In this document: positions 1 through 38,261 of the stretch, piece by piece
How positions within the stretch are numbered: position 1 is the stretch's first letter
How the letters are laid out: each line of letters starts with the position of its first letter
Assembly (NCBI GenBank): GCA_026985675.1
Contig: JALSPZ010000158.1
Coordinates: 1-38,261 of the forward strand
Reading direction: 5' to 3'
DNA: 38,261 nucleotides
DNA from: Flavobacteriales bacterium
GTDB taxonomy: Bacteria > Bacteroidota > Bacteroidia > Flavobacteriales > Flavobacteriaceae
Made by a program: the position numbers and the translations under genes
Notes under the pieces: generated by a model
Databases searched by the model: none
Seen by the model: the letters and a program-made list of their open reading frames with translations, nothing else
Told to the model about the DNA's origin: nothing

Positions 1-3000
1 CTGAACGGCGCCGATATCAATCACGATGGTATCCTCGAAGGAACCCTGGGAACCAACGGACTTATCAATGAATTGGAAACCGTACCCGATAGCGGGGTAA
101 TCAATTATACTATACAAAATACGGACGGCGATTCAAATCCCGATTATCTCGATACGGATGATGACAACGATTTAATCCCAACAACCGACGAACACCCCGA
201 TACCAACGGAAACGGATATCCCGACGATGCATCGGATACCGATAATGATACTATCCCCAATTATTTAGACCCCGACGACGACGGAGATGGTATTTATACA
301 CAATTTGAAGATATTACCTTGCCTAACAACTATCCTCAGGATGGAAATCCCCAAAACGACGATACCGATAATGACGGAATCCCCAATTACTTGGACCCTG
401 ACGATGATAACGATGGTGTATTAACAGTAAATGAACATCCCGATGATAACGGAAACCATGAACCCGAAGATGCATTGGATACCGATGGAGACGGAACCCC
501 TGATTATTTGGATCCTATTGACAATCCTTTTGACCACGATAACGATGGAATTGACGACAATGTAGATATAGATGACGACAACGACGGTATTCCCGATACA
601 GACGAATCCAACGGAATCGATCCTTTAACCGATGCCGATAATGACGGCATCCCGGTTTATTTGGATGACGATGATAATGATAATACGATTGGCGATAATA
701 ATGGACACGTAGAACCCTTGTATGATATTGATAACGACGGACAACCCAACCATTTCGATTTGGACTCCGACGGTGACGGATTATGGGATACAGCCGAATC
801 CGGACGACTTTCTGTCCCCGTAGGTATAGATGCCAATATGAACGGAATTTTAGAAGGAGATGTCGGATCGAACGGATTAATGGATAACGTGGAAACTTCA
901 CCCGATAGTGGAATTATAAACTACACCATACTTAATACAGACAACGACTTTTTTGCGGATTTCCTCGATAGAGACGATGATAATGACCATGTTCTAACAA
1001 CCAACGAACATCCCGATGATAACGGAAACGGCTATCCCGAAGATGCTTTGCATACCGATTTTGATGGAATTCCCAACTATTTAGATAGAGATGATGATGG
1101 AGACGGACTTTATACGGATTTTGAAGACATAGCACTCCCCAATAACTACCCCCAAGACGGAAATCCTATGAATGACGATACCGATTTGGACGGTATCCCC
1201 AATTACTTAGATGATGACGACGACAACGACGGAACACCTACAATCGACGAACACCCCGATGATAACGGAAACCACGAACCCGACGATGCAATAGATGACG
1301 ACAATGATGGAACCCCTAACTATTTGGACCCCTACGATACTAATCCCAACGACCACGACAACGATGGAATTGATGATGATGTAGATATAGATGATGATAA
1401 TGACGGAATTTTAGATACCGACGAATCCAACGGAATCGATCCACTAACGGATGCTGATAATGATGGTGTTCCGGTTTATTTGGATGACAATGATAACGAT
1501 AATACCGTTGGAGACAATAATGGACATATTGAACCCCTATATGATATCGATAATGACGGAATTCCCAATCATTTCGACTTGGATTCCGATAACGATACCA
1601 TCTTTGACGCCGTAGAATCCGGACAAACCACCGGAACCGATGCTAATTCAGACGGAATTTTGGAAGGACCTGTTGGTAATAACGGATTAGTAGATAATGT
1701 GGAAACAGCCGTTGATAGCGGAACCATAAATTATACCCTCCAAAACACCGATGGAGATTTCTTTAACGACTTTTTAGACAGAGATGACGATAATGACCAC
1801 GTCCTCACGCTCAACGAACATCCCGACGATAACACCAACGGATATCCCGACGACGCACTCGATACTGACAACGACGGCATCCCTAACTATCTGGATAATG
1901 ATGACGACGGCGATGGAATACTAACGCAATATGAGGATGTTCAATTACCCAACACCTATCCCGTTGATGGCAACCCTATGAATGATGATACCGATTTGGA
2001 CGGAATTCCCAATTACCTCGATGATGATGACGATAATGACGGTACACCCACTATCAACGAACAACCTGACCCTAACGGAAACCATGAACCAGAAGATGCA
2101 ATTGATGACGACAACGATGGAACCCCAAATTATTTGGATCCCCTTGATAATGTTCCCGATGACCATGATAATGATGGAATAAATGACAGTATAGACTTAG
2201 ATGATGATAACGACGGAATTCCGGATACAGATGAGTCAGGCGGAATTGATCCCTTAACTGATGCAGACAACGATGGCGTTCCTGTTTATTTGGACGATGA
2301 TGACAATGATAACACAATAGGAGATAATAACGGAATCGTTGAACCTGCATTTGATATTGACGGAGACGGAGTGCCCAATCACTTTGATACCGACGCCGAC
2401 GGTGACGGGTTGTTCGATGCTGCAGAATCAGGACAAACAACAGGTGTTGATTCCAATTCCGATGGGATTTTAGAGGGTGGTATTGGAAATAACGGATTGA
2501 TGGATAATGTGGAAACAAGTCCGGATAGTGGAACTATCAATTATACATTAATTAATACGGACAACGATAGCTTTTATAATTTCTTGGATACCGATGATGA
2601 CAATGACCATATTCCCACCGTAAACGAACATCCCGATGATAATCACAACGGATACCCTGACGATGCATTGGATACCGATACCGACGGAAATCCCAATTAT
2701 ATCGATAGAGACGATGACGGCGACGGAATTTTTACCGATTTTGAAGATATAGCTTTACCCAATAACTATCCCCAAGACGGAGACCCGACCAACGATGATA
2801 CCGACAATGACGGAATACCAAACTATTTGGATATAGATGATGATAATGATGGTATCAATACTGCTTTGGAACATGCAGATGATAATGGCAATCATGAACC
2901 GGAAGATGCTTGGGACACGGACAACGACGGTATTCCGGATTATTTAGATGATATAGATGGTATCGATAGTGATAACGACGGTATTCCCGATAGTGTAGAT

Positions 3001-5655
3001 ATAGATGATGACAACGACGGTATCCCCGATATTCGTGAATATAACGGAAATAACCCTATGGCAGATAACGATAATGACGGTGTTCCGGTATATTTGGATG
3101 ATAATGATGCAGACAACAGTATCGGTGATGACAATGGAACTGTTGAAATTGCTTGGGATTTAGATAATGACGGTATTCCCAATCATTTGGATTTGGATTC
3201 TGATGGAGACGGGCTTTTTGATATAGCTGAATCGGGACAAACATTGACAACCGATGCCAACCTAGACGGAAGAGCTGATGATAATGTCGGCACCAACGGA
3301 CTGGTAGATATATTGGAAACCGCTCCAGATAGTGGAAATATCAATTATTCAATTATGGATTGGGATAATGATACTTCTGATGATTTTACAGATTTTGACG
3401 ATGATAATGATCATATCCTTACCCAAAACGAACACCCCGACGACAACGGAAACGGATATCCCGACGATGCATTGGATACCGACAATGACGGTTATCCAAA
3501 CTATCATGATCGCGATGATGACGGAGATGGAATTTATACCGATTATGAAGATGTAGCTTTACCTCATACTTATCCGCAAGACGGAGATCCTACCAATGAC
3601 GATACGGATGCTGACGGAATACCCAATTACTTGGATGATGATGATGATAATGACGGAATTCTGACAATAAATGAACATCCCGACGATAATGGAAACCACG
3701 AGCCCGATGATGCTTGGGACTCCGATAATGATGGTATTCCCGACTATTTGGACGGAAACGACTACGATAACGATGGAATTTTGGATAATGTTGATATCGA
3801 TGATGACAATGACGGAATTCCCGATACAATTGAATCCGGCGGAATTGACCCCCTTACCGATGCCGACGGAGACAATGTCCCAGTATTTACAGATGATGAT
3901 GATAATGATCCGGCAATAGGAAATGATAACGGTATAGTTGAACCTGCTTTTGATTTTGACGGAGATGGACTGGCAAATCATTTAGACTACGATTCCGACG
4001 GAGATGGTTTGTATGACACCGTAGAATCCGGACGTTTAGATATTCCGGTAGGAACAGATACCAATATGGATGGTATGTTGGAAGGAAATGTTGGAACCAA
4101 CGGTCTGATGGATGATTTGGAAAATCCTGTGGATAGCGGCACACTCGTATTTACCATTCAAGATACTGATGGAGACGGAAATCCCGATTTCTTGGATTTG
4201 GATGATGATGAAGACCACGTCCCTACAACTGCCGAACATCCCGATGATAATAACAACGGATATCCCGACGATGCTTTGGATACGGATAATGATGGAATAC
4301 CTAATTATTTGGACAGAGATGATGACGGTGACGGAATTTATACCGATTTTGAAGATATAGAATTACCCAATAACTACCCGCAAGACGGTGACCCTACCAA
4401 CGATGATACTGACAATGACGGAATTCCCAACTATTTGGATAACGACGATGATAATGACGGAATCCTGACCATTGATGAACATCCCGATGATAATGGAAAT
4501 CATGAACCCGAAGATGCACTGGACTCAGATATGGACGGCATACCCGATTATTTGGATGACCAACTCAATGATAATGACGAAGATGGAATTTCGGATTATT
4601 ATGACCTTGACGATGATAACGACGGTATACCCGATACTGATGAATGCGGAGGTATAAATCCTTCCGCCGATAACGATAACGACTTCGTTCCGGCTTATTT
4701 GGATGACGACGATAATGACAATACTATTGGGGATGACAATGGTCAAATAGAACCTGGTTTTGATACCGATGGAGACGGCATTCCTAATCACTTCGACTTG
4801 GATGCAGACGGAGACGATTTATTTGATTTGGTAGAATCCGGGCAAACAACAGCAACTGATGCCAATATGGACGGTATGGACGATGGTAGTGTCGGAACCA
4901 ACGGTTTACCCGATGCTGTTGAAACCACACCGGATAGTGGAACAATCAATTATACTTTTCAAGATTCTGATACAGATACTATCTTTGATTATTTGGATAG
5001 TGATGACGACAACGACAATGTTCCTACTTTGATAGAACATCCCGATGATAATACCAATGGATATCCCGATGATGCTTTGGATACGGACGACGACGGTACA
5101 CCCGATTATTTAGATATAGATGATGATGGCGACGGCTTATATACAATATATGAAGATGTGGATATTCACAACAATTACCCACAAGATGGCGACCCGACTA
5201 ATGATGATACTGACGGAGATGGAACACCAAATTATTTAGATGATGATGATGACAATGACAATATTTTAACTATTGATGAACATGCAGATGATAATGGAAA
5301 TCATGAACCGGACGATGCCATAGATACAGATATGGACGGTATCCCAGATTATTTAGATGATAAAGATGATAGAGAATTAATTTTCTATAATGCTATTTCA
5401 CCCAATGGAAATGGAAAAAATGATTTTATGTTTATAGAAAATGTAGAAAAATATCCTGAAAATAAAATGATTATTGTTGATCGTTGGCAATATAAAGTTT
5501 GGGAAGGTAAAAACTATGATAATAATAATGTGAAATTTACAGGATTTGGAACTAATGGGAGAAAATTACCTTCAGGAACTTATTATTATATGTTCGAATA
5601 TAAAGAGGATGGTAAATGGAAAAACAAAGCCGGTTATTTATATATTTTAAAATAA
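1..5655 (+). CDS. Giant Asp-rich thrombospondin type 3-like Ca-binding repeat adhesin with gliding-motility/T9SS type B C-terminal domain; 5' end truncated by the window
   Basis: Frame 1 is open from base 1, and codons upstream of the listed Met (LNGADINHDGILEGTLGTNGLINELETVPDSG) match internal repeat units. Dense DxDxDGxxD loops. The C-terminus from about 5371 (RELIFYNAISPNGNGKNDFMFIENVEKYP...GTYYYMFEYKEDGK...GYLYILK) resembles the CHU_C/gliding-motility-associated C-terminal domain. Confidence 0.93.
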   Translation: MNGADINHDGILEGTLGTNGLINELETVPDSGVINYTIQNTDGDSNPDYLDTDDDNDLIPTTDEHPDTNGNGYPDDASDTDNDTIPNYLDPDDDGDGIYTQFEDITLPNNYPQDGNPQNDDTDNDGIPNYLDPDDDNDGVLTVNEHPDDNGNHEPEDALDTDGDGTPDYLDPIDNPFDHDNDGIDDNVDIDDDNDGIPDTDESNGIDPLTDADNDGIPVYLDDDDNDNTIGDNNGHVEPLYDIDNDGQPNHFDLDSDGDGLWDTAESGRLSVPVGIDANMNGILEGDVGSNGLMDNVETSPDSGIINYTILNTDNDFFADFLDRDDDNDHVLTTNEHPDDNGNGYPEDALHTDFDGIPNYLDRDDDGDGLYTDFEDIALPNNYPQDGNPMNDDTDLDGIPNYLDDDDDNDGTPTIDEHPDDNGNHEPDDAIDDDNDGTPNYLDPYDTNPNDHDNDGIDDDVDIDDDNDGILDTDESNGIDPLTDADNDGVPVYLDDNDNDNTVGDNNGHIEPLYDIDNDGIPNHFDLDSDNDTIFDAVESGQTTGTDANSDGILEGPVGNNGLVDNVETAVDSGTINYTLQNTDGDFFNDFLDRDDDNDHVLTLNEHPDDNTNGYPDDALDTDNDGIPNYLDNDDDGDGILTQYEDVQLPNTYPVDGNPMNDDTDLDGIPNYLDDDDDNDGTPTINEQPDPNGNHEPEDAIDDDNDGTPNYLDPLDNVPDDHDNDGINDSIDLDDDNDGIPDTDESGGIDPLTDADNDGVPVYLDDDDNDNTIGDNNGIVEPAFDIDGDGVPNHFDTDADGDGLFDAAESGQTTGVDSNSDGILEGGIGNNGLMDNVETSPDSGTINYTLINTDNDSFYNFLDTDDDNDHIPTVNEHPDDNHNGYPDDALDTDTDGNPNYIDRDDDGDGIFTDFEDIALPNNYPQDGDPTNDDTDNDGIPNYLDIDDDNDGINTALEHADDNGNHEPEDAWDTDNDGIPDYLDDIDGIDSDNDGIPDSVDIDDDNDGIPDIREYNGNNPMADNDNDGVPVYLDDNDADNSIGDDNGTVEIAWDLDNDGIPNHLDLDSDGDGLFDIAESGQTLTTDANLDGRADDNVGTNGLVDILETAPDSGNINYSIMDWDNDTSDDFTDFDDDNDHILTQNEHPDDNGNGYPDDALDTDNDGYPNYHDRDDDGDGIYTDYEDVALPHTYPQDGDPTNDDTDADGIPNYLDDDDDNDGILTINEHPDDNGNHEPDDAWDSDNDGIPDYLDGNDYDNDGILDNVDIDDDNDGIPDTIESGGIDPLTDADGDNVPVFTDDDDNDPAIGNDNGIVEPAFDFDGDGLANHLDYDSDGDGLYDTVESGRLDIPVGTDTNMDGMLEGNVGTNGLMDDLENPVDSGTLVFTIQDTDGDGNPDFLDLDDDEDHVPTTAEHPDDNNNGYPDDALDTDNDGIPNYLDRDDDGDGIYTDFEDIELPNNYPQDGDPTNDDTDNDGIPNYLDNDDDNDGILTIDEHPDDNGNHEPEDALDSDMDGIPDYLDDQLNDNDEDGISDYYDLDDDNDGIPDTDECGGINPSADNDNDFVPAYLDDDDNDNTIGDDNGQIEPGFDTDGDGIPNHFDLDADGDDLFDLVESGQTTATDANMDGMDDGSVGTNGLPDAVETTPDSGTINYTFQDSDTDTIFDYLDSDDDNDNVPTLIEHPDDNTNGYPDDALDTDDDGTPDYLDIDDDGDGLYTIYEDVDIHNNYPQDGDPTNDDTDGDGTPNYLDDDDDNDNILTIDEHADDNGNHEPDDAIDTDMDGIPDYLDDKDDRELIFYNAISPNGNGKNDFMFIENVEKYPENKMIIVDRWQYKVWEGKNYDNNNVKFTGFGTNGRKLPSGTYYYMFEYKEDGKWKNKAGYLYILK
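85..4929 (+). repeat. Six complete in-frame super-repeats of about 801-816 bp (267-272 aa)
   Basis: The recurring (P/V)DSGxIxYT block begins at 85, 901, 1711, 2521, 3325, 4129 and 4930. Unit lengths are 816, 810, 810, 804, 804 and 801 bp. A partial unit flanks each end. Confidence 0.9.
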
Positions 5656-6569
5656 TGAATAAAAAACATTTCATAACATTGCTAATCATTATGCTTAGCA
5701 CACTAAGCATACAAGCACAAGATTTTCCTCTGTTTACTCAATATATGTATAACAAAGGTGGAATCAATCCCGGCTATGTAGGGGTTGATGGTAGAATATC
5801 CGTAGCTGTTTTGCATCGGTCTCAATGGGTTGGAGTATCCGGAGCTCCCACTACATCCAATCTTTCTTTTCAATATCCTTTTGAGAAGGCAGCACTTGGA
5901 ATAGAACTTTCAAAAGATGATGCTGGACCTGTTTCCAAAATAATTGGAAAATTACAATTCGCCTATAATCTGGAATTAGACTATTTTACCTTTTTATCAT
6001 TAGGTGTCAGTGCAGGAATTTATAATCATGCTTTTGATTTAAATAAACTTACCATTAGAGACAATGAAAATATATTTACGGAAGATTATAATGCTATTAA
6101 TTTTGATGTAGGCATCGGAGCGTTTTTATATGCGGAAAATTGGTATTTGGGTGTTTCAACCCCTAATTTAAATTTACAAAAAGTGCATCCTAATAATGAA
6201 TATCAATTAGATAAAAGACTATTGCATGCTTATCTTATGGGAGGCTATAATATTGATATTTCACAACGAAGTGTCCTTCAACCTTCTTTTCTTATTAGAT
6301 ATGCTGACCAATTGCCAATTTCCGCTGAACTAAGTATAAATATGAAATGGAGCGAAACTTTAACCACTGGATTGGCATACAGATTCAATTCGGCATACAG
6401 TTTGCTTATAGGTATAAATGTAACTAGAAAATTACATATGGGATACGCTTTCGATTGGGATCAAAGTCGCTTTTACAAAACCAATTACGGTTCACACGAA
6501 GCTTTTATTAGATACTATTTATCCACCGAAGAAAATAGTGCAAGATTCCAATCACCCAGATTCTTTTAA
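5655..6569 (+). CDS. PorP/SprF family type IX secretion membrane protein
   Basis: QAQDFPLFTQYMYNKGGINPGYVGVDGRISVAVLHRSQWVGVSGAPTTSNLSFQYPF is typical of PorP/SprF. The ATG at 5655 overlaps the adhesin stop (TAATG), so the listed start at 5616 is probably too early. Confidence 0.92.
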   Translation: MNKKHFITLLIIMLSTLSIQAQDFPLFTQYMYNKGGINPGYVGVDGRISVAVLHRSQWVGVSGAPTTSNLSFQYPFEKAALGIELSKDDAGPVSKIIGKLQFAYNLELDYFTFLSLGVSAGIYNHAFDLNKLTIRDNENIFTEDYNAINFDVGIGAFLYAENWYLGVSTPNLNLQKVHPNNEYQLDKRLLHAYLMGGYNIDISQRSVLQPSFLIRYADQLPISAELSINMKWSETLTTGLAYRFNSAYSLLIGINVTRKLHMGYAFDWDQSRFYKTNYGSHEAFIRYYLSTEENSARFQSPRFF

Positions 6570-6579
6570 ACTTAAATTT

Positions 6580-8313
6580 ATGAATAAAAAAATATTTTAC
6601 ATATTAATAATCCTGCTACCCATAATGAGTTTTGGTCAGAAAGAAGTAAAAAAAGCCGATGAACTCTATGAAGGTTATGAGTATATCAAAGCACGGGATA
6701 TTTATTTAAAAGTTGCTAAAAGAGGATATGTATCAGGGTATTTATATAAAAAATTGGGAGATTCTTATTTTAAAACCGCTGATTACAAAGAGGCATTAAA
6801 ATGGTATGAAAAATTATTTAAATTAGGTGAAAACCCTGAACCTGAATACTATTTCCGTTATGCACAATGTTTAAAAGCTTCCGGCAAAAAAGAAAAAGGA
6901 AATGAATATTTACAAAAATATTATTCTTTGGTAGATGATAAATTCCGTTCCAACCAAATACAAAAAAAATCTTATATATTATATGATAATGATATTCCTT
7001 TGGAATACAGCAGTTATAAAATAGACAGTTTAAAAAATGTCAATACCGAATATTCAGATTTTGCACCGGTTATTTTCGGTAAAAAATTCATTTTTACTTC
7101 CGCAGGGCACTCACCTGTTGGATATAAAAAAAATTGGCAAAACGGACAACCTTATTTCGATTTATTTGAAGCTACCATAAATGCTCCGGACGACATCACC
7201 GGTATCAAACCCATAGGTGGAGATATAAATACCGAATACCACGAATCTTCTGCAACCTTTACTCCCGATGGAAAGACTATGTATTTTTCGCGCAATAGTT
7301 ATAAAAAAGCTGAATATTCGGATGCCAATCTAAGTAAATTAAAAATTTACAGAGCTGAAAAAATTGATGGCAAATGGAAAACAGTAGAAGAATTACCTTT
7401 TAACAGCGAAAATTATACTTTTACAAGTCCGGCGCTTAGCCCTGATGGAAAACGCTTGTATTTTGTATCGGATATGCCCGGAACCTTTGGAAATTCGGAT
7501 ATTTGGTATGTTGAAATTTATGATGATAACTCGTATAGTTATCCCCAAAATCTTGGACCTAAAATCAACACGACTGAAAGAGAAAATTTTCCTTTTGTTA
7601 CCAAAGACAAAATATATTTTACATCGGACGGACAATTGGGATACGGAGGTTTGGATATATTTGTCGCCGATTTGGATGAAAATGGTATGGTGGGAGATAT
7701 TTTAAATCTTGGCAAACCGATTAACTCACCTCAAGACGATTTCTCTTTTGCCATTACACCGGATGAAAAATATGGGTATTTTGCCTCCAACCGTAATAAA
7801 GACAAAACAAGAGACGATATTTATGTTTTCTACAAATCCAATGAAATTAAAAAAGGAGATGTTAAAGACCTTTTCTCTAAGATGCAAGAGAAAATTAAAG
7901 TTGCTATTCCTAAAAAAGAAGTTATTGTAGAAGGAAAAGATTTAGGTAAAATATTAAAACTTAAACCCATCTATTTTGAATACGGAAAATATGATATAGG
8001 TCCCAGAGCGGCAATTGAATTGGAAAAAGTTATAACCGTCCTTAGAAAATATCCTTATTTAAAACTGGATATTCGCTCACACACCGATTCCAGGAGTAGT
8101 GCCGAATTTAATTTAAAACTTTCCGAAAAAAGAGCACAAGCTACCAAAAAATATATCATTGATAGTGGAATTGACCCATCCAGAATAACAGCAAAAGGAT
8201 ACGGAGAAACCCAATTAGTTAACAAATGTAAAGACGGTGTTAAATGTACGGAAATGGAACACCGACAAAACCGAAGATCTGAATTTATTATAATAGATAC
8301 ATCTAAAAAATAA
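6580..8313 (+). CDS. OmpA family protein with N-terminal TPR-like region, PD40/WD40-like beta-propeller and C-terminal peptidoglycan-binding domain (PorE-like)
   Basis: Signal peptide MNKKIFYILIILLPIMSFGQ. PD40-like TFTPDGKTMYFSRN and SPALSPDGKRLYFVSDMPG. OmpA C-terminus YFEYGKYDIGPRAAIELEKV...DIRSHTDSRSSAEFNLKLSEKRAQATKKYIIDSGI...NRRSEF. Confidence 0.92.
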   Translation: MNKKIFYILIILLPIMSFGQKEVKKADELYEGYEYIKARDIYLKVAKRGYVSGYLYKKLGDSYFKTADYKEALKWYEKLFKLGENPEPEYYFRYAQCLKASGKKEKGNEYLQKYYSLVDDKFRSNQIQKKSYILYDNDIPLEYSSYKIDSLKNVNTEYSDFAPVIFGKKFIFTSAGHSPVGYKKNWQNGQPYFDLFEATINAPDDITGIKPIGGDINTEYHESSATFTPDGKTMYFSRNSYKKAEYSDANLSKLKIYRAEKIDGKWKTVEELPFNSENYTFTSPALSPDGKRLYFVSDMPGTFGNSDIWYVEIYDDNSYSYPQNLGPKINTTERENFPFVTKDKIYFTSDGQLGYGGLDIFVADLDENGMVGDILNLGKPINSPQDDFSFAITPDEKYGYFASNRNKDKTRDDIYVFYKSNEIKKGDVKDLFSKMQEKIKVAIPKKEVIVEGKDLGKILKLKPIYFEYGKYDIGPRAAIELEKVITVLRKYPYLKLDIRSHTDSRSSAEFNLKLSEKRAQATKKYIIDSGIDPSRITAKGYGETQLVNKCKDGVKCTEMEHRQNRRSEFIIIDTSKK

Positions 8314-8344
8314 CAATTTTATATAAAAAATAACAATTTTATAT
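8305..8344 (+). repeat. Perfect 20-bp tandem duplication spanning the OmpA-like gene stop codon
   Basis: AAAAAATAACAATTTTATAT occurs at 8305-8324 and 8325-8344. Confidence 0.9.
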
Positions 8345-8434
8345 TTTTTTAAAAAATAAATACAATAAATTGATTTGTGCTTATTTTTTTATTACATTTA
8401 TTATATTATTAATAATCCTATAGACTCATCAATC

Positions 8435-10840
8435 ATGAAAAAATTTATTCTATTATTTCTTATCTTATTATCGATTAATTTCGTACAGGCACAAGTAGCC
8501 ATAAACAATTCAGGAAATGCAGCCAACACTCATGCTATGTTGGATATTTCTTCTAATACCAAGGGAATATTAATTCCCAGATTTACTACGACAGAACGGA
8601 CAAATTTAGCAGGTTCTTTGACAATAACGGAAGATGGACTTACAGTATATGACACAGACACTAAAAGCTTTTGGTATTGGGATGGAACACAATGGGTACA
8701 ATTAGGAGCAGGTATCAATACTACCGAAGATAAAGATTGGTTTAAAGTCGGAACAACAAATGCGCCAACAGATATCAACGATGCCATGTATCATATAGGT
8801 AATACCGCTATTGGTAAAAACACTGCTGATTATAAATTGGATATTTATGAAAATGCTTCAAATAATGTAATATTTGTAAATCAAGATAATCCTGATGAAA
8901 CTCAAACACTACGAATTGCAGGTACTTTTATGAGTGAAGGACCTACACCAACTTCAACCGGAAAAATTGGTGTTTATACCGGATTAGGAGGTAATGTGGG
9001 TAATGGAACCGGATATGCTTCTTTAACCGGATATGAAACTGATATTAATATAAGCGGTGATACCAATAAACATGCATACGGTTTTGTTTCCGATATCACC
9101 GGTGATAATGATGGAACCCAAATAGGCGTTTACAATTATCTACACGATACCGGAGGAAATGGAGCAAGATATGGAATTAACAATTATATGATGGGAAGTT
9201 CAAATGGTATTATATTTGGATATTATAACTTATTAAATTATAGTGGAGACGGTATTAATTTTGGACATTACTATCGTATAGCAGGATCTGGAAATGGAGT
9301 ACAATATGGAGGTTTTAATAGAATTCTAAATTCCGGTAATGGCAAACAAGTTGGAACAGTAAATGAAATCAAAACAATCGGTGCTTCTGCCCATGTTGGC
9401 ACAATTAACTCATTAGGAGCGGGGATTACAGAATCAAATCCTTCAGAAATAGTTCCCGTTCAAGGAGATAGTGATGGCAAAAGAGTAGCAAACATTAATC
9501 TTATAGCAGGAGATGGAGATGGTTTGCATTTAGGAGAAACCAATTTGGTAATAAGTTCAGGAAGTGGCAATCATGCCGGGAGTATAAATCTTTTGGGATA
9601 TGAACCGGTATCCGGAAATTCTACTAATACTACCGGAATACATGTTGGTATTATCAACAACCTGGCTGATATCGGCAATAGAATACGAACCGGTTCTATT
9701 AATTTAATTGGAGCTAAAATAGATTTAGCTAACCCTACCCAACCTATACCTGTAAGTGGAGATAGTGATGCTAAAAGAATCGGGACTGCTAATACCATTA
9801 TGGGAGATGGAAACGGAATACATTTGACCGAGTCCAATGTAATTCTTAGTACAGGAGATGGAAAACACATGGGAATTTTAAATGTTATCGGTTATGACTA
9901 TATCAATCACGTAGCTACAAATACTGCCGGTGATCATTTTGGAACTGTAAATAACCTGAATGATTCAGGTCCCGGTATACACAATGGAACTTTTAATGTT
10001 CTAGGATATGATTTATCAAATAATACGGAAGTCAACAGTGATGGAATTCATATCGGTTCCAATAACTTTTTAGCCGGAGGTCAAACGGGAAATATGCTTC
10101 AAGGTTTGCAAATAGCCAATTTAAATACCATTATTGCTAAATCTGATGCTTCAAATTTAATCTATGGAGGCAGACAATACGGAAATTTAAATATTATCGG
10201 AAGAGATTTATTAAATAACCCAGCCACTTTCCTTAATAACGGAGATGGTGACCATTTCGGAACCTATAATGAAGTTTCGGATTTAGGAAACGGAACACAT
10301 GTAGGTTCATACAATGTTGTTAATAATAATGGTGACGGAAGACATATAGCAGTTTATGGTGAAGTGGATGATGATGATAATACAGCTTGGGCAGGAATGT
10401 TTAAAGGATATACCACTTCAAAAAACCAAGTGTCCACAATAAATCTATGGAGTTCTAACGAATATAATGTTTGGTCAAATAATAATGATGATTTAAACCT
10501 TGTGGAAGCCGGTTTTAATCCTGTTAACTACCAATTGGATGGTCTTGTGGAAGTTAAAGTTATTGTTCGAGTTTCCAGTGCTTCCGGATCAGGAAACAAA
10601 TTTAAATTACATGCCATCAAAAACGGCAGTGATGTAACTCCTATAACTGATGCAGATAATTGGACTTGGACTGAAACCAGTACGGGAAAAAATATAGTTG
10701 AGTCTGAATGGAAAGCTTGGAATGCCGGAACGGATGTTTGGGAATTACATCTAACTGGTATTACTGATAATACTTCTTCAATGAAAATTACAAATGTATA
10801 TGTTATGATCAGACCCTTTCAATTGATAGGGAAACCTTAG
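8435..10840 (+). CDS. Secreted repeat protein with 'GDGxHxGxxN' repeats; candidate beta-solenoid or tail-fibre-like surface protein
   Basis: Signal peptide MKKFILLFLILLSINFVQAQ from the internal ATG at 8435. N-terminal 'MLDISSNTKGILIPRFTTTERTNLA...GLTVYDTDTKSFWYWDGTQWVQLG' module common in Bacteroidota surface proteins. Many G-D/N-G-x-H-x-G-x-x-N repeats. No recognised T9SS sorting domain. Confidence 0.8.
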   Translation: MKKFILLFLILLSINFVQAQVAINNSGNAANTHAMLDISSNTKGILIPRFTTTERTNLAGSLTITEDGLTVYDTDTKSFWYWDGTQWVQLGAGINTTEDKDWFKVGTTNAPTDINDAMYHIGNTAIGKNTADYKLDIYENASNNVIFVNQDNPDETQTLRIAGTFMSEGPTPTSTGKIGVYTGLGGNVGNGTGYASLTGYETDINISGDTNKHAYGFVSDITGDNDGTQIGVYNYLHDTGGNGARYGINNYMMGSSNGIIFGYYNLLNYSGDGINFGHYYRIAGSGNGVQYGGFNRILNSGNGKQVGTVNEIKTIGASAHVGTINSLGAGITESNPSEIVPVQGDSDGKRVANINLIAGDGDGLHLGETNLVISSGSGNHAGSINLLGYEPVSGNSTNTTGIHVGIINNLADIGNRIRTGSINLIGAKIDLANPTQPIPVSGDSDAKRIGTANTIMGDGNGIHLTESNVILSTGDGKHMGILNVIGYDYINHVATNTAGDHFGTVNNLNDSGPGIHNGTFNVLGYDLSNNTEVNSDGIHIGSNNFLAGGQTGNMLQGLQIANLNTIIAKSDASNLIYGGRQYGNLNIIGRDLLNNPATFLNNGDGDHFGTYNEVSDLGNGTHVGSYNVVNNNGDGRHIAVYGEVDDDDNTAWAGMFKGYTTSKNQVSTINLWSSNEYNVWSNNNDDLNLVEAGFNPVNYQLDGLVEVKVIVRVSSASGSGNKFKLHAIKNGSDVTPITDADNWTWTETSTGKNIVESEWKAWNAGTDVWELHLTGITDNTSSMKITNVYVMIRPFQLIGKP
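9404..9991 (+). repeat. Two adjacent 294-bp (98-aa) in-frame modules within the secreted repeat protein
   Basis: INSLGAGITESNPSEIVPVQGDSDGKRVANINLIAGDGDGLHLGETN... (9404-9697) aligns without gaps to INLIGAKIDLANPTQPIPVSGDSDAKRIGTANTIMGDGNGIHLTESN... (9698-9991). Confidence 0.85.
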
Positions 10841-10873
10841 AAATAACAAAAAAATTAATAAATATCGGTTTTT

Positions 10874-11653
10874 TTATAAAAATTTCAAAATCAAAAACCA
10901 AAAGATTGGCAGAGCTTCAATCCAAAATGCCGTATAATAAAAACTTTTATTATTATCGGATCTGAAACAGAGTATTATAGAAATTAAAATCAGCATATTA
11001 CTCAAAACAAAAACTCTTTCCGTATCAAAAATGAAATAATTCATCGTTAGAAATAATGTTAATAAGACTAAATAAATAATTTGTTTCTTGTGAGGATATA
11101 ATTGAGGTAATGTTTTTAAATCGGGCTCATCAATTAAAATATCTCTTTGATCGAAACTTAAAGTCAGCAGTAATATATACAAAAACACATAAATAAAATG
11201 AATGAATAATTTTATTGTTACAAGTTTTGGGTCAAAAGGCAACACCGTTACCAACATTGCCCAAATAAAAGCCACCGTTAATAATTTTATTATACCATTT
11301 TTTCTTAATTGTGTTTGATAAGCAATCGTAATCAGACTCAAAGGAATAAGGATAATTTGTGTAAAATAATCCAATTTAAAATAATAATATAAAGTTGAGA
11401 AAAAACCAAAAATTAAAACCCCATAAAAAAGAAATCGATAATCATAAAAATAACTTTTAAAAGTCTTTCTATTGGATGACAAATCTATCAAACGAATAAA
11501 ACCATAAGAAAAAACGGTAGACCAAAATAAAAATAACAGATAATTATTATTCTTTTTCAAACCAAAAATCAAATAAGTTGCTACTATTGAAAAAGCCACA
11601 TGAAAATTGAGAAAAATATAGAGATTAATTAATTTAATAAAATATTTTTTCAA
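10874..11653 (-). CDS. Polytopic integral membrane protein, function unknown (possibly distant UbiA-like)
   Basis: 259-aa ORF with many hydrophobic segments; no distinctive catalytic motif recognised. Confidence 0.7.
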   Translation of the reverse strand: MKKYFIKLINLYIFLNFHVAFSIVATYLIFGLKKNNNYLLFLFWSTVFSYGFIRLIDLSSNRKTFKSYFYDYRFLFYGVLIFGFFSTLYYYFKLDYFTQIILIPLSLITIAYQTQLRKNGIIKLLTVAFIWAMLVTVLPFDPKLVTIKLFIHFIYVFLYILLLTLSFDQRDILIDEPDLKTLPQLYPHKKQIIYLVLLTLFLTMNYFIFDTERVFVLSNMLILISIILCFRSDNNKSFYYTAFWIEALPIFWFLILKFL

Positions 11654-11692
11654 ACCGAATAAATTCTATTTTTGCAAATATATAGCAATTCA

Positions 11693-12886
11693 ATGAAATG
11701 GTTTAAAAACACATCGGAAGCAGTCATAACAACTTTATATGAAATTTTCAATCAAAAAAATCAAGCCGACAAAAGCATACAAAAATTGCTAAAAACACAA
11801 AAAAAATGGGGCAGTCGCGATAGAAAATTTGTAGCCAAAGTCTTATACGATATCGTTCGTTGGAAAAGATTATATGAATATGTTACAAACTCTGAAATAA
11901 AGACTATTGAAGGAAAATGGAATATCCTGACAGCTTGGAGTAAACAAAATAAAGTCCCTATTCCAAGCTGGTTTCAACATACAATAGATGATAAAAAAAT
12001 TAATTTTTCACAATCACTCCCCTTCTCTATTAAGCAATCTATTCCGGATTGGTTGGAAATATCGGGAAAAAAACAAATGGGGAAAGAAAAATTTGAAAGA
12101 GAAATCAAAGCATTAAACATAGAAGCACCTACTGTAATACGTGTAAATATTTTAAAAACGACAATAAATAAACTACAAAAAAAATTAGCACTTCAAAATA
12201 TAAAAACCATTTTTAAAAAAAAATACCCACATGCCCTTTTTATTGAAGGAAAGCCTAAACTTACCCATTTGGAATGTTACAAAAAAGGCTGGTTTGAAAT
12301 TCAAGATGCCTCTTCACAACAAGTGGCTTTTTTTGTTAATCCCAAACCTGAACAAACAATAATAGATGCCTGCGCAGGTGCCGGCGGCAAAACCCTTCAT
12401 TTGGCAAGTCTTATGAAAAATACAGGAAGAATATTAGCTTACGATATTTATCCTGAAAAAATTGAAGAATTGAAAAAAAGAGCCAAACGAAACGGTATAA
12501 CAAATATTGAAGAAGCACAAGTAATAACCAATAAAATTATAGAGAAAAATAAGAATTTAGCCGATATTTTACTTTTAGATGTTCCTTGCAGCAGTTTAGG
12601 CACTTTGAAACGAAAACCCGGTTTGAAATGGGAGTTAAACCCCAACAAATTAAAAAATATCCAAACCATCCAAAAAAATATATTAAAAATTTATCCGAAA
12701 ATGATAAAAACCGGTGGTTACCTTATATATGTTACCTGTTCTATTTTACCCGAAGAAAATGAAAAAAATATAAAGTCTTTCTTGGAACAGAATAAAAATT
12801 TTATATTTGTCGAACAAAAACACATATCACCGTCAGAATCGGGAAATGATGGTTTTTATATGGCAAAATTGAAAAAAATTAATTAA
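11693..12886 (+). CDS. RsmB/NOL1/NOP2/sun-family RNA m5C methyltransferase
   Basis: IIDACAGAGGKTLHLASLM (SAM binding), LLLDVPCSSLGTLKRKPGLKW (catalytic PC), YVTCSILPEENE (second catalytic Cys). ATG at 11693 preferred. Confidence 0.92.
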   Translation: MKWFKNTSEAVITTLYEIFNQKNQADKSIQKLLKTQKKWGSRDRKFVAKVLYDIVRWKRLYEYVTNSEIKTIEGKWNILTAWSKQNKVPIPSWFQHTIDDKKINFSQSLPFSIKQSIPDWLEISGKKQMGKEKFEREIKALNIEAPTVIRVNILKTTINKLQKKLALQNIKTIFKKKYPHALFIEGKPKLTHLECYKKGWFEIQDASSQQVAFFVNPKPEQTIIDACAGAGGKTLHLASLMKNTGRILAYDIYPEKIEELKKRAKRNGITNIEEAQVITNKIIEKNKNLADILLLDVPCSSLGTLKRKPGLKWELNPNKLKNIQTIQKNILKIYPKMIKTGGYLIYVTCSILPEENEKNIKSFLEQNKNFIFVEQKHISPSESGNDGFYMAKLKKIN

Positions 12887-12903
12887 CACACACTAACTAA
12901 AAG

Positions 12904-14742
12904 ATGAAAAAATTAGCATTACTTTTATTGATAATAGTTTTTCAACTATCAGCACAAATACCAGCAGGATATTATGATAATGCCCAAGGATTAACCGGCT
13001 ATCAATTAAAAACGGCATTAAAAAATATTATTTCCAATGGTCACCAAGACCAAGGATATGATGCACTATATACTTGTTACCAAGACAGTGATACCGATAA
13101 TTATTATGAAAATGACCAAACGGTTTTGGATATGTATTCCGAAAAACCTAATGGACCCGATGCTTACGAATATCAACACATATCCGACAAGTGCGGAAAT
13201 TATAGTGGTGAAGGGGCTTGTTATAATAGAGAACATCTGGTCCCGCAAAGTGTATTCGGTTCGGCTTCACCGATGAAAAGTGATGCTCATTTTGTTGTCC
13301 CTACCGATGGTTATGTAAACAACAGAAGAAGCAGCTACGCTTTTGGAGAAGTATCCAACCCTACTTGGACTTCCACCAATGGATCAAAGTTAGGACCCAA
13401 CAGTACACAAGGTTATACCGGAACTGTTTTTGAACCTATTGATGAATTTAAAGGAGACATTGCGCGTATGCTATTTTATTTTGCTACACGATACGAAGAT
13501 CAAGTTTCTGGTTGGAGTCATGCCATGTTAAATGGCTCTAGCGATCAGGTATTTAGTAATTGGTTTTTAGACATATTACTCTCATGGCACTATAATGATC
13601 CGGTTAGCCAACGTGAAATTGACCGCAACAATGCAGTCTACAACTTTCAACACAACAGAAACCCGTATATAGACCACCCCGAATGGGTAGCACAAATTTG
13701 GGATCCTACGCCAGACACCGTTCCTCCTACTGCACCGACCAATTTAAGTGCACAAAATATTACAGATACTTCAGTAACTTTAAATTGGACTGAAGCTACT
13801 GATAATGTTGGCGTTGAATCTTATCAAATTTTTCAAAATGCTAACCTTATCGGAGATACTAGCTCTACTACATATGATGTTTTTAATCTTCAAGCCAATA
13901 CAACCTATCAATTTTGCATTAAAGCTATTGATGCATCCGGAAATATTTCCAATTGTAGTAATACGATTACTATCACAACCGGTTCAGCTCCTTATTATGT
14001 TATAAATGAGGATTTTACTAACTGTCCCAATATACAATTTTTTACTATTAGTGAAGCCAGTGACAAAGATTGGACATGTATTTCACAATATGGAGAAAAC
14101 AATTCGCCTGCTATACAGATAAATGGATATCAAGAAAACGAGCCCAGCAAAGACTGGTTAATTACCACTCAAAAAATAAATTTTGATAATTATACTAATG
14201 AAAAACTTTCGGTCTTTTTAGTATCCAAATACGGCAGTACCCCATTAGAACTGGTCTATTCATCCGATTATGACGGAGGAATGACTCCTTCTGCTTATAC
14301 ATGGACAAGTGTACCTAATATAAATATACCTTTACCCAATGGAAGCACACAAGTTGAGTCTATCATAACCGATGAGGACATTAGTCCTATTTCTGGAAAT
14401 GTTTATCTGGCATTCAAATATTTTTCTAATGGCTCACCAACTAGATGGACAGTTGATAGTTTTAAGATTAAAGCCGATAATTCTTCTACCATCCAAAACA
14501 TTACAGATAATAAAGTTCATATTTTTCCTAATCCTCTTTATGCTTCTCAAAAACTTCATATAAACCTTCTTAATCATCAAATCATAGAAGAAATAGAAAT
14601 CTTTGATATCTCGGGAAAAGTAATTCTATCAATGAAAACAAATGCTCAACAGATTAATCTATCAAGGCTAAACCCTGGTTTATATCTATTAAAAATCAAA
14701 ACAAATGAAGGCATAGCTTTAAAAAAATTAATAATAAAATAA
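12904..14742 (+). CDS. Secreted endonuclease I (EndA/NucM-like) with FN3-like domain and T9SS type A sorting domain
   Basis: Signal peptide. YNREHLVPQSVFG...MKSDAHFVVPTDGYVNNRRSSYAFGEV matches endonuclease I. FN3-like TAPTNLSAQNITDTSVTLNWTEATDNVGVESYQIFQN. C-terminus IFPNPLYASQKLHINL...VEIFDISGKVILSMKTN...GLYLLKIKTNEGIALKKLIIK is Por secretion-tail-like. Confidence 0.93.
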   Translation: MKKLALLLLIIVFQLSAQIPAGYYDNAQGLTGYQLKTALKNIISNGHQDQGYDALYTCYQDSDTDNYYENDQTVLDMYSEKPNGPDAYEYQHISDKCGNYSGEGACYNREHLVPQSVFGSASPMKSDAHFVVPTDGYVNNRRSSYAFGEVSNPTWTSTNGSKLGPNSTQGYTGTVFEPIDEFKGDIARMLFYFATRYEDQVSGWSHAMLNGSSDQVFSNWFLDILLSWHYNDPVSQREIDRNNAVYNFQHNRNPYIDHPEWVAQIWDPTPDTVPPTAPTNLSAQNITDTSVTLNWTEATDNVGVESYQIFQNANLIGDTSSTTYDVFNLQANTTYQFCIKAIDASGNISNCSNTITITTGSAPYYVINEDFTNCPNIQFFTISEASDKDWTCISQYGENNSPAIQINGYQENEPSKDWLITTQKINFDNYTNEKLSVFLVSKYGSTPLELVYSSDYDGGMTPSAYTWTSVPNINIPLPNGSTQVESIITDEDISPISGNVYLAFKYFSNGSPTRWTVDSFKIKADNSSTIQNITDNKVHIFPNPLYASQKLHINLLNHQIIEEIEIFDISGKVILSMKTNAQQINLSRLNPGLYLLKIKTNEGIALKKLIIK

Positions 14743-14856
14743 GTTTAAATAATTGGAAAATTTTTAAAAAAAATCAATAAAACCAATAGTGAAAATGTTC
14801 AAATCCTTTTTCAATTAATTTTTTTTTCATATATTGTCCTTTAAAATGACAAAACT

Positions 14857-16629
14857 ATGGAATTGAACAAACTATTTGATTTTATCGATTATCAACTTCA
14901 AAATTCACCGCGTGAGGATGCTTTTGTTACAAAAGAAAACGGAAAATGGATTAAAACATCTACTGCTGATTTTAAAAAACAAGTCGATCAATTTAGTAGA
15001 GGCTTATTAAGATTAGGTGTCGAACCGAATGACAAAATAGCTATAATTTCACATAACAATCAAACCAAATGGGATATAACGGATTTGGGTATTTTACAGG
15101 TTGGAGCGCAAGATGTTCCGATTTACCCTACTATCGCAGCTTCCGATTATGAATACATTATGAATCACGCTGAGGTTAAATTAGCCATCGTATCAAATGA
15201 TGAAATCTATCAAAAATTAAAATCCATTGCCAAAAATATTCCTACACTTAAAGAAATATATTCTTTTGATGAAATAAATGGAGTAAAAAATTGGAACGAA
15301 ATCATTGAATTGGGGAAAGACGAAAGTAATCAACCCGAAGTGGAAGCACGTAAAAAAGCTGTAAAACCGGAAGATTTGGCTACGCTGATTTATACTTCGG
15401 GAACAACCGGGCGTCCAAAAGGTGTTATGCTTTCTCATAAAAATATAGCAACGGTGGTAACCTCTGCTTCCAAAAGAATACCTCCGCTTCCGGACAAAGC
15501 CCGAACGATCAGTTTTTTGCCTACTTGTCATATTTTTGAAAGAATTATTCACTATTTATATACTTACAAAGGTTATGGTATCTATTTTGCCGAATCCATT
15601 GACCAAATCGGAGAAAATATTAGAGAAGTAAAACCGCACCTTTTTACTGCCGTTCCGCGTTTATTGGAAAAAGTTTATGACAAAATTGTTGCCAAAGGGC
15701 AAGAACTTACCGGAATTAAAAAAGCTTTGTTTTTTTGGGCAATTAAAGTAGGAGAAGAATTTGATTTTGACAAAGAAAAAAAATTTCCATACAGTTTAAA
15801 ACTAAAGCTAGCCAGAAAACTTATTTTTAGCAAATGGCGTGAAGCACTTGGCGGAGAAATAAAATACATTGTTTCGGGAAGTGCTGCACTACAACCGCGT
15901 TTACAACGAGTTTTTAATGCAGGAGAAATATTTATATTGGAAGGATACGGTTTAACCGAAAGTGCCGGGGTAATATCGGTAAATTCTCCGAATGCATTCT
16001 GGAAAATAGGGACTGTCGGTCCTCCAATTGATGTCAATATTGTTAAAATTGCAGATGACGGAGAAATCCTTGCCAAAGGAGACAATATCATGATGGGATA
16101 TTATAAAGACCCTGAAAAAACCGCTGAAGTTCTAACTGATGGATTTTTACATACGGGAGATATCGGTGAATTGGACGAAGATGGTGTACTAAAAATTACC
16201 GACAGAAAAAAAGAAATGTTCAAGACATCCGGAGGCAAATATGTAGCACCTCAATTATTGGAAAATGCTATGAAACAATCTCCTTTTATTGAACAAATTA
16301 TGGTAGTTGGAGAAGGTCAAAAGTTAGTAGCAGCTATCATTCAACCCAATTTTGACTTTATCAAAGAATGGGGCAAAAGACATGGAATCTCACTATCCGA
16401 TAATCATGAAGAAATATCTAATCACCCGGAAGTTAATAAACGGATTCAAAAAGAAATAGATAAATACAACAAGGATTTTGGAAAATGGGAAAAAATAAAA
16501 CTTTTCAGATTAACTCCTGATGAATGGAGCGTTGAAGCCGGACACCTTACACCCACAATGAAACTCAAAAGGAAAATTATAAAAGAAAAATATATGCACC
16601 TTTACAATGATATCTATGATAATTTATAA
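14857..16629 (+). CDS. AMP-forming long-chain acyl-CoA synthetase (FadD15-like)
   Basis: LIYTSGTTGRPKGVMLSHKN, EGYGLTESAGVISVN, GDIGELDEDGVLKITDRKKEMFKTSGGKYVAP. Confidence 0.95.
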   Translation: MELNKLFDFIDYQLQNSPREDAFVTKENGKWIKTSTADFKKQVDQFSRGLLRLGVEPNDKIAIISHNNQTKWDITDLGILQVGAQDVPIYPTIAASDYEYIMNHAEVKLAIVSNDEIYQKLKSIAKNIPTLKEIYSFDEINGVKNWNEIIELGKDESNQPEVEARKKAVKPEDLATLIYTSGTTGRPKGVMLSHKNIATVVTSASKRIPPLPDKARTISFLPTCHIFERIIHYLYTYKGYGIYFAESIDQIGENIREVKPHLFTAVPRLLEKVYDKIVAKGQELTGIKKALFFWAIKVGEEFDFDKEKKFPYSLKLKLARKLIFSKWREALGGEIKYIVSGSAALQPRLQRVFNAGEIFILEGYGLTESAGVISVNSPNAFWKIGTVGPPIDVNIVKIADDGEILAKGDNIMMGYYKDPEKTAEVLTDGFLHTGDIGELDEDGVLKITDRKKEMFKTSGGKYVAPQLLENAMKQSPFIEQIMVVGEGQKLVAAIIQPNFDFIKEWGKRHGISLSDNHEEISNHPEVNKRIQKEIDKYNKDFGKWEKIKLFRLTPDEWSVEAGHLTPTMKLKRKIIKEKYMHLYNDIYDNL

Positions 16630-16630
16630 A

Positions 16631-16665
16631 AAAACACCCCCCTGCAATTATTTGGGGGGTTTTTA
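16631..16665 (+). terminator. Rho-independent terminator after the acyl-CoA synthetase gene
   Basis: CACCCCCC-TGCAATTATTT-GGGGGG followed by TTTTT. Confidence 0.85.
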
Positions 16666-16724
16666 TTAATAAATATGTTAATAACTTTTATAATAACAGA
16701 CTTAAATATCTATTATTTTATCAG

Positions 16725-16732
16725 TAAATTTG
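16725..16732 (+). promoter_or_regulatory. Possible Bacteroidota -7 element upstream of the TPR gene
   Basis: TAAATTTG matches TAnnTTTG, 20 nt upstream of the ATG at 16752. No convincing -33 TTTG. Confidence 0.35.
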
Positions 16733-16751
16733 TTTTTTTAAACAAAATAAC

Positions 16752-17984
16752 ATGGCCAAGCAAAATTCTCATGATGAGATTATTCAAAGATTCGAAAAAA
16801 TGATTATTACGGGAAAAAATTATTTTTTCGATTTAAATGAATTTTTGGAAATTATAGATCATTATATTTTTGTAGGAAACTATACATTGGCTTGGAAAGC
16901 TATAAATAAAGCGGATGACCAATACCCCGAAAATCAAGAAATAACTCTTTTCAAAGCCGAAGTTTTAGCGCTGGAAAACAAATATGACGAAGCATTGGAA
17001 CTACTAGAAACCATGCAAAAGAAAATAAAAAACAATATTGAAGTTTTTTTATTGGAAGCCGATATTTTCTCACGTACCAATCAACATCAAAAAGCTATAA
17101 AATCTTTACAAAAAGCTTTAAAAATAAACAAAAATGATCCTGAAATCTATGATCTGCTAACCATTGAATTTTTATATTTGGATAATTATGAAAACGCATT
17201 AAAAGCTGCCTTGTTAAGTCTTAAATATGATCCTGAAAATCAAGCTGCTATATACAATGCAGTTTCTTGCTATGATTATTTGGATTTAACAGACCAAAGC
17301 ATCAAATTTCTTGAAAACTATGTAGATCGTATGCCAATGAGTGAAATCGGTTGGAGTTTGTTGGCAAAAAAATATATTGAACATCAAGAATATATAAAGG
17401 CGCTTAAAGCTTTGGATTTTGCTATTGCTATTGATGATAAATTTCTAGGAGCTTACTACGACAAAGCACATGTTTTAACTAAATTGGGAAATTATACCGA
17501 AGCTATTAAATTTTATAAAATTACCCTTGGTATTTCTGACCCTACTCCATTTGCTTATTATCATATTGCCAAAAATTTTGAATTGGATAATCAACCGGAA
17601 CAAGCTATTAAATTTTATCAAAAAGCAATTCATGAAGATCCCGGGCACTATAAATCATGGTTTCGTTTAATCAATATTTTAGCAAAAGAAGGGAAAATAA
17701 AAGAAGCACTAAAAAATAGTGAAAAAGCCGTTCAAACTATTCCTACCCAAGAATTATATGAACAATATGCCCAATTGCTTTATCAAACAGACCAAATTGA
17801 CAAAACCATCAAAGCTTTGGAAATGAGCTTAAAAATGGGTCCTTTAAAAATTCCTATTGTTCTTATGCTTGCCGATTTATATCAATTTACGGGCGATAAA
17901 GAAAAATTTCGTTCCTTACTTTTGGAAGCACGTAAACAATATCCCGATTCTAAAGAAATTCAAAACAAAATGAGTGGCAATTAA
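16752..17984 (+). CDS. Tetratricopeptide repeat protein
   Basis: Repeated TPR signatures, e.g. KYDEALELLETMQKKIKNNIEVFLLEADIFSRTNQHQKAIKSLQKALKINKNDPEIYDLL. Confidence 0.9.
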   Translation: MAKQNSHDEIIQRFEKMIITGKNYFFDLNEFLEIIDHYIFVGNYTLAWKAINKADDQYPENQEITLFKAEVLALENKYDEALELLETMQKKIKNNIEVFLLEADIFSRTNQHQKAIKSLQKALKINKNDPEIYDLLTIEFLYLDNYENALKAALLSLKYDPENQAAIYNAVSCYDYLDLTDQSIKFLENYVDRMPMSEIGWSLLAKKYIEHQEYIKALKALDFAIAIDDKFLGAYYDKAHVLTKLGNYTEAIKFYKITLGISDPTPFAYYHIAKNFELDNQPEQAIKFYQKAIHEDPGHYKSWFRLINILAKEGKIKEALKNSEKAVQTIPTQELYEQYAQLLYQTDQIDKTIKALEMSLKMGPLKIPIVLMLADLYQFTGDKEKFRSLLLEARKQYPDSKEIQNKMSGN

Positions 17985-17985
17985 A

Positions 17986-18909
17986 ATGAAAAAAATTAAT
18001 CCCAAGCTCATTCTAAAAGCTATGGCAATGGGAGCTGCCAATGTTATACCCGGAGTTTCAGGCGGAACCATAGCATTAATTACCGGAATTTACGAAGATT
18101 TGATAAATTCCTTAAAATCATTTGATTTACATGCTTTTAAATTGCTTATTAAATTTAAATGGAATGACTTTGTAAAATACACAAATTTTTATTTTCTATT
18201 GCAGATCTTTATTGGATTGGGCATAGCTGTAGTCAGTCTTGCCAAACTTTTCAAATTTCTTTTTGACAATTATCCCGTGTATATTTGGGCTTACTTTTTC
18301 GGATTAGTATTGGCTTCAGTATATTTTGTAGGCAAAACCGTTCACAAATGGTCAATGAGTGCTATTTTTGCTTTTATTATAGGTTTGGTAATTGCCGTTG
18401 TTGTTACCGTCTTGCATCCCGCAGGTGAAAATGACAGTCCCATCTATCTTTTTTTGAATGGAATCATTGCAATAATAAGCATGATTTTACCCGGTTTATC
18501 CGGCTCTTTTGTTCTGATTTTATTAGGAAATTACAGATTGGTAGCCATTGATGCCATTAATCATTTGGATTTAAAAATTCTTATTCCTTTTGCTTTGGGA
18601 GCCATCATTGGAATTGTGGCGTTTTCCCATGTTCTTTCTTGGCTTTTTAAAAAATACAAAGATCAAACTATAGCGTTGATGACCGGTTTTATTCTGGGAT
18701 CATTAAGTATTTTATGGCCTTGGAAAAAAGCGGTATATTTAATGGAAAATGGAAAATATCTCACTAAACACGGAAGAAAAATTATTGCTTATTACGAGCA
18801 GGTTTTACCTCAAAATTTTAATCAGGAATTTCTTATAGTTCTAATTTTGATTATTATCGGAATATGGAGCATTTTTATTCTTGAAAAAAAGAGTCAAATC
18901 AAAAACTAA
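17986..18909 (+). CDS. DUF368 family membrane protein
   Basis: MAMGAANVIPGVSGGTIALITGIYEDLINSL and SMILPGLSGSFVLILLGNY are characteristic of DUF368. ATG at 17986, just after the TPR gene stop. Confidence 0.92.
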   Translation: MKKINPKLILKAMAMGAANVIPGVSGGTIALITGIYEDLINSLKSFDLHAFKLLIKFKWNDFVKYTNFYFLLQIFIGLGIAVVSLAKLFKFLFDNYPVYIWAYFFGLVLASVYFVGKTVHKWSMSAIFAFIIGLVIAVVVTVLHPAGENDSPIYLFLNGIIAIISMILPGLSGSFVLILLGNYRLVAIDAINHLDLKILIPFALGAIIGIVAFSHVLSWLFKKYKDQTIALMTGFILGSLSILWPWKKAVYLMENGKYLTKHGRKIIAYYEQVLPQNFNQEFLIVLILIIIGIWSIFILEKKSQIKN

Positions 18910-18916
18910 TTGAGAT

Positions 18917-19504
18917 ATGTTGGGACTTAAAGCTACTACTCCAACCAGCTGGGCTAAATTGGTAAAAGAAAACTTAGATATTTTTCTTACCGACCACGCA
19001 TATAATGAAATGAAAGCTGCACAATCTGCAATGGCTGTAATCAATCACCAACCCGGCAACGAAGAATTTGTTAAAACTATGTCCGCACTCGCAATTGAAG
19101 AAATGCAACATTTTGAAATGGTATATGAACAAATTCAAAAGCTGAATTTTAAATTGGGCAAAGAACAAATGAACGAATACGCTATGCAATTGAGAAAATT
19201 TTTCCCGAAAACCAAAGATGAAAATCAGCGTTTTTATCAAAAACTGATGCTTTCCTCTTTAATTGAAGCACGCAGTTGCGAGCGATTTAGTGTTTTGGCA
19301 AAAATTTTGGAAAAAGATTATCCCGCATTATCACAATTCTATAAAGATTTGTTTGCTTCGGAAGCTCGTCATTATAGCGTTTTTCTTAATTATGCACGTG
19401 ATTTTGCCGGTAGAGATTTTATCGACCCCATTTGGGAAAAATTATTAACTTACGAAGCACAACTTATCCGAAATTTAGGAAAAAAACCATTGGTTCATGG
19501 CTAA
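18917..19504 (+). CDS. miaE: tRNA-(ms2io6A)-hydroxylase MiaE
   Basis: Ferritin-like di-iron pattern: DHAYNEMKAAQSAM, ALAIEEMQHFEMV, SSLIEARSCERFSVLA, LFASEARHYSVFL. Confidence 0.9.
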   Translation: MLGLKATTPTSWAKLVKENLDIFLTDHAYNEMKAAQSAMAVINHQPGNEEFVKTMSALAIEEMQHFEMVYEQIQKLNFKLGKEQMNEYAMQLRKFFPKTKDENQRFYQKLMLSSLIEARSCERFSVLAKILEKDYPALSQFYKDLFASEARHYSVFLNYARDFAGRDFIDPIWEKLLTYEAQLIRNLGKKPLVHG

Positions 19505-20264
19505 ACCTATAAGTGTCAATATTATCGGTAGTGGAAATGTTGCCACCCATTTGCTAAGAGAATTTCTAAAACATCCGGAGATTCATATCAATCAAATTTT
19601 TGCCCGAAAACTACAAAACCTCAAAGAGTTTGAAGACGTGGCTCCTATGATAAACGATATAGATTTACTAAAACCCGCCGATATTACCATCATATCAATC
19701 ACGGATGATGCCGTAAGCGAATTTTCAAAAAAACTAAAAAATTATCGTGAACTGGTGGTGCATACTTCCGGAAGTTTGGATATTAATGACTTACAAACCG
19801 AACAAAAAGGAGTTTTTTATCCGTTCCAAACCTTTTCCAAATTAAATAAAAATATCAATTTTAAAGAAATTCCCATTCTTATAGAAGCAACAAAAAAAGA
19901 GAATCTGGAAGTATTACAAAAATTAGCAAATATTGTCTCCAATAATGTTTTGGAAATCAACTCTCAACAACGATTTCAACTGCATATTGCAGGAGTTTTG
20001 GTGGCCAATTTTGTCAATCATTTATATTATCAAGCTGGTAAATTACTGGAAAAGAATAATTTATCTTTTGATTTATTAAAACCATTAATTATGGAAACCG
20101 CCCGCAAAGTACAAAACTTATCGCCCGAAAATGCACAAACAGGACCCGCCAAGAGAAATGATAAGCTTATCATCAACAAACACCTGAAAGCTATTGAAGA
20201 TAAAAATCTAAATGAAATTTATAAACTATTGACCCGAAATATAGAAGAAACTTATAAAAAATAA
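19497..20264 (+). CDS. DUF2520/Rossmann-like domain-containing protein (NADP-dependent oxidoreductase-like)
   Basis: N-terminal VNIIGSGNVATHLLREF; VVHTSGSLDINDLQTEQKGVFYPFQTFSK; ENAQTGPAKRND. Overlaps MiaE by 8 nt. Confidence 0.88.
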   Translation: MAKPISVNIIGSGNVATHLLREFLKHPEIHINQIFARKLQNLKEFEDVAPMINDIDLLKPADITIISITDDAVSEFSKKLKNYRELVVHTSGSLDINDLQTEQKGVFYPFQTFSKLNKNINFKEIPILIEATKKENLEVLQKLANIVSNNVLEINSQQRFQLHIAGVLVANFVNHLYYQAGKLLEKNNLSFDLLKPLIMETARKVQNLSPENAQTGPAKRNDKLIINKHLKAIEDKNLNEIYKLLTRNIEETYKK

Positions 20265-20319
20265 AATCCATTCATTTCAAATAGAATGCATTGCCCTATC
20301 AATTATTATCTTTTTTCCA

Positions 20320-20327
20320 TATTTTTG
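20320..20327 (+). promoter_or_regulatory. Possible Bacteroidota -7 element upstream of the KdsC-like gene
   Basis: TATTTTTG matches TAnnTTTG about 20 nt upstream of the ATG. No convincing -33 at the expected spacing. Confidence 0.35.
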
Positions 20328-20347
20328 TCAAATAAATCAGTTAATCA

Positions 20348-20899
20348 ATGAAAAAAAACAATCTGGAAAATTCTTATAAAAAAAAACTCAACAATATTAC
20401 TACTTTTATTTTTGATATTGACGGAGTGCTTACCGATGGTAAAGTATATATCACGGATTCGGGAAATCTAATACGTTCGATGCATACCAAAGATGGTTTT
20501 GCAATAAAAACCGCTATCAAAAAAGGTTATCTGGTTGCAATTATTTCCGGCGCACAAGATGAAAATGTGGTCAAAAGGTTATCCTATCTAAAAATTCCCG
20601 AAATCCATATCAAAATTGATAACAAACTGGAAACTTACAAAAAATTAACAAAAAAATACCACCTAAAACCCGAAAATGTTTTATATATGGGCGACGATAT
20701 TCCCGATATTCCCCTACTGAAAAACGTAGGACTTTCGGTTGCTCCCAATGATGCCGTCCAAGAAGTTTTGGATATTGTGGATTATATTTCTCCCAGAAAA
20801 GGCGGAGATACTTGTGTCAGAGATATAATTGAGCAAGTACTTCGTGTGCAAGGAAAATGGAAATTTGATACCGATGACACATCCGTTAGCTCTAATTGA
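20348..20899 (+). CDS. KdsC-like HAD phosphatase (3-deoxy-D-manno-octulosonate 8-phosphate phosphatase family)
   Basis: FIFDIDGVLTDGKVYITDSG, HTKDGFAIKTAIKKGYLVAIISG, YMGDDIPDIPLLKNVGLSVAPNDA. Confidence 0.9.
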   Translation: MKKNNLENSYKKKLNNITTFIFDIDGVLTDGKVYITDSGNLIRSMHTKDGFAIKTAIKKGYLVAIISGAQDENVVKRLSYLKIPEIHIKIDNKLETYKKLTKKYHLKPENVLYMGDDIPDIPLLKNVGLSVAPNDAVQEVLDIVDYISPRKGGDTCVRDIIEQVLRVQGKWKFDTDDTSVSSN

Positions 20900-21695
20900 T
20901 TTCCTCAAATTAATTCGTTGGAAAAATATCCTAATATATTGGTTTACAACAGGTTTAATATATTATAAATTTCATAAACCAACTGGCGATAATAATATTT
21001 TCTTTTATTCAATTCTGTTCTTTACGATGTTGGGAATAGCCGGAAATTTACATAATAATTATACCGATTATGACTTGGATAAATTAAAAACCGAATTTGT
21101 AGATTTTGACAAAAAACTTATCAAAAAAATATTTCTCGCTTTATATTTTCTTGATTTTATACTTATATTTTTTATTACCCCTTTTAGCCAAGGTTTATTT
21201 TTTACAATCATATTCTTGATTTTATATAATATTTTACTAAAAAAAATTGCTTTCATAGGAAATTTTACAATAGCTTTAATAACTGCTACAAGTATTCTTA
21301 TTCCGTTTATAAGTCAATCTAATTTCAAAAACAATTTGTGGATTTTCCTCTCTTTGATGATAATTATTATCACGCTGATGCGTGAATTACTTAAAGATTT
21401 TGAAGATAAAGAACCTGATAAAAAGTTCAAATATAAAACGCTTCCGGTCATTAGTTTCAAATTAAGTTATGTAACTTTGCTTATATATTTTATATTTTTC
21501 TATTGGGTGTTGATAAAATATAAAAGCCTATTTGACATTCGGGCTTATCAAATCTTTTTTATTTTTTCAGTCCTTATTTTCATTGGCACAACATTGAATT
21601 TATTTCGTAATAATTGGGAAAAAACTACACAATATATTAAAATTTTAATGTTAGCCGGAATCATATATTTTGTTTATGGAAATAATATTGGATAA
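20874..21695 (+). CDS. UbiA-family prenyltransferase (geranylgeranylglycerol-phosphate geranylgeranyltransferase-like)
   Basis: LIRWKNILIYWFT...NLHNNYTDYDLDKLKTEF (first aspartate motif) and LMRELLKDFEDKEPDKKFKYKTLPV (second motif), polytopic. ATG at 20874 overlaps the KdsC-like gene by 26 nt. Confidence 0.85.
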   Translation: MTHPLALIDFLKLIRWKNILIYWFTTGLIYYKFHKPTGDNNIFFYSILFFTMLGIAGNLHNNYTDYDLDKLKTEFVDFDKKLIKKIFLALYFLDFILIFFITPFSQGLFFTIIFLILYNILLKKIAFIGNFTIALITATSILIPFISQSNFKNNLWIFLSLMIIIITLMRELLKDFEDKEPDKKFKYKTLPVISFKLSYVTLLIYFIFFYWVLIKYKSLFDIRAYQIFFIFSVLIFIGTTLNLFRNNWEKTTQYIKILMLAGIIYFVYGNNIG

Positions 21696-22251
21696 AGATT
21701 TTTTTGAACAAAATACCGTAAAAGTTGCACGTTATTTGATAGGGAAATACATCTACCGGAAAACCGAATATGGAATTTTACGCGCAATGATTACCGAAAC
21801 CGAAGCATATCACGGAACAGACGACTTAGCTTGTCATTGTAGTAAGGGAAAAACACCTAGAACCGAAATAATGTTTGACGAAGCAGGAAAAATTTATATC
21901 TATCTAATATACGGAATGTATTATATGCTCAATTTCGTTACTATGCCCAAAGGATTCCCCGCTGCCGTTTTGATTAGAGGTGTTGAAAATATGGAGTTTA
22001 AAAAAACAGGAAAATCGGTTTGGGAAAAACTCCCGAACAAAACCGACGGACCCGGAAAACTTACCCGTCATTTTTCTATTGATAAAAAATTTAATCATTT
22101 ACAATTAAAACCCAAAAACGGACTTTGGGTGATAGACAAAGGCATAACAATCCCCGATAAAAATATACTTGTCTCTCCACGAATCGGTATCGATTATGCC
22201 AAAGAAAGCAAAGACTTGCCTTGGCGATTTAAGCTCAATAAAAAATCGTAA
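21676..22251 (+). CDS. 3-methyladenine DNA glycosylase (AAG/Mpg family)
   Basis: VARYLIGKYIYRK...ITETEAYHGTDDLACHCSKGKTPRTEIMFDEAGKIYIYLIYGMYYMLNFVT and DGPGKLTRHFSI. Confidence 0.95.
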   Translation: MEIILDKDFFEQNTVKVARYLIGKYIYRKTEYGILRAMITETEAYHGTDDLACHCSKGKTPRTEIMFDEAGKIYIYLIYGMYYMLNFVTMPKGFPAAVLIRGVENMEFKKTGKSVWEKLPNKTDGPGKLTRHFSIDKKFNHLQLKPKNGLWVIDKGITIPDKNILVSPRIGIDYAKESKDLPWRFKLNKKS

Positions 22252-22282
22252 ATTAGCAGCATAAAAAAGAGTTGATATTTTA

Positions 22283-22960
22283 ATGAGAATCGTAAGTGTA
22301 AATAAGGATATCAAAATTTCAAATGCAGAAGTTATTGCAGTTGATGAAAAAGCCTTTGACAATATCTCTTTGCAAAATATCGATTATGTAATCATTAGCG
22401 GTGGCGATGGTTTATTACGACGAATCATTGAAAAAATTATAAATAAAGGTAAGAAACGTCCTACCGTTATTATTGATGCACAAGGTTCTTTTAACGTAAT
22501 TGCCAAACGTTATATGATTCCAAAATTGGAAAAAGTTTTACAAAAATTGGAAAACAATGGAGCCCTACAAAAGAGAAATCTGGATGTATATCGCTTAAAC
22601 AATCATATATTTTTATTTTCTGCAGGTAATCTTACCGATGCCTTACACATACATTTATCCGAAATTCTGCGAGTGGGTATTCTCAAAAAAGGTGCCTTGC
22701 GCTATTTAATTTCCGGTATTTTCGTTTTGCCCATTACTATTCTTACTTTTCCTTTTTTAATTTTTTCCAAAAAAAGATTTTTTATTTTTACACCTTTTAA
22801 ACTGATAAATTTCAAAAATCATTATACCAAAATAGAACAATTGCGTTTTGATATCCAAAATGAATACAATATTTTGGAAATAGATGGCGATTTGGTTATC
22901 TTGCAAGAACGTTTCATCGATATAAAAAAACTGGATGAAATTGAAATTGTGGTGAAATAA
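22283..22960 (+). CDS. Short diacylglycerol-kinase/lipid-kinase-like protein
   Basis: YVIISGGDGLLRRIIEKI (GGDG motif), DAQGSFNVIAKR (position of GTxND), C-terminal LEIDGDLVIL. 225 aa, shorter than typical lipid kinases. Confidence 0.75.
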   Translation: MRIVSVNKDIKISNAEVIAVDEKAFDNISLQNIDYVIISGGDGLLRRIIEKIINKGKKRPTVIIDAQGSFNVIAKRYMIPKLEKVLQKLENNGALQKRNLDVYRLNNHIFLFSAGNLTDALHIHLSEILRVGILKKGALRYLISGIFVLPITILTFPFLIFSKKRFFIFTPFKLINFKNHYTKIEQLRFDIQNEYNILEIDGDLVILQERFIDIKKLDEIEIVVK

Positions 22961-22997
22961 TTCTTATCTTTATTCCATCTTTTAAACGAATGTTCAA

Positions 22998-23477
22998 ATG
23001 AAAAAGATATTTTTTTTATTAATGGCAATTACTTTTTCCTTTTTTGGATTTAAAGCACATGATACCAAGACTCATCCCATTATTACTACATTGACGGTTA
23101 AAAAACAAATTAACGGAAAACAACTACTAAAACAAAGATGTTTTGTATGTCATTCGGAAACTCCCGGTTATCAGAAAGATATGATGGCTCCGCCTATGAA
23201 AGGAGTTCTGATGCATTACAAAAAAGCTTATCCCAATAAAAAAGACTTTATAAAAGCAATAACCAAATGGGTTCGGAAACCGGATGCTTCCCAAAGTCTT
23301 ATGCCCGATGCAATAAAAAAATTCAAATTAATGCCTCCGCTACCTTATCCTGAAATTGAATTGAAAGCTATTGCCCAATCACTTTACGATTTTCAATTTT
23401 CAATTCCCGGCAAACATAAAATGATGAAAAGAAAAAAACATTCAACAAGATGTGGAAATAATAAATGTGGAAAATAA
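22998..23477 (+). CDS. Secreted monohaem cytochrome c-like protein
   Basis: Signal peptide, haem motif CFVCH, downstream LMPDAIKKFKLMPPLPYPEIELKAIAQSLYDF. Basic His/Cys tail HKMMKRKKHSTRCGNNKCGK. Confidence 0.85.
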   Translation: MKKIFFLLMAITFSFFGFKAHDTKTHPIITTLTVKKQINGKQLLKQRCFVCHSETPGYQKDMMAPPMKGVLMHYKKAYPNKKDFIKAITKWVRKPDASQSLMPDAIKKFKLMPPLPYPEIELKAIAQSLYDFQFSIPGKHKMMKRKKHSTRCGNNKCGK

Positions 23478-23512
23478 TAAATAGTTATTTTTGTTAAATT
23501 AATTCATTTTGT

Positions 23513-24271
23513 ATGAGAGAAGATGTATTACAAGTTTTTTTATATGCACTTATTACAGCGGTAGCGACAGGATTAGGTGCTTTGCCTTTTATATTTATTA
23601 AAAAAATAACTCCCAAAGTAATGGGCTATTCTAATGCAATTGCGGCAGGATTAATGACCGGTGCCAGTATTGGTTTAATTTTAGAAGGAATTGAAAATAG
23701 CTACCCCAAAACTATTTTGGGAATGATAATTGGAGTTATCGCTATAATTATCTCCGGTATTTTTATAGAAAAACTCAACAATTACCCCCAAGAATCACCG
23801 GATTTTTTAATAAATAAAAAAAATTTTTTTAAAGATATCAAAGGAGCTTTATTGATTATCATTGTTATGACTGCACATTCAGCTGCCGAAGGCATTGGTT
23901 TGGGAACTTCTTTCGGGGGGACTTTCAAATTTGGTCTGATGATGACCATTGCCATTGCCATACATAATATTCCGGAAGGTCTTGCTATCAGTGCATCTTT
24001 GGTTGGCAAAGGTGTCCCTTGGTGGAAAGCTTCATTATGGAGTATTTTTACTTCGCTTCCCCAACCTATTTTTGCTGTTCCTGCTTATATGTTTGTTTCT
24101 ACAATGAAATCTTATATGCCCATAGGATTAGGATTTGCCGCCGGTGCCATGTTTTGGGTCGTTTTTTCGGATATAGTTCCCGAATCACAAGAAAATATTT
24201 CCCGAAGTAACGCTGCAACTATAATTGTTTTGGGGATGATTGCCATGTTATATTTGCAATATATTTTATAA
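23513..24271 (+). CDS. ZIP family metal transporter
   Basis: MTAHSAAEGIGLGTSFGG and IAIHNIPEGLAISASLV metal-site motifs; polytopic. Confidence 0.93.
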   Translation: MREDVLQVFLYALITAVATGLGALPFIFIKKITPKVMGYSNAIAAGLMTGASIGLILEGIENSYPKTILGMIIGVIAIIISGIFIEKLNNYPQESPDFLINKKNFFKDIKGALLIIIVMTAHSAAEGIGLGTSFGGTFKFGLMMTIAIAIHNIPEGLAISASLVGKGVPWWKASLWSIFTSLPQPIFAVPAYMFVSTMKSYMPIGLGFAAGAMFWVVFSDIVPESQENISRSNAATIIVLGMIAMLYLQYIL

Positions 24272-24286
24272 ATACAATTTTTTAAG

Positions 24287-25597
24287 ATGATTTTGGTCTA
24301 TACAAATAAGGTTACTCCACGTACAAACTATATTTTTCGACATATTTTTAATCATATTTTATTGACGGAATTTAAATTCACAACTAAAATAGAAGAATTC
24401 ATTGCATATAACGGAACAAAATTTTCTTATGCTCCACAAGCTCTTGGAAATGAATTTCATATTACTCCTCATCCGTTACTTTTTCAACAAGGTATCAAAC
24501 CACAGGAAATTAAATTCAATTTCTGGGAAGATTTACCCGTATTTTTTCAAACACACGATTCCGAAATCCCGTTTGATATTTTTGCCGCCATTTTTTTTCT
24601 ACTCTCCCGATATGAAGAATATCTCCCCCATAAAACGGACGAACACGGACGCTATCATTACAACAATAGTATATTGAACTTGCAAGGAATCCTCAATCAA
24701 CCGATTGTTGAATTGTGGGTCGAAAAATTCAAAAAAGCCATTCTGGAAAAATTTCCCGAAACTTCATTCAAAAAAAGAAAATTTGTATTTGAACCGGTTA
24801 TCAATGTCAGTATGGCAAGATTGTTCAAAAACAAATCGTTTTTGCGACATTTTTCAGGGAGTATCCGTGAGTTGTTTACTTTGAAATGGAAATTATTCAG
24901 TTTACGGCAAAAAACTTATTTTGGAAAATCAATCGATACTTATGATACATTTCATAAAATAATCCAATTAAAAAAGCAATATAATCATCCGTTGAGTTTT
25001 TTTCATCTTTTACATAAATATTCACAATTCGATCATAATATCTCGCCCAATAACACAACTTATCAAAACCAAATAAAATGTCTTGCCGATTATGCAGAAA
25101 CCGGTATATTAACTTCCTATTACAGCATGAATGACGAAAAACAAATCAAATCGGAAGTTGATTTATTGGAACAAATTATTCATAAACCCGTAAAAAAAGT
25201 AAGGGCGCATTTTAATCGTATCAGGATTCCCGAAACATATCGCTATTTTATTGAAGCGGGTTTAACACAAGATTATTCTATGGGATATAATCACAAAATC
25301 GGTTTTCGAGCCGGTACTTCCATTCCGTTTTACTTCTATGATATTAAAAATGAAACTTTAACCGACTTGAAAGTATTTCCTACAACAATCTCGGATATTA
25401 TGTTGCGTTACCAATATTATCTTTCCGCTGAAAAAGCTTTAAAAATTATGATTGAACAAGGAAAAATCATAAGAAAAGTCGGAGGAAATTTCCATCCTGT
25501 TTTTCATAATTTTATTCTTTCGGATTTACGACATTGGAAAAATTGGAACAAACTTTATATTGAAACCGTTAAACATTTTGCTACTGATGATCACTAA
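24287..25597 (+). CDS. Polysaccharide deacetylase family protein (Bacteroidota type)
   Basis: N-terminal FRHIFNHILLTEFKFTT...PFDIFAAIFFLLSRYEEYLPHKTDEHGRY; later KVRAHFNRIRIPETYRYFIEAGLTQDYSMGYNHKIGFRAGTSIPFYFYD. Confidence 0.82.
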   Translation: MILVYTNKVTPRTNYIFRHIFNHILLTEFKFTTKIEEFIAYNGTKFSYAPQALGNEFHITPHPLLFQQGIKPQEIKFNFWEDLPVFFQTHDSEIPFDIFAAIFFLLSRYEEYLPHKTDEHGRYHYNNSILNLQGILNQPIVELWVEKFKKAILEKFPETSFKKRKFVFEPVINVSMARLFKNKSFLRHFSGSIRELFTLKWKLFSLRQKTYFGKSIDTYDTFHKIIQLKKQYNHPLSFFHLLHKYSQFDHNISPNNTTYQNQIKCLADYAETGILTSYYSMNDEKQIKSEVDLLEQIIHKPVKKVRAHFNRIRIPETYRYFIEAGLTQDYSMGYNHKIGFRAGTSIPFYFYDIKNETLTDLKVFPTTISDIMLRYQYYLSAEKALKIMIEQGKIIRKVGGNFHPVFHNFILSDLRHWKNWNKLYIETVKHFATDDH

Positions 25598-26279
25598 AAC
25601 AACCGATATTTTTTTTGATTTGGACCATACACTTTGGGATTTTGACAAAAATTCTAAAAATGCTTTTAAAAAACTTCTAAAAGAAAACAATTTACCCGTT
25701 AGCATTGAAAATTTTTTGACAATTTACGAGCCCATCAACAAAAAATATTGGGAGGAATATTCCCAAGGAATAAAAACCAAAGCAGAAGTAAAAATCAGAC
25801 GTTTGACAGACACCTTCGATGTTTTAAATATTAAAGTAAATCCAAAGTTTATAGAATATTTTGCCGATGCTTATCTGAATTATCTCAAAGAAGAAAAACA
25901 ATTGATGCCCGGAACTATTGAAATTCTCGAATACTTGCAAAATAAGTATCGTTTACACATTTTGACCAACGGATTTATTGAAATTCAAGAAAGAAAAGTT
26001 CATAATTCCGGTTTAAACAAATATTTTAAAAGCATAATTTCGTCTGAAGAAATCAATAAACAAAAGCCACACCCCGAAGTTTTTAATTATGCATTACAAA
26101 AAGCCGGCACTTATGCTCACAAAAGTATAATGATTGGAGACAACCTTAAAAGTGATGTGTTAGGTGCAAGAAATGTAGGGATGCAAGCTATCCATTACGA
26201 CCCCTTCAATATCAATACTATTGACAAAAAAATCATACCGAAAGTCAATCATCTATTGGAATTGAAAGAGATTTTATGA
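25587..26279 (+). CDS. YjjG-like HAD noncanonical nucleotide phosphatase
   Basis: DIFFDLDHTLWDFDKNSKNAF, LHILTNGFIEIQERKV, KPHPEVFNYAL, MIGDNLKSDVLGARNVGM. ATG at 25587 overlaps the deacetylase gene by 11 nt. Confidence 0.9.
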   Translation: MITKTTDIFFDLDHTLWDFDKNSKNAFKKLLKENNLPVSIENFLTIYEPINKKYWEEYSQGIKTKAEVKIRRLTDTFDVLNIKVNPKFIEYFADAYLNYLKEEKQLMPGTIEILEYLQNKYRLHILTNGFIEIQERKVHNSGLNKYFKSIISSEEINKQKPHPEVFNYALQKAGTYAHKSIMIGDNLKSDVLGARNVGMQAIHYDPFNINTIDKKIIPKVNHLLELKEIL

Positions 26280-27482
26280 GCATTTCAACTGCTTATGTAA
26301 ATTTTGTTCAATGGCTTTGGCAATAATTTTAACTCCCATATCAATCTGATTAATATCCATATTTGAATAAGAAAGTCGGATATAATTGTTTCTTTTATTT
26401 TCCGGGTCAAAGGTTTTGCCGGTAACGAAAACCGCTCCGTTTTTAACGGATTCTTTCAAAATTTCTGCACTGTCCATAAATTCAGGCAATTGCAACCAAT
26501 AATAAAATCCTCCTTGGGGTTGATTCCATTGAACTTCTTCGGGCATATATTTTTCCAAAGATTCTTTCATTATCAAACTTCTTTCGGCATAAGCTTCTCT
26601 GATACGTTTAAGATATCGAGACAACAAACCTCTTTGCATAAATTCGTTTGCCAAAACTTGTGTAAAATTCGGACTGCAAGCATCAATTCCTTGCTTGATA
26701 ATCTCTGCTTTTTCATAAATTTCAGGTGACGCCAACATCCAACCCAAACGAAATCCCGGTCCCATAATTTTAGAAAAAGAACCGGTATAAACAACTTCTA
26801 TATTTTTATCATTCACAGCCATTACGGGACGGGTTAATTTTTGAGCTACTTCATTAAAATACAATTCATTATAAGCATCGTCTTCTAATAAAACGATATC
26901 CTTTCCTTCCAAAATTTCCAAGACTTTTCTTCTTTTTTCTTTGGAATATATTATGCCGGCAGGATTATGAAAATTGGGTATAATATACAATAATTTCGGT
27001 TGATATTTTTCAACTGCCAATTCCAATTCTTCCAAATCCAAACCATCGTGCATCAACGGAATTCCCTTGATATCCGCTTGAAAAGCTTTAAAAACAGCCA
27101 ATCCCCCGATAAAACTTGGATTTTCAGTCAATACCACATCGCCGGGATCAATAAATTCCATTCCTAAAATATTGATGGCTTGTAACGAGCCAGTGGTAAT
27201 CATCAGTCTATGTGTATCCACCGGTAATCCTTTTGTCCTTAAATATTCATTCAAGGTGTCAAGCAAAGGCGGATATCCCGATGTAGGTCCGTATTGAAAA
27301 GCCGTTTTTTTCTTTTGAGGGTCTAATGTTAAAAAAATTTCATCAATTTCTTTGACCGGAAACAAATCGTTATTAGGCATTCCCCCGGCAAAAGATATAA
27401 TATCGGGGCGGGTGGCTAATTTCATTAAATCTCTTATTTCCGATGATCTTATATGTTGAACCGTTGTTGAAAAATATGGCAT
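26274..27482 (-). CDS. PLP-dependent aminotransferase, class I/II (LysN/2-aminoadipate transaminase-like)
   Basis: IISFAGGMPNNDLFPV, FQYGPTSGYPPLLDTLNEYL, IIPNFHNPAGIIYS, VVYTGSFSKIMGPGFRLGWM. Confidence 0.92.
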   Translation of the reverse strand: MPYFSTTVQHIRSSEIRDLMKLATRPDIISFAGGMPNNDLFPVKEIDEIFLTLDPQKKKTAFQYGPTSGYPPLLDTLNEYLRTKGLPVDTHRLMITTGSLQAINILGMEFIDPGDVVLTENPSFIGGLAVFKAFQADIKGIPLMHDGLDLEELELAVEKYQPKLLYIIPNFHNPAGIIYSKEKRRKVLEILEGKDIVLLEDDAYNELYFNEVAQKLTRPVMAVNDKNIEVVYTGSFSKIMGPGFRLGWMLASPEIYEKAEIIKQGIDACSPNFTQVLANEFMQRGLLSRYLKRIREAYAERSLIMKESLEKYMPEEVQWNQPQGGFYYWLQLPEFMDSAEILKESVKNGAVFVTGKTFDPENKRNNYIRLSYSNMDINQIDMGVKIIAKAIEQNLHKQLKCS

Positions 27483-27579
27483 AAGTTTTAATTTTAAATC
27501 AAAATACTGATTAATTTCCTTATAAATTTACAATAAATTTTGCATCTTTAAGCAATTAAACATCAATTTTTTTGACCAA

Positions 27580-29610
27580 ATGATAAATCCCAAACTCATT
27601 CATCCAAAATCCATTGCGGTAATTGGCGGTTCTGACAATCCGTCGTCGCCGGGTGGAAAAATCATTGAAAATCTTGTAAACCATAAATATCAAGGGAAAA
27701 TATACATTGTAAATCCCAAAAAAGACAAAATAAAAAATTTTAAAGTTTATAAAAATGTTTCTCTGCTTCCCGAAAATATAGACTTAGCCATTATAGCCAT
27801 ATCCGCCAAATATATTGAAGAAACCGTTAAAATTCTTACCGAAGAAAAAAAAACGCAAGCATTTATTATCATTTCGGCAGGTTTCAGCGATGTTGGAGAA
27901 GCTGGAAAAGCATTGGAAAATCGCATAGTTAAACAAATTGAAAAATATAACGGAAGTTTATTGGGACCAAACAATATAGGATTAATCAATAAAAATTATG
28001 CAGGTGTTTTTACAAGTCCCGTTCCAAAATTGGATAAAAACGGCGTGGATTTAATTTCGGGGTCGGGAGCTACCGCCGTTTTTATTATGGAAGCCGCTAT
28101 GCTACAAGGATTGAGTTTTAATAGTGTTTGGACGGTTGGAAATTCGGCACAAATAGGTGTTGAAGAAGTCTTGGAATATATGGATGAAAATTTTGATTTG
28201 GATTCACCTAAAATCAAACTCCTATATATTGAACACATCAAAAATCCTTCAAAATTTTATAAACACGCTCGTTCGTTAAGTCAAAAAGGAGCTAAAATCA
28301 TCGCTATAAAATCCGGTAATTCTCAATCGGGACAAAGAGCCGCAGGTTCACATACCGGAGCTTTGGCTTCTCCTGACTCTGCTGTGCAAGCACTATTCGA
28401 CAAAGCCGGTATTGTTCGGGTAGAAGGTAGAAACGAAATGATTCAAGCGGCTATTGTTCTCAAATACGGAATTCCCAAAGGAAAAAATATTCTTATCGTT
28501 ACCCATGCCGGTGGTCCGGGGGTTATGCTTACGGATATTTTGGAAAAAAACGGAATGAAAGTTCCCGAGATAAAGGATCCTTCAAAAAAGAAACTTTTAG
28601 CAAAACTTTATCCAGGCTCATCTGTTGATAACCCCATCGATTTTTTGGCCACCGGTACTGCAGAACAACTGGATGCCATTTTGAATTATGCAGAAAAATT
28701 TGATGAAATTGATGCAATTGCCGTTATTTTCGGAAGCCCCGGGTTATTTGAAGTTTTTGATGTTTACGATGTATTAGCTAAACATATCATTAAAAATAAA
28801 AAAATCATTTATCCGATTTTGCCTTCCGTCATCAATGTAAAAAAAGAAATTGAATATTTTCATCAAAAAAAATTAGCTTCATTCTCCGATGAAGTTTTGT
28901 TTGCAAAAGCCTTAACCAAAATATATTTTGCTGCCGGGAATTCTGTTATAACCACGTTGGAAAATCATCATACGCCAAACTTGTCAAATGCCGAATTTAT
29001 CAATCAAACGGAAATAAATGAGCTTTTGAAAAAATATAAATTTCCCTTGGTGCAACAACAAATTTTTAATAATGAAAAACAAGCTTGGGAATTTGCTCGA
29101 AAAATTTTACCCGTAGTGCTAAAACCCGAAGGAATATTGCATAAAACCGAACAAAATGCCGTTCGTTTGAATATTTTAAATGAAAAAGATTTTAACCGAA
29201 ATTTTGATGAATTACAAAAAATAAGTCCAACACATAAAGTTTTGGTTCAACAACAAATAAAAGGCGAAGAATTATTCATTGGAGTAAAATATGAAGAAAA
29301 TTTTGGTCACTTATTAATGTTTGGTGCCGGTGGAATATTTATAGAAATTTTAAAAGACTTTCAAACTCTTTTAATTCCTATTGAAGAAAATGAAATTTTG
29401 GATAAATTGAAAAAACTAAAATCTTATCCATTATTTAAAGGAATCAGAGGTAAAAAATCTATTGATATTAATAATTTCGTTGCTTTAATAAAAAGAACCG
29501 ATCAACTTATAAGAGAAAATCCCGATATTATTGAGTTGGATTTCAATCCTGTTATAGCATCGGGAGAAGATTTTTATTTGGTGGATATAAGAATCAAAAA
29601 AGCCCGCTGA
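27580..29610 (+). CDS. Acetate--CoA ligase (ADP-forming), fused alpha/beta subunits
   Basis: IAVIGGSDNPSSPGGKIIENL CoA-binding domain, GQRAAGSHTGALASPDSA (phospho-His site), ATP-grasp FGHLLMFGAGGIFIEILKDFQ, VELDFNPV-like C-terminus. Confidence 0.93.
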   Translation: MINPKLIHPKSIAVIGGSDNPSSPGGKIIENLVNHKYQGKIYIVNPKKDKIKNFKVYKNVSLLPENIDLAIIAISAKYIEETVKILTEEKKTQAFIIISAGFSDVGEAGKALENRIVKQIEKYNGSLLGPNNIGLINKNYAGVFTSPVPKLDKNGVDLISGSGATAVFIMEAAMLQGLSFNSVWTVGNSAQIGVEEVLEYMDENFDLDSPKIKLLYIEHIKNPSKFYKHARSLSQKGAKIIAIKSGNSQSGQRAAGSHTGALASPDSAVQALFDKAGIVRVEGRNEMIQAAIVLKYGIPKGKNILIVTHAGGPGVMLTDILEKNGMKVPEIKDPSKKKLLAKLYPGSSVDNPIDFLATGTAEQLDAILNYAEKFDEIDAIAVIFGSPGLFEVFDVYDVLAKHIIKNKKIIYPILPSVINVKKEIEYFHQKKLASFSDEVLFAKALTKIYFAAGNSVITTLENHHTPNLSNAEFINQTEINELLKKYKFPLVQQQIFNNEKQAWEFARKILPVVLKPEGILHKTEQNAVRLNILNEKDFNRNFDELQKISPTHKVLVQQQIKGEELFIGVKYEENFGHLLMFGAGGIFIEILKDFQTLLIPIEENEILDKLKKLKSYPLFKGIRGKKSIDINNFVALIKRTDQLIRENPDIIELDFNPVIASGEDFYLVDIRIKKAR

Positions 29611-29632
29611 TTTTGCGGGCAATATTTTGATA
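29599..29632. terminator. Hairpin terminator between convergent acs-type and menB genes
   Basis: AAAAAGCCCGC-TGATTTT-GCGGGC followed by AATATTTTG; the A-tract on the other side could serve the opposite strand. Confidence 0.6.
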
Positions 29633-29637
29633 ATTTC

Positions 29638-30453
29638 CTACGGAAATTTAGGAAACTGTTTGAAATTAGGTTTACGTTTTTCCAAAAAGGCTCGTTTTCC
29701 TTCTTGTGCTTCTTCCATAAGATAAAACATAAGTGTTGCATCACCTGCAAATTCCATAAGCCCTCGTTGTCCGTCCAATTCTGCATTCATTGCCCGTTTA
29801 ATCATACGAATAGCCATAGGACTTTTTTCTTGAATCATTTGACACCATTCTACAGTTGTATCTTCCAATTGTTCCAAAGGAACCACTTTATTTACCATTC
29901 CCATTTGTTCGGCTTCTTTTGCCGTATATTGTTTACAAAGAAACCATATTTCCCGTGCTTTTTTCTGTCCGACATGACGAGCCAAATACGAAGAACCGAA
30001 TCCACCGTCAAAACTTCCAACTTTGGGACCGGTCTGTCCGAAACGTGCATTTTCTGAAGCAATAGTTAAATCACAAACTACATGCAAAACATGTCCACCG
30101 CCGATAGCATATCCGTTTACCATAGCAATAACAGGTTTGGGCAATTCACGGATACGTTTGTGAATATCCAAAACATTCAATCTGGGCACACCATCTTTTC
30201 CAATATAACCACCTTTACCTTTCACATTTTGATCGCCTCCCGAACAAAATGCCTTGTCTCCCGCACCTGTCAATACCACAACATCTATATCGGGATCTTC
30301 ACGGCATATCTCCAATGCATCTAAAATTTCTTGATTGGTTTCGGGACGAAAAGCATTGTAAACATGAGGTCGATTAATTGTAATTTTAGCAATTCCCTCA
30401 TAAAAATCAAATAAAATATCCTCGTATTTTTTAATAGTTTTCCACTCTCTCAT
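29638..30453 (-). CDS. menB: 1,4-dihydroxy-2-naphthoyl-CoA synthase
   Basis: [100 protein letters not shown]. Confidence 0.97.
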
Positions 30454-30558
30454 ATTGAAAATTTTTGCTTGTAAAAATACAAAAAAGAAATTTTCCTCAG
30501 AAATTAAAGTAAAAAAGAAATTTTTTTGTAATAAATCTGATATTTATCATTTTTTTGT

Positions 30559-30566
30559 TATATTTG
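30559..30566 (+). promoter_or_regulatory. Possible Bacteroidota -7 element for the SQR gene
   Basis: TATATTTG matches TAnnTTTG, 30 nt upstream of the ATG. No TTTG at canonical -33 spacing. Confidence 0.4.
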
Positions 30567-30595
30567 TTGCAATAACAAAATAAAGTAACTCAAAT

Positions 30596-32062
30596 ATGGC
30601 AAAAATTGTAGTTTTGGGATCAGGTATAGCCGGACATACTTCGGCTGCATACTTGAGAAAATGGCTCAACAAAAAACACGAAGTAATTGTTGTGTCTCCC
30701 AATGAGTATTATCAATTTGTACCGTCCAACATATGGGTTGGAGTGGGAAGAATGAAGCCTGAACAAATACGCTTCAAGTTAGAACCCAAATACAAAAAAT
30801 GGGGTATTGATTTCAGACGAGCCAAAGCAACTTCCATTCATCCGGAAGGAGGTAACGGTTCGGATCGTCCTTACGTTACTATTGAATATGTAGGACAGGG
30901 AAAAGAAGGACAAACAGAAACCATAGATTATGATTTCTTGGTAAATGCTACCGGTCCGGCTTTACGTTTTGACAAAACCGAAGGATTAGGTCCTGATAAC
31001 GGCACAACAGTTTCCGTTTGTAATTTTAACCATGCTGCACATGCTTGGGAAGAGTTGCAAAAATCTATTAAAAAAATGGAAAAAGGTGAAAACCAAAATA
31101 TCGTTATTGGAATTGGTCATCCGGGAGCAACTTGTCAAGGAGCCGCATTTGAATATATATTAAATGTATATCATGAAATAGAAAGAAGAGGATTAAATGA
31201 CAAAGCGAACATTACTTTCCTTACCAATGAATATGAAGTTGGTGACTTTGCAATGGGTGGAGCTTATATTAAATACGGAGGTTATATAACCCCTACAAAA
31301 GTATTTACCGAATCATTCTTGGCAGAAAGAGAAATCCGTTGGATCAAAAGAGCCGGTGTTCATAAAGTGGATAAAGAAAAAATTTATTATGAAACTTTGG
31401 ATGGAAATTATCATGAAATAGCATATGATTTTGCAATGCTTATTCCTGCATTTTCAGGTCCCGGCTTAAAAGCTTTTGATAAAAATGGGGAAGATATTAC
31501 TTCCAAACTATTTAAACCCAATGGATTTATGATAGTTGATGCCGATTATACCAAAAAACCATATGAAGAGTGGAAAGCTTCTGATTGGCCGGAAGTAGTA
31601 CAAAATCCGGATTATCCCAATATTTTTGCTCCGGGTATAGCATTTGCTCCGCCGCATACAATTTCCAAACCTTTTACATCTCCAAACGGAACAACTATTG
31701 TACCTGCACCACCCAGAACGGGTATGCCTTCAGGTGTTATGGGTAAAATTGTCGCACAAAACATTCGTGATGTAATCAAAGGTAAAGCTACATTGGATAA
31801 ATTAAAACACCGTGCATCTATGGCTAAAATGGGTGCTGCTTGTATTGTTTCTGCCGGATATGGCATGACCAATGGTATGGCAGCTACAATGACTGTTTTC
31901 CCTATTGTTCAAGACTGGGAAAAATATCCTGAATTCGGACGTTCTTTAACCTATACAATTGGTGAACCCGGATTAGCCGGACACTGGTTAAAGTGGTTTA
32001 TGCATTATATGTTTTTGCATAAAGCCAAAGGATATCCATTCTGGTGGTTATTACCCGAATAG
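30596..32062 (+). CDS. Sulfide:quinone oxidoreductase-like FAD-dependent oxidoreductase
   Basis: N-terminal VVLGSGIAGHTSAAYLRKWL. Three Cys contexts resemble SQR catalytic positions: VSVCNFNHAAHAW, GATCQGAAFEYI, AACIVSAGYGM. C-terminal hydrophobic WLKWFMHYMFLHKAKGYPFWWLLPE. Confidence 0.85.
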   Translation: MAKIVVLGSGIAGHTSAAYLRKWLNKKHEVIVVSPNEYYQFVPSNIWVGVGRMKPEQIRFKLEPKYKKWGIDFRRAKATSIHPEGGNGSDRPYVTIEYVGQGKEGQTETIDYDFLVNATGPALRFDKTEGLGPDNGTTVSVCNFNHAAHAWEELQKSIKKMEKGENQNIVIGIGHPGATCQGAAFEYILNVYHEIERRGLNDKANITFLTNEYEVGDFAMGGAYIKYGGYITPTKVFTESFLAEREIRWIKRAGVHKVDKEKIYYETLDGNYHEIAYDFAMLIPAFSGPGLKAFDKNGEDITSKLFKPNGFMIVDADYTKKPYEEWKASDWPEVVQNPDYPNIFAPGIAFAPPHTISKPFTSPNGTTIVPAPPRTGMPSGVMGKIVAQNIRDVIKGKATLDKLKHRASMAKMGAACIVSAGYGMTNGMAATMTVFPIVQDWEKYPEFGRSLTYTIGEPGLAGHWLKWFMHYMFLHKAKGYPFWWLLPE

Positions 32063-32094
32063 TATAATTTATCAATAACTAAAAATTTATAATT

Positions 32095-32268
32095 ATGAAA
32101 CATAAGTCTCATTTAACCAAATATACACGGGGATACAATGAATTCGCATATGCCCCTATTCCAACTAAATTTACCAGATTTTTGCGTAAATGTATTATTT
32201 ATCAAGCTTTTCGTTGGATTGTTCTTAATATCAAAATTTTAAGAATTGTAGCGTTTGGTCACTCCTAA
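32095..32268 (+). CDS. Small ORF of 57 aa downstream of SQR, not in the supplied ORF track
   Basis: ATG at 32095, TAA at 32266-32268: MKHKSHLTKYTRGYNEFAYAPIPTKFTRFLRKCIIYQAFRWIVLNIKILRIVAFGHS. Lies 32 nt after the SQR stop and before the terminator. Confidence 0.65.
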   Translation: MKHKSHLTKYTRGYNEFAYAPIPTKFTRFLRKCIIYQAFRWIVLNIKILRIVAFGHS

Positions 32269-32283
32269 AATATAATATTTACA

Positions 32284-32318
32284 GACAAAAAAGCGGGCAA
32301 TTTGCCCGCTTTTTTGTC
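32284..32318. terminator. Bidirectional Rho-independent terminator between SQR/small ORF and pnp
   Basis: GACAAAAAAGCGGGCAATTTGCCCGCTTTTTTGTC is a near-perfect palindrome with A and T tracts on opposite sides, between convergent transcripts. Confidence 0.9.
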
Positions 32319-32336
32319 TTTTTAAAATTTATTTAC

Positions 32337-34493
32337 TTATTTACCCTCATTCTTACTTTTGGCTTGGTCTCTTCTTTCAGGTTTTGGTAATAAAACTTTT
32401 CGAGAAAGTTTCATTTTACCTCGTTGATCTTTTCCTATTAATTTCACTTTAACTATTTGTCCTTCTTTTAATTCATCTTCAACTTTATTTACACGTTTCC
32501 AATCTATTTCAGAAATATGTAACAAACCTTCTGTTCCAGGAGCTATTTCAACAAAAGCACCAAAATCTTTAATTGAAGTTACTTTCCCTTCATAAACTTC
32601 CCCTATTTCTGGTTCAAAAGTGATAATAGCAATTCTATCAAGTACTTTTTGAATTTTATCCATATCAGTTCCCATAATTTCAATAATTCCTTTACCATCT
32701 ACTTCTTCAATAACAATGGTTGTATCAGTATCTTCTTGCAATTGTTGAATATCTTTTCCTCCTTTTCCAATAACTGCGCCGATATAATCTTTATCTATTT
32801 CAATTTTTACCATTTTTGGTACAAAATCCTTTACTTGCGGACGAGGAGCTGAAATAGATTTTTCCATTTCTCCCATAATATGCATACGCCCTTCTTTGGC
32901 TTGATGCAATGCCTTCTCTAGTATCTCTCTTTTCAAATCTTTAATCTTGATATCCATTTGGCAAGCAGTAATACCATCTTTGGTACCGGTAACTTTAAAA
33001 TCCATATCTCCCAAATGATCTTCATCTCCTAAAATATCCGAAAGAACAGCATATTTTTTGGAATCTTCATCATAAATCAATCCCATAGCAATACCTGAAA
33101 CTGGTTTTTTAAGTTGTATTCCTGCATCCATAAGCGCCATAGAGCCGGCACAAACCGTTGCCATAGATGAAGAACCGTTAGATTCCAAAATATCGGAAAC
33201 TACACGAATAGTATATGGACTATCCTCGGGAATCATAGGTTCCAAAGCTCTTTGAGCCAAGTGTCCATGCCCTATTTCCCGACGTGAAGTTCCACGTAAA
33301 GGTCTGGCTTCACCGGTTGAAAAGGGAGGAAAATTATAGTGTAAATAAAAACGCTCTTCATCTTGTTGAGTAGCACCGTCAATAATATTGACATCTCTTG
33401 AAGTTCCCAAGGTTACAGTTGCCAAGGCTTGGGTTTCTCCTCTGGTAAAAATTGCAGAACCATGAACCGTAGGTAAATAATCTACTTCAGTCCATATGGG
33501 TCTGATTTCAGTAGTTTTTCTACCATCCAGGCGAATTCCCTCCACTAAAACCAAATCTCTAACAGCCTTCTTTTTAACTTTATCAAAATAACTACCTATT
33601 AATTTTCCTTTTTCTTCTATTTCTTCTTCCGAAAAATTCTCCAATAAAGCATCTTTAATTTTAGAAAATTTATCCGAACGTTCTTGTTTGCCTAAACCTT
33701 CTTTTGCTACTTCATATAATTTTGAATAAACTTCTCTCTCAATGGTATCATAAAGTACTTCGTCTTCCTCAATTTTATCATAATCTCTTTTTGTTTTAGA
33801 CTTTTCAATCTTTTCTGCCAATTTTTTTATTCCAGCAATTTGATTTTTAATGGCTTGATGAGCAAATTCAATTGCTTCTATCATTTCTTCTTCCGATACC
33901 TCCTCCATTTGTCCTTCTACCATAGTTACGGAATCATCAGTTCCTCCCACCATTAAATCAATAGTTGCATTCTTCATTTCGGCTAATGCCGGATTTATTT
34001 TTAATTCACCGTTTATTTTTGCAACTCTAACTTCAGATATGGGTCCTTCAAATGGAATATCCGAAACGGCAAGTGCTGCGGATGCTGCCAGCCCTGCCAA
34101 AGAATCTGCTTGAACATTTTCATCAAAAGACATCAATTGTATCATTACTTGTGTCTCTGCATGATAATCTTTTGGAAACAAAGGACGTAGCACTCTGTCA
34201 ACTAATCGCATAACAAGGATTTCTTCTGTTGAAGGACGTCCTTCCCGTTTAAAAAATCCACCGGGAAATTTTCCGGCCGAAGCAAACTTTTCTCTATAAT
34301 CTACCGTTAGCGGTAAAAAGTCAATATCAGGATTGATATCTTTGGAAGCAACTGCTGTTGCCAATAACATGGTATCCCCCATTCTAACTACAACAGATCC
34401 ATCAGCTTGTTTAGCTAATTTTCCTGTCTCTATAATAATTTCTCTTCCATCATCTAATTTGATGATTTCTTGTATAGGTTGTGGTTTATTCAT
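32337..34493 (-). CDS. pnp: Polyribonucleotide nucleotidyltransferase
   Basis: RNase PH domains ([45 protein letters not shown]), KH domain ([19 protein letters not shown]), S1 domain ([33 protein letters not shown]). Confidence 0.98.
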
Positions 34494-34531
34494 AATTTCA
34501 TTTTTTTCTATTAAAAAATAAGTTCAAAAAT

Positions 34532-34605
34532 AAAAAGCTGCCCTGGTTTATAAAGGTTTACATCCTTAAAAGGATATAAAACCAAATTTTCCCGGACAGC
34601 TTTTT
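34532..34605 (-). ncRNA. Nested hairpin/attenuator or processing structure between rpsO and pnp
   Basis: Outer stem AAAAAGCTGcCCtGG with CCcGGaCAGCTTTTT; inner stem GGTTTaCATCCTT with AAGGATataAAACC. A T tract follows the outer stem on the minus strand. Confidence 0.7.
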
Positions 34606-34612
34606 AATAGAC

Positions 34613-34882
34613 TTATTTTCTAAGTCCTAATTCTTTAATAATTTTACGATATCTTTCTATATCGTTGTTTTTCAAGTAGTTTAATAGACTACGTCTTTTT
34701 CCAACTAGTTTAACCAAAGCTTTTTCGGTACTGTAGTCATGTTTGTTCTTTTTCAAATGTTCAGTCAGATGTTTAATTCTAAACGTAAACAATGCAATTT
34801 GTCCTTCGGGAGAACCCGTATCTGTTTCGGATTTTCCGTACTTAGCGAAAATTTCTTTTTTAATTTCTGGTGTTAAATACAT
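34613..34882 (-). CDS. rpsO: 30S ribosomal protein S15
   Basis: 89 aa; [70 protein letters not shown]. Confidence 0.98.
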
Positions 34883-34985
34883 GCCAATATTGTTTTAATG
34901 ATTATTATGTATGTTTTCAAGCTGCAAAAATACTATTTTTATTTTGATTAACAATACTTTGTTAAAAAAAGTTTTAAGAAAAATC

Positions 34986-35336
34986 AATCCTGTCCTAAAT
35001 AAATTTAATTTTTACTTTTTCCATCGATGAACATTTCGACTTTGCTCAATGGTAACAAAAAATCTAGGCTGACGAGTATTTTTCTAAATTTTTTGTTCAT
35101 TACACTAAACTGTCTGAACTCGGTTGAACATTTTTTCTAAATATAACATTAACATAACCTCAAACAGCAGACAGTTTTACGTTCCATTCACTTCAAATTT
35201 TACGAAAAATCCTCATATGCCAATAAGGATAGAGTCATTAGCCTGTGAATTTAATCCCATAGCGCTTAAAAATAAACTCAATTCGTTATAAATCAAAACA
35301 TTACTTTTGTTTTAAAAAAATATTTAGGACGGAATT
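34986..35336. repeat. 351-bp noncoding intergenic element with imperfect 16-bp terminal inverted repeats; possible MITE
   Basis: Left end AATCCTGTCCTAAATA (34986-35001). Right end TATTTAGGACGGAATT (35321-35336), reverse complement AATTCCGTCCTAAATA; 14/16 match. No credible ORF inside. Confidence 0.5.
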
Positions 35337-35418
35337 AAGAAAAAATTTTTAAACAAATAATAAGCGTAATTTGTATAATCAATTGTTTTTTTTTAATTTT
35401 AAACAAAAATATTTTTTT

Positions 35419-36120
35419 ATGGAAAAGTCAAGAGAAATTATAGGAAATATTATTAAAGAAGAATCCATCAGTTTAGTCAACCATCACAAATTGCAGGATA
35501 CGGTTGTTATCAATATTGATCGCCCTTTCCCCGGACTTCACGGTTTTGATTTTGATATAATCTCCAAGCCCCGATCCGTGATTATTGCTACTTCGGAACT
35601 ATATTCTTTTGCTAAAATTTTACGAAAAGCTAAAAAAATCAATGCAACTACTGATTTTGATATCAATGCTTCTTTTGCAAAGATAAAATCCGGAAAACAA
35701 ATTATTTATGGTATAAGAATTAAAGGTTTGGATTCTTATGAACAAATTCCGGAATTACAAAAACTACTACAACATTATGGTTTTCAGCTATTAAAAAAGA
35801 AAAAAATATCTACTGATAAGCCTGTTTCCATCAAAATAAGTAAATTTTTCCATATTGAAAAAATAGAAGATAATATTTATAAAGACACCTGCATAAACTC
35901 AATGTATTTTATTGAAATTCCACATTATTTATCTTGGGAGCAATTCAAAGAAATCACCTATAAAATTAAAAACAATATCAGTAATAACAATTATGATGTA
36001 GCCAAAGGTTTATTTTATAAAGACGATACCGTTAAAGATATTGTCAGAATTTACAAACCCAATATATCGAAAGAACTTTTGGAAGAAATAAAAAATAGGT
36101 ATTATAAAGAATTAATATAA
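35419..36120 (+). CDS. Uncharacterised protein directly upstream of and coupled to the LigD-type polymerase gene
   Basis: 233 aa from the internal ATG at 35419 (MEKSREIIGNIIKEESISLVNHHKLQDTVVINIDRPFPGLHGFDFDII...). Stop ends 1 nt before the next ATG. No family recognised. Confidence 0.8.
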   Translation: MEKSREIIGNIIKEESISLVNHHKLQDTVVINIDRPFPGLHGFDFDIISKPRSVIIATSELYSFAKILRKAKKINATTDFDINASFAKIKSGKQIIYGIRIKGLDSYEQIPELQKLLQHYGFQLLKKKKISTDKPVSIKISKFFHIEKIEDNIYKDTCINSMYFIEIPHYLSWEQFKEITYKIKNNISNNNYDVAKGLFYKDDTVKDIVRIYKPNISKELLEEIKNRYYKELI

Positions 36121-36121
36121 T

Positions 36122-37033
36122 ATGACAACAAAAAATTACGAATATTTCAGTTATGAAGTGGATGGATTAATAATTGAATCCAAACATCCGGATAAGTTAT
36201 ATTGGCCTGAAGCCGGTGTTACAAAAAAAGATTTAATGGATTACTATAATAAGATTGGGGATTATATGATGCCATTTTTAAAAGAAAGACCGCTTACTTT
36301 ACATTTTTTTCCTTATGGAATACATAAATTTTCTTTTTATAAACGAGATTATGATATAAAAGCTCCCGAAGAATTTATAAAAACATATCTTTATGAGGAA
36401 GCTACACAAGATAAAGTTATGCGTGTGCCTGTAGTGAAAAACAAAGCCGGATTGGTGTATTTAGCCTCACGCGGTTGTCTGGAGATTCATGCTTGGGGGT
36501 CAACTTATCCGGATTTTGAGCTTCCTGATTTAGCTATTTTTGATTTGGATATTGGGGGGCATGTTCCATTTGAAAAAGTTATAGAAACAGCTAACATTTT
36601 GAAACAAGAATTGGATCGTAGAAATATTAAAGCTTTTCCCAAAACTTCCGGTGGAACCGGTATGCATGTATATATCCCTTTAAAAAAAATATACACATTT
36701 GATCAAGTAAGAGAATGGACTTTGGAGGTAGCTTTATTTCTATCAGAAAAATATCCCAATTTAATCACTACCAATAAACAACAAAGAAAAACTCATAGTG
36801 GAGATAAGGTAGTGTTAGATTATTTGCAAAATGCCATCACTAGAAATACGGCTGCTCCATATACTCCAAGAGCTAATCCGGAAGCAAAAGTTTCCACTCC
36901 ACTCCAATGGGAAGAAATTGAAAGAGGTAATTTTACTCCTTCTGATTTTACTATTAAAACTATTCCCGAAAGATTAAAAAACATCGGAAACCCTTTTGAA
37001 TATTTATTTAAAAATCCTCAAGTATTAAACTAA
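36122..37033 (+). CDS. Stand-alone LigD-type polymerase/primase (AEP superfamily)
   Basis: HPDKLYWPEAGVTKKDLMDYYNKIGDYMMPFLKERPLTLHFFPYGIHKFSFYKRD, LAIFDLDIG (catalytic Asp pair), KTSGGTGMHVYIPL, VVLDYLQNAITRNTAAPYTPRANPEAKVSTPLQWEEI. No ligase domain. Confidence 0.92.
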   Translation: MTTKNYEYFSYEVDGLIIESKHPDKLYWPEAGVTKKDLMDYYNKIGDYMMPFLKERPLTLHFFPYGIHKFSFYKRDYDIKAPEEFIKTYLYEEATQDKVMRVPVVKNKAGLVYLASRGCLEIHAWGSTYPDFELPDLAIFDLDIGGHVPFEKVIETANILKQELDRRNIKAFPKTSGGTGMHVYIPLKKIYTFDQVREWTLEVALFLSEKYPNLITTNKQQRKTHSGDKVVLDYLQNAITRNTAAPYTPRANPEAKVSTPLQWEEIERGNFTPSDFTIKTIPERLKNIGNPFEYLFKNPQVLN

Positions 37034-37775
37034 CAGGACAATGATCCGAACCCAAAATATCATCATGAATGATAACGTCTTTTATTTTATCAATTAGTTT
37101 ATTGCTAACCAAAAAATAATCTATACGCCAACCGGCATTCCTTGCACGCGCATTGAAACGATAATTCCAAAATGTATATTGAATTTTATCGGGATATAAA
37201 TATCTGAAAGCATCTGTAAAACCACTTTCCAATAATTCTGTCATAGCGTCAATTTCCAATTGTGTATAGCCTGCTGTCTTGTTATAGTTAGATTTAGGAT
37301 TTTTTAAATCTATGGGCTGATGAGCCACATTAAAATCTCCACATGCAATTACAGGCTTCTGTGCTTCCAAATTCAACAGAAATTCTTTAAAATCTTTATT
37401 CCACTTAGCTCTATAATCCAAACGTTTTAGTTTTTGTCCGGAATTGGGAACATAAACCGATACCAAAAAAAACTTTTCAAATTCAGCAGTTATCATTCTT
37501 CCTTCATTATCATGTTCTTCCATTCCCATACCGTACAAAACGTTTAAAGGTTTTGTTTTGGAAAGCATAGCCGTTCCCGAATAACCTTTTTTTTCTGCTG
37601 AATTGGCAAAAACATAATCAAACTTCAAGTTTTTTAAAAGTTCTTTTACGGTATTTTCATCCGCTTTTGTTTCTTGTAAGCATAATATATCGGGATTTAT
37701 TTGAAATATGTCTCTGATAAAATCTTTTTTTATAATTGCTCTTAAACCATTTATATTCCAAGTAGTTATTTTCAT
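37008..37775 (-). CDS. Exodeoxyribonuclease III / AP endonuclease family
   Basis: MKITTWNINGLRA, ILCLQETKADE, YSGTAMLSKTKP, VACGDFNVAHQPIDLKNP, DAFRYLYPDKIQYTFWNYRFNARARNAGWRIDYFLVS, GSDHCPVSL. Confidence 0.96.
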   Translation of the reverse strand: MKITTWNINGLRAIIKKDFIRDIFQINPDILCLQETKADENTVKELLKNLKFDYVFANSAEKKGYSGTAMLSKTKPLNVLYGMGMEEHDNEGRMITAEFEKFFLVSVYVPNSGQKLKRLDYRAKWNKDFKEFLLNLEAQKPVIACGDFNVAHQPIDLKNPKSNYNKTAGYTQLEIDAMTELLESGFTDAFRYLYPDKIQYTFWNYRFNARARNAGWRIDYFLVSNKLIDKIKDVIIHDDILGSDHCPVSLILEDF

Positions 37776-37854
37776 TTTTTTATCTTTTTATTCCTTTACA
37801 AAAATAAAGAATAATATGATAAAACGCTATTTTTTTTCTAATATAAAAAAATTA

Positions 37855-37871
37855 TGGCACGTGTTTTGAAA
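37855..37871 (+). promoter_or_regulatory. Sigma-54-like -24/-12 promoter
   Basis: TGGCACGTGTTTTGAAA resembles TGGCACG-N4-TTGCW with one deviation (TTGA), 42 nt upstream of the ATG at 37914. Confidence 0.6.
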
Positions 37872-37913
37872 TATAGTTATTAGAACCGCAGTTTAATTTA
37901 AAATTTTGTAGTT

Positions 37914-38261
37914 ATGAAAAAATTAGTTTATTTATTCGTTTTAGGATTTATGTTTAACAACATGTATGCGGTCTCAACATTCAGACCTGCATGGAAATTC
38001 ATGGATGAACCGGTTAAACTCAGTATTAGAGGGGTCGATTTTTTTATTTTTCCTTCCGGAGACTTTGATTTTAATACACACCAAAGAAATAATCCATATT
38101 ATTATAATCCGGGAGCATACGGAGTGCGTATAGAAAAAGACAGGTATGGAAAAATTCGTAGAGTTGGAAATGTTTTTATCAATTATAACAGATATGGACA
38201 AGTTCGCAGAATAGGGAATGTTTTTATTCAATATAATAACGAAGGATTTGTAAGAAAAATA
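37914..38261 (+). CDS. Secreted short-repeat protein, truncated by the window end
   Basis: MKKLVYLFVLGFMFNNMYAVSTFRPAWKFMDEPVKLSIRGVDFFIFPSGDFDFN...RYGKIRRVGNVFINYNRYGQVRRIGNVFIQYNNEGFVRKI. Signal peptide, no stop before the window edge. Confidence 0.8.
   Translation, partial: MKKLVYLFVLGFMFNNMYAVSTFRPAWKFMDEPVKLSIRGVDFFIFPSGDFDFNTHQRNNPYYYNPGAYGVRIEKDRYGKIRRVGNVFINYNRYGQVRRIGNVFIQYNNEGFVRKI
38142..38237 (+). repeat. Two 48-bp (16-aa) tandem units
   Basis: RYGKIRRVGNVFINYN (38142-38189) and RYGQVRRIGNVFIQYN (38190-38237). Confidence 0.85.

Follow-up and report, generated by a model that had tools for sequence, protein, structure and literature searches.

The mosaic adhesive trimer (MAT) fibres of Bdellovibrio bacteriovorus, which serve in prey recognition, form a superfamily whose members combine a conserved, β-rich N-terminal domain of ~130 residues with a trimeric, intertwined fibre displayed at the cell surface. 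TNF-like tips are found in two solved MATs (Bd2439 and Bd2734), and glycan binding has been shown for MAT fibres (PMC10769870). The Photorhabdus TNF-like lectin PLTL forms trimers that pair as a hexamer and hold the sugar between protomers; trimers are also the usual state of other TNF-like proteins (PMC12914763). In T9SS systems with type B CTD adhesins, PorP-like proteins bind the type B CTD proteins, and PorP is in turn a binding partner of PorE (PMC9143113).

Here, we describe a Flavobacteriaceae gene that most likely encodes an exported three-chain fibre, composed of a common base, a shaft of 15-residue repeats and an exchangeable, lectin-like tip. It is contained in the window, which is the whole stretch of DNA analysed (38,261 nucleotides). 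A first-pass annotation of the same DNA had recorded an uncharacterised secreted repeat protein. This observation was partly confirmed, in that both the protein and its repeats are genuine and their description needed correction.

The gene product and its N-terminal region

The open reading frame spans positions 8435–10840 (+), with an ATG at 8435 and a stop codon ending at 10840, and encodes 801 residues. The protein was searched against Pfam and NCBIfam, neither of which returned a match. Its N-terminal region was divided as follows:

8435–8491 (+), residues 1–19: signal peptide lacking a lipobox cysteine, read from the sequence, alike in seven homologues, with a putative cleavage site
8492–8710 (+), residues 20–92: N-terminal base module, LDxSSxxKGxLIPR...WDGTxW, the most conserved module
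8711–9049 (+), residues 93–205: linker, DWFxxGTTxxPTDINDxMYHxGNxAIGKNT, from the alignment and a low-confidence model

The start of the protein, MKKFILLFLILLSINFVQA followed by Q, resembles a signal peptide and is, by inspection, similar in kind in all seven full-length homologues, which bears out the earlier assignment; cysteine is absent from every one of the seven. The N-terminal module described at that time was likewise recovered as MLDISSNTKGILIPRF...FWYWDGTQWV. This base is 59–78% identical among the full-length homologues, and on its own it matches dozens of Bacteroidota loci with differing C-termini. Residues 52–90 gave a weak match to a minor-tail family in PHROGs (phrog_4120).

The shaft

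The central part of the protein comprises the following features:

9050–10384 (+), about residues 206–650: shaft of 22 scored 15-residue units, GxGxHxGxxNxI, from offset statistics, profile and model
9404–9697 (+), residues 324–421: first 98-residue block, 46/98 identical to the next block
9698–9991 (+), residues 422–519: second 98-residue block, with the same spacing series as the first

A 15-residue repeat profile trained on seven homologues located 22 units in the window protein and 17–22 in the others, with the consensus G-[N/D]-G-x-[H/R/Q]-[I/V/Y/F]-[G/A]-x-x-N-x-[I/L/V] and spacings that are mostly 15 and otherwise 16–30. Within residues 201–660, the mean BLOSUM62 self-score peaked at offsets 98 (0.48) and 15 (0.36), whereas the best offset in any of 300 shuffles scored no higher than -0.22, so the repeats are above chance. 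The Gly/Asn/His repeats reported in the first-pass annotation do extend over about residues 206–650, but their basic unit is 15 residues and the histidine is not invariant. The 98-residue modules had been called exact, which is true of their spacing alone: two blocks of five units each, with the series 30 + 15 + 15 + 23 + 15 = 98, stand 98 residues apart, but their sequences coincide at fewer than half of these positions. The third, partial copy proposed at 9992 did not hold up, being identical at 11 of 98 positions in register, and the general 15-residue pattern is all that continues there. At the DNA level, direct repeats are short, and none exceeding 39 nt was found.

In the full-length model, residues 214–312 and most later units show a strand of ~10–11 residues and a turn of ~4 residues per 15-residue unit, at moderate confidence (pLDDT mostly 45–79). 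The three repeat units included with the tip in a second model were of low confidence. A classical β-solenoid is not demonstrated by this model; units of one strand and one turn could equally be arranged as a meander or belong to a single chain of an intertwined trimer.

Position 5 of the repeat is H in 62%, Q in 17% and R in 17% of the units, and H, Q, R and K are mixed there in distant relatives. This variability weakens the earlier idea of a metal-binding histidine ladder. A periplasmic or otherwise non-adhesive protein that binds metal along its repeats would suit the regular histidine, as well as the absence of a T9SS signal described below. We consider it very improbable, given that Q or R replaces H in a third of the units and that the TNF-like, lectin-type tip and the S74-ending relatives point to the cell exterior. 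A relative at another locus (L127, 1501–3438) has 25 matched units at nearly strict 15-residue spacing, of which 12 have H and 11 have Q at position 5; by eye the two often alternate, hinting at a higher period of 30 residues.

By sequence, neither the shaft repeats nor the tip yielded anything useful in Pfam, NCBIfam, PHROGs or the PDB sequences, and no paper on the 15-residue repeat was found in the open-access literature.

The C-terminal tip

The protein ends in a single further module:

10433–10837 (+), residues 667–801: TNF-like tip of ~135 residues, from the model, Foldseek and sequence relatives on other shafts

Residues 667–797 were modelled as a confident all-β domain (pLDDT ~89–96 nearly throughout), whose predicted structure is a TNF-like jelly roll, so the distinct C-terminal domain noted previously is upheld. 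A Foldseek search of the tip model against the PDB returned PLTL as the best match (E 4.2e-4, probability 1.00), followed by birnavirus VP2 domains, ExsFA, the phage lambda gpJ central fibre and the lectin domain of Burkholderia BC2L-C. The leading PDB matches include, besides TNF-like lectins, trimeric proteins of TNF/C1q-like type. Whole-domain TM-scores against the PDB lectins were modest (TMt 0.47–0.52, rmsd ~7–8 Å), with about 12–14% identity to TNF-like lectins in the structural alignment. Among predicted viral proteins, the tip matched phage and giant-virus entries, several of which bear a collagen-like annotation and one that of a gpJ fibre domain. The full-length model retrieved the same group of structural matches with weaker E-values; its top-ranked hit, the tail fibre of phage 7-7-1 (E 6.8e-3, probability 0.21), was set aside.

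A sequence profile of the tip (A3) gave at best weak, scattered matches against the PDB sequences. When run on 398 genomes of the order, it found the window alone. This disagrees with a single-sequence search, which had hits in 8 of 400 genomes of the family, and for this reason no prevalence figure was derived from the profile. Because PLTL forms trimers and other TNF-like proteins usually do, we infer that the tip trimerises, and by analogy with TNF-like lectins it most likely binds a glycan. The first-pass annotation had named a match to a characterised family and predicted disorder as outcomes contrary to its reading; the tip does fit a known fold, but no family accounts for the repeats, nor is their region predicted to be disordered.

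Mosaic relatives and tip divergence

Six full-length relatives, 44–68% identical, were found in MAGs labelled Flavobacteriales or Flavobacteriaceae, and there are many partial ones besides. The family is a mosaic, in which one N-terminal module is joined to several shafts and several ends, including the TNF-like tip, an S74 chaperone and others. Part-by-part blastp resolved three modules and identified base and repeats with an S74-type end (genomes G017, G225 and G099), base and tip with another shaft (G338 and G220), base and tip without the 15-residue shaft (G154), and base with C-termini unrelated to any of these (further genes of G001 and G002, the two same-genus genomes). Peptidase_S74, a tailspike chaperone, was confirmed by Pfam in L049 (G017), L053 and L125 (G225), and was read from the sequence in G099; the S74-chaperone fibres with the same 15-residue repeats occur in other genera. 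Relatives of the tip are placed on other shafts or lack a shaft. Two loci, L043 (1219–3963, -) and L044 (3482–6523), carry the same base and tip with YadA-head-like repeats as the shaft, and L044 has two such genes in tandem; Pfam sees this resemblance weakly, and in L043 (PF05658, E 0.011) it is below the cut-off. The suggestion of a phage-fibre-like fold is the part of the first-pass interpretation that fits best, with the same 15-residue repeats in S74-ending relatives and the TNF-like lectin fold of the tip. As a whole, that interpretation is partly supported.

The tip also diverges differently from the remainder of the protein. Identity between the fibres of L057 and L059 is 89, 80 and 78% in their first three segments (to residue 345) but falls to 55% for the distal shaft and 42% for the tip, whereas the tips of L059 and L054 are 62% identical. 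In the tip tree, L059 groups with L054, the window and L058, apart from L057. The N-terminal half strongly rejects a grouping of L059 with L054 (p 5e-75), and the AU test on the discordant tip history is borderline (p 0.051). On this evidence, exchange of tips is likely rather than proven, and at that p-value the pattern may also reflect fast divergence without exchange.

In several pairs the tip is the least conserved module, with 33–43% identity compared with 59–65% for the base. These figures bear on whether the protein could instead be a structural coat or matrix component of a surface layer or biofilm, with a TNF-like domain that just trimerises or caps and has no specific ligand. ExsFA, from the Bacillus exosporium, ranks with the closest structures to the tip and speaks for such a role, with which one long repetitive protein per genome would be in keeping. 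Nevertheless, low conservation of the tip and its probable exchange or replacement independently of the shaft are what a recognition tip would show, rather than a simple cap, and we regard the structural role as unlikely.

Genomic neighbourhood and export signals

The fibre gene follows a cassette for a CHU_C adhesin and PorP- and PorE-like proteins, and its site is bounded downstream by a small gene on the opposite strand:

1–5655 (+): large CHU_C (type B CTD) adhesin-like protein (PF13585, E 1.8e-18), 5′ end cut by the contig
5616–6569 (+): PorP/SprF-like protein (PF11751, E 9.5e-65)
6538–8313 (+): PorE-like protein with TPR, PD40 repeats and an OmpA domain (Pfam)
10874–11653 (-): 259-residue protein at the downstream edge of the conserved site, fast evolving, with no Pfam match

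The order CHU_C–PorP–PorE–fibre is retained in L047, L055, L057 and L059. The gene for the 259-residue protein and RsmB are found downstream in L047, L055 and L057; in L054 the downstream half of the site is seen. Across genomes having the site, the PorE-like protein is 79–94% identical, and it is 82–94% identical where the fibre is 44–67%. The 259-residue protein is 37–60% identical in L042/L055, L047, L054 and L057, and 43% in L140, a locus of G154 that has the whole site without the fibre; G154 is of the same genus as G344, the source of L042/L055. A perfect two-copy tandem repeat of 20 bp (TAAAAAATAACAATTTTATA) at 8304–8344 spans the stop codon that ends the PorE-like gene, as well as the AT-rich gap upstream of the fibre gene. 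Elsewhere in the window, a protein of the LigD primase-polymerase type (PF21686, E 6e-72) is encoded at 36122–37033, and a 48-bp tandem repeat in two copies occupies 38140–38236 at the contig end.

The conserved gene order would be expected if the fibre were an accessory subunit of the adhesin complex, attached through its N-terminal module to PorP, PorE or the adhesin itself so that adhesion would be a shared function, and the PorP interactions cited above provide a precedent for such docking (PMC9143113). However, the cassette occurs without the fibre in L140, the fibre occurs elsewhere with no cassette nearby in L056, and PorE-like genes are present in 133 of 151 genomes, the other inspected loci having no base module within 1.5 kb; the S74-type locus L126, found by another route, is an exception. 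A subunit role of this kind is accordingly improbable. In its strict form, the idea that the fibre is a fixed fourth member of the PorP/PorE cassette was rejected in view of L140 and the PorE-like loci without a base module. For these reasons, the fibre is an accessory gene at a conserved site that can dispense with it.

The first-pass annotation had found no T9SS sorting signal, and this stands: the window protein was searched in Pfam and NCBIfam for Por_Secre_tail, CHU_C and the NCBIfam equivalents, and no such domain was matched. These signals are detectable in the window, since Pfam finds CHU_C in the first gene and Por_Secre_tail in a nuclease at 12904–14742. The latter, an Endonuclease I with fn3 and T9SS Por_Secre_tail domains, is conserved downstream of the fibre site. 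Beyond the signal peptide, no export signal is known for the fibre.

The neighbourhood also bears on whether this is a prophage or phage-derived tail fibre that still serves a phage particle, as the S74-ending relatives, the weak phrog_4120 match of the base and the viral structural matches of the tip might suggest. The signal peptide and the conserved, cellular neighbours already contradict this, tblastn against 50,697 phage records gave no match, and viral contigs gave three weak hits, all confined to the N-terminal region. We therefore consider a phage function exceedingly improbable.

Proposed mechanism and significance

We favour, with a probability of about 0.7, an exported trimeric fibre with its base at the producing cell, a β-shaft of ~22 units and a ligand-binding, TNF-like trimeric knob. 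The protein would be exported via Sec and displayed at the surface, where the N-terminal module common to the family would hold the fibre at the producing cell. About 22 fifteen-residue units would build a long β-shaft, and the TNF-like domain would trimerise as a knob and bind a ligand outside the cell, in all likelihood a glycan. By combining one base with different shafts and tips, lineages could change their adhesion targets. The modular make-up, the repeat unit, the tip fold, the rapid and discordant divergence of the tip and the conserved but dispensable site beside the cassette are supported by computation; the trimer, surface display, anchoring by the base, the export route and the glycan ligand are inferred. 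The moderate confidence of the shaft model, the low confidence of the repeat units in the second model, the modest TM-scores of the tip and the borderline AU test weigh against this fibre model.

More tentatively, and with considerable doubt, Bacteroidota may possess a large superfamily, as yet without a name, of mosaic trimeric fibres that belong to the cell and would act in the manner of Bdellovibrio MATs. One N-terminal module would be combined with interchangeable shafts (15-residue GxGxHxGxxN or YadA-head-like) and tips (TNF-like, S74 and others), and the fibres would reach the surface by a route requiring no known T9SS signal, perhaps with docking on the neighbouring PorP/PorE-like complex in this lineage. 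If the fibre model is correct, it defines the base, 15-residue shaft and TNF-like tip modules of a Bacteroidota recognition-fibre family that is unnamed in current libraries, and it provides, for ligand tests, a naturally occurring set of fibres that are related but whose tips have diverged. It also raises the question of how exported proteins without a T9SS signal reach the Bacteroidota surface.

Comparison with known systems

Of the T9SS systems with type B CTD adhesins, PorP and PorE, the locus has three upstream genes of that kind (PMC9143113), but the fibre lacks a CTD and does not regularly belong to such cassettes. With YadA-type trimeric autotransporters, the family shares the YadA-head-like repeats of some same-tip proteins (L043). 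The window protein differs in having another repeat and no membrane-anchor barrel, its C-terminus being a tip and not an anchor, and neither YadA_head repeats nor a C-terminal YadA anchor was matched in Pfam at E up to 10. Like tailspike and tail-fibre proteins, some relatives that share its base and 15-residue repeats end in Peptidase_S74, but the window protein has no S74 domain in Pfam and no phage context. The predicted jelly roll of the tip resembles PLTL and the N-terminal domain of BC2L-C, which are small or two-domain soluble lectins, whereas here the tip ends a repetitive protein of ~800 residues.

The MAT fibres share with the window protein a signal peptide, a conserved N-terminal module, a repetitive β-shaft and diverse C-termini, including S74 and non-S74 groups, as well as variable tips on one base and, according to the predicted structure, a TNF-like tip (PMC10769870). 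The window protein comes from another phylum, its trimeric state and surface display are putative, and the 15-residue GxGxHxGxxN shaft does not appear in the parts of the MAT description that were covered (PMC10769870). The MAT fibres, with their TNF-like tips and their S74 and non-S74 groups, are its closest working model; the window protein is a candidate member of their superfamily and is best read as a trimeric surface adhesin that would work like Bdellovibrio MAT or phage fibres. Our verdict is a probable mosaic trimeric recognition fibre, whose type of architecture is known and which is unannotated in current family libraries.
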